Shown here: positions 1-64,000 of the stretch, in pieces
How positions within the stretch are numbered: position 1 is the first letter of the stretch
Layout of the letters: the number at the start of each line of letters is the position of its first letter
Source: a virus
DNA: 64,000 nucleotides
Strand: one strand, 5' to 3'
IMG/VR virus record: IMGVR_UViG_3300037493_003061
Span: 1-64,000 of that record
Position numbers and translations under genes: made by a program
The notes under the pieces: model-generated
Database searches by the model: none
Told to the model about the DNA's origin: nothing
What the model saw: the letters and a program-made list of their open reading frames with translations, nothing else

Positions 1-1
1 T

Positions 2-1659
2 ATTACTAAAACTCCAACTAACACCCCAACAAACACACTAACTAATACTGTTACTCAAACGCCAACTAATACATCTACTCAAACTCCTACGAATACTCCA
101 ACAAACACAATTACTCAAACACCTACAAATACCCCTACAAAAACAGTTACACCAACGAACACAATTACTCAAACACCAACTAATACACCTACCAATACTT
201 TAACTCCGACCAATACCATAACTCAAACACCTACGAACACTCCAACAAAAACTTTAACACCAACTAACACTATCACTCAAACACCAACAAATACAATAAC
301 TCAAACTCCAACTAATACACCTACTAATACTTCAACCCAAACTCCTACGAACACCCCTACAAAAACGGTTACACCGACCAATACGATTACTCAAACTCCG
401 ACTAACACTCCAACAAAAACTTTAACACCAACTAACACGTTAACTCAGACCCCAACTAATACACCGACGAATACTTTAACCCCAACCAATACTTCAACAC
501 AAACTCCGACTAATACTGTAACACCAACAAGGACTTCAACTAACACACCTACGAACACTCCAACCAATACTGTAACCCCTACGAACACATCAACTAACAC
601 ACCTACGAACACACCTACAAATACGGTTACTCCAACTAATACACCTACGAATACATCAACAAATACGCCAACTAATACTATTACACCAACAAGGACTTCA
701 ACAAATACTCCGACTAACACACCAACGAATACTGCAACACCAACTAACACGATAACTCAGACTCCAACTAATACACCTACAAATACTGTAACATCTACTA
801 TCACCCCAACTAACACATCAACAAATACGCCAACTAATACTGTTACACCAACAAAGACTTCCACCAATACCCCTACAAACACACCAACCAATACTTCAAC
901 CAACACCCCTACGAATACCCCTACGAATACCCCTACAAAAACGGTTACGCCAACGAATACTCCGACTAACACTATAACTCAAACACCAACTAATACCCCA
1001 ACCAATACTTTAACCCCAACCAATACGATTACTCAGACTCCAACTAACACCCCTACAAATACGACAACTAATACGGTAACACCAACAAGAACTTCAACTA
1101 ATACACCGACAAATACACCTACGAACACACCAACAAATACAATTACTAAGACCCCAACGAACACTATTACTCAAACACCTACGAGTACATTAACACCAAC
1201 AACCACCCCAACTAACACACCAACGAACACAATTACTAAGACCCCAACAAATACCCCAACTCCAACTAACACAATTACTAAGACACCGACTAATACTATA
1301 ACTCAAACACCTACGAACACACCAACTCAGACTCCAACAAACACACCAACGAATACGAACACACCTACCAACACTATCACACCAACTAATACGATAACAC
1401 CCACTAAAACCCCAACACCAACTAATACACCAACTAATACTATAACCCCTACAAATACGATTACTAAAACTCCAACTAATACAATAACCCAAACACCAAC
1501 TAACACGCCAACTAACACCATCACTAAGACACCAACTAACACTCCGACTAACACCCCTACTAACACAATTACTCAAACGCCAACTAACACCCCAACAAGA
1601 ACTGTCACACCAACTAATACGCCAACAAGAACTGTTACACCAACACCAACAGTCACACC
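2..1659 (+). repeat. Low-complexity X-Thr dipeptide block 1 (about 550 residues)
   Basis: Read in the coding frame, every second codon is ACN (Thr), and the alternating position is Pro, Asn, Ile, Val, Gln, Lys, Leu, Ser, Ala or Arg. Common units are [12 protein letters not shown] and VTPT. All four Thr codons are used and the 6- and 12-base periods are imperfect, so selection on the protein is more likely than recent replication slippage. Confidence 0.9.
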
Positions 1660-4579
1660 AATACTACCTTTAGATTATGTTTCAACATTTGATTGTACAT
1701 ATCCTGTGACGATAAATATCAATACCTTTACAGGTGGTGTTCCACCATATTTTGTAGGGGATACTTTCTACACAAGTCAAGCAGCAGCGTTGGCAAACAC
1801 AATTTGGAGTGAAGCGTCAAGTGCCGCTTATGGTGTTGGAACTAGTGGTTTTTATTGGACAGTTATTAAAGATTCAGTTGGAACATTATTATCAAAATCG
1901 GTGAACGCTATTTGTCCAACTCAAACACCAACCCCAACTCAAACAAGAACTGAAACACCAACTCAAACACCAACTAATACGATTACCCCTACGAATACTA
2001 AAACACCAACTCAAACAATAACCCCAACTAAAACACCAACTCAAACAATAACCCCAACTAAAACACCAACTCAAACAATAACCCCAACCGCCAACCAAAC
2101 TTGTTTTACTTTCCCATCAAATCAAACTAATATAATTATAAACGATAATGGTCCAGCATCAGTTTACCCAATAACGTTTACAATTTCAGGTTTAGTTACA
2201 GCAATTAGTGATGTTAAAATAACATTAAGTGGATATTCACATACAGGTGTTGGAGATGTTGGTATGTTATTGGTCGCGCCTGATAATACAAGTTGGTCAT
2301 TATTAACCGGTAGAGTTGGAGGGGTTAATAATGCCGTTAACGCTAACGTAACATTAACAAGTTTTAGTTCACCAACATGGGATGGCTTTAGTTCAGGGAC
2401 ATTCAAAAATAATACTTTGGTTAATAACTCAATGCCATTTTCCGCACCATGTCCAACGACTTTTACAACCGGTAATTCACCAGCGTTCACAATATTTGAC
2501 GGAATACAACCGCCAGTTTCAAATGGCACATGGTCATTATATATTCAAGATTTTTCAATAGTTGATGTTGGTACATTATCAGGTGCGACATTAGTCATAT
2601 GTTCTGAAAACACAACCCCGACTCCAACCCCAACTAACACTGTCACACCAACTAATACCATAACACCAACAAGAACCGCAACTAATACACCAACTAACAC
2701 TCCGACGAATACCATAACACCGACGAATACCATAACCCCAACTAAAACATCCACACCAACTAAAACATCCACACCAACTAATACACCAACTAACACTATA
2801 ACCCCAACAAATACGATAACACCAACTAAAACCCCGACTAATACCATAACACCCACAAATACGATAACACCAACTAAAACCGCAACGCCAACGAATACCC
2901 CTACTAACACAATTACACCCACTAAAACCCCAACACCAACTAATACACCAACTAATACTATAACCCCTACAAATACGATAACACCAACTAAAACCCCGAC
3001 TAATACCATAACACCCACAAATACGATAACACCAACTAAAACAGCCACTCCAACGAATACCCCTACTAACACAATTACACCCACTAAAACCCCAACACCA
3101 ACTAATACACCAACTAATACCATAACACCCACAAATACGATAACACCAACTAAAACCGCAACGCCAACGAATACCCCTACTAACACAATTACACCCACTA
3201 AAACAGCAACACCAACTAACACACCAACTAATACCCCGACTAAAACCGCAACACCAACAAATACTTTAACACCCACAATAACACCACCACCAGTTATTTG
3301 TTTCTTTTTCTCATCGTATATTAACCCAAGTACAGGGCCATATGGTACTTATCAAATATCAACAGGTTCAAGTGGGTTTTATAATGGATATCCGTATTAC
3401 ACAATTATAGCACAATCCACAATCACAGGTTATGTTTGGTACGACACCGTCAATACTACATGGACTTACACAACAACTTTAGGTGGTGGTACAACTATTA
3501 GCGTATTAAATAATTCAATTTCACTACCCTACCCAATATCAAATAGACCGGCCATTTGGTTTGGTTCAATCGCCACAGGAAGTATGGATGAATCTACTTC
3601 AGGTACATGTCCAACACCAACACCAACACCAACAACCACCGTTACGCCTACTAAAACACCAACAAATACACCAACTAGAACTGTAACACCATCTATAACA
3701 CCAACAAATACGATAACACCAACTAAAACAACAACACCATCACAATCAATAACACCAACTAGAACCGTTACACCTACCAACACCGTGACACCAACTAGAA
3801 CCGTTACGCCAACAAGTTCAACACCAGTATTCTCATTATCTGCTTGTGATGTTGTCTTCTCAAATAGTAGCATTTCACCATACCAATTCACGTATAACGT
3901 TAGTACAAATATTAAAACATCAATATCAACACCGGCACTTAATAGCCAATATGTTGCAAAAACATCTAATAGATTATGGTTAGATAATGGTACATCATCG
4001 GCAACCGTTACAAATTTAAATGAATATGTGTTAGTTCAAAGTCCTTACAGTGTATCATTAAATCGTGCAATAGCCATATCAAATAATGGTTCAGGTAATT
4101 TCTGGACAGGATTTTTAGCTTACGATAATACCACATTAATTGGTGGTAATGGTACATTCCCAACTGTTTTAAGACAATTGGATATAACAACAACCACTGC
4201 GACTCAAACAGTTTTATGGAGTACTCCGGTAACAAGACAAATGGTTGGTAATCCTATTTTCACAACCGCTGGTAAGCTACTATATTTAAACATTGACAAT
4301 GCCGGAACACCTAATTCTTACATAACACAAAGAGATTACTTAACAGGCACATTAGAATACGAACTTCAAATTGGTTCTGCCGGTGATATTTACACAGGTT
4401 TATTCTACACAGGATTCGCATTATATACGGTTAAAAATGACGGTAATGTATACCTTATTGACCCATGTACACCTCCATATTTAGTATCAGTTGGTTCTAC
4501 AACAGTTAACACATCATCTCAAGCGGCACAAACAGCTTCTTGTATGACCATCAGTATAGCATATTTAACCTGTTTTTAA
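2..4579 (+). CDS. Giant Thr/Pro-linker fibre-like protein, 5' end outside window
   Basis: The frame is open without a stop from base 2 to the TAA at 4577-4579, giving at least 1525 residues. The GTG at 1706 lies inside this frame and is not a convincing start, because the reading frame upstream is continuous and has the same composition as the later linkers. The protein alternates low-complexity linkers (coordinates about 2-1659, 1915-2093, 2617-3291, 3610-3822) with four globular parts: 1660-1914, 2094-2616, 3292-3609 and 3823-4579. The second globular part resembles the jelly-roll P domain of proprotein convertases. The last contains several WLDNG/LAYDN/YLID-type strands that could be propeller blades, which is a weak inference. 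It is probably a secreted-style virion surface fibre or adhesin, but no attachment or receptor-binding motif is recognisable. It faces the leftward operon and ends at a shared terminator. Confidence 0.85.
1915..2093 (+). repeat. X-Thr linker block 2
   Basis: About 60 residues of [12 protein letters not shown] type inside the giant fibre gene. A 27-base unit encoding TQTITPTKT is repeated almost exactly three times near 2009-2090, which does suggest local slippage or duplication here. Confidence 0.85.
2617..3291 (+). repeat. X-Thr linker block 3
   Basis: About 225 residues of alternating X-Thr sequence between the P-domain-like part and the third globular part of the giant fibre. It contains the long tandem duplication listed separately. 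Confidence 0.88.
2821..3144 (+). repeat. Tandem duplication, 162-base unit
   Basis: Bases from 2821 and from 2983 begin the same stretch and stay nearly identical for 162 bases (54 codons). A third, diverged partial copy follows after about 3145. The period is a multiple of three, so the frame is kept. The copies are much more alike than the rest of the block, which points to a recent duplication by recombination. Confidence 0.75.
3610..3822 (+). repeat. X-Thr linker block 4
   Basis: About 70 residues of [12 protein letters not shown] type separate the third and fourth globular parts of the giant fibre. Arg and Ser are more frequent here than in the other blocks. Confidence 0.85.
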
Positions 4580-4656
4580 TACAAATTCTTAACTAGTTTA
4601 ATTACATTTGTAATGTAAAACATTTTCGTAATACAAAACAAAAGGGCAAAGAAAAA

Positions 4657-4674
4657 GGGAAGTGTAAACTCCCC
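4657..4674. terminator. Bidirectional terminator between convergent genes
   Basis: A 7-bp stem (GGGAAGT, loop GTAA, ACTCCCC) with one G-U pair lies between the ends of the giant fibre gene (+) and the RuvC-like gene (-). On the minus strand it is followed directly by TTTTTC; on the plus strand by a weaker TTCTATTTTAAT tract. It can serve both genes. Confidence 0.7.
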
Positions 4675-4696
4675 TTCTATTTTAATATCTATTTGT

Positions 4697-5305
4697 TTAC
4701 CAAACCTCAATTTGATTCATGAATCCAAGGACACAACAATAAGCATCCGTTTGGTCAAAATTTTCTTTTTTAAGAGTATTATTTTTAGTGTACTGCCATT
4801 GAATTTGTGGTTCAAGTTTTGCAATTTTTTCCCATATAATCATTTTCTTATCAATGTCTTTTGGAAGTCCACCAAACAAAACATATTTACCTTTATCATT
4901 TTGTTGAACCAATTCAGGAAACGCAAACTTTCTTGAATTATAAGTTGAGATGAATTCAGGAACTATACCAAGCATATCGTAAATTTCTTTACAGATAAAA
5001 CTATTAAATCTCATTAAAACTTGAACAGTATTAATATTATTTGAGTTCAACAAAGGTTCCTCAATAATGACTCTAACAATACCTAAATTTTTATATTCTA
5101 TTAATTTACTCTTAAAAACTTCCGCCTTTAACAATAATTCTTTAATTTTACTATTATCTTGATTTTCCTTAGATTTTGGTCTTGGCGATATGTGAGTCAA
5201 TTCCAAGAGTTCTTTACTTTGAATGTCAAATAATGCCCACCCGATTGTTCGGGTTGAAACATCTAATCCTAATACTTTTGGACTTTCTTTTAATGTTTTA
5301 CTCAT
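4697..5305 (-). CDS. RuvC-like Holliday-junction resolvase family protein
   Basis: 202 residues with RNase H-fold resolvase signatures: an N-terminal strand with the first acidic residue (LGLDVSTRTIGWALFD), a central VIIEEP strand carrying the second acidic residue, and a C-terminal FDQTDAYC motif with the last acidic pair. Such enzymes cut branched DNA, which phages need before or during packaging. The ATG at 5305 was chosen because the longer frame begins at a TTG overlapping the upstream gene; the ATG sits 4 bases after that gene's stop. It is the last gene of the long leftward structural run and ends at a terminator. The exact role (resolvase or another RuvC-fold nuclease) is inferred. 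Confidence 0.75.
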   Translation of the reverse strand: MSKTLKESPKVLGLDVSTRTIGWALFDIQSKELLELTHISPRPKSKENQDNSKIKELLLKAEVFKSKLIEYKNLGIVRVIIEEPLLNSNNINTVQVLMRFNSFICKEIYDMLGIVPEFISTYNSRKFAFPELVQQNDKGKYVLFGGLPKDIDKKMIIWEKIAKLEPQIQWQYTKNNTLKKENFDQTDAYCCVLGFMNQIEVW

Positions 5306-5309
5306 AAAT

Positions 5310-7787
5310 TTAAAAATCAAATTTTATTACAAACTGTTGAATCCCTTGTCTTGGAGTCGGAGATTGTAGTTTTGATATAATCATAAGGTCGTCACTGGAA
5401 TCGTAAAGGGCAATTTCAGTTATATATAAAGGTTTACCATTAACCCAACTAGGATTTGAACTTGCTTGGAACTCCGCATCCCCTAAATTAATTTTATATT
5501 TCATTTCATATATCGTTGCCTGTACGTCAGTTTCAACTGTACCATAGAAGTAATATTCATCACCAAAATTTAATTGTTGACCTGTAAAACTTTTAGGTGT
5601 TAATTCAATATAATCCGATAAATCATAAATCGGAGCAGCATCGTATAAATCTTTACTTATAACAAAAGTAGTGCCTGTTAATCCTTCCTCAGTTATATGC
5701 CCATTAATAGTTGTTGCAGATAATAAATCCGTATAGTCAATTACTTTCCATTCAGTAGGTTCAGGTCTTCCATTACCAATCACTTTTTGACAAATAATTT
5801 CAAATTTATCTGCGAAGAATCCTGTCGGTAAATTACACACATCAGGACAAAGTGTTGTAGTCGTAGCAACATAGTTACCAATTGTTGTCGTTGTCGTCAC
5901 CGGTGAATATGTTTTATAATTTAAACACCCAAACTCACCACCAAATCTCACAGAAACATTTTGAGGTCCAATATCTAAACAAGATAAATTAGGACCTTGT
6001 ATTTTAGTATAATAATTACAATGTAACGAATTTGTAAAAGAATTTTCATTACCCAATCTATAAGTAATGTATAAGTATTCAGTATTACCCGTTAAAATCC
6101 CCTCACTTGATTGATTTGATGAACCGCAAGTGTTTGGTGTGGTCAACGCCACTTTAGGTGCCGGTAATGTCCAATTTCTATTTGATTTATATGATAACGA
6201 TGCAATTATTTCTTCATCGTCAATAATAACAATTTTATGGTCAGGAAACACCTTACCAATTCTATTTGGTAAATTAGTACTTGGATTTGGGTTATTATCC
6301 CATAAGTTATAATAACGAATTCCAGGCGTGTTCATATCAAGATTTTTCTTAGACTCAATATAACTAGGCTGAAATAAGTCAAAATCCTCAAACCCTGGAG
6401 GGTCAACCCAAAATGATTGTCCTTGACAACAGTCAGGATTTTTATGCCACATTAATGTTGGTAAGCTAATCTTGAAGTTTCTCGCTTGCCCAATAGTATC
6501 TTCAGGTAATGTTGGGTCTAAAGGTTCTAATGCAAATTTTTCACCATAATAAAAATCAATTGTCTGATTAGTATAATGAATAATAGCTATCGCCTTTTGT
6601 TCTTCAGGTTGGACCTTAACAATCTCACCAAATGAATTATAATAATATGTATCGGTCGTTTCAGCACTTAAAGTTGGGTCAACATTGAATGTTTGACCAC
6701 TGTTTGACATATAACCTAAGTATTCTTTAGTTCCCATATATTGTACCGAACCAAAGTTAGAAAACCCTTTAACCACATCACTATCTAACCCTGCAAAATC
6801 TTCAGACCAAGGAATATTCATATTCCATATTTTTACATCTAATTCATCACTATTACATAATGAACCAAAATTAATTACGTCAGTATTATAATGATTTAAT
6901 GGTGTTATACTATCATATAAATTAGTCATATTAGGTGGGTAAATAACCGTTCTTGCATAACATACACCCATTAAATCAGTATAATCAGGTGTTGGTCTGT
7001 CTAATGTAATAACGTTATTACACACGTCTAAAATTCTATAAGTTAAAATACCATAACAACTAAACATACTCATAACACAGGTTGTTTCAACAGGTGCTGG
7101 CGTCGGAGTTGGGAATGTAGGAGTCGGAGTTGGTTCAGGTGTTTCACAAGGTAATGTTTCCGTAGGTGTCGGAGTTTCAGTTGGCGTCTCAGTTGGAGTG
7201 GGTGTAGGTGTAGGCGTTAAACCACCACAATTACAATCATTTTTACCCCTACCATCATAATAAATAGTAATTAAATCACCAACTTGTGGTAATCTCACAA
7301 TATTGGTATTACAACCCGAATAAACAACATTAATAGTATCACTACCATTCAATGTTGACATATCAACTATATAATTAGAATTTATAACATGTTTATTATC
7401 CGTAAACGCACTCCAGTATGTGAAGTTATCAATAGTTACACCCGTAAAAAAACCTCTTGGTTCCGCACGGTTATAAATAGGACTTGAAATAGAATCCATA
7501 TATGGTATACCATACGTATTACCATTAAATCCTTTCACATAATATGGATATTTTATATTCTGTTTGTTTGATTGGGGGGAACCACTTGAATTCTGAGCAT
7601 TAAATGCCGGTTCTAAAATCATTGTTTCAGATTGATTGTACGATGCGTCCAACCCATTATAAGAAACCTCACTATCACCAATTTGGAAATAAGAAATGTT
7701 AAAATTACCCTGTGATAATTTCTCCCTACCTGTATCAGTTAATCTACTGTTTAGTAAAGCTGACGTATTTTTTAATATATAACTCAT
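5310..7787 (-). CDS. Virion protein, tail-fibre/baseplate adaptor type, with PT-rich linker
   Basis: 825 residues. The N-terminus (DTGREKLSQGNFNISYFQIG) and the C-terminus (ITEIALYDSSDDLMIISKL) resemble the two halves of tail-collar/fibre-adaptor domains, in which a fibre joins the baseplate. Residues about 190-235 form a Thr/Pro/Glu linker (PTPTETPTE type) bounded by Cys, and a second short poly-Thr stretch lies near residue 630-645. It follows the SprB-like 448-residue gene by 30 bases with an A-rich leader. It is probably a distal tail structural protein; no enzymatic motif is visible. Confidence 0.55.
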   Translation of the reverse strand: MSYILKNTSALLNSRLTDTGREKLSQGNFNISYFQIGDSEVSYNGLDASYNQSETMILEPAFNAQNSSGSPQSNKQNIKYPYYVKGFNGNTYGIPYMDSISSPIYNRAEPRGFFTGVTIDNFTYWSAFTDNKHVINSNYIVDMSTLNGSDTINVVYSGCNTNIVRLPQVGDLITIYYDGRGKNDCNCGGLTPTPTPTPTETPTETPTPTETLPCETPEPTPTPTFPTPTPAPVETTCVMSMFSCYGILTYRILDVCNNVITLDRPTPDYTDLMGVCYARTVIYPPNMTNLYDSITPLNHYNTDVINFGSLCNSDELDVKIWNMNIPWSEDFAGLDSDVVKGFSNFGSVQYMGTKEYLGYMSNSGQTFNVDPTLSAETTDTYYYNSFGEIVKVQPEEQKAIAIIHYTNQTIDFYYGEKFALEPLDPTLPEDTIGQARNFKISLPTLMWHKNPDCCQGQSFWVDPPGFEDFDLFQPSYIESKKNLDMNTPGIRYYNLWDNNPNPSTNLPNRIGKVFPDHKIVIIDDEEIIASLSYKSNRNWTLPAPKVALTTPNTCGSSNQSSEGILTGNTEYLYITYRLGNENSFTNSLHCNYYTKIQGPNLSCLDIGPQNVSVRFGGEFGCLNYKTYSPVTTTTTIGNYVATTTTLCPDVCNLPTGFFADKFEIICQKVIGNGRPEPTEWKVIDYTDLLSATTINGHITEEGLTGTTFVISKDLYDAAPIYDLSDYIELTPKSFTGQQLNFGDEYYFYGTVETDVQATIYEMKYKINLGDAEFQASSNPSWVNGKPLYITEIALYDSSDDLMIISKLQSPTPRQGIQQFVIKFDF

Positions 7788-7817
7788 ATAATATTTTTTC
7801 TTTTTTTATTCGTATAG

Positions 7818-9164
7818 TTAATTACTATAATTTGTTTGAATTAAACTACAACATGTACAATCAACTAAATGTGAATTAACTATGAACGCATAATTACTAG
7901 TAAATAATGCCGAACAACATCCAGGAAATTGGCCACGACAATCTAATGTATAATCTCTAACCACCTTTACACTATAATTACTAGTTGTTGTGAATTCCAA
8001 ATTTTGATATGTAAAGTTATAACCTGTCATATACATAGTATTAAATGAACATGAGTTAAGCACATTCGGTCCACTCGTTTCTGTAGTATTATTAATACCA
8101 ATATTTGGTACTCCGTTATTTAAAACCACAGGTGTAAAGGTTGAAGTCGCAGAATTTATATTAGGTGTACGAGAAAAATCACCATGAAGTTCTAAATCAA
8201 AAACTATTTTAACCCCAACAGGTAAACTAGGCGTTACCGTTAATGGGTATGTATACTCATATGAAGTATTACTTAATTGAACCACTAATGGTGCTAAAAA
8301 TGATATAGTGTATGTCGTTATTTGTTGACTATTAAAGACAATATTACCAGATTGAGAAACCACAATATTATTCGTAGAATCTTTAATCTGAGGTGTATAA
8401 GGAACATTAGAACATAAATTTGAGAATAAAGGACTTGACCCCCACGTTATACCCCCATTTATTGAATATTGATATGGTGGGACTCCACCACTACCTTGTA
8501 TAGTTATTGACGCATTACAACTCGTACATGTTGGGTCATTTTTACTTACACTTAACTTTAAATTATCAACATTAACACATACACCTTCGTTCACCGTAAC
8601 AATTCCTTCATAACCTAAAATTAACCACCCATTAAATGGTGGGTAAGCCGGATTATTATTAATAATTGTTAAATTGTTTAACGTGTCAACTAACTCCCAA
8701 CGATTATCAACATTATCCCAAACAATAGTGTACAATTCATCATCAGAAATCCAACTTTGTTTATTATTTACAACCCCATTAGGATTAAAATGAATGGATA
8801 AATTCACATGACCAACATTTCCAACATAATTAATAATCATACAGAAATCATAGGTTATTATAGGTAATGTAGTTGTAGTAGTCGTTGTTGTTGGAATAAG
8901 CGGACCTGTTAACACACAAATAGTATTGGCGGTAAAATCACCATAATAATCAACAATTGTTGCGGGATATGAACCCACCGATAAATTATTAATTACAAAT
9001 GAACTATTCCCATTTCCCCAAGTAATATTGTAAGGAGGTGTTCCACCTGTTACAATTAAAGTTGCTGCACCATCAGACGTATTTTGTCCACTAGGATTAG
9101 TAACTTGACATGCAACCCCAAGTGGGAAAATTACAATAGGTTGACACTCGTTATTTTCAGGCAT
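7818..9164 (-). CDS. SprB-repeat-like adhesin protein with poly-Thr linker
   Basis: 448 residues. Residues about 18-90 match the SprB-like repeat pattern: Cys, then DGAATLIVTGGTPPYNITW, then a NLSVGSYPATIVD strand. A second, more diverged copy begins near residue 212 (GSGGVPPYQYS). An eight-Thr linker near residue 92 separates the first repeat from a globular part. SprB is the large flavobacterial gliding adhesin, and its repeats form small beta-sandwich modules. The C-terminal 60 residues are Cys-rich. Its place among tail genes suggests a virion surface protein that binds the cell or a polysaccharide; this is inference. Confidence 0.65.
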   Translation of the reverse strand: MPENNECQPIVIFPLGVACQVTNPSGQNTSDGAATLIVTGGTPPYNITWGNGNSSFVINNLSVGSYPATIVDYYGDFTANTICVLTGPLIPTTTTTTTTLPIITYDFCMIINYVGNVGHVNLSIHFNPNGVVNNKQSWISDDELYTIVWDNVDNRWELVDTLNNLTIINNNPAYPPFNGWLILGYEGIVTVNEGVCVNVDNLKLSVSKNDPTCTSCNASITIQGSGGVPPYQYSINGGITWGSSPLFSNLCSNVPYTPQIKDSTNNIVVSQSGNIVFNSQQITTYTISFLAPLVVQLSNTSYEYTYPLTVTPSLPVGVKIVFDLELHGDFSRTPNINSATSTFTPVVLNNGVPNIGINNTTETSGPNVLNSCSFNTMYMTGYNFTYQNLEFTTTSNYSVKVVRDYTLDCRGQFPGCCSALFTSNYAFIVNSHLVDCTCCSLIQTNYSN

Positions 9165-9190
9165 TATTAATCTGTTTTTTATATAAATAA

Positions 9191-10177
9191 TCAGTTATTT
9201 CGTTTTTGTTGAATTAACGACTTCATAACTTCAATATATTTTATGGTAGAACTATTCTTTTCAATAAAATCAAAATAATTAGGGTCATTTTCAATTTTTA
9301 GTAATGGGTCATCATTAATGTATTCCCCTTTATAAAATTTCCTATCTTTCAAATCTTCAGTAACACCCGCCATATGTAATATGGGTTTATTATTATATAA
9401 AATGAGGTCGTCCGTTGCCCATGAAAAATCCAATTCTTTAGTCACCTTTGTTTCTTTACCAAAATACCACAGATTCCATAAAACCGACCACATTTCAGCC
9501 GTCCAAAATTGTATTTCGCCAGGACTGATAGGGAATCGTTTTTGATAACTCATCATTTGGTCATATAATGGTACACAATCATCATAAATTTTCTTCCACA
9601 TCTCAGAATCGGTATCTTTTATAATATATTGACCACCACCCGAATTTTCTTGATTACATTTAACACAATTAATATTAACACCAACAACATCGGTCATCTC
9701 TTGAATTAATTGTCCTTTATTTGAATTGGGGTATTGAGTCTCATATCTATCACAACAATCCATAATATAATCATACCCTATATACCCAACAGTGTCAGAT
9801 AAATAAATAATATTATCTTTCATTAATTCTTTGAAATCAGGCAATTCTCTAAATATGATGTCAGCATCATGTAAAAAAAACGACTTTCCATATTGCGGAT
9901 TTTCTTCTAACCATTTATAAATTAAAAATGGTTTTATATTCGGTATATAATGTTTTTTGTCTCGGTTATCAACATAATGATGGATATTTATACCTAAATC
10001 TTTTAATTCTAACGATTCTTTACTGGGTTCTTTTTTACCTTGAACTATCGCTAATACAACATGAATATCATTGGGGTTAATTCCTTTTTGTATAAAATTA
10101 TGAACATAAACCTTAATTTGCCAATGAAAATATGGGACATCAGGTTGTGCCGAAACAAAGACTAAATTATTTTCCAT
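9191..10177 (-). CDS. Putative GT-A-fold glycosyltransferase
   Basis: 328 residues. The sequence has a nucleotide-sugar-transferase layout: an early VFVSAQPDVPYFHWQ strand, then KPFLIYKWLEENP leading into FLHDADIIF, which carries a DxD metal/nucleotide-binding motif, and later GGGQYII and PGEIQFWTAEMW segments. The layout recalls the serine/hydroxyproline O-glycosyltransferases of plants and algae, but that resemblance is from memory and unproven. No signal peptide or membrane helix is seen, so it should act in the cytoplasm. It sits between genes for Thr-rich virion proteins, which makes these possible acceptors; modification of host or phage glycans is an alternative. Confidence 0.55.
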   Translation of the reverse strand: MENNLVFVSAQPDVPYFHWQIKVYVHNFIQKGINPNDIHVVLAIVQGKKEPSKESLELKDLGINIHHYVDNRDKKHYIPNIKPFLIYKWLEENPQYGKSFFLHDADIIFRELPDFKELMKDNIIYLSDTVGYIGYDYIMDCCDRYETQYPNSNKGQLIQEMTDVVGVNINCVKCNQENSGGGQYIIKDTDSEMWKKIYDDCVPLYDQMMSYQKRFPISPGEIQFWTAEMWSVLWNLWYFGKETKVTKELDFSWATDDLILYNNKPILHMAGVTEDLKDRKFYKGEYINDDPLLKIENDPNYFDFIEKNSSTIKYIEVMKSLIQQKRNN

Positions 10178-10204
10178 ACATGAAATATAATTCAGAACTT
10201 TTCG

Positions 10205-10215
10205 TTATAAATAAT
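10205..10215 (-). promoter_or_regulatory. TATTTATA leader motif before the glycosyltransferase gene
   Basis: The minus strand reads ATTATTTATAA in the 43-base gap between the 176-residue gene and the glycosyltransferase start. The same core recurs in front of several other genes here. Function unknown: promoter element or A+T-rich translation leader. Confidence 0.3.
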
Positions 10216-10220
10216 ACATT

Positions 10221-10751
10221 TTACGTGATTTGATTAAAATCCGGCATTGTTGATTGTTCAAATGATTCATTCATAAGTAGAACCATGACATTTTGAATAC
10301 AACACATAAACTCAGCTTCAGTTGTTTGATAATCTTCAGCTATAGTAATATCAAAACTTCCATCACCATAATCAACCACATACTCAATTGTTATAGCACT
10401 CCCATCAATCGTCGGAACAATTGTTGACTCAGTCAAAATACCCGTTATTTTATTCTCTTCACACCTCATCATATTCCAAAAAACGGAATATTTTACCAGG
10501 AAATCAATATAACATCCTTGATAAAAATCGGTATATATTTTTTCAATAAAAACCGATTCACAATCTTCACCATGAACACATGGGCTAGCCGCGAGAATAT
10601 ATCCTTCTAACGAGGCTATAAAAATATCTTTGGACTGATTCGCTTCTGATTCCATATTTTCCCAAATCACACAATCAACCTCAGTAGTGCCTGTTCCGAA
10701 TACACCACCCCAAAAGTTGGTATAATCACAATTATCGTAAAAAAATGCCAT
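10221..10751 (-). CDS. Hypothetical protein in adhesin cluster
   Basis: 176 residues, acidic and Cys-rich (nine Cys), not recognised. It starts 12 bases after the SprB-repeat gene and precedes the glycosyltransferase. Its internal repetition of ENME/EENK-type helices and an ITIEYVVDYGDGSFDITI strand pair resembles a segment in the C-terminal part of the 964-residue neighbour (EWNDVIESMLLNYDGISSV). Both may therefore contain the same small alpha/beta module, perhaps a chaperone or capping piece for that protein. This is inference from pattern only. Confidence 0.6.
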   Translation of the reverse strand: MAFFYDNCDYTNFWGGVFGTGTTEVDCVIWENMESEANQSKDIFIASLEGYILAASPCVHGEDCESVFIEKIYTDFYQGCYIDFLVKYSVFWNMMRCEENKITGILTESTIVPTIDGSAITIEYVVDYGDGSFDITIAEDYQTTEAEFMCCIQNVMVLLMNESFEQSTMPDFNQIT

Positions 10752-10763
10752 ACTAATTTAAAA

Positions 10764-13658
10764 TTAAAATTTATATTTAAATATTTGATATAATGGTGCA
10801 TGAAATGTTGACCAAGTAAATGGTCTCCAAGCTAATGTTAATGATTCTAAAGACGCCCGAAACGTATTACGTTGACTTCTTTGAGTCATTAAACAAATGT
10901 CAGCGTCGGGATAACCAACAATCACTGTTCCCTCACTAACCCAATTATTAGTATTTGGATTCCACATATAAAAAATTCCATCATCAAGAACAAAACAATA
11001 TTGACCAAATACCCCCGTTAATGGTAAGTCAATGTAACTCTGAACTTCAGTTAAAAAAACAATATCAAAATCATATTCAGGACCCACAAAACCTAAATCC
11101 TTAAATATTTTTTTACAAGTACAACCTTGTAACATGTTAAATTTATACCATCCAATATTATCAGGACCGTTATAAAAATAATCAGTCGTATATCTTGATG
11201 GTGGTAATGGTGTTGGATATGAGTTGGCTAATGTCACCCGACCTTCGCTTAACGCTAAGTTATATTGGTTTTGGTAATAAAGAAATTCATTCAATGAGTC
11301 CCTAAATTCTGATTCAACATCATTTGACCCATCACAATCACCAATATAAAAATTAGGCAATTCAGTACATCTACTAGGAATAATCTCAGTATTATCTAAA
11401 TAATCAGGACCAAATAAATTATATTGAACTGGCGATATTAACTTAGTATCCGTAGTTTCACAATATTCATTAGTAATCTCACAATTTATTGGTTCAAATT
11501 CAGGAGTATAACACCCTGTACACGCCTCACATGATATATCATAATATATAACCATATTAATCACAACATCGGCATCATTTAAGGATACCTCACTATTACA
11601 ATCGGTTGTTATAGTCATTTTATTATCATCAATATTAAACGTAACCGAGGATATACCATCATAATTAAGTAACATAGATTCAATCACATCGTTCCATTCA
11701 TTTACCGTTGGATACTCATTTAATGTTGTACCCGTATAAAATTCTTGAGTCGTTGTCACCCCACTTACAGTTATTGAAGCGTCAAATATAGATTGATTTA
11801 AAACACAATTAAATTCATTTAGAGTCAATTCATTAAACCCTTCCAATAACATTTGTTTAGGTCCTTTAGTCAATAATTCACCATAATTAGATAAATCAGA
11901 ATCACACACATTATAAACTTGATATGATGCTACAGAAATATTACCATTAATAGTAACAGTTCTAATTTTTTCACAATTTTGACTATCAACAACTTTTAAC
12001 GTGTAAGTTCCCGCAGATAAACTATTAACACTCATACCTGTTTGACCGTTAACATTTGAACTCCAAGTTAATATAAATGGCGGTTCACCACTTGTTATTA
12101 AAGCCGTTATAGTACCATTATTACTACCAATTGAGTCAGTAGTCGTTAAAATGAAATCAACATTTGTTGATGGGTTAACATAAAATGTTATAGTTTGACT
12201 ACAATTTGACCCATCAGTTACATTAACACTATGTGTTCCTGAAGATAAATTATTAAATGTTGTTGAACTTAATGTAGTTTGAATCGTGGCACCACCATCT
12301 AAAATATACGTAAATGATGGAGTCCCACCTGAAACATTTATCAAAACAGCACCATTATCACCACTACAAGTTGTTCCAGTAGTTGTTGCACTTAAAATAA
12401 ATGACGGTATATTATTAATTATATATGTGTTAACATACACACATGAACTCCCATCACTAATAGTTAGAGTATAAGTACCCGAACTTAAATTATTAAATGA
12501 CCACGTTGAGCTTGTTGTTGTTTGAGATATCGTACTACCACCCTCTTTATCTAAAGTATATATAAACGGTGCCGAACCACCAAACAAATTAATAACTAAT
12601 GTACCATCATTATCACTACATGTTGAGTTAGTTGTTGTTATTGAAACAACTGAAAAACTACCAGGAGTTGTTAAATAGGTTGATGCCGTCGTATTACATA
12701 ATCCAGCATCGGTTATTTTAATGTTAAAATTACCACTACCTAAATTCGTAAAAGTATATTCTGTACCAAATGATGGACCATTATTTGATGAGGTTGAACC
12801 CGAATAATAATATGGGCCTGTACCACCTGTTATTACTACAGTGACTTCACCATTTGATTCAAAACAAGATGGTCCCGTTGTAAAAATAGCGGCAATACCA
12901 ATCGGTGGAACTTGAGCAACAAATGTTGTTTTACTAATAGAACAACCTGTATTATCCGTCACCATAACACTATAACCACCCGTAGTTAAACCACTAATAC
13001 TTGATGTTGTCGCCCCATTAGACCACAAATAAGTATATGGGGGATTACCTGTCAATCCTGTCACAAATATTTTACCTGAATTAACAGCACAACCCGCATC
13101 ATTAACAACATATAACCCATAATCAACCGTTGTTGAATCTTGAATGATTACACTTTCACTTTGTCCCGTACACCCACCACCATCATTAGCAACAACGTAA
13201 TAAGTACTGGCCGATAAATTAGTAAATTGATAGTTGGCTGTAACACTTGTTGCTGAAGTTATATAACCATCAACACTATCATATAAGTAAAAACTAGATT
13301 GACCATATAAATTTGATGTAATAGCATTAATACTACCATTATCTAACCCACATAACGTATTTTCAAAACTACTTACCGAAACACAAGTACCACTAGATAT
13401 ATAGGTATTAACCGACACAACAGTATTTGTTGGTGAACAACTATCAATTATATTAAATGAATATGTTGACGCTGATAAATTAGTTACCGTATAACCAGTT
13501 ACACCAACACCTAAAACTATCGTACCAAATGATACAGGATTTAACCATTGTATTGTATAGTCAGGCGCACTACCAAATATTTGTACTTCAAAAGCACCAT
13601 TATTAGTATTTGAACAATCACCAGTAATAATTAAATCATATGTTAAATTACAAGCCAT
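10764..13658 (-). CDS. Large SprB-repeat adhesin-like virion protein
   Basis: 964 residues. The first 580 residues hold about seven SprB-like repeats of 70-80 residues (about 10-80, 95-165, 190-250, 270-335, 350-420, 435-500, 510-575). Each has an opening Cys/N-G-x-I strand, GGxxPYxY, a NLSSGTYxxxVxD strand and a closing Cys. The clearest is the third, with GNPPYTYLWSNGATTSSI and GGYSVMVTDNTGC. The C-terminal 380 residues are unrelated, with aromatic, Cys-rich stretches that could attach to the baseplate or bind the receptor. The start forms a TAATG junction with the preceding tail-protein-I-like gene, so the two are probably translated together and belong to the same structure. Confidence 0.7.
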   Translation of the reverse strand: MACNLTYDLIITGDCSNTNNGAFEVQIFGSAPDYTIQWLNPVSFGTIVLGVGVTGYTVTNLSASTYSFNIIDSCSPTNTVVSVNTYISSGTCVSVSSFENTLCGLDNGSINAITSNLYGQSSFYLYDSVDGYITSATSVTANYQFTNLSASTYYVVANDGGGCTGQSESVIIQDSTTVDYGLYVVNDAGCAVNSGKIFVTGLTGNPPYTYLWSNGATTSSISGLTTGGYSVMVTDNTGCSISKTTFVAQVPPIGIAAIFTTGPSCFESNGEVTVVITGGTGPYYYSGSTSSNNGPSFGTEYTFTNLGSGNFNIKITDAGLCNTTASTYLTTPGSFSVVSITTTNSTCSDNDGTLVINLFGGSAPFIYTLDKEGGSTISQTTTSSTWSFNNLSSGTYTLTISDGSSCVYVNTYIINNIPSFILSATTTGTTCSGDNGAVLINVSGGTPSFTYILDGGATIQTTLSSTTFNNLSSGTHSVNVTDGSNCSQTITFYVNPSTNVDFILTTTDSIGSNNGTITALITSGEPPFILTWSSNVNGQTGMSVNSLSAGTYTLKVVDSQNCEKIRTVTINGNISVASYQVYNVCDSDLSNYGELLTKGPKQMLLEGFNELTLNEFNCVLNQSIFDASITVSGVTTTQEFYTGTTLNEYPTVNEWNDVIESMLLNYDGISSVTFNIDDNKMTITTDCNSEVSLNDADVVINMVIYYDISCEACTGCYTPEFEPINCEITNEYCETTDTKLISPVQYNLFGPDYLDNTEIIPSRCTELPNFYIGDCDGSNDVESEFRDSLNEFLYYQNQYNLALSEGRVTLANSYPTPLPPSRYTTDYFYNGPDNIGWYKFNMLQGCTCKKIFKDLGFVGPEYDFDIVFLTEVQSYIDLPLTGVFGQYCFVLDDGIFYMWNPNTNNWVSEGTVIVGYPDADICLMTQRSQRNTFRASLESLTLAWRPFTWSTFHAPLYQIFKYKF

Positions 13659-16600
13659 TAATTACATAAAATATTAAAATTTATTCCGACATTAATCTTT
13701 AAATTAACCCCATTATCATTTTCCGAACAGATGTTATTATAAATAACTACAGTGTTGTTTTCTGTGAGATAATAATCATACCCATACATTTTTAACTCGT
13801 CTAATGCTTCTATCAATGCGATATCCCAAGCGGTGTTAGTTGTTGGATAACTTAAATTAGGAGTTGTCAACCCAACACCAATAAAGAACGGTATTTGTAT
13901 AATCATAACATCGTTAACTCTAATATCAACATACCACTGAGAATTAAGGGAGTTAATCAAACAGTCATTTAACGTGTATCCGTTATCGCTTAAATATTGA
14001 TTTAATAAAAATGCTAACACACCACTAAATTGTTGTACTTGTGGATTCGTATTCCAAGGATATGTTGGACATTCGGTTGATTGTACAGGACAATCTACTG
14101 GAAATATACTTGTCGTCAACGTACATGGTTTACATGGTACCGGCACTATTTCACAACCTCTTTGTCTTCTCCAAACAAATTTTTGTCTATGAAATATTGA
14201 ATTTTCATATTTAACTCCGGTATTCCAAATTGTTGATGCTGGCATCATTTGTTCAACTAATCGTATCCAAAAACTACCTAATCCGTTCACGTAATCAATC
14301 ATTGTTTGATATGAGAAATTATCATTAGAAATACCAATAGCATTTTGTGATTCCAAATATTTCCAATAAATTGAACCTAACGTTGGATATCCACCAACTT
14401 TACTACCACTAAACTGTCTGTCTCTAACATTTATCATATTTTGCCAAAACGTTTGGGCAAATTCAAAAAATGTTTGATTTTTTGGTTGTGGGTTTATCTC
14501 TGTCCAATCAACACCACCTTTATTAGGGTAAATATTATTTGGTATTATATTAAAAAATTGAGTTGGTAATATCGTCTCGGAAGTTCCTGACTTAAAAATA
14601 GGACTCGCAGCAACACCATAAGTAATAGCGTTAGGACCAATAACAATATTACTAAACGAACTCGTTAATGTTAAATCACCATAATTATCCGGTAATGTTA
14701 TTTCAGTACTACCTGTGAATGACCCTGAAGTAATTATAACACTTGTAGTTATTTCAATGTCAGGACCTGAAACCACACCTAAAGTATTTTTAAAATCTAA
14801 TTTAATGTCAAAATCTTTAGTTATATTTGAAGTAACGTTATAAGTAGCTTTAACCGAACCTGGTTCGTATGTTGCGGCTAAATTTAACGTAATAGTTGTC
14901 GGTGGAATAAAATTCATCCCTTGGTTTGGGATTGGGTAGTTATATTGTCTAGACATATACCATATGTCATATGCAATCCCTTGTCCAGGATTTAAAAATA
15001 AATCAACGTTTTTAACGTTTAGCACTAATTTGTCATTAGTTGTGTAATACTTAGCATTGTATTTTCCCTCCAAATTGACTCTTAAACCAACTTCGTTATC
15101 TGTCCAACTTTTGTTGTTATCAACATTTATTTTTAACTTATAACCAAGATTCATAAATGGGAATTTACGGAACCTATCTAAATATTCTTGACCATAAGAA
15201 TAAGGTATTAACGAAGTTTGGAAATCGGGGTTTGCTCCCGTAAAAACACTTGTCGTTAAATTAACTTGTTCTGGTGCCCTATGGTCAGGTGTTTGTTCAA
15301 ACCATCCACTACCCGATTGGAAAAAATAATCGTCAGTGTCTTCAGGTGCCGATGGATAACCATAATCGTCCATAGGAAATTCGTCCCTATTAATATTAAC
15401 ATCCTGAATACTATTTTGTGTTGTAAACCCCGTATAAGGAACCCCCATTATTGAGAATGTATATGCCGGGTCTAAAACGGGTGTGTCCTGTACATATGTA
15501 CCACCAGATATAGCGGCAAATTGTTTATCAAATTGATTTAAATTAATCTTTTGGTCAGCCAAATAAACATGTTCATTAAATTCAATCAACGCTTCAGGAG
15601 CCCCAATTAAGGATAATAAAGTTTCAATTGATTTTCTAGTTCCTTTAGATTTAAATAAATACGCTGAATTTAAGACTAAATTTCTATAGTATTGATAATT
15701 TAACTCATCAGGCGTTAATGACGTACTAATACCACTAAAATCCGATTTTTGAGCATTTTTTTGACCAAAAACCGAACTTAATAATTCCTCATTAGATATT
15801 GGAGATATATTAGTTCTCCAACCTAAAGTTTGAGCTAAATTTTTTAATAATTGTGATGGTATATCATTACCAACATTATAATTAACAGAATTTACGTAAG
15901 CTAAGGCATCAATGAATTTTTTTGTTTCATCAAAACTTCGCCCATATATTTGTATAATCTTTTCAACTTTTTGTCCTAACGTGTCAAATTCATTAAAAGC
16001 ACCTGTAGTTAAAAATCTAGATATTAAGTTTGTTTTGTACCCATCAAAATTAGCACTAATTTCATTAAGTTTACTAAGATAAGTTGTAAATGACGATGAT
16101 ATAATATCAAGATTCCATAGTACACTAATCGGCCATGCAACCGTTTCATATCCCGTATAATAAGTACCATCATCACTAGACATGGGAATATTAAATGTTG
16201 CGGTATATTTTGGTACTATATTTCTATTTAATAAGAAATTCTCTACTTGGTCTAATTTCTCATTAAATACCCTGTTAACCTCAGAATCATTAGGTCTAAT
16301 AACAAATGAATCATAACTAAAACTACCACCAGAAAAGGGATTACCCTCAACAACAATTGTTAATATACCACTAACTAAAGATTGAGTTGGGGTTAACCTA
16401 AGAACTGAATAACCTTCATCATTTATGTACAACGAATACTTAGCATATTCAACAGTCATATTTCTTAATTGTGATACGGGTATTTCTCGTAATTCTAAAT
16501 TTCTAGTTGAGTTAACAGTAAAATCAACACCAAAAGGATTTCTAAATTTTAGAACATTTAAATCAAATGTCGTTACGTTCTGTATAGAATCAAACACTAT

Positions 16601-17017
16601 ATTATCAGCCGTCACCCCTGTTGTATAATCAGGAGCAAATACCGTAGATTCAAGACCAGCAGGAAAATAATTAATAATATTTTCAACTGACGCTGAAATT
16701 CTTTTAACCATTGACCCATAAAGGGTAAAGCTGGTTATTTGTGATAAATCAAAATTTGGATAAACTTTAAAATTATTTTCAAAAATAGCTTTAGATTGTT
16801 CAACAGTGTCAATACCTAAACCTTGTAAATTAATAGGGTCTGAAAATACTCCCGTTGAAAACGTTCTATTAACTTTTTCGGTTATAGATTCGGTAAATTC
16901 AAAATTACCTTGAGTTAACCCACCACCTTGCACTAACTGAAACCCGACTAAATCATCGGAAAATGTTCCAGAACCTGTTGCCGATTGTGGGGGACAAGTA
17001 TATTTTTTATTTGCCAT
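13658..17017 (-). CDS. Baseplate wedge protein with tail-protein-I-like core
   Basis: 1119 residues. Residues about 340-485 resemble the tail protein I/T4 gp7-like wedge core: a helical stretch (FDTLGQKVEKIIQIYGRSFD), LLKNLAQTLGW, and the hallmark LFKSKGTRKSIETLLSLIGA. In other myoviruses this part links the gp6/gpJ ring to fibres. The N-terminal 330 residues and C-terminal 600 residues are beta-rich and unassigned; a CKPCTL...CPVQSTECPTYP Cys cluster lies near residue 950-980. It has a TAATG junction with the upstream 302-residue gene and another with the SprB-repeat gene downstream, fitting a wedge that carries adhesins. Confidence 0.6.
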   Translation of the reverse strand: MANKKYTCPPQSATGSGTFSDDLVGFQLVQGGGLTQGNFEFTESITEKVNRTFSTGVFSDPINLQGLGIDTVEQSKAIFENNFKVYPNFDLSQITSFTLYGSMVKRISASVENIINYFPAGLESTVFAPDYTTGVTADNIVFDSIQNVTTFDLNVLKFRNPFGVDFTVNSTRNLELREIPVSQLRNMTVEYAKYSLYINDEGYSVLRLTPTQSLVSGILTIVVEGNPFSGGSFSYDSFVIRPNDSEVNRVFNEKLDQVENFLLNRNIVPKYTATFNIPMSSDDGTYYTGYETVAWPISVLWNLDIISSSFTTYLSKLNEISANFDGYKTNLISRFLTTGAFNEFDTLGQKVEKIIQIYGRSFDETKKFIDALAYVNSVNYNVGNDIPSQLLKNLAQTLGWRTNISPISNEELLSSVFGQKNAQKSDFSGISTSLTPDELNYQYYRNLVLNSAYLFKSKGTRKSIETLLSLIGAPEALIEFNEHVYLADQKINLNQFDKQFAAISGGTYVQDTPVLDPAYTFSIMGVPYTGFTTQNSIQDVNINRDEFPMDDYGYPSAPEDTDDYFFQSGSGWFEQTPDHRAPEQVNLTTSVFTGANPDFQTSLIPYSYGQEYLDRFRKFPFMNLGYKLKINVDNNKSWTDNEVGLRVNLEGKYNAKYYTTNDKLVLNVKNVDLFLNPGQGIAYDIWYMSRQYNYPIPNQGMNFIPPTTITLNLAATYEPGSVKATYNVTSNITKDFDIKLDFKNTLGVVSGPDIEITTSVIITSGSFTGSTEITLPDNYGDLTLTSSFSNIVIGPNAITYGVAASPIFKSGTSETILPTQFFNIIPNNIYPNKGGVDWTEINPQPKNQTFFEFAQTFWQNMINVRDRQFSGSKVGGYPTLGSIYWKYLESQNAIGISNDNFSYQTMIDYVNGLGSFWIRLVEQMMPASTIWNTGVKYENSIFHRQKFVWRRQRGCEIVPVPCKPCTLTTSIFPVDCPVQSTECPTYPWNTNPQVQQFSGVLAFLLNQYLSDNGYTLNDCLINSLNSQWYVDIRVNDVMIIQIPFFIGVGLTTPNLSYPTTNTAWDIALIEALDELKMYGYDYYLTENNTVVIYNNICSENDNGVNLKINVGINFNILCN

Positions 17018-17925
17018 TATTGTGTTATGTTTGTAAAGTTTTTACTAAAATCAATGTTATCACCTCTATCTTGTCTAACCTCATATAATAAACTATTAAA
17101 TTGGTCCCTAATTTCGTAAAGGTTATATTGTTTGTATATGTTGTTGTTATCGTCGTAAAGAGTATAAACACCATCATCAATTGACTTAGTTTGATTACCA
17201 TATAGAGCAATTGCCAATGTTGAGAAATCATGTTCCGCAAGTTCAATGTCCAAAGTTATTGGATTGAAGAATGTGTTCGTTATAATAATATTTTGATTAG
17301 GCTGACCAATATATGGCGTAGCATTTGGTTTGTTTGTCGGAGCCGATGATGGAGATAACGTACAAAATAATAAATTAGTATTACTATCTGTGTATCTATA
17401 TCTAATAGCCTTCTGAGACGAATTCGTTAAATTTTGAACTACAGGTTCACAGAAAAATGATGATGTAATTAACCTAAAAAAGTTAGGTACTTTTGTACCG
17501 TCAGAATTTAAATATTCAACTCTAAACCCAATTAATCCTTGATTAACAAATTTATTTCTATACTCAGACGGTACCGCATTTAAATCAATAACAATTCCTT
17601 TAACATTTGGTAGTGAAGATAAAACACCACAATCTAATATTGTCGTTCTTATTTGTGCGGGTCTAACATATAATGTATAAATCCCGATTTTGTTAAATTG
17701 TTCTGCTGGTAATGTTAAATTATATAAACCACCTAACAATTCAACGTTAGGTGTACCACCAGTTTCATCATTATTAAAATAAGGTTTAAGTATCGTTTTA
17801 GCATCCAATTTTGTTAATACAAAATTGTTAGTTTCATCTCGTGATGCCGTATAATTCAAAATTATCTCAACATCTTCAGGTGAAACATCTGCGGGTCTTA
17901 TAGTACCATAGGTTGAAGTCGCCAT
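17017..17925 (-). CDS. Putative baseplate/tail structural protein
   Basis: 302 residues, not recognised. The sequence is beta-rich, with an N-terminal IRPADVSPEDVEIILNYTAS segment and a C-terminal helical stretch (YNLYEIRDQFNSLLYEVRQD). It starts the unit that continues through the tail-protein-I-like and SprB-repeat genes: its stop shares bases with the next ATG. A TATTTATAA motif lies about 20 bases before its ATG. Context suggests a wedge or connector protein. Confidence 0.5.
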   Translation of the reverse strand: MATSTYGTIRPADVSPEDVEIILNYTASRDETNNFVLTKLDAKTILKPYFNNDETGGTPNVELLGGLYNLTLPAEQFNKIGIYTLYVRPAQIRTTILDCGVLSSLPNVKGIVIDLNAVPSEYRNKFVNQGLIGFRVEYLNSDGTKVPNFFRLITSSFFCEPVVQNLTNSSQKAIRYRYTDSNTNLLFCTLSPSSAPTNKPNATPYIGQPNQNIIITNTFFNPITLDIELAEHDFSTLAIALYGNQTKSIDDGVYTLYDDNNNIYKQYNLYEIRDQFNSLLYEVRQDRGDNIDFSKNFTNITQ

Positions 17926-17945
17926 TTTTTATTTAATTACTTTTT

Positions 17946-17956
17946 TTATAAATATC
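17946..17956 (-). promoter_or_regulatory. GATATTTATAA leader motif
   Basis: The minus strand reads GATATTTATAA about 20 bases before the 302-residue gene. The identical 11-mer lies before the tail tube gene (54576-54586). Confidence 0.35.
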
Positions 17957-17972
17957 TATTCTATTTTTTTAT

Positions 17973-19142
17973 TTAAGTTTTAACGATATTGTAAAACTTA
18001 TATCCATACGTCATAAGTTCACCGATATTATCAATTTCATTTAACCTTTGAACTCTCTCATAAGCACTAACCTTACCTCTATCAATGAAAACATCACTTT
18101 GTATTTCCGGCTCATCAATAACATTTAATAAGACTTCATTTTTTGTTAAACCTAAACAAACTATTGTATCTGAAGTAATACCTGACGATTCCACAACAAA
18201 AATTGTCGTACCGTCAACATAATCATAGTAATCAATATCATTAATTGTATAGGCGGTATAAGTGTTTGACGCGTCAGGTCCCCAATATGTTCCAATATTT
18301 CCTGACGTACCTGTTACAGGCACACCTTTTTTAAATTTACCATCATATAAATTAGCTTTATTACCATAAACTTGCAACCCATTAACATTTGATGTTGTAT
18401 AACCAGAAACAATTATAGGATTACTTGATGAGTCATAAATATCTAAATCACAATTAGAATCACCACTAAAAATGTAATCATACATAATTGGTGTTCCCGA
18501 CCAATTCCCTCCGGCAGGAATAAAATAAGCGGTACCTTTAGGATTTGTTATCGTGGCCGCCGAATAAGGTACTGTTATATCTTTTTTAATGACATTATAA
18601 CCCCATGGGCTCATGCCTGACATACTAATAGTGTAATTACCACCCTGAACATAAGTATGACCATAATGATTAGGTGAGAAGTTATTAATCGTTTGGGTTA
18701 TCCCATCCCCCCAATCCACTTTATAATCGGAAAATTTTAAATAACCCAAAGATTGCGTATCTGAAGTATTATAAAAATAATATTCATAGGGGTTCAATGT
18801 TGTTGACGAAAATAAAAAATTATTCATCACATCTTTTTGTAATACCGCACCATCAAAGGTTGAGTAATATCCAATATCAATACATGTTTCACTAATAAAA
18901 ATAGGTATTGTTAAACCAGTTAATAAAGACGAACCATTAGTACCACCTGAAAGAATTTCAGTCATTGATGAATAAACATACGTTTGTCCTGTATAATTTT
19001 TAGTTACGGCACTTGTATATATATCACAACAAATTTCCACGTCAAATTCATCATTATACGAATCTCCCGTGTAATTAATTAAAAATATATCACCGTTTAT
19101 AACTTCAGGCGATATTCTTATATTATATATTCTATCATCCAT
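17973..19142 (-). CDS. PKD-domain-like structural protein
   Basis: 389 residues. Residues about 138-190 have the PKD beta-sandwich signature: VDWGDGITQTI, then HTYVQGGNYTISMSG. PKD modules are common in surface and adhesion proteins. The N-terminal third is beta-rich (FEVEICCDIY-type strands), and the C-terminus ends in a short helix with RVQRLNEIDNIGE. It has a TAATG junction with the preceding 271-residue gene. It is likely a virion surface or baseplate-peripheral protein. Confidence 0.55.
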   Translation of the reverse strand: MDDRIYNIRISPEVINGDIFLINYTGDSYNDEFDVEICCDIYTSAVTKNYTGQTYVYSSMTEILSGGTNGSSLLTGLTIPIFISETCIDIGYYSTFDGAVLQKDVMNNFLFSSTTLNPYEYYFYNTSDTQSLGYLKFSDYKVDWGDGITQTINNFSPNHYGHTYVQGGNYTISMSGMSPWGYNVIKKDITVPYSAATITNPKGTAYFIPAGGNWSGTPIMYDYIFSGDSNCDLDIYDSSSNPIIVSGYTTSNVNGLQVYGNKANLYDGKFKKGVPVTGTSGNIGTYWGPDASNTYTAYTINDIDYYDYVDGTTIFVVESSGITSDTIVCLGLTKNEVLLNVIDEPEIQSDVFIDRGKVSAYERVQRLNEIDNIGELMTYGYKFYNIVKT

Positions 19143-19957
19143 TATGGGTTAACATATTCATACCATTTTATGGGACTACCCGTCCCGATTCTATTACCTG
19201 AATAATCGTAAAGTTTATAAGTTTTACTATTATAATCCAAAACAACCTTATTATAAAAAAATTTATCATTATCAAAATTAAATTTATTTGGTAATGATGA
19301 TTGCGGTGTCGTCATCATTCTAACATAAACACCTTGTTTAGCATCAAAGAATTTAACCGTCATATAAAAAGTATCTAAATCAACAAACGTTTTTGATTTT
19401 AACCAATAATAGAAAAACCCTTCCCTAACACCACTAGAACCCAGTGAGGGTAAATAATCTAACGTATAACTAGGTTTATTAATTTTCACATTTTTAATAT
19501 ATGTTGATAAATCAATAATATTAAAATCACTTTTATTTGAAGGTAGGATAACTGTAAAACTATTAACTTGTTTAATACTATCACGACTATCATAGAAATC
19601 TAATTTAAAGAACGATTTCAAAAATGGTTTAGACCTAATATACAAATCCGAAACACTAAACCCTTCTGACTCGTAACTAACATTCCAATTATTAATAGTT
19701 GACGCCGTGACATTAGTCGGATTTCCCGAATAAAAATAGAATTCATAATTTATCTTGGTTTCTTGATATTGTCCATAAGAATCGTGAGCAAACCTAATCA
19801 CCTCAAAATCATCAGGTACACCAGTGACAATCTCAATTACCTCATCTTGATATACATCAATACTTTCATCCCTACCTAAGAAATCCCACTGCATTTCTAT
19901 CGGTATTGTAATACTTTGATTAGTACCAGGTACTGTAAATCTATATTTATTATTCAC
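19142..19957 (-). CDS. Hypothetical baseplate-cluster protein
   Basis: 271 residues, not recognised. The protein is beta-rich, has no Cys and many aromatic residues, and carries no signal peptide. It overlaps the end of the 599-residue gene by 8 bases and is joined to the PKD-like gene by TAATG, so it is translationally coupled on both sides. This suggests a structural component made in fixed ratio with its neighbours. Confidence 0.5.
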   Translation of the reverse strand: MNNKYRFTVPGTNQSITIPIEMQWDFLGRDESIDVYQDEVIEIVTGVPDDFEVIRFAHDSYGQYQETKINYEFYFYSGNPTNVTASTINNWNVSYESEGFSVSDLYIRSKPFLKSFFKLDFYDSRDSIKQVNSFTVILPSNKSDFNIIDLSTYIKNVKINKPSYTLDYLPSLGSSGVREGFFYYWLKSKTFVDLDTFYMTVKFFDAKQGVYVRMMTTPQSSLPNKFNFDNDKFFYNKVVLDYNSKTYKLYDYSGNRIGTGSPIKWYEYVNP

Positions 19958-21749
19958 AATTATCAGTTGTTGGTTCCGCCACTACGGTATCGTTTATATT
20001 ATCATAATTACTTCCCTCACCAATTAATCTAAAAATAATATCTCGGTAAGGGTAATGTGTACCATTTAAAAATGGGTAATCTACACCATTATTATTTGTG
20101 TCAACATAACCATATGGGTACATATCTCTCCAAATAAATTTGTTTTGCAACGTTGAAAAATAAGAATAGTCAGGTAATCCAACAATATTTTTAGAATCAC
20201 CTTCCTCAATATAATCTGAGAACGTCTTTATTTCTAGTGAGTAATGTGGTTTATAATAATAACCTTTGGCACTATTCCCAAATACTGATGAAGGTTTAAC
20301 CCCAATATTAAAATAATACGGATTGAGTTTAAATTTATGATACATATCCGAAATTACTCTTTCAATTTGTTCATAGTTATTCCACTCACAATAATCACCA
20401 TCAATTGTGTCTCCACTACTTAGTGGTTCCACATAAGTAAATGGTCTATTCGGAACCCCTAATGGTGTTGTATAAGTACCCAAAGGTAAATTAGTGTCGG
20501 AATTAACATTCGTATTATCCCACCAAGAACTCGGTGTATTACCTGTCATAGTAGTCGGGGGTATATTAAATCCCCACCCTTGTTTTAAACCATAAAAACC
20601 ACCAGGTTTACTAAGACCAAAAGTCCAACCCATATACCCTTTCCAAACCACAGTAAAAAATAATTCAGATATTGGTCTAAAATGGTTATCACGTAATGGT
20701 TTAATATCAATATCTTCGTTAAAACTTAAATTATAAACACTATTCCCTTGTTTTAATGAAACCCTTGATTGTTTATTTGGGGTATATGTTGATTTTTCTA
20801 ATCGTTTAACTTTGTTAAATATTTGTTGTTCAAATCCAGTTTTAGTTAATACTGAATAATCTTCTTCAGTCAATATTTTATGTTTTCTAACATAATATTC
20901 GGACATAGTATCACCACTATTAGTAATATCTATAATACGTTTAAACGTACCTGTATTACCCGAATTAAATGTCGTACCAGTAAAACCAACATCATAAATA
21001 CTAAAAATAAATTCATCACTACCAAAATACGGGTCACCCAATGAATAAACTTGGAAAGTATCTTGCCCCGAATAATTAATACTTAATTTAACATATTCAC
21101 CAACCGATAAACCATGAGTCATCGGACATCTAAATGAAACCACTGTTTGGTTTTGGTCAGTTGACCTATAAACAATAAATGGTAATCCATCCGACGCCAC
21201 CCAATTTAATGTATTATTAGAACGAATATCTAATGCCGACATTGGTTGCGTTTTATTATTATCATAGACATAACTCACGTACACCCCCCAATTATAAGTT
21301 GTCGCACTTTTATTAACAAAGAAATTATGTATTTTATTTGACGAATCAGGAATAGTATAACCCGAAATATTATTATCAGGTCTCATAAAGTCAAATTCAT
21401 AAAATTGGGGAAATCCTGAATAACTATCAACCGGATTATTGGAACAAAGATTACCAATAAGTTCATATATATTTTCATAATATAAACTTGTTTGAAACGG
21501 ATAATATTTAGTTGTTCCCGAATAAACATTATCAAATAATAATGAAATCTTACTTGTTGGTCTAAAAATAGTTGACGCTTGTCTTTCATCATCATACAAT
21601 TGTTCTAATTGCACGGTTAATGTTCTATCAAACTCAATATTTTCTTTAGCGGTTTGTACTAAAGGAACTTGAAACAATAAATTAGTGTTGGGCGATGATT
21701 TATATCTTAAAGACCCTAAAACAACCCTATTTTCAATTCTACTACCCAT
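19950..21749 (-). CDS. Hypothetical structural protein
   Basis: 599 residues, not recognised. It begins MGSRIENRVVLGSLRYKSS and is rich in Tyr, Gly and Asn, with many short FxFxxY strands. This is typical of phage tail fibre or baseplate beta structure. It has a TAATG junction with the 1747-residue gene and an 8-base overlap with the 271-residue gene. No enzymatic motif is seen. Confidence 0.5.
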   Translation of the reverse strand: MGSRIENRVVLGSLRYKSSPNTNLLFQVPLVQTAKENIEFDRTLTVQLEQLYDDERQASTIFRPTSKISLLFDNVYSGTTKYYPFQTSLYYENIYELIGNLCSNNPVDSYSGFPQFYEFDFMRPDNNISGYTIPDSSNKIHNFFVNKSATTYNWGVYVSYVYDNNKTQPMSALDIRSNNTLNWVASDGLPFIVYRSTDQNQTVVSFRCPMTHGLSVGEYVKLSINYSGQDTFQVYSLGDPYFGSDEFIFSIYDVGFTGTTFNSGNTGTFKRIIDITNSGDTMSEYYVRKHKILTEEDYSVLTKTGFEQQIFNKVKRLEKSTYTPNKQSRVSLKQGNSVYNLSFNEDIDIKPLRDNHFRPISELFFTVVWKGYMGWTFGLSKPGGFYGLKQGWGFNIPPTTMTGNTPSSWWDNTNVNSDTNLPLGTYTTPLGVPNRPFTYVEPLSSGDTIDGDYCEWNNYEQIERVISDMYHKFKLNPYYFNIGVKPSSVFGNSAKGYYYKPHYSLEIKTFSDYIEEGDSKNIVGLPDYSYFSTLQNKFIWRDMYPYGYVDTNNNGVDYPFLNGTHYPYRDIIFRLIGEGSNYDNINDTVVAEPTTDNCE

Positions 21750-24700
21750 TATTCAATATTTTCAATATCTAACCAAATTTCACCAAATTTATCAAAGGCA
21801 CTTTTACCTTGTTTTAAACCAAAATAAAAATAAAATGGGTCACCAGTCAATATAGTATTAATTGTCGGGTTATTTCTATCCCAAGTATCTGATTTATATT
21901 TATTATTACCCGAACTATCTATTGAATAAATATACCCCTTGAAGTCTTTTGTTATATTTGATTGATTTGTCCTAAAATATCTAGAATCTTTTTTTAATCT
22001 ATCCAATTCTTGATACCTATAACTGAAAAACACTTTACCGTTAATACCCTCAGTAAACCAGTCATTTTCATCACTACCAAAAATAGTACTAGGGTCACCA
22101 TCTATTATCTCCCATTGATAGAATGGTACTTCTTGTGATTTAACAGGTATATATGAATAACACCTGTCGTCAGTAATATTACCATTTTCAGAATATAAAT
22201 TTCTTTTTGGTGATATAAAATCCCTATTTTGCATACTTGAACTAAAAAACACCCCAATAGTACTGTCATCATTAGGATTACTAAAAATTGATTTGGCATC
22301 ATACACATCAGAATCAAAAGGTACAACACCAAACTGAGAATTTATTCCAACCATCTGAGCATAATCACCATCAATAAAGTTATTACTTCTACTAAAATAA
22401 ATATTTATATTCGCCGCAGATGCGTTATTCAAAAATCCTGAACTGGTTATCCTATTTAGGATGAATAAATTTAACAAATCGGAAACATCGTTAAAAGTTG
22501 TCGTCCCCATTTTATTAACAACATACCCACCATACGCATCGTTCATAGCCACTTCTTGTGTAAACACATCTCTAGGACCTAAATCCATAATTGTGGTTGG
22601 GTAGTTCAACAAATTCTTATTACCCCCATAACTATTATCAATAGGTTGACCAACAAATTTATTATCGTCAGTATATGGTGTTGGCCGATAATAAAAATTA
22701 TTAGTGTTTTTATCTAAATAAATTATTTTATCGGCAAATAAATTGTAAGGTTCAACTTCATCATCAAACCTGCGAACATTAGCGAAAGGAAATGCATATA
22801 AAGTACCATTAACCCAGTTATTTGAAAACACGTGTGAAAATACATTTTGACAAGCAGCAAAATTAATTAACATTCTAGTCCTCCATTCATTGATTGATGC
22901 CAAATCTCTAACAATACTTAAAAATGGTATTGACACTAATACATAACACCCCTTTTCCATAATAGGTTTATTAAATACCGTACTACATTCATATAATTCT
23001 GCATCTTTTTTAACGTCAAATTTATTAAGTCCCGTACTTGCATCATATTTTGACGTATAACATCCTAACGGTAATAAATTACCACATTGGAGGGTACCTA
23101 AAACGCTATCATCCTGTCCATCACCGTTTGTCGGTACACCTGACGACACATTAACCTCATCAGATAAACCAACATCATCTAATAAAAATACCTCAAAACC
23201 AAGATTAGCATGTAATGGTCTAAAACTATCATAACCAGGCTTTGGTTGATAATCAAAAGTTGATAAGGGTAAACGGTCTGAACGCATAACTATATAATTA
23301 TTACCTAAACTCGTAGTTTTTTTAATTTCAAACGTATCAGTAATTTTAGGACATTCATATTCTGTCTTAACACATGATTTACCAGCCCTGGGCGGAGTGT
23401 CACATTTACAGTTACCATGTTTACCAATATACACACTACTCATTCGTAAATAAGTGCCGCCCTCAATATTTTCACCAAGATAATAACAAGGTTTATTCAC
23501 CACAGTATTTGAGTACGTAAATTCGGGGAAATATTGTTCACTTTCACTATCATCACCTCTTCGTCTAACCCATCTGTTAATATATTCATTCGTTTTGTAA
23601 TAAAATGTCGGTAATAGATTAGGACTGTTGCTATTAGTTGTACCATAAACTGATTCAACCTTACTACCATTAACATCAAAACCACCATTAAGACCTTTCA
23701 GAATTGAATAATCCTTATCTAAACCTGAATAATATTGAGTTAATGTTGTTGTAAATCCGGACATCTGAGTACCAGGTAAAAATTGAAATGATTTATGATA
23801 TAATCTATTATTTGAATATGTGTCAATCGTATGATTATCACCATCATGTTTAACATTCAATGGTTTACCCTGAATCGGAATATTTAATTTATATTGACCA
23901 TTCACTTTTACATTTCCAAAAGTATCAAAACCAAACAATTTACTTAAATCATATTCACATGTTGTCCTACTGGAATGTGGGTCAACACCTCTAACTAAAA
24001 ACACGACAAATTGTTTTTGATAATCGGTATATTCTTTCAACGGATTATAATCTTTTTTTCTCATTGAATTACAATCCAATTTTAAACCATCAGGTAGCTC
24101 TCCACTTGGATTTATCCTACTAACTTTTAAAGTATACATTTCATTATCAAGATAACGTGATTTTAATGAATTCTCTAAAGTTGTACCAACAGCTTTTTGT
24201 TCATATTGACCATAAGTCATACCTGTAATGACTTGAAAGTACTCTACGTCCATTGGGAATTTTTGATACAAACCATCTTCAGTATTTCCAGTTAAGAGGT
24301 ACGTAGTGACTTTATTGCCACTAACCCCATCAGGATTTGCCCATTCAACATTTACTGTTGTTGTTGTTGCACTTTGTAATATTGGAGTTCCAGATATTGA
24401 ATAAGTACCATAGTCATTAACCGTACTACCTGTGTAATTCATATCACTTGATTTAGCACTATCTTGAAATGTTACCAGCTTACCACTACTAAAATTATTA
24501 GCAACCTGAGGGCTTATAATTAACGCAATAACATTATCTAAGTGGTAATTTGTAGGGTTCAAATCGGTAGCAAACCTAACTTTAATTTGATTAACACCCC
24601 TACCTTCATCAGCACCAGCGTTAAATATTTGATTCGGGATTGTATTATCAAAATATTTCGCTTTAACATTAAATAGATTAATACGTTCAGGTAATGGTAA

Positions 24701-26992
24701 ATCCGTTGAGAATGTACCCCAATATATTGTTTCAGGTGTTGCATCATCTTCTTTAGGGTCGTACATAACCTCCAAAAATTCATTCAATTGTGTTGTACCT
24801 CCCTCACCACATTTACACGCCTTAGGTGAATATGGTTCTTGACCTGATGAAATCCCATTAACAGTTGTACTAACACCGGTACCAATATTACCCGAACTAG
24901 GAATTGGTTGACCCCCAAAAATACCTCCCAAAGCATTCCCACCAGCACCAGTAACAGTTGTCCCACTATAAAAAGTACCTATATAAAGTGGTGTTAATAA
25001 CGCGGTTCCATTATTATTTACAGGTACATCATTAGGTGTACCACTACCACTACTACTTGAATTTTGACTCGCTTCTAATGACGCTAAATCTTGTGAACCT
25101 AACGGGTCACACTCACAAAAATCACAGTCAGGAAACGTATAGTTAGGTAGTTTGAAATTCTTGAAATATTTTTTGATTTTATTAAGTGATAAAAATAACC
25201 CAACCATTAACAAAGAATATCCGAAAGATTTAGCCGCTTTAAGTCCAAAAGCGGTTCCTAACGCAACGTTGGGTGGTGTCGCTAATAACGCAGCACCCGC
25301 TGAAAATGCATCTTGTCCCGCTGAATAAATATATGAACCTGACATTATCAACATCAACGGACCCAAAATCACAATAACAATAAAAGACAAAACATGCAGT
25401 AAAGTAACTATATTTAAAATAATCGGATACATCAAAAACAATAATATTCTAAATAACGTAAATAACGTATTATCTCTAAACTGTCCATCATTAGACGGAA
25501 ACTTATTGTTTTCACCTTCACAATCGGTATTTAAAATGTCTTTTATACCAATAAACCTACGATTATTCCGATTATTTCTAAATTGACTAATCAACTCAGA
25601 TACCGTATACACCTTATTATATGAAAATTCGTAAAACTTATCCTCACAATTAATTGCGTCCTCAATATGTTTTAAACCAGTAAGATAAAATGGTGATGTT
25701 GTCGTAAGTCCAGTATACCCATAATCATCCCAATTCAATGAAAATGCATACGACGTATTTAAATCAATTAACGATTCGCCAGATTCCGGTTTTTTAGGAC
25801 TACTTGACGAACCCCAACCATATTCACGAATGTTTGGTACTAAAAAATAACCACGTTTAACCTTATCTTCCATAGTAGGTGATTGATTCCATTTTACTTT
25901 GAATCTATATCTTGATTTGGTTGGAATACCTTGAGATGGGTCGGCAGAAATCACTTGTTCACCAAATTCATTGGTTATCACATAATCCATGTTCATTGGT
26001 AAATCTAAAACCCAAACACCATTTTCATCAATGACTTGACCACCATTTTGTAATTCAAAATTTTCTAACGCAGGTCTCCCTTTACTATCAAAATCAATTG
26101 TCTGTCTAATTGCCCTAATTTCACCAGGACCAACACTCATTGAGCACAATTCTCCTAACTTTTTCTTAGGTTTATGATTAGCCTTAATCATTGCATCATC
26201 AATTGATGAAACCAAAGAACCCATAAAAACAGCTGTTGGTCTAATATCAATATTAACTTCTTTACTGATATCAAAATCAGTACGAGTGATACCTAAATTA
26301 CATATTTCAGGTTGTCCCCATAATGGTTCAACCTCAACATTTCTATTAATAGATATAATTTGTGGTAACGAATCTAAATTATTTGATGACTTAAATAGAT
26401 TTTTATTAACCATATCTTCGGTTGCAACCCCCATTCTAATTAAATCATTAGGTGTTAATGAGAACTCACCAATATCCGATAAATCTAAATCAACAAATAT
26501 TGTTTGTTGACCTGTCGGAACACCAAATAACATAAAGTCACCACTGTCGTTAGTAGTTGTCGTATATTTATAATACTTGTCATAAACCTCAATTAATGTG
26601 GGGTCAATAAGAACGTCCACCCTATCAAAGAAAGTACCTGTTGGTGTGTGATTACTATGAGATTTGGTATACGGTAATAAGTTATACCTATAACCATCAA
26701 CATTTTGGTCTGTTGTTGTTTTATACGGATATAATTCTGAAATAATTGGATTTGTTGAATCCTCATCAGTTAATGGGATGAAAATAGAAACTTTCGCATT
26801 AGGTAAGCCAAATCCATTATTAACACTAATTCTACCAACAACAACCCCATAATCGGAACATTGTCTCGTATAAATTTGTTCTTGTAATATTTTTAACGAT
26901 AAAATCTCAATATACTCAAACTCTTGGTCTATTAATACTTTAATTGATTTATCTACTCCTGGGGTTGTTCTAATTCTGTAAGAATTTGACAT
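21749..26992 (-). CDS. Giant baseplate-associated protein with hydrophobic helices
   Basis: 1747 residues, next to gp6 and therefore probably baseplate. Residues about 130-165 look like a carboxypeptidase-regulatory/CNA-B-type beta module (TNDSGDFMLFGVPTGQQTIF). Residues about 505-560 contain two to three strongly hydrophobic segments (LLFLMYPIILNIVTLLHVL, FIVIVILGPLMLIM), with another near 595-610 (SLLMVGLFLSL). They are followed by a Cys cluster (CDFCECD) and a Gly/Ser-rich linker. Membrane segments are unusual in a baseplate protein; they could insert into the host envelope on contraction, which is inference. The C-terminal 1000 residues are beta-rich and unassigned. Confidence 0.6.
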   Translation of the reverse strand: MSNSYRIRTTPGVDKSIKVLIDQEFEYIEILSLKILQEQIYTRQCSDYGVVVGRISVNNGFGLPNAKVSIFIPLTDEDSTNPIISELYPYKTTTDQNVDGYRYNLLPYTKSHSNHTPTGTFFDRVDVLIDPTLIEVYDKYYKYTTTTNDSGDFMLFGVPTGQQTIFVDLDLSDIGEFSLTPNDLIRMGVATEDMVNKNLFKSSNNLDSLPQIISINRNVEVEPLWGQPEICNLGITRTDFDISKEVNIDIRPTAVFMGSLVSSIDDAMIKANHKPKKKLGELCSMSVGPGEIRAIRQTIDFDSKGRPALENFELQNGGQVIDENGVWVLDLPMNMDYVITNEFGEQVISADPSQGIPTKSRYRFKVKWNQSPTMEDKVKRGYFLVPNIREYGWGSSSSPKKPESGESLIDLNTSYAFSLNWDDYGYTGLTTTSPFYLTGLKHIEDAINCEDKFYEFSYNKVYTVSELISQFRNNRNNRRFIGIKDILNTDCEGENNKFPSNDGQFRDNTLFTLFRILLFLMYPIILNIVTLLHVLSFIVIVILGPLMLIMSGSYIYSAGQDAFSAGAALLATPPNVALGTAFGLKAAKSFGYSLLMVGLFLSLNKIKKYFKNFKLPNYTFPDCDFCECDPLGSQDLASLEASQNSSSSGSGTPNDVPVNNNGTALLTPLYIGTFYSGTTVTGAGGNALGGIFGGQPIPSSGNIGTGVSTTVNGISSGQEPYSPKACKCGEGGTTQLNEFLEVMYDPKEDDATPETIYWGTFSTDLPLPERINLFNVKAKYFDNTIPNQIFNAGADEGRGVNQIKVRFATDLNPTNYHLDNVIALIISPQVANNFSSGKLVTFQDSAKSSDMNYTGSTVNDYGTYSISGTPILQSATTTTVNVEWANPDGVSGNKVTTYLLTGNTEDGLYQKFPMDVEYFQVITGMTYGQYEQKAVGTTLENSLKSRYLDNEMYTLKVSRINPSGELPDGLKLDCNSMRKKDYNPLKEYTDYQKQFVVFLVRGVDPHSSRTTCEYDLSKLFGFDTFGNVKVNGQYKLNIPIQGKPLNVKHDGDNHTIDTYSNNRLYHKSFQFLPGTQMSGFTTTLTQYYSGLDKDYSILKGLNGGFDVNGSKVESVYGTTNSNSPNLLPTFYYKTNEYINRWVRRRGDDSESEQYFPEFTYSNTVVNKPCYYLGENIEGGTYLRMSSVYIGKHGNCKCDTPPRAGKSCVKTEYECPKITDTFEIKKTTSLGNNYIVMRSDRLPLSTFDYQPKPGYDSFRPLHANLGFEVFLLDDVGLSDEVNVSSGVPTNGDGQDDSVLGTLQCGNLLPLGCYTSKYDASTGLNKFDVKKDAELYECSTVFNKPIMEKGCYVLVSIPFLSIVRDLASINEWRTRMLINFAACQNVFSHVFSNNWVNGTLYAFPFANVRRFDDEVEPYNLFADKIIYLDKNTNNFYYRPTPYTDDNKFVGQPIDNSYGGNKNLLNYPTTIMDLGPRDVFTQEVAMNDAYGGYVVNKMGTTTFNDVSDLLNLFILNRITSSGFLNNASAANINIYFSRSNNFIDGDYAQMVGINSQFGVVPFDSDVYDAKSIFSNPNDDSTIGVFFSSSMQNRDFISPKRNLYSENGNITDDRCYSYIPVKSQEVPFYQWEIIDGDPSTIFGSDENDWFTEGINGKVFFSYRYQELDRLKKDSRYFRTNQSNITKDFKGYIYSIDSSGNNKYKSDTWDRNNPTINTILTGDPFYFYFGLKQGKSAFDKFGEIWLDIENIE

Positions 26993-27062
26993 AATAATCT
27001 TTTAACATAAATAGTTTATATACTATTTTTAAAAATAGATGATTATATTCAAAAATAAATTA

Positions 27063-28901
27063 TCAACCGAAATTAACTGTAGATAGATTTTTAACTCTCA
27101 CATTAATATCTTTATTAGAATACCTAATTTGGTAAGTTTGACTTGGTTCTGCGAATATGGTATCATCAATCAATTCTATTTCTCTAGTTTCACTATCAAC
27201 ATATCTTTGTGATGTTTGAGATGATGAGTATTGACCACCAACTTTATTAAATACTTTAATATCTGATAACGATATTACACCATTTTGACTTTGAATTTGT
27301 CGCCTAATTTCAGATAAATTTACATTCTGACCCATTTGTCTATTAGTTGGTTCAAAATAAGTTGATACTAAAGTTATTATTTGTGAAATAACAGCACCTT
27401 GTGTTTGACTATTATCTAAAACCACATCTATATTTATACCTAAATCAATAACATTTGCCGATTCAATTGAAATATAATCATTTATCATTCTATAGTTAGA
27501 AAGATAGTTAGCGATATTACTCTTTAAGGTATTTGAAACTATTTCACTTAAACTTCCAGATTCATCATATGCCAAAATCTTTATTTTAATCTTATTATTT
27601 TCTTCAGTTATCGCAACTTTAGCCGGTGCTCCAAACTGTGATGGCATTGTTCTAATCAACGAGTCATAGTCATTTACGGTTACCGCTCTTTTTTGAGCTG
27701 CGAAGTTAAACGATACTAAATTTCTAATCTCTTCCATAGTTGGGAAATTAGCCCCACCAATAGCCGCCGTCACATTAGTACAACTAAGTGAATTTACAAC
27801 CGTAGTGTTAATTGATTCTGATGGACCATTAACAAAGAAAGATACCGTACCAATTTGACTTATAACATTAACACCAACGTTAGTACCTGTACCACCACCA
27901 ACTCTATATTGAACAAACAATGTTGAATTTCCTTTTAATGTACTACCTAACGCCAAGTTATTAGAATACTTGTATAAATCCAATTTAAAACCATTTCTAG
28001 CAAATTCTCTTAACTGTTCATCAGCAGATTGACTACCACCACCAAATGTCATTTTTAAGAAACCTTCAGGTGTGAATTCAGAGATAAACTTATCACTAGT
28101 TGCAATATATTTACCAACTTTAATACCAGGCTTATCCGATACTTTTGTTGGGTCCTCAATGAATACTCTGTCCTCAGCCAAAGCACTTACCTCATACCAT
28201 CTATCATCTAACCCCAAAAATTCTTGTGCTGAAGGTATATTAGTATATTGTGTACCATCTTTTAATAAGACACTTGTTATACCTAAAACATTCTTATCAG
28301 GTAAAAACATTTCATAAAAAGGTCTAACATCATTAGCCGTTATAACTTTTTTAAATACCTTTGTAAGACCATTAACAACAGTTTCTCTTTTCACTATCGT
28401 GTAATTCAATAACTTATTGTTTGAATCAAAATTAGGAATCTTTTTTCTGTTTGGATAACCATCAGCATTTGTTGGTGATGCAAAATCAATGTCATAAACA
28501 GTTTCAAAACTTTGACCTGCGCCATTAACTTGTGAACCTCTTCTCAAGATACCACAATATCTTAAATCTTCTTTATCACCATACGCCGGCACAGTTATTG
28601 ATAAATCAACTAACGCAACTGAAGGTCTTTGACCTGGTATCTTCAAACCATATGTTCTAGCGATATTAAATATTGAAGAAGGTTGTTGAGCGTATTGTAA
28701 TACAGTTTCCTGAATACTTCTATCAATATTAAATTGTAAGTTGTCCGTTACCGCAGCATTTAAATCTAATAAAACCGAGAAAACCGACGCATCATTAAAG
28801 TTGTCAATTAATTCAGGATAATATGTTTTAGTAAAGTTTACTAATTCAGTTCTTATTGATTGGAAATCTCTAGTCGTATAAGATATTTTTTTATTTGCCA
28901 T
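27063..28901 (-). CDS. Baseplate wedge protein, T4 gp6-like (baseplate J family)
   Basis: 612 residues. The N-terminus (YTTRDFQSIRTELVNF, then DNFNDASVFSVLLDLNAAVTD) is the typical opening of gp6/baseplate-J wedge proteins. The C-terminal half has the family's VNDYDSLIRTMPSQFG and a late LSEIRRQIQSQNGV stretch. gp6 dimers form the ring that holds the wedges together. The length is close to T4 gp6 (660). It follows gp25 by 6 bases, the usual order in T4-like phages. Confidence 0.88.
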   Translation of the reverse strand: MANKKISYTTRDFQSIRTELVNFTKTYYPELIDNFNDASVFSVLLDLNAAVTDNLQFNIDRSIQETVLQYAQQPSSIFNIARTYGLKIPGQRPSVALVDLSITVPAYGDKEDLRYCGILRRGSQVNGAGQSFETVYDIDFASPTNADGYPNRKKIPNFDSNNKLLNYTIVKRETVVNGLTKVFKKVITANDVRPFYEMFLPDKNVLGITSVLLKDGTQYTNIPSAQEFLGLDDRWYEVSALAEDRVFIEDPTKVSDKPGIKVGKYIATSDKFISEFTPEGFLKMTFGGGSQSADEQLREFARNGFKLDLYKYSNNLALGSTLKGNSTLFVQYRVGGGTGTNVGVNVISQIGTVSFFVNGPSESINTTVVNSLSCTNVTAAIGGANFPTMEEIRNLVSFNFAAQKRAVTVNDYDSLIRTMPSQFGAPAKVAITEENNKIKIKILAYDESGSLSEIVSNTLKSNIANYLSNYRMINDYISIESANVIDLGINIDVVLDNSQTQGAVISQIITLVSTYFEPTNRQMGQNVNLSEIRRQIQSQNGVISLSDIKVFNKVGGQYSSSQTSQRYVDSETREIELIDDTIFAEPSQTYQIRYSNKDINVRVKNLSTVNFG

Positions 28902-28907
28902 ATTTTT

Positions 28908-29363
28908 TTATATATTTATAATTACAAAGTCACTTGGGTTAAATGCATCATTAGTTACGACATAATCAATCCTAACTTTAGCGGTATGTTCTTTTTCGGA
29001 AATTCCAGGTACTCTAAACACTCGTTCATCCCCCTCAACATAAGTACCTTTATCTTCTTCACCATCCGATGCAGCTTTAATACTTATATTCGTTATTTTA
29101 AGATTTGGTAAATATTCATCCACAGAATCCCTAATTTCAGACTCTATTTCTGAAAATGTCGGACCGTCAAGTGGTTCAAAAATATATTCATATAATCTTG
29201 TACCAAAATCAGGTAAATAATATCTAGTTCCCTTTCTTGTCAATAAAAGGTGAATCAAACTACTTCTAATCTCTTCATCATTCGTTTGTGATAAATCTAA
29301 AAATTTACCATCAAAAGAATCCCTAAAAGGGAAGTTAATACCATACGTATTTCCATTTGCCAT
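28908..29363 (-). CDS. Baseplate wedge protein, T4 gp25-like
   Basis: 151 residues, near the size of T4 gp25 (132). It shows the gpW/gp25 lysozyme-like fold signature: NDEEIRSSLIHLLLTRKGTR, then FGTRLYEYIFEPLDG (the conserved E-P motif), and a C-terminal strand pair VRIDYVV. gp25 seeds sheath contraction by joining the first sheath ring to gp6 and gp53. The ATG follows an A+T-rich leader just downstream of the NrdA terminator, so this starts a new unit with gp6. Confidence 0.9.
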   Translation of the reverse strand: MANGNTYGINFPFRDSFDGKFLDLSQTNDEEIRSSLIHLLLTRKGTRYYLPDFGTRLYEYIFEPLDGPTFSEIESEIRDSVDEYLPNLKITNISIKAASDGEEDKGTYVEGDERVFRVPGISEKEHTAKVRIDYVVTNDAFNPSDFVIINI

Positions 29364-29412
29364 ATTATATAAATATAATGTTATAATATTTCCAATAAAT
29401 AGATATAAAATA

Positions 29413-29441
29413 AAAAACTCCCGACAGTGCCGAGAGTTTTT
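29413..29441 (-). terminator. Rho-independent terminator after nrdA
   Basis: An 11-bp minus-strand stem (AAAAACTCTCG, loop GCACTGT, CGGGAGTTTTT) with one U-G pair and an AT-rich tail lies between the NrdA stop and the gp25 start. It separates the nucleotide block from the baseplate block. Confidence 0.82.
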
Positions 29442-29456
29442 AAAATTTAGTTTTTT

Positions 29457-31874
29457 CTACGAAGAACAACCGAAACAGTCAAATTGAGAATCACTTGGTT
29501 TTTCAGGTAAAACATCAACTTTTGGTTTTTCATTCTTATTAGTTCTATCTTTTTTTGTAATATCCACCGCTAAGTGTTTTGCACCTGTTGAAATAGCTTT
29601 AGTTCTAATATAATAACTTAAAGTTTTCAACCCTTTATCCCATCCATGAAAGTGTGATGATGTAATTTTAGATAATGTAGGATTACTCATATAGATATTC
29701 ATTGATTGAGATTGGTCAATAAATGGTGCTCGTTCAGCTGCCATATCAATCAATTCTCTTTGTGAAATTTCCCAAATTGTTTTGTATTTGTTAATTAAAT
29801 GTTCAATACGTTTAACTTTTTTGTTATAGTTTTTATCCTCAACATCAAGATAATTATTAAAGTTAATATTTTGAATTGACCCTTCATTTAATATGATATC
29901 ATTTTTCAACTCCTCACACCAAATACCAATTTTCTCAAAATCCTGAATTAAATATTTGTTAACAATTAAAATTTCACCACCAACAACACGTCTGTTAAAT
30001 AATGCTGAGTGAGCCGGTTCAGTCATTTCAAATGACCCAGTAATCTTTGCCGAAGATGCTACAGGCATCTGAGCTGTGAATAATGAATTACAAATACCGT
30101 GTTTCATCACATTATCTTTTAATGAATACCAATCCCACATTCCCGATAAATCATCCTCAGTTAACCCCCACATATCAAATTGGAACACTCCTTGAGACAT
30201 TGGTGAACCTTCAAAGTGTCCATATGGTTTATATTTCCCTTCAACACATAATTGATTACTTTCAGTAATTGTTGCGAAATAAATAGTTTCAAAAATTTCT
30301 TTATTTAATTTTCTCGCTTCATCAGATGTGAAAACATAATCCATTAAATAAAACACGTCAGCTAACCCTTGTACACCAATCGCAATCGCTCTTTGTTCTA
30401 AACCACCTTTAAGACCTTTCTGAGTTGAATAACTATTAATATTGATAACCTTATTTAAGGTTCTAGTCACCTTTCTAACCTCATCATATAATAATTTGAA
30501 ATCAAATTTACCATCAACTATGAAGTTTTTTAACACCATAGAGGATAATGTACAAATAGCGGTAGTTTCTTCGTCAGTATATTGGAATATCTCAGCACAT
30601 AAGTTAGATTGATGAATAACACCAATGTTTTGGTGGTTAGTTTTCTTATTAGCATTATCTTTAGAACACAAATAAGGAACACCTGTTTCAATTTGAGACT
30701 CCAAAATTTTAGTCCAAACCTCAGTCGCACTTACTTTTTTACCAAGACCTAACTCAATAGCTTTTTTGTAATTTGTTTCGTATTCATCACCATAAGATTC
30801 TTGTAATGGTTTAATACCCGCTTTCTTAATGTCGTTAGGACAGAACAAATACCAATCAGAATTGTTTCTAACCGCATGCATGAAGTTGTCAGGAACCCAT
30901 AACGCCGTGAATAAATCTCTAGCCCTTAATTCGTCTTTACCAGTATTCTTTTTAATATCTAATAAATCAAAGATATCTTTATGCCAAGGTTCAATGTAAA
31001 TAGCCGCACTACCAGGTCTTCTTCCTTGTTGATTAAAGAATCTTAATCCTTCATTAACAATTTTTAAGTATTTCAATAAACCACCCGCGAATCCACCTGA
31101 ACTTGTAATACGACTTTCTTTACTACGTAAGTTTGACATACATAAACCAATCCCCGCAGCATCAGACGAATATGTTGATATATCACTGAAGGTATTTAAC
31201 AAACCTTGTCTTGAATCCGAATCATTGTAATGTAATACACAAGACGCTAACTGAGGAACTAATGTACCTGAGTTAATCATAATAGGCGTCGCCTTAGAAA
31301 TTCGTTGTTCTGATAACGATTTATAGTAATCAATAGCTTCTTCATATGTATCGGTTACCCATAAAGCAATTCTCATATACATATGTTGTGGTCTTTCAAT
31401 CGCAACACCATTTGGTAATTTTAACAAATACATTTCTTGTAAAGCTTTCCAAGCGAAAAAGTCAAAGTTATAATCATTTTCGTGATTAATAACTGAATCA
31501 ATGTTATTCGCACCGTATTCCTCAATAGTACTAATTAAGTTATCGTGGATAATACCTTCATCGTGTAAGCTTTTCATCGTTTCAGAAAAACTATCTAAGG
31601 TATCTTTATGATACGCTGAGATAGCCACTGATGACGCCAATCTTGAGTAGTCATGATGACTACCAGTGTACGAGGACGCAATTTCATACACTAATTTATC
31701 CAATTCTTTAGTTGTGATATAACCCTCAGTTGGTACTGAAGTTATCACTTTAATAAAAATCTCATCAGAATTAACATTAAGACCTTTTGAAGCTCTTTTA
31801 ACCCTGTTGTAAATCTTTTGAGGGTTAAAAGACACTTTCTCGCCCCCTCTTTTTTTAATTTTTAATGACATCAT
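29457..31874 (-). CDS. nrdA: Class Ia ribonucleotide reductase, alpha subunit
   Basis: 805 residues. It reduces ribonucleoside diphosphates to deoxy forms together with NrdB. Residues 1-95 form an ATP cone (KIKKRGGEKVSFNPQKIY). Active-site parts are present: LVPQLASC with the first redox Cys, NLCAEI with the radical Cys and catalytic Asn/Glu near residue 421, and AICTLSS with the partner Cys. The RRPGSAAIYIEPWH and MPVASSAKI motifs are also present. The C-terminal tail CFGCSS supplies the shuttle Cys pair. All key residues are seen and the gene is intact. It lies 18 bases after nrdB, and its own terminator follows. Confidence 0.95.
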   Translation of the reverse strand: MMSLKIKKRGGEKVSFNPQKIYNRVKRASKGLNVNSDEIFIKVITSVPTEGYITTKELDKLVYEIASSYTGSHHDYSRLASSVAISAYHKDTLDSFSETMKSLHDEGIIHDNLISTIEEYGANNIDSVINHENDYNFDFFAWKALQEMYLLKLPNGVAIERPQHMYMRIALWVTDTYEEAIDYYKSLSEQRISKATPIMINSGTLVPQLASCVLHYNDSDSRQGLLNTFSDISTYSSDAAGIGLCMSNLRSKESRITSSGGFAGGLLKYLKIVNEGLRFFNQQGRRPGSAAIYIEPWHKDIFDLLDIKKNTGKDELRARDLFTALWVPDNFMHAVRNNSDWYLFCPNDIKKAGIKPLQESYGDEYETNYKKAIELGLGKKVSATEVWTKILESQIETGVPYLCSKDNANKKTNHQNIGVIHQSNLCAEIFQYTDEETTAICTLSSMVLKNFIVDGKFDFKLLYDEVRKVTRTLNKVININSYSTQKGLKGGLEQRAIAIGVQGLADVFYLMDYVFTSDEARKLNKEIFETIYFATITESNQLCVEGKYKPYGHFEGSPMSQGVFQFDMWGLTEDDLSGMWDWYSLKDNVMKHGICNSLFTAQMPVASSAKITGSFEMTEPAHSALFNRRVVGGEILIVNKYLIQDFEKIGIWCEELKNDIILNEGSIQNINFNNYLDVEDKNYNKKVKRIEHLINKYKTIWEISQRELIDMAAERAPFIDQSQSMNIYMSNPTLSKITSSHFHGWDKGLKTLSYYIRTKAISTGAKHLAVDITKKDRTNKNEKPKVDVLPEKPSDSQFDCFGCSS

Positions 31875-31892
31875 ATTAATTATAATATTTTA

Positions 31893-32840
31893 TTAAAACT
31901 CATCTGTGAACGTAATTGTTTCATTCAATTTCGCTTTTTGGTATTCAAGGGTTCTATTTTCAAAGAAGTTTCCTTTAGTTTCAACCGCTATTTGTTCCAT
32001 AAATTTGAAAGGTTGTTCAACATTAAATTCTTTACTACAACCTAACTTATATAATAAACCATCTACTACAAATTCTAAATATTGTTTCATTAAGTTTTGG
32101 TTCATACCAATTAATGAAACAGGTAATGATTCAGTAATAAATTCTTTTTCAATTTCCAAAGCCGAAAGTAAAATTTCTTTAATACGTTTTTCACTTGGTT
32201 TATCTTCAATATGGTTGTTCAATATGTGAATCGCAAAATCACAGTGAAGATTTTCATCCTTAAAAATTAAGGAGTTAGCATCACATAAACCTTGCATAAT
32301 CCCTCTTGTTTTCAACCAAAAGATTGAACAGAATGAACCTGAAAAAAATATTCCCTCAACAGCCGCAAACGCTATTAATCGTTCTTGAAAAGATGCGTTT
32401 TCAATCCAATCTAAAGCCCATTTAGCTTTCTTTTGAACGGCCGGTAATCTGTCAATTGCGTGAAAACAATCATCTTTTTCCTTAGAGTCTGTGATATAAG
32501 TATCAATCAGTAAAGAATAAGTTAATGAGTGTTCATTTTCCATCGCAATCTGAAAACCATAGAAGAATTTAGCTTCAGGGTACTGAACCTCTCTTGAGAA
32601 GTTCTCAGCAATATTTTCGTTCACAATTCCGTCCGATGCCGCAAAAAATGCTAAGATATTTTTTATAAAATATTTTTCATTATCTGACAAATTTTCCCAA
32701 TCTCGGATATCATCACTTAAATCAAATTCTTCAGCTGTCCAAAACGCCGCTTTGTGGTCTTTATAAAATTGCCATATATCGTGGTGTTGTATTGGGAATA
32801 CCACAAATCTATCAGGGTTTGGTTTTAAAATGTTTTCCAT
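31893..32840 (-). CDS. nrdB: Class Ia ribonucleotide reductase, beta subunit (R2)
   Basis: 315 residues from the ATG at 32840, which overlaps no coding sequence and follows the helicase stop (TAA) by one base; a longer in-frame start at 32879 lies inside the helicase gene. Diiron ligands are visible: [22 protein letters not shown] (Glu, His and the radical Tyr), [10 protein letters not shown] and DENLHCDFA. The wording of [12 protein letters not shown] and the C-terminal FTDEF peptide that docks onto R1 match the eukaryotic/Bacteroidota R2 type rather than the E. coli or T4 type. Confidence 0.95.
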
Positions 32841-32841
32841 A

Positions 32842-34251
32842 TTATTCAGGTTTTTCTTTTTTATCTTTATTATCGTCACTTTTTTGATTTAATTTACGTT
32901 TCTCCATCAAATCTTTAATTCTCTGTCTATTTTGCTCTTCTTTTTGTTCTTCAAGACCTAAAAATGTCACTGATGATTCTGTATCAATTTCTAACATTCC
33001 GTTATCAAATTTACAGTTCTCAAATACAACCCCATCATCACCAATACGTGATTTAGTGATAGCGATTGTTGCCAATTTCATTTCTTTTTGTTGTAATGTC
33101 TTAGCAACCGAGATAATAACGTGTCCTACTTGAGCTTTCTTAATTGAACCACCCATTTGGTCAGTAGTTACAACCTCAGATGAAATTGAACTTCTATTAC
33201 CTTGAGTTGCTGTCCAACCAACTAAATCAAGTTCATGACACATAGCTTCAAAAGACCTCATCACAGACCCCTCAGATTTCCATTCATCACTATGTTGTCT
33301 ATCCGGTAATACACAGTCAATGTAATCCAAGAGAACCATATCCACTTTATTACCATCAGCAATCATTTTTCTGATTTGGTTTTTTATTTGGGACATTGAT
33401 ATAGTATCCGAAGGTAATTTTGTTAGGATTAATTGGTTCTCCATTTTTTCCTTAATTTCCTTAACCTTAATCATTACCTCATCTTTTCTACCCGATAATT
33501 CATCAGGGTGAACTTTAGTCCACAAAGTTATGTGTTTTCTTTGAATAATCTTAGGATTATCTTCAAAAAATATTTGAAGAACATTATACCCTAAATTAAA
33601 TGCGTTATTAGCAATTTTAGTTAATAACGTAGATTTACCCACACCTGTTGGTGCTAAGACAACACCAATTTCACCTTTAGCCAAACCACCTTTTAATAAA
33701 CGGTCAATACCAGGAATACCCATTGGTACAGGATGTCTATAATCCTCGTTTAAAACCGAATCTAAATCAGAAAACACGTCTGACATTCCACTTTCTCTTT
33801 GACCTACTTGTAAAGCATCTCTAACTAACTGTTCAACTTTATCATAGTTTTCAAATTCACCCCCATCAATAATTTTTTGAGCCTTGTTCATAACCTTTTG
33901 AAGTTCTTGTTGTTTACAAAACTTCATCGCTTTATCCTGAACAAAATCCCCACCTTCAATTGGTGATTCTTTGATTTTTTTAATGGTATCAATAACCATT
34001 TTTGATGCCAGTTCTTGTTGTAATTCAGATTTCGTAATCTGTTCTAACGTATCATACGTTGGCGTGTGCTCGTATTTTACGTAATACTCTTTAATCATCT
34101 GCATGATTAATTTAAAGTATTTGTTTTCAAAGTAATTAACCTCAATAACGTCAATAATAGACCTGGCAAATTCCTTATCCATTATTATTTGGTTTAATAA
34201 CTGTAGCTGAAAACTACTCCCTAAATAATCAAAATTTTTCTTAGAACTCAT
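32842..34251 (-). CDS. Replicative DNA helicase, DnaB/T4 gp41-like
   Basis: 469 residues. An N-terminal helical domain precedes a RecA-type motor: Walker A in [14 protein letters not shown] near residue 205, Walker B in MVLLDYIDC, and a downstream [10 protein letters not shown] segment. These are signatures of hexameric DnaB-family helicases that unwind DNA at the fork and recruit primase. The C-terminal 30 residues are highly charged (Lys/Glu/Asp). The gene continues directly into nrdB, coupling replication with nucleotide supply. No intein or intron interrupts it. Confidence 0.92.
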
Positions 34252-34280
34252 ATGTTTTTATATTGTATTAATCATAAATA

Positions 34281-34733
34281 TTAAACCTCAAGTGGAACTC
34301 CAAGATATTCGTATGTTAAATTTTTAGATGAAAAAATGTCAGTCAAAGACATAAGTAAATTTTTTAGGTGTGGGCGTACATCCACAGTGTATCTTATCTT
34401 CGGAGGGTAGATTTTAGCGTCAAACTCTCTATGACAAATTGTCATGTCTCCCTCTTTAATATAGATACTAAATGACTCAGGCCCATCGGTATATGACGTT
34501 TCAAGTAATGATGGGTTGTTCATAATTTCATACATGTTATCCAACATATATGATGCTGTTTTCATCTTTAATTCTCTCTCCAAATCAATCTTGAAATCTT
34601 TAATTAGATTATACAAATCCGTTGAACTTTTCGCTTTCGGGTTATAATCTTTAATGTTGAAAAGTCGTTGAACAATAATGTTATTATTCACTTTCATCAA
34701 AAATTCCAATTTTGTTGCTGTTTGTTCTTTCAT
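34281..34733 (-). CDS. Hypothetical replication-cluster protein
   Basis: 150 residues, not recognised. The N-terminal half is helical and charged (DLYNLIKDFKIDLERELKMK), and the C-terminal half is stranded (ICHREFDAKIYPPKIRYTVD). It lies between FEN (4-base gap) and the helicase. The position recalls helicase loaders or accessory factors of T4-like phages, but no sequence similarity to gp59 is apparent, so no function is assigned. Confidence 0.6.
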   Translation of the reverse strand: MKEQTATKLEFLMKVNNNIIVQRLFNIKDYNPKAKSSTDLYNLIKDFKIDLERELKMKTASYMLDNMYEIMNNPSLLETSYTDGPESFSIYIKEGDMTICHREFDAKIYPPKIRYTVDVRPHLKNLLMSLTDIFSSKNLTYEYLGVPLEV

Positions 34734-34737
34734 ACTT

Positions 34738-35736
34738 TTAATTTTTAAACTTTCTTTTTTCTTTTCTTGCCAATTTTAAATAGGGTGTCAAGAATTTTAC
34801 CCATTCATTATCTCTTTTAGGTAGGTATTTAAATAATCCATCTTCCATCATCATTTTCATCAGATTCTTATACCCCCTACCTTCAGGGTCTAAAGTTTCT
34901 GTGTAATAAAGTTCTACAATTTCTTTTCCATCATCATTAATTAAAGGGTTAGACAAATCAACTATTTTTTCATTTATAACAAAAAACTCATCACCAAATA
35001 TACCATTTTTTGTTTTACCGGTCAATAAATTTTTAAGGGTCGTGTTTTCTTTATCCTCTTTTAACATTAACTCCGCCTTTGTTAAAATATCGGAAACAGA
35101 AACTTCTTTATCAAGTATCTCAGGAAATAACTTGATAAATGTTTTTTCACCAAGATAATAAATACCATCAATATTGTCAGATTTATCACCTGATAGTATT
35201 TTATAGGTCGTTATGTTCTGATGAGGTATCTCAATACCATCAATTTTGATTTTATCCCCATTCTTATACACTTTCTTTTGTGATGGGGAATAGACACTCA
35301 CTTTATCAGAAATAAGTTGTGTGAGGTCTTTATCATCTGAGAATATCATTTTTTCTTCGTTAGGAGATATTTGACAATAATAGGCTATAAGGTCGTCCGC
35401 CTCATTATTTGGAATGTCAATTTGTCTAACAAATGTTTCCTCTAAATATTGTTTGATTCTTTGTCGTTGTTGATGATAAGATTCTTCGTTAAAGTTTTTA
35501 TTAACTCTACGATTTTCTTTGTACTGGGGGTATAGTAGCTTACGAGATGATGAGTTATCCTCACCATCCCAAATTGCCACTACTTTATCAAAATTATGTT
35601 CTTCAATAAATCTTCTAATGGTATTTAAAAAGTGCCAAATTCCTCCCACATGTCTTCCTTCATGGTAAAAATCTTTAACTCCGTGAAAACCTATTTTAAA
35701 TAAATTTGAACTATCAATTAGTAATGTTTTAGTCAT
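34738..35736 (-). CDS. 5'-3' exonuclease, T4 RNase H/FEN-like
   Basis: 332 residues. FEN-family metal-binding motifs appear in order: LLIDSSNLFKIGF, VVAIWDGEDN, NNEADDLIAYY, IFSDDKDLTQLI and SGDKSDNIDGIYYLG (helix-hairpin-helix region). The enzyme removes RNA primers and flaps during lagging-strand synthesis. The length is close to T4 RNase H (305). Its start overlaps the end of the homing endonuclease gene by 8 bases, so that insertion left it intact. Confidence 0.9.
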   Translation of the reverse strand: MTKTLLIDSSNLFKIGFHGVKDFYHEGRHVGGIWHFLNTIRRFIEEHNFDKVVAIWDGEDNSSSRKLLYPQYKENRRVNKNFNEESYHQQRQRIKQYLEETFVRQIDIPNNEADDLIAYYCQISPNEEKMIFSDDKDLTQLISDKVSVYSPSQKKVYKNGDKIKIDGIEIPHQNITTYKILSGDKSDNIDGIYYLGEKTFIKLFPEILDKEVSVSDILTKAELMLKEDKENTTLKNLLTGKTKNGIFGDEFFVINEKIVDLSNPLINDDGKEIVELYYTETLDPEGRGYKNLMKMMMEDGLFKYLPKRDNEWVKFLTPYLKLARKEKRKFKN

Positions 35737-36652
35737 TAATCTGTGAATTTACAGGTTCTACAATCTTGTTACTTTTTTGTTTTTTAATTCTTTCTAAAAA
35801 TTTTTCTTTATATCTCTCAATCCAAACTATCTCACCACTTTCATATAAATTAAAAATCTCATCATCTGTTAATTTTTTAACATCTCTTAATTTATAAATT
35901 AAACCCCTTCTTTCACAAAATTTTTCAGCTTCAATTTTTTTCTTAGACACAATTTCCGTAAACCAAAGTTTTCTTGGTTTACACTCAACCATATATTTGT
36001 CGTTTATAATAAAATCAGGAAAATAATTTTTCGTCTTACCTTTGTGTTCAAAAGTAATTTTATACTCTTTTGACTCACCTGTTTTCCAATTTAAATTATA
36101 TTTTTCAATAACATTTATTACATAACTTAATTCTATTAAACTTCTAAAATACCATCCTTTATACCATCCTGACCAACCATTACCTGAACCAAACGGGGGA
36201 GTTTTACCAAACCAATAACATTTTTCACCTCTATTATTTTCTGACTGTTTTTTTTTATATTCTAAAAGTTTTTCATCAGCGATTTCTTTACCATATTTTT
36301 CAACCCATATCTTATAGAATGAATTATTTCTCATAGGTGAATTTTTTTTCATCCATTCACTTAAAATTTGACGGTGTTCAATAGACTTTATTTTTTCATA
36401 ATATTCACTTCTTTTTTCACTGTTCTTAGAAGTTTCAATCATTTTATCCATTGATTCCTTAGTGTGTTTTCTATTATAAAAAGGATTTTTACTCCCTATT
36501 TTAAGACATGATGAACACACACCAGGGGTTTTATTTCTTTTTAACCCCGTACTATAAACCATTCTTTTAGAATATTTAATTATTTCCCCACATTCTTCAC
36601 AATTAATATAACAAGGTGTCTGATGACCTATAGCTTCTTCACATTTACACAT
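35729..36652 (-). CDS. Free-standing homing endonuclease, PD-(D/E)XK type with NUMOD3-like motif
   Basis: 307 residues. The N-terminus has paired Cys motifs (CKCEE, CEECGE, CSSC) suited to zinc binding. A NUMOD3-like DNA-binding segment follows (GSKNPFYNRKHTKES), then a restriction-enzyme core: FRSLIELSYVI, YFPDFIINDKYMVECKP with the catalytic Asp, Glu and Lys. Such enzymes cut a cognate allele lacking the insert and spread by repair. It is inserted between uvsX and the FEN gene and overlaps FEN by 8 bases. Its layout matches the gene at 62696-63403, so two members of one family are present. Confidence 0.8.
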   Translation of the reverse strand: MCKCEEAIGHQTPCYINCEECGEIIKYSKRMVYSTGLKRNKTPGVCSSCLKIGSKNPFYNRKHTKESMDKMIETSKNSEKRSEYYEKIKSIEHRQILSEWMKKNSPMRNNSFYKIWVEKYGKEIADEKLLEYKKKQSENNRGEKCYWFGKTPPFGSGNGWSGWYKGWYFRSLIELSYVINVIEKYNLNWKTGESKEYKITFEHKGKTKNYFPDFIINDKYMVECKPRKLWFTEIVSKKKIEAEKFCERRGLIYKLRDVKKLTDDEIFNLYESGEIVWIERYKEKFLERIKKQKSNKIVEPVNSQIND

Positions 36653-36707
36653 ATATTATAAATACGTATAAATCCCGAAAAAGAATGTCCAATTAACAAT
36701 TTTATTG

Positions 36708-37706
36708 TTATTCAACAAAGTCAACACCTAAATCAACACTTTCGGTCTCAGTTAATTCAAAATTTCCACTACCCAGTTTTTGAGACCAATAATCAGAAAA
36801 TTCTTTTTTGTATTTGTCTAAAGCCTCTTTAGTATCCGCAATATATCCGTTATGAACCGCAATTATTTTAGAATCTTTATATCCCAATCCATTTACGTGA
36901 TTTTTTAATATGGAGATTTTAGTTCTAACGGCAAAAGATACTTTTCTACCATTTTTAGTTGCTTCAATATGATTAACACCGGAACTTTTTTGGTTACCAA
37001 ATAAAAACACTAACGAAGATGATAAAAATAACGCCTGCCCACCTTTTGGCATCACTGAAGGTTGTCCAAATGGGTTCTCAGGCAACTGAACCCAAACTTG
37101 GTTCACCACGACCATTGTATTATAATAAGGATAGTCCTCTTTTTTTGATTTCGTAATTCTTGAATGTAGACCTCTACCAATTTTATCAGCCAATACTCGG
37201 GAATCGTGCATTGTACCACCCGCTCCGTCGTAAGTTTGTTTACAAGGTATTGAACCGATTGAATCAACACAAAATAAAATACTATAAGGTATATCTCCCT
37301 TTTCTTGAGCATCCAATATTTCATTCATGAAATCAGTTATTTGTTCAATATATTCAAATGAATCATTAAAAATGAATTGACCTTCCCATTCACCATCTTC
37401 ATTCTTCTCCGCTTGTACCCCCAACTCAACAGCATGGTCCCATGACCACTTGCGTTCCGTAATAATAAACACTGGTAGGTGACCTTTTTGTTGAGCATCC
37501 GCGGCTGCTAATATCATTGCAGTTGTTTTTGATGAATTACTGTGCCCGATATTAAGATTTATCCCCCCCATAACAGGACCTGGTAATCCGCAAGCATCCA
37601 TGAATGCTTCACCACAATTATAAAAACTCTCAGGTTTATATTTAGTTTTCGTTGAGAATTTACTTTTAACATCGTTAAAATTAAACTCTTTCTTTTTTAT
37701 TGCCAT
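36708..37706 (-). CDS. uvsX: UvsX/RecA-like recombinase
   Basis: 332 residues. It forms filaments on single-stranded DNA and drives strand exchange and recombination-dependent replication. Walker A at residues 54-62 is GHSNSSKTT, lacking the Gly before Lys like T4 UvsX. ILFCVDSIGS is the Walker B strand, and MVVVNQVWVQ and GGQALFLSSSLVFLF match later RecA-core strands. It is shorter than T4 UvsX (391). It is preceded by the gp32 terminator and followed 55 bases later by a homing endonuclease. Confidence 0.92.
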   Translation of the reverse strand: MAIKKKEFNFNDVKSKFSTKTKYKPESFYNCGEAFMDACGLPGPVMGGINLNIGHSNSSKTTAMILAAADAQQKGHLPVFIITERKWSWDHAVELGVQAEKNEDGEWEGQFIFNDSFEYIEQITDFMNEILDAQEKGDIPYSILFCVDSIGSIPCKQTYDGAGGTMHDSRVLADKIGRGLHSRITKSKKEDYPYYNTMVVVNQVWVQLPENPFGQPSVMPKGGQALFLSSSLVFLFGNQKSSGVNHIEATKNGRKVSFAVRTKISILKNHVNGLGYKDSKIIAVHNGYIADTKEALDKYKKEFSDYWSQKLGSGNFELTETESVDLGVDFVE

Positions 37707-37730
37707 ATTTTTTTTAGTTTTAATAAAAGA

Positions 37731-37764
37731 TAAAAAAAGGTAGTGATTTTGTCAATCACTACCT
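37731..37764 (-). terminator. Rho-independent terminator after gp32 gene
   Basis: The minus strand reads a perfect 11-bp stem (AGGTAGTGATT, loop GACAA, AATCACTACCT) followed by six or more U, 15 bases after the gp32 stop. A TTGACA hexamer spans the 5' stem and loop, with TATCTT 18 bases on. A promoter for uvsX could be nested here, but that is weak. Confidence 0.88.
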
Positions 37765-37778
37765 ATGTAATATTTAAA

Positions 37779-38639
37779 TTAGAATGGAAGGTCTTCTTCA
37801 GGTTCGTCATTCGCTTGAGAATCAACTAAAACTTCTGTTTTAGCTTTTGATGCACCTCCGAATGTTTCTTCAGATACTTCAGTATCACCGTAAGTGTACT
37901 TACCTAAATTAGTATCCCATTTTGGTGTTTGACCATTAGCGATTGCCTCTAAGTACTCAACAGGTTTCTTAGAATAAACGTCTCTCCAAGTTAATGGGTC
38001 GTTTACCCATGTGTTAGCAGTTTCTTTATCCTCGTGAACAGGTGCTGGGTCATCGTACATAACTGTTTGGATAACAGTGTATTCTTTCCCTTTTGGTGTC
38101 TTAGCTTTAGTTAATTCAAGGATAATGTCTCTACCGTTATCAGGGTCAGTGATATCACCTTTAGCTCTCCAAATAGGGATGATTTTGTCTAACACACCTT
38201 CATTTTTGTAGTTGTGTTTAAAACGCCAGAACTTAACACCATCTTCAGGTCTGTCTCGGTCAATAACTTTAACGATATAAAATTTACGAGCTCTATAATC
38301 AGCCGCTAATTTTTTATCGCTTTCTTTACCTGTTGACATCAACTCTTCATAAACTTCAGATAGGGGTGAACGCTCATTGTCGTTTTTACTTGGGTCAAAT
38401 AATTTAATATATTGCCCGTCCACTTGTATTTCGTGGAACCACGCTTCAACGAATGGTGAACCACCATCAGTTGCTGGTAAAATTCTCAGTCTTTTTTGAC
38501 CTTGTTTTTCATTTTTTTCTAAGATAGCTGCGAAGTATCTTTTCATTCTGTCTTCTTGAGACATTTTTGGGGTAAAATTACCCGTTTGTTGTGCCTTCTC
38601 GTACTGAGATAACACCGCGTCTAAACTGTTTGTCGCCAT
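37779..38639 (-). CDS. Single-stranded DNA-binding protein, T4 gp32-like
   Basis: 286 residues (T4 gp32 is 301). The core strands RLRILPATDGGSPFVEAWFHEI and the FYIVKVIDRDRPEDGVKFWR region fit gp32 family members, which coat and protect ssDNA during replication and recombination. The tail is acidic and ends EPEEDLPF, resembling the partner-binding tip of bacterial SSB (acidic residues then PF). It has its own promoter-like sequence and terminator, consistent with high independent expression. Confidence 0.85.
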   Translation of the reverse strand: MATNSLDAVLSQYEKAQQTGNFTPKMSQEDRMKRYFAAILEKNEKQGQKRLRILPATDGGSPFVEAWFHEIQVDGQYIKLFDPSKNDNERSPLSEVYEELMSTGKESDKKLAADYRARKFYIVKVIDRDRPEDGVKFWRFKHNYKNEGVLDKIIPIWRAKGDITDPDNGRDIILELTKAKTPKGKEYTVIQTVMYDDPAPVHEDKETANTWVNDPLTWRDVYSKKPVEYLEAIANGQTPKWDTNLGKYTYGDTEVSEETFGGASKAKTEVLVDSQANDEPEEDLPF

Positions 38640-38665
38640 ATATGTTAATTTAAATTGTTTACTAA

Positions 38666-38694
38666 ATTATAATCTAAAAATTCTTGTCAGTCAA
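38666..38694 (-). promoter_or_regulatory. Sigma-70-like promoter for gp32
   Basis: The minus strand has TTGACT (38694-38689), a 17-base spacer and a perfect TATAAT (38671-38666), 27 bases before the ATG of the gp32 gene. The downstream TAATTTAG also partly fits the Bacteroidota -7 consensus TAnnTTTG. Confidence 0.6.
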
Positions 38695-38705
38695 TTCTGT
38701 CAGTA

Positions 38706-38735
38706 AAAAAAAACGGACCTAAACCCGTTTTTTTT
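38706..38735 (-). terminator. Rho-independent terminator after 235-residue gene
   Basis: An 11-bp stem (eight A-T pairs plus CGG/CCG) with loop GTTTAGGT on the minus strand, followed by a long U-tract, directly after the stop at 38738. Confidence 0.85.
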
Positions 38736-38737
38736 CT

Positions 38738-39445
38738 TTATTGTATTCTTTTAAAATTATCAGGTTGTTTCCCATCCTCAAAACTTCTAAAAGATTTTCT
38801 CACATCACTTGGTGAATAATCTTCAACGTCGTCTTGAGTTAAAATATACTCATCTCTACCCTGTTTGTCAAATTTTTCTTCATTATCTTGGAAATAAGTA
38901 CTCAACTTTTGGTTGAATGGTCCTGAATCTAAACTTCTTAACTCCATTTTTTCTTCAGGCGATTTTGTTCTGTACTTCTCAACTTTTGCTTCCAAGTCAT
39001 TTAACTTATTAACGATATTATCCATTTCACCTAACTTATCCTCAAGATTTGTTAATTGACCAAATAATTGTTCAAAATATTCTTCTTGTTTTTTCTCAAC
39101 ATTTTTTTGAGATTTAACTAAGTCAGTTATTTCTAATTCGTTGTTATCTTTTTCTTTGTCATCAAGTTTTTCAACATCAGGGTCTGAAGAAACATCAATT
39201 GGTTCAGCAATTGGTTCAGGTGTCGCTTCAGGGGATGCTGGAGCTCCAGGTAATGCTGCAGCATCAGGTTGTGGTAATTCACCACCTACAGGTGCACCCA
39301 TATCAGGTGGTAACGCTCCCGCAGCATCAGCTGGTGGTGGGGGTAATTCAGCACCCGCGTCTTGTTCAGTTATATATCTATTAATTGAGTTATATCTTTT
39401 TAACTCATTTAAAATTTTAACATCTATTCTCATGTTCTTATCCAT
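38738..39445 (-). CDS. Hypothetical acidic protein with Pro/Ala-rich and coiled-coil parts
   Basis: 235 residues, not recognised. After a short helix (RIDVKILNELKRYNSINRYI) comes a Pro/Ala/Gly-rich stretch (residues about 30-85) of unusually high G+C, then an acidic coiled coil (about 95-170, with QLFGQLTNLEDKLGEMDNIV heptads), and an acidic tail. Disordered plus coiled-coil layout is common in scaffold or tail-assembly proteins, but nothing specific is shown. The ATG overlaps the stop of the 74-residue gene by 8 bases; a second ATG lies four codons in. Confidence 0.6.
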   Translation of the reverse strand: MDKNMRIDVKILNELKRYNSINRYITEQDAGAELPPPPADAAGALPPDMGAPVGGELPQPDAAALPGAPASPEATPEPIAEPIDVSSDPDVEKLDDKEKDNNELEITDLVKSQKNVEKKQEEYFEQLFGQLTNLEDKLGEMDNIVNKLNDLEAKVEKYRTKSPEEKMELRSLDSGPFNQKLSTYFQDNEEKFDKQGRDEYILTQDDVEDYSPSDVRKSFRSFEDGKQPDNFKRIQ

Positions 39446-39662
39446 TTAACAATTGTTTAACTCCGTTATGTGTTTCTACCTGAACTCGTCTGTTTTTATT
39501 GATAGTGTTATCAACTCTTTCAATTAAACCGTCTTTCATTCTAATAGTATAACAATCGCCAGTATCTAAATCACAAACTTGTTTAGTACCGTTACCCATG
39601 TCTTTTTCCGTTGTTTTAGTATTCTTACCTAAGTAATTATCTAATATTAGTTTAGTATTCAT
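39438..39662 (-). CDS. Small hypothetical protein
   Basis: 74 residues, charged and polar, with a central strand pair (QVCDLDTGDCYTIRMKDGLIERV) and two Cys five residues apart. No family is recognised. It lies between the hub gene and the 235-residue gene and overlaps the latter by 8 bases. A GATATTTATA leader motif lies 14 bases before its ATG. Confidence 0.55.
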   Translation of the reverse strand: MNTKLILDNYLGKNTKTTEKDMGNGTKQVCDLDTGDCYTIRMKDGLIERVDNTINKNRRVQVETHNGVKQLLNG

Positions 39663-39676
39663 AATATATCTTTCTA

Positions 39677-39686
39677 TATAAATATC
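39677..39686 (-). promoter_or_regulatory. GATATTTATA leader motif
   Basis: The minus strand reads GATATTTATA just before the 74-residue gene. The 10-mer is shared with the leaders at 17946-17956 and 54576-54586. Confidence 0.35.
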
Positions 39687-39694
39687 ATCATTTT

Positions 39695-42600
39695 TTAATT
39701 TGTTGCATTAAATACGTCAATTGATTTTTGAACCTTATTCTCCAAATTTTTCAATTTAGTTTTATCATAACTATCATAAACATTTATACTCTTCATTGTT
39801 GGTCCATTAATTGTTAAGTTATTAATAATTAAAAACTTAGCGATAGATGATGCCGTCACTTCAACACCACTCATTCTATCTTTAAATCTTGCAACTACAA
39901 ATTTTAAATGGTTATATAAATCGTTAAATATTGCATATGGTAGTGTTGTACTATCATTTGCCGATGTAAGACAATAAAATTGTTTATTATTATCAAAGAA
40001 TTTACTTGCATATCCCCATTTTCCACCTGATAATGTTACACCAGCATAATTATTTTCATATGCCGTCATTTTAAGGTCTCCATTTGCAGATTCAACGTAT
40101 AACGCCGCAAACACAACATACTGTAAATTACTTTCATTAATATTATCAGATGATATCACATTTCTAAGGTCATGTTTAACTTTACTAAAAGTTGAATTAT
40201 TTATTGTTGGAGTAATGTCATGATAGGTATCATAAGGTGAAACTGGTTTACATGATTGAGGTTGTGTTAATTCTTTATCACCACCACTAATAGCTTGTAT
40301 TTTTTCTTGTTGTGATTTAGCCGTTCCATCAGCATTTTTAGTTGATTTTTCTTTAGCAATCCTATCCTTCTTGTTATTTTCAATAACACTTTTCAATAAG
40401 TTTGTTCTCAATGTCTGAATATAACCATCAATCTTAGGTAATGACGCTGTTGGTTGTCGTATACCCGTTATTATCGTTTCAAATGAACCTTGAGTTATTG
40501 AATGACTAACCGTTTGAATCATATATGGACCATTAAACATTGGAACATACCTTAAATTGAAATACATCGTTGGTTGTATTAACGCATTACCCATCATTGA
40601 TACGGTACACGTATAACTTCTATTTTTATATAAATTATACAAGGATAAACTTTGCGTACTACCACCTCTATTACCGGCCTGATTCGCCGTTTGGTTAAGT
40701 ACCTCCAAAGATTCCACCGTTGATGAACTATTTTTTTGGTCAACCATAAACCCATAAAACATTGATTGATTTTGAGGACCGATATCCACATTAAACCCAA
40801 CAACTTTATTAGACTTATCCCAATCTTTTTTACCTACTTGATTTTCAACTAATGGATTGTCAACACGTCTTAAATCAAACGCATCATTTCTATATCTATA
40901 ATCAACATTGTCTTTCAAATCTAATTGTTCGGAATTTTTATTCGCATAATAACAAACCATTTTAGGACCCGATTCTCTATAATCAACATTCATAAATGTA
41001 CCAAATAAAGTATTGGCAAATTCTAAACTACCTTCAGGTTTTGGTTTAGGGTTTTTACTCACATCTTGCACATTATAAAAATTCACATATGATGGTAAAT
41101 TATGTACCACAAAATTGTTTTCTTGTAATAAAGTTTGTATGAAAACTAACATACTAACTTTAGGTGAATCTAAGATATTTTGTAATCTATTTTTTAATTT
41201 ATAAACATCAACCAAAACTTTATCACCAATATTTCTACTAGCTCTATCTAATAACAACACATCTTCAAATAATGTTTTAACTTTAAAATCATTACCCGAT
41301 ATCCATTTATCATTTAATGATTTGAACGACTCCCAAAGTTCTATCTTTGTTTGAGGACCTTCCAAATCAGATGCGATTTGATTCTCAGGACTATTATTAA
41401 CATTTGGTAACTTTTTATTTAAAGTTATCATAACGTTATTAAACACTTTATCCTGAAAAGAATCAATTTCTCTAATATATTGAGTCATTGATGTTAAAAA
41501 CTTAACACTATTATACGTGTTATCTTTTAATTTTGCCGTAGCATATATTTTGATTAAAGGCGCGAAATTTTTAATATTAAGAACATCAAATGAAACATTA
41601 TTATCTATAAAGAAATCTGTAATATAAGAACCATTATTATCATAAACTAATTTATCAATCGTGGAGAACCCAACATAAGTTTTAAGTGCTTTCCATTCAT
41701 CAGGATAAGTTGTTATAGACGTTGCCAAAGTTGTATTTGGGGGTAAAGCGTTTGGCGTTTGAATCGTATAATTACCAAATGTATATGGGTCAACGATACT
41801 TAAATTTGAAAACGTGTAAAAAAGTTTTTTATCATAACTACTTGGATTACCGTATTTAATTAATTTATTGTAATTTAAAAAATTAGTAATATATAGGTTA
41901 AAATTTTTAACTTGTTCGTCTTGCATTTTTAAAACCAACTCATTGGTTGTGTCCCCCGTTGTTTTAGGTATTTTAGCTAAATTCCTCATCATTCCTTGGA
42001 AATTACGTAAGTAATCACCATCAAGTGAATCATAAATAGATTTTGAATAATTTAAAAACTCAGTTTCAAACATATCAAGAACCTCTTTTTCAAACACACT
42101 AAACATTTCCTCAATCTCACTATATTGGTCACCTTTCCCATTAATTGAAAAATTTTCTTGTCCTGATTGACCTGAAAAAATTTCTTTTAAATATTGTGAT
42201 GGACTTGGTTTAACAAGTTTATTTATATCAAAATAACCATAGTTTGGTGCCGCCCAAAATGACCTTACCGAACCATCATATACTGCGGTATTACCCGTAA
42301 TTTCAATACTTTGAGTACCATCAGGTTTAAAACACTCATTTTCTGTTTGATTCAATATTGAACCTTCAGATGGCATTAAGAAAAAACTTTTATCGTCTAA
42401 CGTTTTAACATGTATTGTCCAAGGAATAACCATTAAATCTCTAGGTGCCGCCACAGTACTATTAAGTAAATTATTACTTTTATTAATAATCGCACTATCA
42501 ACATAATTTAATGTTAATCCTGAAGTAATTCCTTTTTGAATATCCGATGAGGTATATCCCGAATACAACATAAATCCTTGATAGAAAACGTTAAAATCAT

Positions 42601-45600
42601 TTATTGTTTTAGGGTAAAAACCAACATTTACTAAGGATGACACACTATTAGTTATTGACGTATTTTTTTCTAAGATAATATCATAATTACCCCCATTAAT
42701 TGTTAATGAATAATCTTTAGCAGGATTATTCGTCACCGGGTCATAATTCTTAACATAACTAAAACCTGACCAAGAAGTTTCTAACATATCAGTCCCCGTT
42801 TCAACATATGATTTATATCTATGCCAAATTGAACCATATTTTAATATCCAAGCATATGGTACTCTATGAATAGCACCAAATTTTTTCATCGTAGCAAAAA
42901 TATAATCTAACTCAGTTGATACCCCTTTACCATCGTCGGTTTTATATTTTTCTCTTAATGTCGCTAAAGGTAAACTATTAATAAACAAATAAGCCGCCGC
43001 TTTATATGGATACAAATCTGAGTTTCTAAAGTTATCCACCCCGTTCTGAATAGCATTAACAAAATAAGGAGTATTCAACATTGAAACCGTTTGGTTACTA
43101 ACAACATTACCACTGTAATTATTATATTTTAAATTACCTTCAGTTAAAAATTGTCTATTAGGTGTTCTATAATCATAGAAATCTTTTAACACTCCATACT
43201 TAATACGTGGCCCACCAACACTAATATTAGTACCTAAGAAATTGCTAAACGGTCGTTTATCTAATATGGCATTATCATCACTATTATAATTCGTTATTAA
43301 TTTTTTAGTGGTATTAAAATTTAATACTTTAGTAGTATTGAATGCGAAACTAGTATTACCTATTTTATCCCCATTACCCATTTTACTTTGTTCCCAAGTT
43401 AAACTAGTAAATGGATATAAATCAGTAAATGTGTTCACATTTGATTTTGTTGATGCCGATATATAATCACTCATCTCCTTTTCAGTATTTAGTGAGATTG
43501 TGATATCTTTACCCGAAGTCACTTCCATAATTTCAAATGGACTATCGGTAGTATTATTTTTTAAATAAACCGTATTAAAAATACCCCTAATATAATTTTG
43601 CCAACTTTGACCAATCCCATCATTAGATATGTGTTTTAATGTTGGTATAATATTTTGTGAATTTAACGCGTAATTTTTTATTTTTAGAATTAAAAATGGA
43701 TTACTATTAGATAACGATTTTAACACATTATTACTCTCAACATCCGCTATAACTTTAGCCATTATATCTATTTCAGACGTACCATATACCCTACTTAATT
43801 TTGTATAGTAAGTATAAATCATTAATCTTTCAAACAATTCATAAAAGAATTTAACTTCCTCTTTATTACCAAATATCTCATTACTTGCGGGATATTCCAC
43901 AGCATTTAATGTAATTCTTTGTGTTTCAGTTAATTCATTATTACCTTCCGTAGGGTCAGCCGGTGGTGTTGTTCTTTCAACAAATCCTTTAATAAATTCC
44001 TCAACAAATTCAATCTCAGGCCATACATCAAATAAAAAACCTTTAGTTTTACTTACCAATTTAGAATCACCAGGATACTGTATTTCATATTTTTCATGAC
44101 CATCTTCACCCGATGTTGCAACAATATATTGTGGCCAAGGATAAACAGGTATATTAGAATTTACATTAACATCTTTAGTGTCAGGACTAGCATTTGAAAT
44201 TTCCTTATCAAAGATTGCATCTTTTCTAATCTTATCATCCCTCTTATCCCAAGCTTTAGTGTGAACCTCATCTAATAAACGTAAAAATGCTTCACCATTA
44301 GCAAAAATAACCGCTAATACATTTCTAATGGTTGGGGTAAACCCAATACCATTATCCTTACTGACTAATAACTTAGCTAACGCTTCAGTTAATGCAGTTT
44401 CAATTTCACCACGGATTACTTTCAAATCTTTAGACATCTTACCCGTTAACTCCATAAAAGTGTTAGGACCTTCAAATTTAAACCATTCTGTTGAAATTAT
44501 TTTAAAACCAAAAATTTTATCGTCAGACTTATCAAAGATTCCAGCTTTAATTAATTCATTTTTTAAATTAAGTTTATCATCCTCAGTAGGTTCGTTATTA
44601 AGTTTTTTGTATTGTTTATAAATTTTACCAAAATCAACTTGGTCAGGTATTACATTAGTTGCCCTGAATGTATTTTCACTTATACTATTTTTAACCGTAC
44701 ATTTTTTATCAACACCATTAATTTTATAACCACCATTTAAACCAACGGTTATATTATTATTGAGTAATGGATTGTATTTACCAAGAAGTCCACCAAATAA
44801 TTCAGTTTTAATGTTAGTTCTACTTTGTGGAGTTGAAAATTCTTTTTTATAGGTATAAACTTTAGTCCCATCTTTCAATATTAAAAAGTTGGTTCTATCC
44901 ATATATTTATCAAACCAAGAACCTTTACCACCAGATAAGTATAAAAACACGTCTTTTTCAAAATCATTTAAAGTTGTTTGATATTTATCCAAATTGTCTA
45001 AAGGTGTTAAATTTTCTTTAGTAAAACTATCTAAAGTATTTTTAACAAAGTTTTCAATATTATCCCTCATTTGTACAATAGTTAATTCAGGGAAATCATC
45101 AGGTACTAACCCTTTTGATTTATATTCATTGTACATTTCTTTTACTTTTTGATAACCTTTTTCAACTATTTGGTTATCAACATTTGAAAAGTTGCTAGGT
45201 CCCCCTTCTTGGGTCTGAACTTTTAATCTTGATTTATACATATGAGGTGTTGCAACAAGGTACCCCATACTAATTTCATTTAAAATAGTATATTTGTATG
45301 TATAAAAATTTAAACTAATTTTAAAATTCCCATCACCCGAATCATATCTTGATGAAAAACTTTGTAGCATTAAGGCTAATTTAACAGCTTTACCATAATA
45401 ACCTTTAATAGTTAAATGGAACAACGGATAAGGTAAATTGAAGAAAGCTGCGTATGGCGAATTATCACCCGCTTCAAACAATGCACGACCTTTAACATCT
45501 TCTAATTGGATGTCAACTCGTGGCATAAATGAAAGGTCCTGATTAATATTGATACTTGTCATTCCTAACAATCCATTATCAGTCGCACCTACTTTACCAT

Positions 45601-45994
45601 TAGAATTGGTTGTTTGTCTAATATACCAATCTTCTTTGTTTTTAGGGTTAAAAATTTGTTTTTGTGTTGGTTGGTTAACACCTTTACCATCTAAAGAACC
45701 TTGACCAGTTATTTCATTAGTATAGGCATTATCTAATAATCCTTTACCACCAGGATTTAGAAAATTAATTGACGCTAATGAGACTGTTTGGATAGCGTCG
45801 CCATTTGCCGACCCTACCGCTAATTTCGTTCTCGGTAATACTCTACACTCTAAGTTAGCGTACATTACCAAATTTTCTTGTTTTACATATCGTTCTTTCA
45901 CATTACCATCTAAATCAACCACCTTATTCGGGTCAACTATTGTGATATTATTGTAATCAAATTCAACTAAAATATTTTCTATTTTATCTACCAT
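39695..45994 (-). CDS. Giant baseplate hub protein with C-terminal lysozyme-like domain
   Basis: 2099 residues, read as a T4 gp27/gp5-type hub in one chain. Residues about 150-260 (LSFMPRVDIQLEDVKGRALF, FHLTIKGYYGKAVKLALML) look like a hub beta-barrel domain. Near residues 1790-1850, FNLRYVPMFNGPYMIQTVSH followed by GSFETIITGIRQ matches the late hub domain. The last 160 residues (AALYVESANGDLKM, NNYAGVTLSGGKWG) resemble lysozyme or glucosaminidase domains, with Glu in VES as the candidate catalytic acid. That domain would cut peptidoglycan during injection. The middle 1500 residues are unassigned. The start overlaps gp53 by 11 bases. Confidence 0.7.
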   Translation of the reverse strand: MVDKIENILVEFDYNNITIVDPNKVVDLDGNVKERYVKQENLVMYANLECRVLPRTKLAVGSANGDAIQTVSLASINFLNPGGKGLLDNAYTNEITGQGSLDGKGVNQPTQKQIFNPKNKEDWYIRQTTNSNGKVGATDNGLLGMTSININQDLSFMPRVDIQLEDVKGRALFEAGDNSPYAAFFNLPYPLFHLTIKGYYGKAVKLALMLQSFSSRYDSGDGNFKISLNFYTYKYTILNEISMGYLVATPHMYKSRLKVQTQEGGPSNFSNVDNQIVEKGYQKVKEMYNEYKSKGLVPDDFPELTIVQMRDNIENFVKNTLDSFTKENLTPLDNLDKYQTTLNDFEKDVFLYLSGGKGSWFDKYMDRTNFLILKDGTKVYTYKKEFSTPQSRTNIKTELFGGLLGKYNPLLNNNITVGLNGGYKINGVDKKCTVKNSISENTFRATNVIPDQVDFGKIYKQYKKLNNEPTEDDKLNLKNELIKAGIFDKSDDKIFGFKIISTEWFKFEGPNTFMELTGKMSKDLKVIRGEIETALTEALAKLLVSKDNGIGFTPTIRNVLAVIFANGEAFLRLLDEVHTKAWDKRDDKIRKDAIFDKEISNASPDTKDVNVNSNIPVYPWPQYIVATSGEDGHEKYEIQYPGDSKLVSKTKGFLFDVWPEIEFVEEFIKGFVERTTPPADPTEGNNELTETQRITLNAVEYPASNEIFGNKEEVKFFYELFERLMIYTYYTKLSRVYGTSEIDIMAKVIADVESNNVLKSLSNSNPFLILKIKNYALNSQNIIPTLKHISNDGIGQSWQNYIRGIFNTVYLKNNTTDSPFEIMEVTSGKDITISLNTEKEMSDYISASTKSNVNTFTDLYPFTSLTWEQSKMGNGDKIGNTSFAFNTTKVLNFNTTKKLITNYNSDDNAILDKRPFSNFLGTNISVGGPRIKYGVLKDFYDYRTPNRQFLTEGNLKYNNYSGNVVSNQTVSMLNTPYFVNAIQNGVDNFRNSDLYPYKAAAYLFINSLPLATLREKYKTDDGKGVSTELDYIFATMKKFGAIHRVPYAWILKYGSIWHRYKSYVETGTDMLETSWSGFSYVKNYDPVTNNPAKDYSLTINGGNYDIILEKNTSITNSVSSLVNVGFYPKTINDFNVFYQGFMLYSGYTSSDIQKGITSGLTLNYVDSAIINKSNNLLNSTVAAPRDLMVIPWTIHVKTLDDKSFFLMPSEGSILNQTENECFKPDGTQSIEITGNTAVYDGSVRSFWAAPNYGYFDINKLVKPSPSQYLKEIFSGQSGQENFSINGKGDQYSEIEEMFSVFEKEVLDMFETEFLNYSKSIYDSLDGDYLRNFQGMMRNLAKIPKTTGDTTNELVLKMQDEQVKNFNLYITNFLNYNKLIKYGNPSSYDKKLFYTFSNLSIVDPYTFGNYTIQTPNALPPNTTLATSITTYPDEWKALKTYVGFSTIDKLVYDNNGSYITDFFIDNNVSFDVLNIKNFAPLIKIYATAKLKDNTYNSVKFLTSMTQYIREIDSFQDKVFNNVMITLNKKLPNVNNSPENQIASDLEGPQTKIELWESFKSLNDKWISGNDFKVKTLFEDVLLLDRASRNIGDKVLVDVYKLKNRLQNILDSPKVSMLVFIQTLLQENNFVVHNLPSYVNFYNVQDVSKNPKPKPEGSLEFANTLFGTFMNVDYRESGPKMVCYYANKNSEQLDLKDNVDYRYRNDAFDLRRVDNPLVENQVGKKDWDKSNKVVGFNVDIGPQNQSMFYGFMVDQKNSSSTVESLEVLNQTANQAGNRGGSTQSLSLYNLYKNRSYTCTVSMMGNALIQPTMYFNLRYVPMFNGPYMIQTVSHSITQGSFETIITGIRQPTASLPKIDGYIQTLRTNLLKSVIENNKKDRIAKEKSTKNADGTAKSQQEKIQAISGGDKELTQPQSCKPVSPYDTYHDITPTINNSTFSKVKHDLRNVISSDNINESNLQYVVFAALYVESANGDLKMTAYENNYAGVTLSGGKWGYASKFFDNNKQFYCLTSANDSTTLPYAIFNDLYNHLKFVVARFKDRMSGVEVTASSIAKFLIINNLTINGPTMKSINVYDSYDKTKLKNLENKVQKSIDVFNATN

Positions 45995-46310
45995 AATATA
46001 AGAAGTGGTTATCTAATGCATTTTTATAATCCTGTAAAGAAGCTATTAAAGGAACTGGAATTGTCAAGATAGAACCATCAGGAATATTCCATTCTAATCC
46101 TCCATACATAGGATTCGCAACTAAAATTAACCACCCAAAGTATGGGGCACCATAATATTGTTGTGATAAAATATCTAATCTTGATTGTCCAACCTTGTAA
46201 ATATATCGTTTATCACTAGTTTTAGACGGTAATGTTATGTACGGAACAACCGTTTGTTCACCATTTAAAACAAAATTGTTATATCTATTATAATATTGTC
46301 TTCCAGCCAT
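45984..46310 (-). CDS. Baseplate wedge protein, gp53/LysM-like
   Basis: 108 residues. The segment YKVGQSRLDILSQQYYGAPYFGWLILVANP followed by IPDGSILTIP (split here as two adjacent stretches) has the LysM-like layout seen in T4 gp53 and P2 gpX: a helix after D-x-L-S-Q-x-Y-Y-G, then W, then P-x-G-x-x-L-x-I-P. Such proteins clamp baseplate wedges or the tube. It is shorter than T4 gp53 (196). It has a TAATG junction with the 1596-residue gene and overlaps the hub gene, in typical baseplate order. Confidence 0.75.
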   Translation of the reverse strand: MAGRQYYNRYNNFVLNGEQTVVPYITLPSKTSDKRYIYKVGQSRLDILSQQYYGAPYFGWLILVANPMYGGLEWNIPDGSILTIPVPLIASLQDYKNALDNHFLYYGR

Positions 46311-49300
46311 TATAGTTTTATTTTACCATCAAAAATTGTTAATGTTATTTGTCCATAATTAGTAGTACCATAAATATTTTTAAGGGTCTGTTCTTGTGTC
46401 GCTTGTGTTGCAGTGTTTTTAACCGTAGTATAATTCATTCGTCTTGTCTTACCTTTAGGATACATTAATTCCGTTATGTCAGTAGTATATTTAGTATATT
46501 TTTTATTTTTCTTAAAATTAGTGATAAGTTTTTCTTCATCTTTTAACTCTTTTCTATAATCATCAGATAAATCATCACACTTTTTATTAAAAAACTTTCT
46601 AATTTTTTTATTCGCATCATTAGTTAATGGTCCCGAAATAACAAAATCTTTAAACCCTTGTAATTTATTAGAATCACTTAAAACTCTAGCCATAACCATA
46701 AAAAACAATACATCTTCAATTTTACTATTTAATGGTTCAAATGGTTTTGCATCATCTTTCTTATATTCAACTATTAATTTTTCATCATTTAATAATTTGT
46801 TGAATGATTTTAAACCATCAGGTAATTTCCCATAATCTTTTTCAAATTCGGTAAATGTGTCTGAAGCATTACTTGTACTAGCAACATCACCAGCTTTTAC
46901 TGAACCTGTAATATTATAAACTTTAGGAGTTAACCCATCAACAATTTTACCATCAGTTTTAGTACTCAATAAATTAAGTTGTCTAATTAAACCGATTAAA
47001 TCATTTTGTTGTGATGTCATATCACTAATAATAGTTGATAAACCAGAATTATAATCACTAATCATGTTATTCACATATTGTTCCATATTTTGTCTTAATA
47101 TTTTCATACCAACCGTTCCATCCGATTTATCAACATTTTTTATAATATAAGCAATTATTGGGTTAAGTTCCCCCGTTTTAATACTAACAATAACTTTTTC
47201 AAATAATGTTTTAGTTAATTCATTAACATCAGGTTTACCATAGATAATATTAGTATTCATTTTACCACCAATAGTACCATCCGTATAATCACGAGTACCA
47301 ATATTATTCATCAATTGTAAAGTACCATAATTATATTGTAAGATAACTTTCTCCATTTGATTAGGTATATTTGTATAATAATTTTTAGACACATCAATTA
47401 AGGTATCCATAACTTTACCATAAATAATTTCACCCGTTTGTCCACCTTCAACGGGGTTTTCAGTTTTTATTTCACCAATAGTATTACCACCTTTATTAGG
47501 TTGTTGGTTATTAACGGTTTCATTTTTACTGTTATCAGAATTCGCAACTATCTCATCAAATACTTTTTTATCTAACGCTTCAGTATCTTCAGTCCAAGTT
47601 GCTCTTTCATCATATATCTCAGTATTTGCATAATAATTGAAGGACAATGCATTTTGTAATTGGTCAACAGGACCTTTTAATCCCATACCACCAATTATGT
47701 TAAACCCTAAACTAACCTCAACTATCATTGGTTGAACACCAATACCTTCAGGGTTCATATCAAATAATATAGGGTCATATGAAAAACTAAGACTATTCGG
47801 TATAATTTTAGTATTATAAAAATCACCAATTCTAAGTACTAAGACAGGTGCTGAACCAAATGATGTATTTGTTGCATCATTATAAACTGGTTTACCATCA
47901 GGACCTATCACAGGAATTGTATCACCAGGTCTAACACATTGATTTAAAAATGTTATACGAGAATTTAACCCTTCAGGTGTCATTGAGTGAAACGCTGGAT
48001 TGAAGTATTTGATTTTTTCTTTTAATGAACTATAAATCATTGGGTCATTCTCCTTAATCATTTCAAAATAATCACACTCCGATAATAACACTCTCAATAC
48101 TTTTTTACTTAAACCTTTTTTTAATTTTTCACTAACACTAACTGTTGGTTGTGGCTCAATTGGTTTAACATCAATATCAATAGTTGTAGGTTTTTCTTCA
48201 ACTTTAGGTGGTTCTGGTGGTGGCATAGGTGTTGCCGTAATATTTTGTATGTTAACACGTCTACACGCCATCGCACTTAATGCAAATGTTTGAGACACAC
48301 CATTACTAACACCATTACTTCCCGATATATCAACATGACAATCTATAGATTCACCCGAACCCCCACCACCTTTTGGTGCTATCACGGTTTCAATTTCACC
48401 TTTAGCGGTCGCCGAAACAACTTTAAATTGTTCTTTACCCGCAACCATAAATTCACCTAAGTTAGCATCACCTATTTTAGTATTTTTAAAAAACTCTTTA
48501 ACCGAATTAATTCTTCGTTCAGATAACGATTTATTATAATCTACCGAAGCAACAGCCGATGCCGAACCAATCATGGTTACGGTAATAGATTTTAACTTTT
48601 TACTTTTAAGTAAATTATATGCTTCGACAATAAACCCATCAGTTTTTGTAATTGTTTCATAATTACTTTTAATTAAATTAAAAAAAGAGTCAGTATTACG
48701 ATTTATATTACCAACAGCAAATGTTACTGATGATTTATCAAAATATTTTTTAATATTACTATCACTAGTATATGCATCATAAGTTGATTTATAATCAGTT
48801 CCCGAAGTTTTAGGTATATCATTTTCAAAGTAAAAAGAAAAATCTTTATACTTATTTTCAAAATCTTTTGCCGAAGTATCCGAAGTTGTTACCGTCTTTT
48901 GTGGGTCACCAGTACTAGCGGTACTACCACCCGTACTCGTATTTTCCGCAGGTATAGACTGTTTTAACACAGACAACTCTTCAGGAGTTAACCTTGGGTT
49001 ATTTAATGTATCTTGTATTTGTTGTAATTCATTAACAGGTATTTTTGGGTATTTAGCTGCTAAAGTATATAAATCAAATTTAGCACACCCCGCAAAAAAT
49101 GATTCTAATATAGAATTTGCTCTATCTGAACTAGCATCTTTTAATTGGTAATTAACTATCGTATTTAAAATTGAAGGATGGTCAACAATAATTTTCCAAC
49201 TTAATTGACCACTTCTACTTGTTTGTTTGTAAGTATATATTGGTTCAGGTCTACCAATGAAATTAGTCGGATTCCAATCCGCTTGACTTGAATCACTAAA

Positions 49301-51100
49301 CTTAATATCATATGGTGGAAACCACATAACACGTCCACCATTAGAACCTCTTTCACATACCGGTAAATCACTTACTCGGAATCCTTCACGACCAGAATTT
49401 CTCCAAGCTAAATTCTCAATTGAGAACATATATTTTTTAGCATAACCACCGTCATCATTCCATCCTGACCCTTTAACAATATTTGTTGACCCAGGATTTT
49501 TTAATGGTGCAATATTAAGGTTATAAGTATTATCTAATACTGAATTATTAAATCGTCGTCCTGATGTTGTAATACCATCAGTTTTTTGTAAATCGGCGTA
49601 AGTATAATATGGTATATCTTTAGCAAATACCCTACAATATTCAATACCAGCTTGAGCACCCGTTGTGTTATCACTATATGATACAACTTGAGACCCTTTA
49701 GTCATTTCTTTATACCCATCATTAAACACTTTGGACACTTGATTAATAGCATTACCAACATGTTTTAATCTATTAGGACCAGTAACGTTATCTGCAGAAT
49801 TAACTAACTTTTGAGTATTATCAAGTATTGAATTAGGTTTTAATTTTAAATTAGTTGATTCTGAACTTTGATATTTAGAACTAATAATATTAAATTGACC
49901 ATCTTTACTACCTGTTCCACCACCAACTGTTGGTTTAAAACCAGCATTACCTTTATACTTAGGTGATGTCCAAACAAAATCACCATCAATACTTTTACCG
50001 TTCCCACCTAAACCAAATTTTAAAGAACCAATATTACCTTCGTATAATTTAGAAATTTCATCAGGACCATAAACAGGTGCTAACACTTGTTGACCCATAG
50101 AGTTAACAGGTATTTGATTTGCCGGTGAAACTATTTGTGAGGGGTCAGAATTTGGACTACCAATATAAAAACTACTAACAACAGTTCCATTTGGGTTTAT
50201 ATCATTTTTAACACCATTAACTAATCCTGTAACCCCACCAATTTCCGAGTCATAATTAGGTTTATATCTATTATAATATAAATTCGCAAATAATGCGGAT
50301 TTTTGACCATTACCCGTGTTAGCTAAAAATATTTGTGATGGATTTCGTTTTAGATTTAAAATTGGCCCAAGTAATCCTCCTGTTAATTGATTTACAGTAC
50401 TTAATGCTCCCGCAGTTTGTGATGTTGGTAAACCATTATTTACGTTTTCATCAAAATAATCACCAGGAATAAACGATACTGGCCAATAAGAACCTGAAAT
50501 TCTTGTTGCAAAATCAACCGCTGCAAGAATAGGACTCTCAGGAATAGTAATACTCCAATTTCTATAAATTAGAGGTTCTTGTCCAGTTGCAATCAATGTT
50601 GCTTGGAATGGGTCTTGTAATGAGTTTAAATTAACAACACCAACTGTATTTTGATAAATTTGAAAATTTATTCTTTCTTCAAATGCTTTCTTTAAAAAAG
50701 TTGCGCCTAATTTAGCAATATACGAGTCCTGAGATAATGAACCATCAGAACCTGTAGGATTATTATTTAATAGTATTGAATATGGTGTGTATTTTGACGG
50801 TAAAAAACTTTCTAAATATGGTCCTTGATTTGGCGCATTATTTAATACCTGTAAATCATACATATTTAATTTGTACCCCCCATTAGGTCCAAAACCATTA
50901 ATCACATAATAATTTGTTGGTGATAAAATATTAAGATTATTAGGTGAATCAATCACACTAAAATTACTTAAACCTGTTTCATAATTAATTACCCCACTAG
51001 GTGGACTATAAGTACCCGTTACACTATATGGACTTAAATTCTTAACAATTAAGGCATTTCTAAATTTTGTTGTAGACGCAAATGATAATGGACTTGGCAT
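46310..51100 (-). CDS. Giant tail-tube-initiator/baseplate protein with OmpA-like domain
   Basis: 1596 residues, directly after the tape measure. Residues about 580-655 (RVMWFPPYDIKFSDSS, FIGRPEPIYTYKQTSRSGQL, IIVDHPSI) match a motif family of gp48-like tube-initiator/baseplate proteins. Residues about 790-905 resemble an OmpA C-terminal peptidoglycan-binding domain: SASAVASVDYNKSLSERRI, then NSVKEFF. A Pro/Glu-rich linker follows near 970-1000, and a second beta domain near 1070-1160. The C-terminal 400 residues are helical. The fusion is unusual and suggests a baseplate part that grips the cell wall. Function beyond tail assembly is inference. Confidence 0.65.
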   Translation of the reverse strand: MPSPLSFASTTKFRNALIVKNLSPYSVTGTYSPPSGVINYETGLSNFSVIDSPNNLNILSPTNYYVINGFGPNGGYKLNMYDLQVLNNAPNQGPYLESFLPSKYTPYSILLNNNPTGSDGSLSQDSYIAKLGATFLKKAFEERINFQIYQNTVGVVNLNSLQDPFQATLIATGQEPLIYRNWSITIPESPILAAVDFATRISGSYWPVSFIPGDYFDENVNNGLPTSQTAGALSTVNQLTGGLLGPILNLKRNPSQIFLANTGNGQKSALFANLYYNRYKPNYDSEIGGVTGLVNGVKNDINPNGTVVSSFYIGSPNSDPSQIVSPANQIPVNSMGQQVLAPVYGPDEISKLYEGNIGSLKFGLGGNGKSIDGDFVWTSPKYKGNAGFKPTVGGGTGSKDGQFNIISSKYQSSESTNLKLKPNSILDNTQKLVNSADNVTGPNRLKHVGNAINQVSKVFNDGYKEMTKGSQVVSYSDNTTGAQAGIEYCRVFAKDIPYYTYADLQKTDGITTSGRRFNNSVLDNTYNLNIAPLKNPGSTNIVKGSGWNDDGGYAKKYMFSIENLAWRNSGREGFRVSDLPVCERGSNGGRVMWFPPYDIKFSDSSQADWNPTNFIGRPEPIYTYKQTSRSGQLSWKIIVDHPSILNTIVNYQLKDASSDRANSILESFFAGCAKFDLYTLAAKYPKIPVNELQQIQDTLNNPRLTPEELSVLKQSIPAENTSTGGSTASTGDPQKTVTTSDTSAKDFENKYKDFSFYFENDIPKTSGTDYKSTYDAYTSDSNIKKYFDKSSVTFAVGNINRNTDSFFNLIKSNYETITKTDGFIVEAYNLLKSKKLKSITVTMIGSASAVASVDYNKSLSERRINSVKEFFKNTKIGDANLGEFMVAGKEQFKVVSATAKGEIETVIAPKGGGGSGESIDCHVDISGSNGVSNGVSQTFALSAMACRRVNIQNITATPMPPPEPPKVEEKPTTIDIDVKPIEPQPTVSVSEKLKKGLSKKVLRVLLSECDYFEMIKENDPMIYSSLKEKIKYFNPAFHSMTPEGLNSRITFLNQCVRPGDTIPVIGPDGKPVYNDATNTSFGSAPVLVLRIGDFYNTKIIPNSLSFSYDPILFDMNPEGIGVQPMIVEVSLGFNIIGGMGLKGPVDQLQNALSFNYYANTEIYDERATWTEDTEALDKKVFDEIVANSDNSKNETVNNQQPNKGGNTIGEIKTENPVEGGQTGEIIYGKVMDTLIDVSKNYYTNIPNQMEKVILQYNYGTLQLMNNIGTRDYTDGTIGGKMNTNIIYGKPDVNELTKTLFEKVIVSIKTGELNPIIAYIIKNVDKSDGTVGMKILRQNMEQYVNNMISDYNSGLSTIISDMTSQQNDLIGLIRQLNLLSTKTDGKIVDGLTPKVYNITGSVKAGDVASTSNASDTFTEFEKDYGKLPDGLKSFNKLLNDEKLIVEYKKDDAKPFEPLNSKIEDVLFFMVMARVLSDSNKLQGFKDFVISGPLTNDANKKIRKFFNKKCDDLSDDYRKELKDEEKLITNFKKNKKYTKYTTDITELMYPKGKTRRMNYTTVKNTATQATQEQTLKNIYGTTNYGQITLTIFDGKIKL

Positions 51101-51113
51101 TTATATTATTTTA

Positions 51114-51123
51114 TTATAAATAG
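51114..51123 (-). promoter_or_regulatory. TATTTATAA leader motif
   Basis: The minus strand reads CTATTTATAA 13 bases before the 1596-residue gene, within the 38-base gap after the tape measure gene. Confidence 0.3.
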
Positions 51124-51138
51124 ATTATTGGGTAGTTT

Positions 51139-53004
51139 TTAAACTAGTAATCCGTTGTTAGTTACCGTTTCTTTTAATTTTTTGTTTAAGGCTTGTAATG
51201 TTTCGGTTTTATTTAAAATTTCCATTACTTTAGTTTCTGACATATTACCTGAATCAATCTTAATTGTTAATGTAATATCGTGTGTATTTTTATTTTCACT
51301 AACCGTACCATTTGTTTGAGTATTCATAGGTTGATTCAACATATTTAATTTCTCCAAAAATTCGGGACCTTTCGTCATTGAAATGAAAGAATCTTCAGGT
51401 AAAAATTGTATTTCTTGCCCAGGTATTTTAAGAGTGTCTTGACCTATTTTGTGTGTTGTTTCAGTTTCCCCTTCCTTACCATCAGTTTTACCATTAGAAA
51501 AATCAAAAAATCCTGATAATTCTGTTTTTGCTTTTTCTAACGTACCAACAAAAGATGTATCAATATATTTACCTAAGTCTGTAAATGTTTCACTTAATTT
51601 TCCCATATTAACATTACCCGACTCAAAGGAATCTAATAAACCTTTAGTAGTAATATCAATTTGTTCTCTAAGTTGAGTTGTTGTCGTTCCGGCCTTTTTA
51701 TCGTCAAATATATTTGACAATTTTTGTGACCCTTCTTTAGTTTTTTTCAGAACCTTACTTGCGGCTTTTGAACCGGCTAACGCATATCCAGGTTTTTCAG
51801 AGATAGTTTTTAAACTAGCTGCCATTGTTTGTAATACACTTAATTGGTCTTCTGCTAATTTTGTAATGTCTTTAGGTTTTTGAGATTCAAAAAATGCCGT
51901 TTTCTGTTCGTCATTCATCGCACTCATTTCCATCATCGCCTCTTCCATACTCATCGTCTTACTACCTTCATCAGTTTTCATGGTAATTTTATATTCACCA
52001 TCTTTACCCATTTCAGACATATTAGCTATCATTGTCTTTTCCTCTTCGGTAAAGTTTCCAGTGAATCTAATTTTTGACATTTTATCATTAAGTTCAGCAC
52101 TACTTAACGCCATTTTAGCCAATGTACCTTGAGTCATACCCATAGCCTTTTCAACCTCCTCCATTTGTCGTTTAGCACCAGGTAGAATTTCAAATTGACC
52201 CTTTTCATTTAATGTTGCAAATTGTTTTGACATTTCAACAATTTGATTTTGTAATTCAGCTGGGTCATTTTGAGCTAAATCCATTAAACGAAGTGGGTCT
52301 AATAAATCAGATTGCGCAATACCTAATCTTTGTAATGATGCCGCCATTTCAATTGCTGATTCAGGATTGAATGCCTTATCCATAGTATTTCCAATATCTC
52401 TAATGCTAACCCTCATATTAATAGCTTGTGCCGCCATTTTAGCAAGACCGTCAACACCCCCTTGGAATGTATACTTATTCATAAGGTCAAGATTTGATGC
52501 AACTTCAGCACCAACTTTTTGAGCACTAACACCAATTTCTCTGGCCCTATCCATAATTTTTTGGATTTCACCACTAGATTGATATAAAGATATACCAACA
52601 TCTTTTAAATCGGTAATTAATGAATCGGCCATTGGCCCCATCACTTCTTGGGCTGCAAATAAATCCTTATAAGCTTCACTAGATACTACTAAATTACGTC
52701 CAAAAGAATCGGAAACTTGGTTCTGTATTTTAAGGATAGCGTCAAATCCGCCACCTAATTTAGTAACTTCAACAACCGCATCAGACATACTGATTTTTAA
52801 GTTATCTATTTGGTCTCTACCTTGACCAAATTTTTTGATAACACCAGTTGTTTTTTCATCAACATCTTCAATAATTTTACTAATTTGTCTATAATCAATT
52901 GCGTCAGTAAATGCTTTACCTAAACTTTCACCAATATTACTTAAACCATCAGATATATTTTTTGTAGTTTTACCAATACCATCAGCACCCTCTGTTCCTG
53001 CCAT
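51139..53004 (-). CDS. Tape measure protein (tail length regulator)
   Basis: 621 residues, near the length of T4 gp29 (590). Mostly alpha-helical, with heptad-like stretches (IDNLKISMSDAVVEVTKLGG, MDRAREIGVSAQKVGAEVAS), Met/Ala-rich helices and no enzymatic motif. It lies between the chaperone pair and the tube-initiator-like gene, the conserved position of tape measures. At about 1.5 angstrom per residue the length would give a tail of roughly 90 nm, an estimate only. A terminator lies upstream, so it may be made from its own transcript or by readthrough. Confidence 0.8.
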   Translation of the reverse strand: MAGTEGADGIGKTTKNISDGLSNIGESLGKAFTDAIDYRQISKIIEDVDEKTTGVIKKFGQGRDQIDNLKISMSDAVVEVTKLGGGFDAILKIQNQVSDSFGRNLVVSSEAYKDLFAAQEVMGPMADSLITDLKDVGISLYQSSGEIQKIMDRAREIGVSAQKVGAEVASNLDLMNKYTFQGGVDGLAKMAAQAINMRVSIRDIGNTMDKAFNPESAIEMAASLQRLGIAQSDLLDPLRLMDLAQNDPAELQNQIVEMSKQFATLNEKGQFEILPGAKRQMEEVEKAMGMTQGTLAKMALSSAELNDKMSKIRFTGNFTEEEKTMIANMSEMGKDGEYKITMKTDEGSKTMSMEEAMMEMSAMNDEQKTAFFESQKPKDITKLAEDQLSVLQTMAASLKTISEKPGYALAGSKAASKVLKKTKEGSQKLSNIFDDKKAGTTTTQLREQIDITTKGLLDSFESGNVNMGKLSETFTDLGKYIDTSFVGTLEKAKTELSGFFDFSNGKTDGKEGETETTHKIGQDTLKIPGQEIQFLPEDSFISMTKGPEFLEKLNMLNQPMNTQTNGTVSENKNTHDITLTIKIDSGNMSETKVMEILNKTETLQALNKKLKETVTNNGLLV

Positions 53005-53030
53005 AATTTATCAATATTATATAATAATAA

Positions 53031-53067
53031 ATACCCCAAAGAATATTTTACTAATCCTTTGGGGTAT
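53031..53067 (-). terminator. Terminator after chaperone pair, before tape measure
   Basis: A perfect 11-bp stem (ATACCCCAAAG, 15-base loop, CTTTGGGGTAT) followed by TTATTATT on the minus strand. The stop codon of the 61-codon frame lies inside the loop, which supports that frame as a real gene end. Confidence 0.75.
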
Positions 53068-53236
53068 TATCTTCAATGATTTTATTAATCAGATATTTTC
53101 TTATATAGGTCGGGATATTTAGATAATCGGGATACGACATTCTTAAAAATCTCGCCAAAATATAAAATTCATCTATTAAATATTTCACATAATTAGAAGA
53201 AAGGGCGAAAAAACTCAGCCCCAAAGGAAACATCAA
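53051..53236 (-). CDS. Second chaperone frame, possibly made by frameshift
   Basis: 61 codons if started at TTG/ATG, overlapping the end of the 252-residue gene by 44 bases in the +1 frame. The product after the overlap (YVKYLIDEFYILARFLRMSY, then NIPTYIRKYLINKII) is helical and aromatic. A small frame overlapping the gene before the tape measure is the hallmark of tail assembly chaperone pairs (lambda G/GT type). There is no good ribosome site at its own start: AGGAG is 15 bases before the ATG. Expression as a C-terminal extension of the upstream protein is therefore an alternative. Its stop lies inside a terminator. Confidence 0.55.
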   Translation of the reverse strand: MMFPLGLSFFALSSNYVKYLIDEFYILARFLRMSYPDYLNIPTYIRKYLINKIIEDNTPKD

Positions 53237-53951
53237 ATGTTACCAATTCTCCTGACGGGGCGATTACGTTTCTCTTTAAATCCAAAGACGGTTGATTGTC
53301 ACTAATAAATTTTCTTATATATTTTGAATCCATAATTGGTAATGAATCAACAAATTTTGATATATATCCTCTATCAGTATTACCATCAACAGACACTATT
53401 ATCTTATTTAATCTCCAAGTTATTTTTGGTGCTACCATTCCAGCTGGATATTCTTCAGATTGTCTATCCAATTCAACTATTTCACTAAATGTTAAAGGTT
53501 TTAATTGAACCGTTAACTCACTTTTAGGTAATTTAGTTGTAAACAGACCATTTTCATCTGGTTTATGTTCACTTTGTTTAATATTTAAAGATTCCAAATA
53601 TTCAGTATGTGAAAAATACTTGTTGGTAGCAGGGTCTAATAATTGAACACCATATTCAGGACCAAATGACGTATTTCTCAAAAATATTAAAATTGCTTCA
53701 ACATCACCTTCTAATAATTCGTCAGGTCTTAAATCAGGTTCATAAATTTTATTTCTTAATAAACCAATAACAATATTTTCTTTAGAACTTCTATTAGAGT
53801 TCAATAAATAATTTTCATCATTCGCTGTTAAATAACCTACTTTAACCGATTTCTTTTTAGATTTATAATAAATCCCACCACTAGGTAATATTACAACATC
53901 GTGAGGTAAATTAAAATTTTCTTGACCAGCTTGCATTAAACTTTGTTCCAT
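53193..53951 (-). CDS. T4 gp26-like baseplate/tail chaperone protein
   Basis: 252 residues. The opening HDVVILPSGGIYYKSKKKSV and the helical EGDVEAILIFLRNTSFGPEY region fit the T4 base-plate protein family that includes gp26. Family members act in hub and tail assembly and occupy the slot before the tape measure, where other tailed phages keep their tail chaperone G. It lies between the tube gene (with its terminator) and the tape measure. Its last 14 codons overlap another frame and contain two slippery runs, so a longer 299-residue product is possible. Confidence 0.65.
   Translation of the reverse strand: MEQSLMQAGQENFNLPHDVVILPSGGIYYKSKKKSVKVGYLTANDENYLLNSNRSSKENIVIGLLRNKIYEPDLRPDELLEGDVEAILIFLRNTSFGPEYGVQLLDPATNKYFSHTEYLESLNIKQSEHKPDENGLFTTKLPKSELTVQLKPLTFSEIVELDRQSEEYPAGMVAPKITWRLNKIIVSVDGNTDRGYISKFVDSLPIMDSKYIRKFISDNQPSLDLKRNVIAPSGELVTFDVSFGAEFFRPFF
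53207..53222 (-). promoter_or_regulatory. Candidate programmed frameshift site
   Basis: Within the overlap the minus strand carries GGGG (53222-53219, codons GGG GCT) and then TTT TTT C (53213-53207). A +1 slip of Phe-tRNA from TTT to TTC, or of Gly-tRNA on GGGG, moves into the 61-codon frame. A -2 slip, as in phage Mu, would give the same frame. Confidence 0.4.
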
Positions 53952-54000
53952 ATTGTTTACTTTTATTCTAAATATAATTGGTATCAGTTTTTAATAAACA

Positions 54001-54033
54001 CAAAAAATCCACGCAAACCAAATTACGTGGATT
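54001..54033 (-). terminator. Terminator after tail tube gene
   Basis: An 8-bp perfect stem (AATCCACG, 12-base loop, CGTGGATT) followed by TTTTTG on the minus strand, about 20 bases after the tube stop. It allows a short, abundant tube transcript. Confidence 0.8.
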
Positions 54034-54053
54034 AATATTATTTGAAAATGATA

Positions 54054-54542
54054 TTAGTAAATCAATACACATCTATCAGGACGTAGAGTTGCATTAATCT
54101 CAGCAACACCATCCGTACTATATCCTAAAGAACCAAAGTCAATATCGGATAACCAAGCACCTTGAAGTAACCATTTTTCAATAACTACACCTGTTGGGTC
54201 CAACATTTCTAAGTAAACATCTTTTTTATAACCTGCGGCATATCCCATACGTCCAGTAACTGATTCAGCACATAAACGAACCCATTCCATTAAAGCTTGT
54301 GATGCTGAAGGACCGATAGGGTCACGGAATTTAACACTGATAGTTCCCCATTCAAATCTACCCGCAACATATGTTGAAGTATTTAAGAAGTCAATTTTAG
54401 TTGTACCGATAGTTAATTTAGGTCTAGAAGTTGATTCAACGAACCATTCATTTATCCCTAGTGAAGAATCAAACCTTAATATAAACCTATTTTGTCTTTT
54501 CGGTTCATAAGGTAGCGGCATTTTCATTAGTAAATCAGCCAT
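54054..54542 (-). CDS. Tail tube protein, T4 gp19-like
   Basis: 162 residues, identical in size class to T4 gp19 (163). It has the tube-fold pattern: KRQNRFILRFDSSLGINEWF, then SRPKLTIGTTKIDFLNTSTY, a WGTISVKFRDPIGPSASQAL loop-helix, and the closing VAEINATLRPDRCVLIY strand pair. The protein stacks as hexamers to form the DNA conduit. It is separated from the sheath gene by a homing endonuclease and a HAD-like gene. A 164-base A+T-rich leader and a dedicated terminator indicate independent strong expression. Confidence 0.93.
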   Translation of the reverse strand: MADLLMKMPLPYEPKRQNRFILRFDSSLGINEWFVESTSRPKLTIGTTKIDFLNTSTYVAGRFEWGTISVKFRDPIGPSASQALMEWVRLCAESVTGRMGYAAGYKKDVYLEMLDPTGVVIEKWLLQGAWLSDIDFGSLGYSTDGVAEINATLRPDRCVLIY

Positions 54543-54575
54543 ATTTATTTATTTTAATTTTTGTTTATTTTTTTA

Positions 54576-54586
54576 TTATAAATATC
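54576..54586 (-). promoter_or_regulatory. GATATTTATAA leader motif before tail tube gene
   Basis: The minus strand reads GATATTTATAA about 33 bases before the tube ATG, followed by an A-rich run without a Shine-Dalgarno sequence. The rest of the 164-base gap (54543-54706) shows no gene, only A+T-rich sequence. Confidence 0.35.
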
Positions 54587-54706
54587 ACTTGAAATAATTT
54601 TTCTATTTACTTCCAGAATTTAAAAAATTACTATTCTAGTATAAAAATTAGTTCTAGTTTATTATTTTAATATTATTTTATTTATTATCTTTATTTAATA
54701 AATATA

Positions 54707-55531
54707 TTAATAAGGCTTTTTAGTTCCTCCATGCGTTGAAATTGTTTTAATTATATTTTCTGGGTCATCACCAAAATGTGATTTCACTTTTTCTAAATTT
54801 CTTAAATCATCATCCGAGAACCCTATTTGAGGAACAAAATTATTACTTATTTCATTTTTTAAGTAGGCTTTCTTTTTTAAGAATTTTGACATTTCTTTAA
54901 TATAATTAACAAATTCAGTTAATGCATCAATTTTACCTTGTTCCGGATTAGTTGCAGAACCATTACCATAAGTGACTGGATAAAACTTACATAAATCAAG
55001 ATACTCCTCAATCATTTCTTTTTTAGACATATTACCATAACCAGCTAAATCACGATATTTTTCTAAATTTTTAACTAATTCATTTGAATTAATACCATTA
55101 TGATTACTAGCAATAAAATTATAAACGGCTCCTTTAATAACTGACGGTGTATGACCTCTAGCGGTCACAATAGAAAATATTGACCCATTATTAATTGCTT
55201 CCACAAAATCAGGCCATGCTGGTCCTAACTTCGCTAGCATAGAATCAATTATAAATTGTTTATCACCTTCTGTAGTGAAATATCTGAAAGGATTTGACGC
55301 AAAACCAACTATAGTATGTCCATCATACTCAAATGGTTCTTTACTGTCTAAATTACCTCTATATTTGGCAAAATCTTCAGTACCCATCGGTACTTCATTA
55401 TCGTTATCATCCTTTAAAATAATTTTGGTTGGCATTTCTAAAATATTATCATCCCAATCAAATGCGTAGTATTTCATGTCAGGTGTTCCTGTTTCATCAA
55501 AACCTTCTTTTAAAATTTTAACCTTTCTCAT
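54707..55531 (-). CDS. HAD-superfamily-like phosphatase/hydrolase
   Basis: 274 residues from the ATG at 55531. A longer in-frame start at 55600 would run through the terminator of the preceding gene and is rejected. HAD motifs: FDWDDNILEMP (motif I, the two catalytic Asp at residues 25 and 27), SIVTARGHTP (motif II), and a late FSDDDLRN acidic pair (motif IV). The family hydrolyses phosphate esters; the substrate here is unknown. C-terminal helices are charged. It lies between the homing endonuclease and the tube gene, so it may have entered with that element or serve DNA-end or nucleotide processing; both are guesses. Confidence 0.65.
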   Translation of the reverse strand: MRKVKILKEGFDETGTPDMKYYAFDWDDNILEMPTKIILKDDNDNEVPMGTEDFAKYRGNLDSKEPFEYDGHTIVGFASNPFRYFTTEGDKQFIIDSMLAKLGPAWPDFVEAINNGSIFSIVTARGHTPSVIKGAVYNFIASNHNGINSNELVKNLEKYRDLAGYGNMSKKEMIEEYLDLCKFYPVTYGNGSATNPEQGKIDALTEFVNYIKEMSKFLKKKAYLKNEISNNFVPQIGFSDDDLRNLEKVKSHFGDDPENIIKTISTHGGTKKPY

Positions 55532-55554
55532 ACTTTTAAATATATCGTAAATAA

Positions 55555-55582
55555 AAAAACCCTCTTTAATCAGAGGGTTTTT
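55555..55582 (-). terminator. Terminator after homing endonuclease
   Basis: A perfect 11-bp stem (AAAAACCCTCT, 6-base loop, AGAGGGTTTTT) with extra U on the minus strand, directly after the endonuclease stop. It resembles the terminator at 57173-57200. Confidence 0.9.
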
Positions 55583-55583
55583 A

Positions 55584-57104
55584 TCAATAATTAATTTCAA
55601 ATTTTAGTGAACCACAATCCCAAATTCTATCATAACCTTTCTCAATCATAATAGACCATTCAGTTTTTTCATTGGAAAATCCTTCTTTAACTAATAAATC
55701 TTTTCTAAAATTAAATCTATGATATCTATGTAAATAACAATTATTTTTAATATACCAATAATTTGGTGGTGTTTGATGTACATAAGTAAAACCATTTTTA
55801 TAATACACGGTATTTTCGGGATTTAGACCTGACCAACGAATATCAGCATAAGTTTCTATTTTTTTAGGGTTAAATGTTTTAACAAAAAATTTCAATAATT
55901 TAGAAAAACCACCAACAACGGTTATATTTTTTTTATTACAAAATCTAATTAATTCATATTCGTCAACTGTATTATTTTTGTTACCTAAAACTTTTCTTTT
56001 TTTACCAAAAGTCATTAATGACACTAATTCATTATTATAAAATAAACCAAATCTATGTTTATCTATACTGTTACCTTGTAAATGGTTTTCGTTTAAGAAT
56101 TGTGTTGAAACTTTTTTATTAACTTCATTAATTTGACATTTTCTACCAAATATTAAGTCATTAGTTTTTAACATACTTGATAACCTTGAAAAGACAATAT
56201 CAGTTTTTAGTATTATTTCATCCTCAAAAAATTGTAATAATTTAACATTTTTTTGATAAGATAATTTCATTTTGTCTAAATGATAATGTCTATCTTTTTC
56301 ACCGGCATTTTCTGAATGATAATAATTACCATTTATTTCAATACCTAAATTGAATTCTGGTAAGTATAAATCTATTTCTTTACCATCTAAAATTTTTCTA
56401 TCATTATCAATATGTTTAATATTATTTTTATTTAGATAATCTCTAACAATTTCTTCTAATTTAGAATTTTTAATGATGGGAAAACATTTTCGGCATATCG
56501 GTATTTTACCTGAGCCTAATATAGTACTTGAAAATATATTTTCACAAATATTACATTGAAAACTATAAGACATTGAGGTATTACCACTTTTATTAACCGA
56601 GTACTCATCAAGTAATGTTAAATTACCTTCACCTAATCGTGGTATTAAATGAGTTAAATGTTTTTCTTTAACAGTATTTTTTAATTTATTAACCATATTA
56701 TGGTCGTACATTGGATGTTCAACACCATATTTTTCAATAAAATTTTTTTTATAATTTAACTTAAATTCTTTTGTATCAAAAAAACTTTCAGCTCCGTATT
56801 TAACCTGTAAACTTTCTTTTGACTTTAATAATCTATTTTTTTTATTATCCTCTTTTTTAGACCATATTAAACGACATTCGTGAGAACACATGGTTTTATT
56901 ATGTTTTTTTCTTTCAATAAATTCTACACCACATTGTACACAATTTCGTTTTTCTCTAACTGATTCGTCTTTTGGTTTACCCAATAGATTATTTTTTTTA
57001 GCATAACCAAAATAACAACTTCTATTACAGAATTTTTTATCTCTGTGTTTATAATCAGTGGTAAATATATTATTACAATTTTGACATTTTAAATCTATTT
57101 TCAT
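55584..57104 (-). CDS. Free-standing homing endonuclease, Vsr-like core
   Basis: 506 residues from the ATG at 57104; a longer frame to 57164 would place the TATTTATA leader inside the gene. Two zinc-binding modules open the protein (CQNCNNIF with CNRSC; CVQCGVEF with CSHEC), and a third pair follows (CNICENIF, CRKC). The nuclease core near residues 245-310 reads EIDLYLPEFNLGIEINGNYY, then HSE and KDRHYHLDKMKL, then LLQFFEDE. This is the Vsr-like layout of a homing endonuclease family known from phages. The C-terminal half (NENHLQGNS, GLFYNNELVSLMTFGKKR) is a conserved companion domain, perhaps GNAT-like. It interrupts the sheath-tube gene order. Confidence 0.75.
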   Translation of the reverse strand: MKIDLKCQNCNNIFTTDYKHRDKKFCNRSCYFGYAKKNNLLGKPKDESVREKRNCVQCGVEFIERKKHNKTMCSHECRLIWSKKEDNKKNRLLKSKESLQVKYGAESFFDTKEFKLNYKKNFIEKYGVEHPMYDHNMVNKLKNTVKEKHLTHLIPRLGEGNLTLLDEYSVNKSGNTSMSYSFQCNICENIFSSTILGSGKIPICRKCFPIIKNSKLEEIVRDYLNKNNIKHIDNDRKILDGKEIDLYLPEFNLGIEINGNYYHSENAGEKDRHYHLDKMKLSYQKNVKLLQFFEDEIILKTDIVFSRLSSMLKTNDLIFGRKCQINEVNKKVSTQFLNENHLQGNSIDKHRFGLFYNNELVSLMTFGKKRKVLGNKNNTVDEYELIRFCNKKNITVVGGFSKLLKFFVKTFNPKKIETYADIRWSGLNPENTVYYKNGFTYVHQTPPNYWYIKNNCYLHRYHRFNFRKDLLVKEGFSNEKTEWSIMIEKGYDRIWDCGSLKFEINY

Positions 57105-57172
57105 TGGTAAAATATTAATGATAATTACGAGTACCTCTCTACATATAAATATACGAAAATACATAAAAAAAC

Positions 57173-57200
57173 AAAACCCCCTAAAAAATTAGAGGGTTTT
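57173..57200 (-). terminator. Terminator after tail sheath gene
   Basis: A 12-bp minus-strand stem (AAAACCCTCTAA, short T loop, TTAGGGGGTTTT) with one U-G pair, followed by GTTTTTT, 25 bases after the sheath stop. Confidence 0.85.
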
Positions 57201-57225
57201 TGTGTAAATAAATCAATTAAATATA

Positions 57226-60200
57226 TTAAATATTTTCAAATGACGCACCTGTTGGTGTGATATAAAAGGTGATATCAATAAATTCTAACGATTTCGTTGG
57301 TTTTATGTATATTTTACCTGTCATTTGGTTTCTATCTAAATCGGCAGAATCTGAAGAAACTGTTACACGGAAATCGTATAAACCTCTATCTCTTCGGATA
57401 CCATCCAATATTGGATTCACAGCATTTAAGAAATCTTGTCTTACTTTTTCATCGTTTTGTTCAAACAACAATCTAACTGAAACCGCTGAAATTAATTTAC
57501 GAGCTTGTAATAACAATCTTCTTACGTTGATTCTATCAAGAGCAGATTCTTTAATCTGAAGAGTTTTGTTACCCCAAATAACTGTACCAACATCTGAGAA
57601 GGTTGCAATTGGGTTAATTCTTCCTTTGTAAAGAACATCTCTATCTTCTTGAGTCAATTTCTTACGAGCTTTGATTGAACTCACGATACCTCTCGTATAA
57701 CCCGCAGCCGCGAACCAAGGGAACGCTACGTTATCCGTTAACGCTAAGTTTTTAGTGACCTCACCTGTTGGTGGTAAGTAGATTTGTGTGTTATTAACAG
57801 TATCTCTTACTAAAATCCATGGGTAATAAGTTGCTGTGTAGTTAGAATCAATTCCTGAAGTCTCCAAATTATCAACCGCTTCTTGTGGGTAAATTAAATC
57901 TGTTGGGTCACCTAATGAAGGTGTAAACATGTTATAATCAGGTGTTGTTGTGATATAGACAGAATCCGCTCTATTGAATTCTATCATTTCAATAGCACTA
58001 CCAACTAAATCTGAGTTATTAACATAATCAATACCAGGTGTTACGAATACATTGATGTTAACCGCTTCAGGATTAGAGAATGTTTGAATTCCTAATAAGT
58101 AAGCGTAGTAATCGGTATTTGCGTAATCCACTCTGTTTTGACCAACAGTTATTTGTTTAAATGCACCCCAACCAGTAGCTGTAGGATATTTTAATGTTGG
58201 ACAAGAACCTTTTAAATAACCAGTTCTACCTAACACATATCTGTCTGAGTTTGTTCTATATTCTCTATATATGTCCCATCCGTCAAAACCACCACCAACT
58301 AAGAATGAGAATTTTCTAGCATATAATCTGTAGTATGGATTTGATTCATTGTCAGGGTCTGATGTAAATTCGGCATCACCACAAACGAATTCAGGAGTAC
58401 CACTCGTTACAAACGAATTTGGTATAGTTATAACACTAGCGTTTTTATCCATATGGAATCCTTTAGTTCTATAAGACCATTCAGGACCTGTTATCGCATC
58501 ACATAATGATGTATTTGGTATTTGTTTACCTTTATATTGGTAGAAATCAGTATCTATACCAACAGTATTTGAGATACCTAAGTAAGTTCTTCTAACATTA
58601 TCACCAGGACTTGTTGAAACCGCGTTTGAACCTGTTGATAAACCAAATGGTGGGTCAAAAACAACTTCACCAGGATAATCGTATTTAGATTTAATTAATG
58701 GGAACGGTGAACGACTTCCTGCATATTCTCTTGTTGTGTATCCTTGGAATCCACATGGTAATGCGTCAATCGGTGCGTCTTCATTAAGTTCAACCATTAC
58801 ATATTTAGAATTCAATTGGTATTCACCATCAGATGTACCAACTTTTTTACCAATGAAATTGTTATCACCAGGGTTCATATTACAATTAGTAAATTTCTCA
58901 ATAACAACAGGATTGTTATCCGTATCAAAGAAATCTCTAACTAATACGTCAAATGTTCCGTTGTTAAACGATATATTTGCAATAGAAATTTTTACTTCAG
59001 TGTTAGCATCATTACCATCAGAAATGGTGATAAATTTAAACAAGTTAAATACTTTAGAACCTCTCAATTCAGATACAACCCATGGAGATGATGGTGATTG
59101 ATATTTTTCTAAGTAGAAACCAATTGAACTAGTACTTTCACTTCTTGCAGAATCTAAAGCATTTAACTCACAATTTAAACCTCTAATATAACCTTTTCGG
59201 TATGCGTTAATTAACAAAGTTGCATATGATTCCTCAATAAATAATGGAACAGATTCTTTATCTTTACCAAAATTAGATTTACCAAAAACTTTACTAAGAT
59301 ATTTTGAGTCTGAACTAGATAACGAAGTTTCAAAGAATAAATTAGTACCATCAGATTTAGTTACATTTAAACCAAACGTTGAGAATGGGTTTTTAGTAAC
59401 ACCTGAATAACCACCTGTACACACCATTTCAACATCAGTTAATCCTGATACTTCATAAACAGCACCATCGTCGGTACCATAAGTAGCTAAACCTCTTGAA
59501 CGCATTGTCGCAATAACCAAATCATCGTAATCTGTGTAAGCAGTTCCTGAATACACATAAATTCTACCCATTAACGTACCCGTATAACAATGAACAGGTT
59601 TTGCTGTTGTAGTTGTTGTAGTTGTAGTTGGAACAGGTGTAACACAAGGATTAGTTGTTGTGGTAGTTGTTGTTGGTGCTATTGTTGTTGTTGTTATAAT
59701 AGGTACTAATGTTAAATCAGTAACAATTGACCAAAAAGAATAACCTGAATAAACACTATTACCAACATTATCAAATAATGCATAGTACCAAGAATCATTT
59801 TTAGGGGCTGTGTAATCAGCACTTAATGAATCAATACCATCAACATCAAATACGTTAGTTGAACCAGTAAAAGCTGATAACCCAACATATGCTGAATAAG
59901 GTATTGTACCATAATAATTAATTGAACTTAATTCTGTTGATGGTTCATTTAAAATATTAAAAATTTGAAGTTTAATGTCAGTATTTAATGTTGAAATACT
60001 GTTATCAAAATTTTCATATGGTAAATAAAGTTTAGTTGCAATTTCGTCAGGAAATTGTGTTGGGTCTAAGAACGTGATACCGTCAATACTATTAGTACAT
60101 CCTGAGAAATCAATTGCAAAATCAATCGTTTTGAAATCAACACATTCAGTTACACAATCAACTGTTGTTGCACTTTCACAATAAAAATCAACCGTTGATT

Positions 60201-60552
60201 TATCAACGTTTGCTTTAGTTAATATAGACCATGAAGGTCCCGCGTCGTACCCCGATAATCCTAATATTCTAGTCACAAACAATTGATTAGATTGTTGTAA
60301 ATAAGATTTCGCAATGTAAGACGCTTCATACTTAGGAATTTGTGTATTCACAAATTTTTCAGGTGATGTACCCCCAAAATACGATGTAAACTCATCAAAG
60401 TTAGTGATAAAAATAGGTTCAAATGCGGGACCTTTTAAAGTTTCCCCTACTATACCTAATGTAGTAACACCAACACTCTGAGCTACAAAACTCAAATCAA
60501 CCTCGGATGTATAAACTCCGGGTGATACGAATACTTTACTGTTTGTCGCCAT
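57226..60552 (-). CDS. Tail sheath protein, T4 gp18-like, with inserted domain
   Basis: 1108 residues, much longer than T4 gp18 (659). The N-terminus (FVSPGVYTSEVDLSFVAQSV) and C-terminus (GIVSSIKARKKLTQEDRDVL, then VIWGNKTLQIKESALDRINV and RRLLLQARKLISA) are classic sheath, with the C-terminal handshake strands intact. The extra length lies mainly at residues about 120-620. Inside it, residues about 283-322 are two poly-Thr/Pro runs enclosing a short Cys segment, so a module displayed on the outside of the tail is likely. The sheath contracts to drive the tube through the envelope. It starts from an A+T-rich leader facing the small + strand gene. Confidence 0.93.
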   Translation of the reverse strand: MATNSKVFVSPGVYTSEVDLSFVAQSVGVTTLGIVGETLKGPAFEPIFITNFDEFTSYFGGTSPEKFVNTQIPKYEASYIAKSYLQQSNQLFVTRILGLSGYDAGPSWSILTKANVDKSTVDFYCESATTVDCVTECVDFKTIDFAIDFSGCTNSIDGITFLDPTQFPDEIATKLYLPYENFDNSISTLNTDIKLQIFNILNEPSTELSSINYYGTIPYSAYVGLSAFTGSTNVFDVDGIDSLSADYTAPKNDSWYYALFDNVGNSVYSGYSFWSIVTDLTLVPIITTTTIAPTTTTTTTNPCVTPVPTTTTTTTTAKPVHCYTGTLMGRIYVYSGTAYTDYDDLVIATMRSRGLATYGTDDGAVYEVSGLTDVEMVCTGGYSGVTKNPFSTFGLNVTKSDGTNLFFETSLSSSDSKYLSKVFGKSNFGKDKESVPLFIEESYATLLINAYRKGYIRGLNCELNALDSARSESTSSIGFYLEKYQSPSSPWVVSELRGSKVFNLFKFITISDGNDANTEVKISIANISFNNGTFDVLVRDFFDTDNNPVVIEKFTNCNMNPGDNNFIGKKVGTSDGEYQLNSKYVMVELNEDAPIDALPCGFQGYTTREYAGSRSPFPLIKSKYDYPGEVVFDPPFGLSTGSNAVSTSPGDNVRRTYLGISNTVGIDTDFYQYKGKQIPNTSLCDAITGPEWSYRTKGFHMDKNASVITIPNSFVTSGTPEFVCGDAEFTSDPDNESNPYYRLYARKFSFLVGGGFDGWDIYREYRTNSDRYVLGRTGYLKGSCPTLKYPTATGWGAFKQITVGQNRVDYANTDYYAYLLGIQTFSNPEAVNINVFVTPGIDYVNNSDLVGSAIEMIEFNRADSVYITTTPDYNMFTPSLGDPTDLIYPQEAVDNLETSGIDSNYTATYYPWILVRDTVNNTQIYLPPTGEVTKNLALTDNVAFPWFAAAGYTRGIVSSIKARKKLTQEDRDVLYKGRINPIATFSDVGTVIWGNKTLQIKESALDRINVRRLLLQARKLISAVSVRLLFEQNDEKVRQDFLNAVNPILDGIRRDRGLYDFRVTVSSDSADLDRNQMTGKIYIKPTKSLEFIDITFYITPTGASFENI

Positions 60553-60590
60553 TATTTTTTGGTTTTTTTATTTATTTATTTTATTTTATT

Positions 60591-60601
60591 GATAAATATT
60601 C
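60591..60601 (-). promoter_or_regulatory. GAATATTTATC leader motif before sheath gene
   Basis: The minus strand reads GAATATTTATC about 39 bases before the sheath ATG, followed by an A-rich leader (AATAAATAAATAAAAAAACC) lacking a Shine-Dalgarno sequence. Confidence 0.3.
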
Positions 60602-60621
60602 TGAAAAAAACCAAAGTACTT

Positions 60622-60637
60622 TACTTCGTATGAAGTA
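60622..60637. promoter_or_regulatory. Inverted repeat, possible operator
   Basis: TACTTC-GTAT-GAAGTA, 6-bp arms, in the divergent region between the sheath gene (-) and the ribbon-helix-helix gene (+). It is a plausible binding site for the small regulator encoded 40 bases away. Confidence 0.4.
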
Positions 60638-60647
60638 TTTATAAATT

Positions 60648-60667
60648 AGGTAGAATATATTCTGCCT
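60648..60667 (+). promoter_or_regulatory. Palindrome/attenuator-like hairpin before RHH gene
   Basis: AGGTAGAATATATTCTGCCT is a 20-bp near-perfect palindrome (one T/G pair). On the + strand it is followed by TTTTTTC, so it also looks like a terminator placed 10 bases before the start codon. It could be an operator or a leader terminator. Confidence 0.5.
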
Positions 60668-60677
60668 TTTTTCTACT

Positions 60678-60842
60678 ATGGATAATGAAGGTAAAGAGAT
60701 AAAAAATTTAAAAATTTCAAAAGAGGCACATGATGTCCTAAAGAAGTATTGCGAAAAACGTGGTGTTAAAATTTACAGGTTTCTTGAAAAGTTGATTATG
60801 GATAAGTGTAAAGACCCGAAAGATATATATGGTGAGAATTAA
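60678..60842 (+). CDS. Small ribbon-helix-helix-like regulator
   Basis: 54 residues starting MDNEGKEIKNLKISKEAHDV. The pattern of a short strand (IKNLKIS), helix (EAHDVLKKYCEKRG), turn and second helix (KIYRFLEKLIMDKC) fits the Arc/CopG/MetJ ribbon-helix-helix fold, which binds operators as dimers. It is the only + strand gene inside the leftward tail block, has inverted repeats directly upstream, and converges on the gp15-like gene with a 4-base overlap (60839-60842). An antisense effect on that gene is possible. It was not previously delimited because of its size. Confidence 0.65.
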   Translation: MDNEGKEIKNLKISKEAHDVLKKYCEKRGVKIYRFLEKLIMDKCKDPKDIYGEN

Positions 60843-61876
60843 ATTAATTTACTATTTAATTCTATCAAACTTTCTTTAGTGTCGTCATTTTTAATAACCT
60901 CAATACGTAATCTATCATTGGTATTGATTTGTATTAACGTTAAATCACTACCATAATAATCGTCATTAATATAAACATCAAATGTGTTGATGTTAGATAT
61001 ATTACCAATATTAATATCAACCGTATAATTAAACAATTCTGTTAAAATATTATTACCCACAACAAATAATGCGGTAGTTGATAAATTATCAGGATTTGAA
61101 TTTTCGTGTTTAGCTTTTTTAGGTTTATTTGTTGATAACTCTAAAACTTGTAAAACTCTTGAGATTGCCGGTGAAACTTCAAATTCATCTTCATCAATTA
61201 TAAACCCTAACATTGTGAATTCATAACTTTGTACATAATATTTTCTTTTTTCAATGTCTGAAACTGATTCGTCAGTTATCCCACCCATAATGATGGGTAT
61301 ATAATGACCTTTAATATTGGCGTATGCTTGTCTTGATGAAAATTTCTCTAAAACAATTTGATTAAATTTGTTTAACTCTCTCATTCTATTACAAACAATC
61401 TTAACTTGAAATGTAATATCAACAGGAACGGGTTGGGGTATTTTATATATGTCCATACCATTTCTTTGACCGTCCCAAGTAGGTACTTGAGCATAGAAAA
61501 ATTGTTTTCGGTTTGGTATTGTGTAAACAGTTGATGGATTTGTCCCGTATTTAACTTCAGGTATTCTTACCACAGTTATAAATGGGGGTTCAACGTTTTT
61601 ATCAATATTTTGAATATCCCAAGTTTGTGCGAATTGAGCCCAATTTTGTGTTGTGATTAAAATATCAATCGTTGGGATTACTTTACCTGAAACTACAGTT
61701 TTTAAATCGTTTTTAACAAAATCTAACATACCACCATCCAAATCAGCATGAAGAATTGATTTAGGAAGGTATGTACCATCTCTATTAATTTTATCAACTA
61801 ACTCTTCTCTTCTTGGATAAAGAGATTTCTCATCCGTTAATGGAATATGTTTTTTTATTTTTTTAGGTAAAGCCAT
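60839..61876 (-). CDS. Putative tail terminator/sheath stabiliser, T4 gp15-like
   Basis: 345 residues. The central part (PQPVPVDITFQVKIVCNRMR, then ELNKFNQIVLEKFSSRQAYA, then IEKRKYYVQSYEFTMLGFII) follows the T4 gp15 pattern: an Asp/Pro lead, a strand with a helix that samples a ring subunit, a polar loop, and an R/K-x-x-V-x-x-Y-E-F-T strand. gp15 caps the completed tail and joins it to the head. It starts one base after the stop of the Zn-ribbon gene (TAA then ATG) and lies immediately upstream of the sheath gene, the usual order. The C-terminal 90 residues are an extra beta domain. Confidence 0.6.
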   Translation of the reverse strand: MALPKKIKKHIPLTDEKSLYPRREELVDKINRDGTYLPKSILHADLDGGMLDFVKNDLKTVVSGKVIPTIDILITTQNWAQFAQTWDIQNIDKNVEPPFITVVRIPEVKYGTNPSTVYTIPNRKQFFYAQVPTWDGQRNGMDIYKIPQPVPVDITFQVKIVCNRMRELNKFNQIVLEKFSSRQAYANIKGHYIPIIMGGITDESVSDIEKRKYYVQSYEFTMLGFIIDEDEFEVSPAISRVLQVLELSTNKPKKAKHENSNPDNLSTTALFVVGNNILTELFNYTVDINIGNISNINTFDVYINDDYYGSDLTLIQINTNDRLRIEVIKNDDTKESLIELNSKLI

Positions 61877-62035
61877 TTATTTTGGTTCATTATTATGTCT
61901 ACATTTATGACAAATATACGGGTCATCTCCACCATCATCCAAACTCCAATTCCAATTACATTTATCACAAAATACTTCGTTATCAATAATACTTTCAATT
62001 AGTTTATACTGTGATTCGGTTAAAATAAGTTTCAT
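61877..62035 (-). CDS. Small zinc-ribbon protein
   Basis: 52 residues starting MKLILTESQYKLIESII, followed by two CxxC knuckles (CDKCNWNW and CHKCRHNN) 16 residues apart, with Trp and a DDGGDDPY loop. This is a compact zinc ribbon of a kind common in phage genomes. The ATG overlaps the stop of the 171-residue gene (ATGA), and the stop is followed directly by the ATG of the gp15-like gene, so it is translationally coupled on both sides. The function is unknown; possibly nucleic-acid or protein binding during tail assembly. Confidence 0.7.
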   Translation of the reverse strand: MKLILTESQYKLIESIIDNEVFCDKCNWNWSLDDGGDDPYICHKCRHNNEPK

Positions 62036-62547
62036 AATCCTCTAAATTCATTTGGTCCAACTGGAGATGCAATTATTGTTCTATAAAATGGTTTATATCC
62101 ACCATAAGTATGTTTGTTATCTGAAACAACACGACCATCGTTATTTACGGTATAATACCTAACTAATGTTTCAGTTTCATAATAACCGATATAATCACCG
62201 TATTCAATATCAATTTCTAATTCTTCCAAATGAGATTGATAAACCGATACACGAATATTACCCGGTTCAAATTGTTCAATTTTAGAATTACCAACATTTT
62301 TATTCTCAGGAGCCATAACTTGAACATATCCCTTGAATTCAATTGGGGGTAAAAACTTAACCCCATCACTTACAGTTTCACCATAAACGTTGTCGGTAAT
62401 TGTTTTTTGTTTATCAACCTTGTATAAAACTAATGTGAAGTTCATGTCGCCATGCAACCATTCTTCACCCATTGAGATGTCCAAATTGTAATCTTCCGCA
62501 CCGAAAAATTTACCTAATCTTGTTATTGGTACTCTATTTTCTGACAT
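62032..62547 (-). CDS. Putative neck/head-tail connector protein
   Basis: 171 residues, weakly reminiscent of the T4 gp13/gp14 neck family: a KTITDNVYGE segment, FLPPIEFKGYVQVMAPENKN, and the ending YRTIIASPVGPNEFRGL. It is first in the tail block as transcribed and is coupled through ATGA to the zinc-ribbon gene and then to the tail-terminator-like gene. The position between head genes (presumably beyond the window) and the tail is the main support. Confidence in the function is low, in the gene high. Confidence 0.5.
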   Translation of the reverse strand: MSENRVPITRLGKFFGAEDYNLDISMGEEWLHGDMNFTLVLYKVDKQKTITDNVYGETVSDGVKFLPPIEFKGYVQVMAPENKNVGNSKIEQFEPGNIRVSVYQSHLEELEIDIEYGDYIGYYETETLVRYYTVNNDGRVVSDNKHTYGGYKPFYRTIIASPVGPNEFRGL

Positions 62548-62609
62548 GTGTGTTTTTTTAACATTTATGAATTAAGATTAATCACACAATTCATATGTTT
62601 AATTATTTG

Positions 62610-62692
62610 CGGAAGACGAGGGAATCGAACCCCCAAAGCTTTTACACCCAGCCGCTTTCAAGGCGGTGTCCTCGTCCATTCGGGCGCCTTCC
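62610..62692 (-). tRNA. tRNA-Ser(UGA)
   Basis: 83 bases without encoded CCA. The 7-bp acceptor stem (GGAAGGC with GTCTTCC, one G-U pair), anticodon loop CTTGAAA (anticodon UGA) on a GC-rich stem, long variable region (about 16 bases) and T-arm GGGGG-TTCGATT-CCCTC are visible. Discriminator base G and the long variable arm are those of a serine tRNA. The D arm is less regular. TCA codons are abundant in the phage genes here. Confidence 0.88.
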
Positions 62693-62695
62693 GTT

Positions 62696-63403
62696 TTATT
62701 TCTCATACAATTTAATAAAATCTTTACCGTATCGTTTTAATGTATAATCAAGATATTTTTCCATATCTTTTTTATATAAAACATTAAGGGGTTTACTAAA
62801 TTGATTAATTTTTACCTTACTTTGTTCATCCAAATCATTAAAACATCTGCGACCTTTAATTTCAAAAAAGACCCCATCAATAATAAAATCAGGATAATAT
62901 TTTCTTTTTTTATTATTATAAATATATTCAAAACCTTCAATATTCCTCACAAAAGAAATATTATTTTCAATGTTATATATAACCCAAGCCAATTCCCAGC
63001 TACTATCACACCAATAACCTTTATACCAACCTTTTTTACCTTTACCGCTACCTTTTCTTAAACCACCTGATAATTGATTTAATCTCATGGTGTTAGAAAT
63101 TTTTTTTCTACGTTCAATTTCTTTTTCAAATGTTGATGAAACCCCTTTTGATTTACCTATTAATGAATCACTAATCTTTTTTTTATATTCGTCGGTTAGT
63201 TGTTTACCTTTATTCCATGGGTTATATTGAAATCCTTCAATTTTCCATGGTGGTGTTCCGGTAAATTTACCTTTTTTCTTTAATGAATCAGTCATTCTTT
63301 TAAATTCACAAGAATTTGGTGATTGTTCACAACACCCTTTACCTGATTTAAAAAAAAATTTTGCAACTTTCCCACAACCATATGAACATATAATATCACT
63401 CAT
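62696..63403 (-). CDS. Free-standing homing endonuclease, PD-(D/E)XK type, beside tRNA
   Basis: 235 residues. The N-terminal zinc finger (CSYGCGKVAKFFFKSGKGCC) is typical of phage-borne homing endonucleases. A NUMOD3-like piece follows (NPWNKGKQLTDEYKKKIS), then WYKGYWCDSSWELAWVIY and the nuclease core YYPDFIIDGVFFEIKGRR with catalytic Asp, Glu and Lys. It ends 3 bases before the 5' end of the tRNA-Ser gene, so the tRNA may lie on the same transcript. It shares its layout with the gene at 35729-36652. There is a divergent 123-base gap to the helicase gene. Confidence 0.8.
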   Translation of the reverse strand: MSDIICSYGCGKVAKFFFKSGKGCCEQSPNSCEFKRMTDSLKKKGKFTGTPPWKIEGFQYNPWNKGKQLTDEYKKKISDSLIGKSKGVSSTFEKEIERRKKISNTMRLNQLSGGLRKGSGKGKKGWYKGYWCDSSWELAWVIYNIENNISFVRNIEGFEYIYNNKKRKYYPDFIIDGVFFEIKGRRCFNDLDEQSKVKINQFSKPLNVLYKKDMEKYLDYTLKRYGKDFIKLYEK

Positions 63404-63526
63404 TATACTAAAATAATAAAATCTATTTAACCGAAAAATAGTAAAGTAAAGTTCACTCAGTCAACTCTCCGTTTTTTATTGATAAATATATAAAATATGA
63501 TTATTATTTAATTATTAAAGAAAGTT
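63404..63526. promoter_or_regulatory. Divergent intergenic region
   Basis: 123 A+T-rich bases between the homing endonuclease (-) and the helicase (+). The minus strand contains TTGACTGA, the same octamer that begins the gp32 promoter, but with a poor -10 (TACTAT at 15 bases). The + strand contains GATAAATATATAAAATATG. Probably holds promoters for both directions. Confidence 0.3.
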
Positions 63527-64000
63527 TTGGAAAATAATATCGTAAAAAATAATTTTGAAGTTGTTGAAAGGAAAGCTTTAAACATCTTAGAGGACTATTC
63601 AGGTTCTAATAATTTTATAATTAATTTAAAACAAAAATTTTTAACAAATAAGAATTTTGTTCCTACACGCTCACAATCTGACTATATTATAACATACTCA
63701 AGTATCTCCCCAAAGGTTGCTAAAAAATGGGTTGAAATTGACCCCTATTTCGCAAAGAAGATTTCAGATGAAAAATTGTATACAACTGTACCTAAAGAAA
63801 TTTGGGTTGAAAAATTATTAGTTGAGAAAGACAAAGCTTACCATATTTGGGGTAAAATATTCTCAGGTGAAACATTACATGACTTTTGGATGCCAAAAGG
63901 TGCGTTGATTAAAACACATACTACCGAAAAAGTTAACATTGATTATTCCAAATATGATAATAGACCCCCATTAGAACATCAAAAAGAGGCGATTGAGAAA
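63527..64000 (+). CDS. SF2/SNF2-like DNA helicase, N-terminal part
   Basis: The frame opens after a stop at 63509-63511 and runs off the window, giving 158 residues. The only early start codon in frame is TTG at 63527 (MLENNIVKNNFEVVERKALN); no ATG occurs until far inside. The segment VEKLLVEKDKAYHIWGKIFS and the final YDNRPPLEHQKEAIEK, a Q-motif-like lead into Walker A, match the N-terminus of phage DEAD/SNF2-type helicases. It may work like T4 UvsW in branch migration. The motor domain lies outside, so the call rests on the N-terminal pattern. Confidence 0.65.
   Translation, partial: MENNIVKNNFEVVERKALNILEDYSGSNNFIINLKQKFLTNKNFVPTRSQSDYIITYSSISPKVAKKWVEIDPYFAKKISDEKLYTTVPKEIWVEKLLVEKDKAYHIWGKIFSGETLHDFWMPKGALIKTHTTEKVNIDYSKYDNRPPLEHQKEAIEK

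Follow-up and report, generated by a model that had tools for sequence, protein, structure and literature searches.

The comparative analysis reported here indicates that this virus very probably produces two versions of a tail assembly chaperone from a single gp26-like gene by programmed +1 ribosomal frameshifting at UUU_CGC, although this conclusion is inferred from sequence alone, without protein, mass spectrometry or reporter evidence. The window analysed is a 64,000-nucleotide stretch of a 64,788-bp IMG/VR virus record (IMGVR_UViG_3300037493_003061). On its minus strand, the genes follow the order sheath, tail tube, gp26-like gene and a 621-aa gene in tape-measure position (Table 1). The gp26-like gene overlaps a 61-codon frame in the +1 (equivalently -2) frame, by 44 nt from the first possible start codon of that frame (TTG), or 47 nt from the preceding stop codon. 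The junction reads GGG GCT GAG TTT TTT CGC CCT TTC TTC TAA (53222-53193), and a +1 slip from TTT to TTC gives a 299-residue fusion. The preliminary description, which favored the joining of two chaperone frames before the tape-measure gene by such a slip, was confirmed as to the arrangement and supported as to its interpretation.

Table 1. Coordinates of the junction, its parts and other features of the window
Position	Strand	Feature	Support or remark
53193-53951	-	gp26-like chaperone gene (short product, 252 aa)	PF12322 T4_baseplate, 30.2 bits against a cutoff of 24.5; PHROG_150 baseplate hub
53051-53236	-	Second frame from its first possible start (TTG), 61 codons	ATG at 53233
53205-53210	-	+1 shift site UUU_CGC	P-site TTT 53210-53208, A-site CGC 53207-53205
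53211-53213	-	Upstream (E-site) TTT codon	Nearly invariant
53207-53213	-	TTT TTT C
53214-53222	-	GGG GCT GAG, GC-rich stretch	Under synonymous selection; candidate stimulator of unknown action
53219-53222	-	GGGG
53051-53207	-	+1-frame extension, read from the base after the slip	TAG at 53053-53051
53027-53071	-	Terminator-like hairpin overlapping the end of the extension, with the stop codon in its loop	RNA fold z -4.15
51139-53004	-	Putative tape-measure gene, by position	No clear family match; the gene at this place is annotated as tape measure in SP-15 and Flavobacterium phage immuto
54054-54542	-	Tail tube gene (gp19-like)	PHROG_4542 tail tube, E 1.8e-27
57226-60552	-	Sheath gene
55584-57164, 62696-63403, 35729-36652		Three homing-endonuclease-like genes	DUF7487, NUMOD3 and TnsA-like nuclease matches; one lies between the sheath and tube genes
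46310-51100		1596-aa tail-module protein	OmpA-like domain match (about residues 816-900), slightly below the Pfam cutoff
1706-4579	+	957-aa protein rich in TPT-type repeats, the longest plus-strand gene in the window	Weak proprotein convertase P-domain match

Conservation and selection in the +1 frame

A protein scan identified 12 relatives displaying 67-89% identity, and every one that reached the junction had the same +1 overlap and stop position. An alignment scan yielded 80 loci, corresponding to 44 distinct junctions (with the window and the relatives L009 and L010 counted in), all of which were +1. A canonical -1 shift of the X_XXY_YYZ type is therefore not consistent with the near relatives, -1 frames being found only in distant ones. 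Of 150 distinct sequences with the complete extension, none had a stop codon in the +1 frame over the first 118 nt past the gp26 stop, whereas the other two frames were closed in 150 and 149 sequences. Between moderately diverged pairs, pN/pS was 0.19 in the +1 frame, indicating strong purifying selection, but 1.58 and 1.17 in the other frames. Likewise, column variability had frame-0 phase upstream of the site (0.66, 0.43 and 1.13 bits) and shifted phase downstream (1.43, 0.98 and 0.80). The 150 sequences are related, and these counts thus overstate the number of independent events.

The possibility that the second frame is a separate gene, initiated within the overlap or by re-initiation after the gp26 stop, was also considered. 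A TTG and an ATG are present in this frame in the window, the extension is a separate gene with its own ATG in two distant relatives (L232 and L237), and Vibrio K452 has an overlapping ATG. However, 10 of the 150 sequences have no ATG, GTG or TTG in the second frame before the gp26 stop, and the next such codons lie inside the conserved domain. Separate, non-overlapping genes, each with its own start, were found in none of the 150 near relatives, and only in a few distant relatives (L232, L237 and probably Vibrio K452) and in T4-type phages. This reading, which does not explain the invariant TTT_CGN, is contradicted by the relatives and very improbable.

Codon usage at the shift site

To avoid selecting for particular codons, we scanned with a pattern allowing every synonym of the peptide G-(V/A)-(E/D)-F-F-R-P-F-F-stop. 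Among 158 distinct matches, the second Phe codon was TTT in all and the Arg codon was CGN in all, with AGA and AGG never seen, although allowed. The first Phe codon was TTC in four of the 158 matches. Arginine elsewhere in the same 150 genes is encoded by AGA in 77% of cases, CGC in 0.4% and CGG in 0.2%, whereas the codon at the site is CGG in 66, CGC in 43, CGT in 33 and CGA in 8 of the 150 sequences; CGG and CGC thus fill 109 of 150 sites, but account for about 0.6% of arginine codons elsewhere in the gene. Ranked by departure from gene-wide codon use, this column was the first of 67 conserved columns, and the GGG column was the second. In the window itself, CGC and CGG make up 8 of 510 arginine codons, and no tRNA gene was found. 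The host is unknown, and the tRNA supply and decoding rate of CGC and CGG are therefore assumed from the phage's own codon use.

These data are best explained by a model in which most ribosomes translate the gp26-like gene to its stop codon, whereas some pause when the rare codon CGC enters the A site. The tRNA-Phe in the P site would then slip from UUU to the overlapping UUC one base on, with which its GAA anticodon pairs at least as well, and translation would continue as GCC CUU UCU, adding 50 residues. The slippage itself and its rate are inferred. The predicted junction peptide is FGAEFFALSSNY, rather than one with a third Phe (EFFFALSS), as expected for -2 slippage, or GLSFFALSS, as expected for a shift at GGGG.

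The -2 alternative, in which the P-site tRNA-Phe slips back two bases within UUUUUU, giving the same frame with one extra Phe, is compatible with the TTTTTT run present in the window and in 154 of the 158 sequences. Nevertheless, four near relatives (TTC_TTT_CGN), phage GXN1 (TTC_TTT_CGT), the group of relatives including L222 (TTC_TTT_TGG) and LR756508 (AAC_TTT_CTA) keep the same frame without a T run that allows -2 re-pairing, and the invariant C after TTT and the rare A-site codon are what a +1 shift needs. One distant relative, LIS04 (TTT TTT AGT), would re-pair better at -2, as a +1 slip would result in a third-position mismatch; the direction may not be uniform over the family, but -2 slippage is considered very unlikely here. 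Transcriptional slippage on the T run, yielding a mixed mRNA pool, is even less likely: a run of six T is probably short for RNA polymerase slippage, relatives with only TTCTTTC or TTTC keep the frame, and the A-site codon bias has no meaning for a polymerase.

A +1 slip at GGG_G would permit perfect tRNA-Gly re-pairing, and GGG was found at this place in 148 of 150 sequences, against 9.8% elsewhere. However, four relatives (L184, L215, L139 and L155) carry a TAG in the +1 frame between GGGG and TTTTTTC, such that a shift at GGGG would terminate and the change of frame must come at TTTTTTC or later. Furthermore, the changes between GGGG and TTTTTTC fall on frame-0 third positions and are radical in +1. 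A shift at this position is thus contradicted by the relatives and very unlikely.

Candidate stimulatory elements

Synonymous selection was evident 3-12 nt upstream of the P-site codon, affecting not only GGG, but also GTG (57% of Val at the site against 12%), GAG (63% against 20%) and GAC (95% against 29%). This stretch could correspond to a Shine-Dalgarno-like element (GGGGUG would fit the codon bias) or to a structure, but neither is established. No signal was obtained for a downstream stimulatory RNA structure (mean z -0.45 over 50 relatives). A long-range pairing of CCTTTGGGG (shift region) with CCCCAAAGG (end of the extension) is present in the window, but the second element is not kept in most relatives, and, for a pairing of upstream GCCCC with GGGG, third positions vary freely (CCG/CCA/CCT). 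A small hairpin, GGGG...CGNCCU, spanning the site folds in the window and is more stable than synonymous recodings, but nearly all of this effect comes from GGG and CGN themselves. We do not propose it as the stimulator, because CGG, the commonest A-site codon, spoils the pair seen in the window, and a ribosome on the site would have melted the hairpin. The terminator-like hairpin noted in the preliminary description is real in the window, but its stem sequence differs in relatives; it is therefore a neighboring feature not shown to be part of the frameshift. Notably, TATTTAT lies within 60 nt upstream (mostly 20-46 nt) of 11 of 35 minus-strand start codons (e.g. 51100, 54542, 9164 and 26992), with 36 copies on the coding strand against 17 on the other, and is found just before the tape-measure gene in most relatives (53004-53040 in the window); it may be a promoter element.

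Distant relatives

At the same Phe-Phe junction, the frame is +1 in Flavobacterium phage immuto (TTT CTT), Streptomyces phages BRock (TTT CGC) and LuckySocke (TTT CAG), Microcystis phage Mel-JY01 (TTT TGG), SP-15 (TTT CAC), GXN1 and LR756508. The A-site codon is not rare in every distant +1 relative (e.g. CGC in a Streptomyces phage; UGG, CAC or CUU elsewhere), and Alishewanella phage Slickus01 (L254, 2001-2866) has a +1 extension frame but no clear TTT slip site at the junction. The frame is -1, on T_TTT_TTC or T_TTT_TTT, in RaK2, PBECO4, GAP32, Munch, PA5oct, Atu_ph07, Phosso, RAS14, XacN1, Vibrio 2.275.O, Ah1, S-CAM9 and LR756511, and in phiM12, OLIVR5 and ACP17. On a 39-row tree, these labels clustered strongly, with at least two changes forced for each direction. 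Public records usually annotate the extension as an independent small gene (SP-15 SP15_046, immuto gp038, cyanophage "gp51") or leave it out (Acidovorax phage ACP17), and these annotations could be corrected (L015 4740-4859, L242 2830-2940 and L262 after 2262).

Relationship to T4 gp26 and gp51

T4 gp26 (208 aa) and gp51 (249 aa) both match PF12322 (E 8.8e-64 and 3.9e-52, respectively), and are therefore paralogues. T4 gp26 ends with KEFFELL at the junction, whereas gp51 continues in frame for about 45 residues that match the cyanophage extension family PHROG_634, and is a natural in-frame version of the fusion. The extension family of the window matches the gp51/cyanophage extension family by profile comparison (probability 94.7, E 5.7e-8, one pair). 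gp26 and gp51 formed one clade (96/88) among -1 lineages, but the branches are long, and this placement should be considered with care. The simplest account is that an ancestor made both forms by frameshifting and that the T4 line duplicated the gene, keeping one short copy and one in-frame long copy. It is fairly likely, but not established, that the whole gp26 family is the T4-type branch of frameshifted tail chaperones, with the short and long products joined at a homologous junction by +1 slippage (UUU_N) in some lineages and -1 slippage (U_UUU_UUY) in others, and with frameshifting replaced by gene duplication in the T4 lineage. T4 is listed as the exception to G/GT frameshifting (PMC5009743), and gp26 and gp51 are listed as hub assembly chaperones (PMC3004832). 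If our reading is right, this exception disappears. We found no report of frameshifting in the gp26 family, or of gp26/gp51 as a G/GT pair, among the open-access papers searched.

Predicted fold of the fusion

The fusion of the relative L010, folded with 43 relatives, had a mean pLDDT of 82 and a pTM of 0.71, with the extension predicted to form two helices at lower confidence. A PDB sequence search gave no relative, and Foldseek gave no PDB match at E <= 0.001. The best solved matches by VIA-align were an uncharacterised Bacillus protein (3fgx, Z 6.3) and the HK97 tail assembly chaperone (2ob9, Z 6.0 over 95 of 104 residues, rank 2 of 987 chains), above the unrelated rows, which start near 4. 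These matches, which remain below Z 8, are supportive, but do not constitute proof.

Comparison with known systems

The site type and the biological context are both known separately. What is new is the codon-level evidence from 150 sequences, the placement in the gp26 family, the change of direction within one homologous junction and the explanation offered for T4. The sequences also provide a large natural data set for a poorly understood site type, UUU_CGN, in bacterial viruses, with clear evidence that the A-site codon is chosen to be rare. As in lambda gpG/gpGT and other tail assembly chaperone pairs made by frameshifting (Xu, Hendrix and Duda 2004; PMC5009743), the gene lies between the tail tube and tape-measure genes, an order also found in SP-15 and immuto, and a short product would be accompanied by a frameshift-extended product, with a weakly conserved sequence but a conserved arrangement. 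By analogy, both products would act as assembly chaperones of the tape-measure protein, and the extension would tether tail-tube subunits. The direction is, however, most likely +1 rather than -1, the chaperone is of the T4 gp26 family, and no match to gpG/gpGT was found by sequence. The +1 site UUU_CGN of influenza A PA-X and amalgaviruses (PMC3498833) has the same P-site UUU, CGN A-site codon and re-pairing from UUU to UUC, with a rare A-site codon, and shifting at UCC_UUU_CGU has been proven by mass spectrometry in PA-X. These are eukaryotic viruses with an unrelated protein, and the E-site codon is UCC in PA-X, where changing it reduced but did not abolish shifting, rather than UUU (UUC in 4 of 158) as here. 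A +1 shift at TTT-CGC has already been proposed for the tail chaperone gene of HF1-group haloviruses (PMC7230728), with the same motif at the same genomic place, but in archaeal hosts, on the basis of six genomes and without a codon-level test. The -2 frameshift of phage Mu gives the same net frame in the same kind of gene, but re-pairing at -2 is not possible in several of the relatives studied here. Finally, T4 gp26 and gp51 are also PF12322 proteins, with gp26 ending at the homologous junction and gp51 continuing into an extension like that described here, but they are encoded by two paralogous genes on opposite strands instead of one frameshifted gene.
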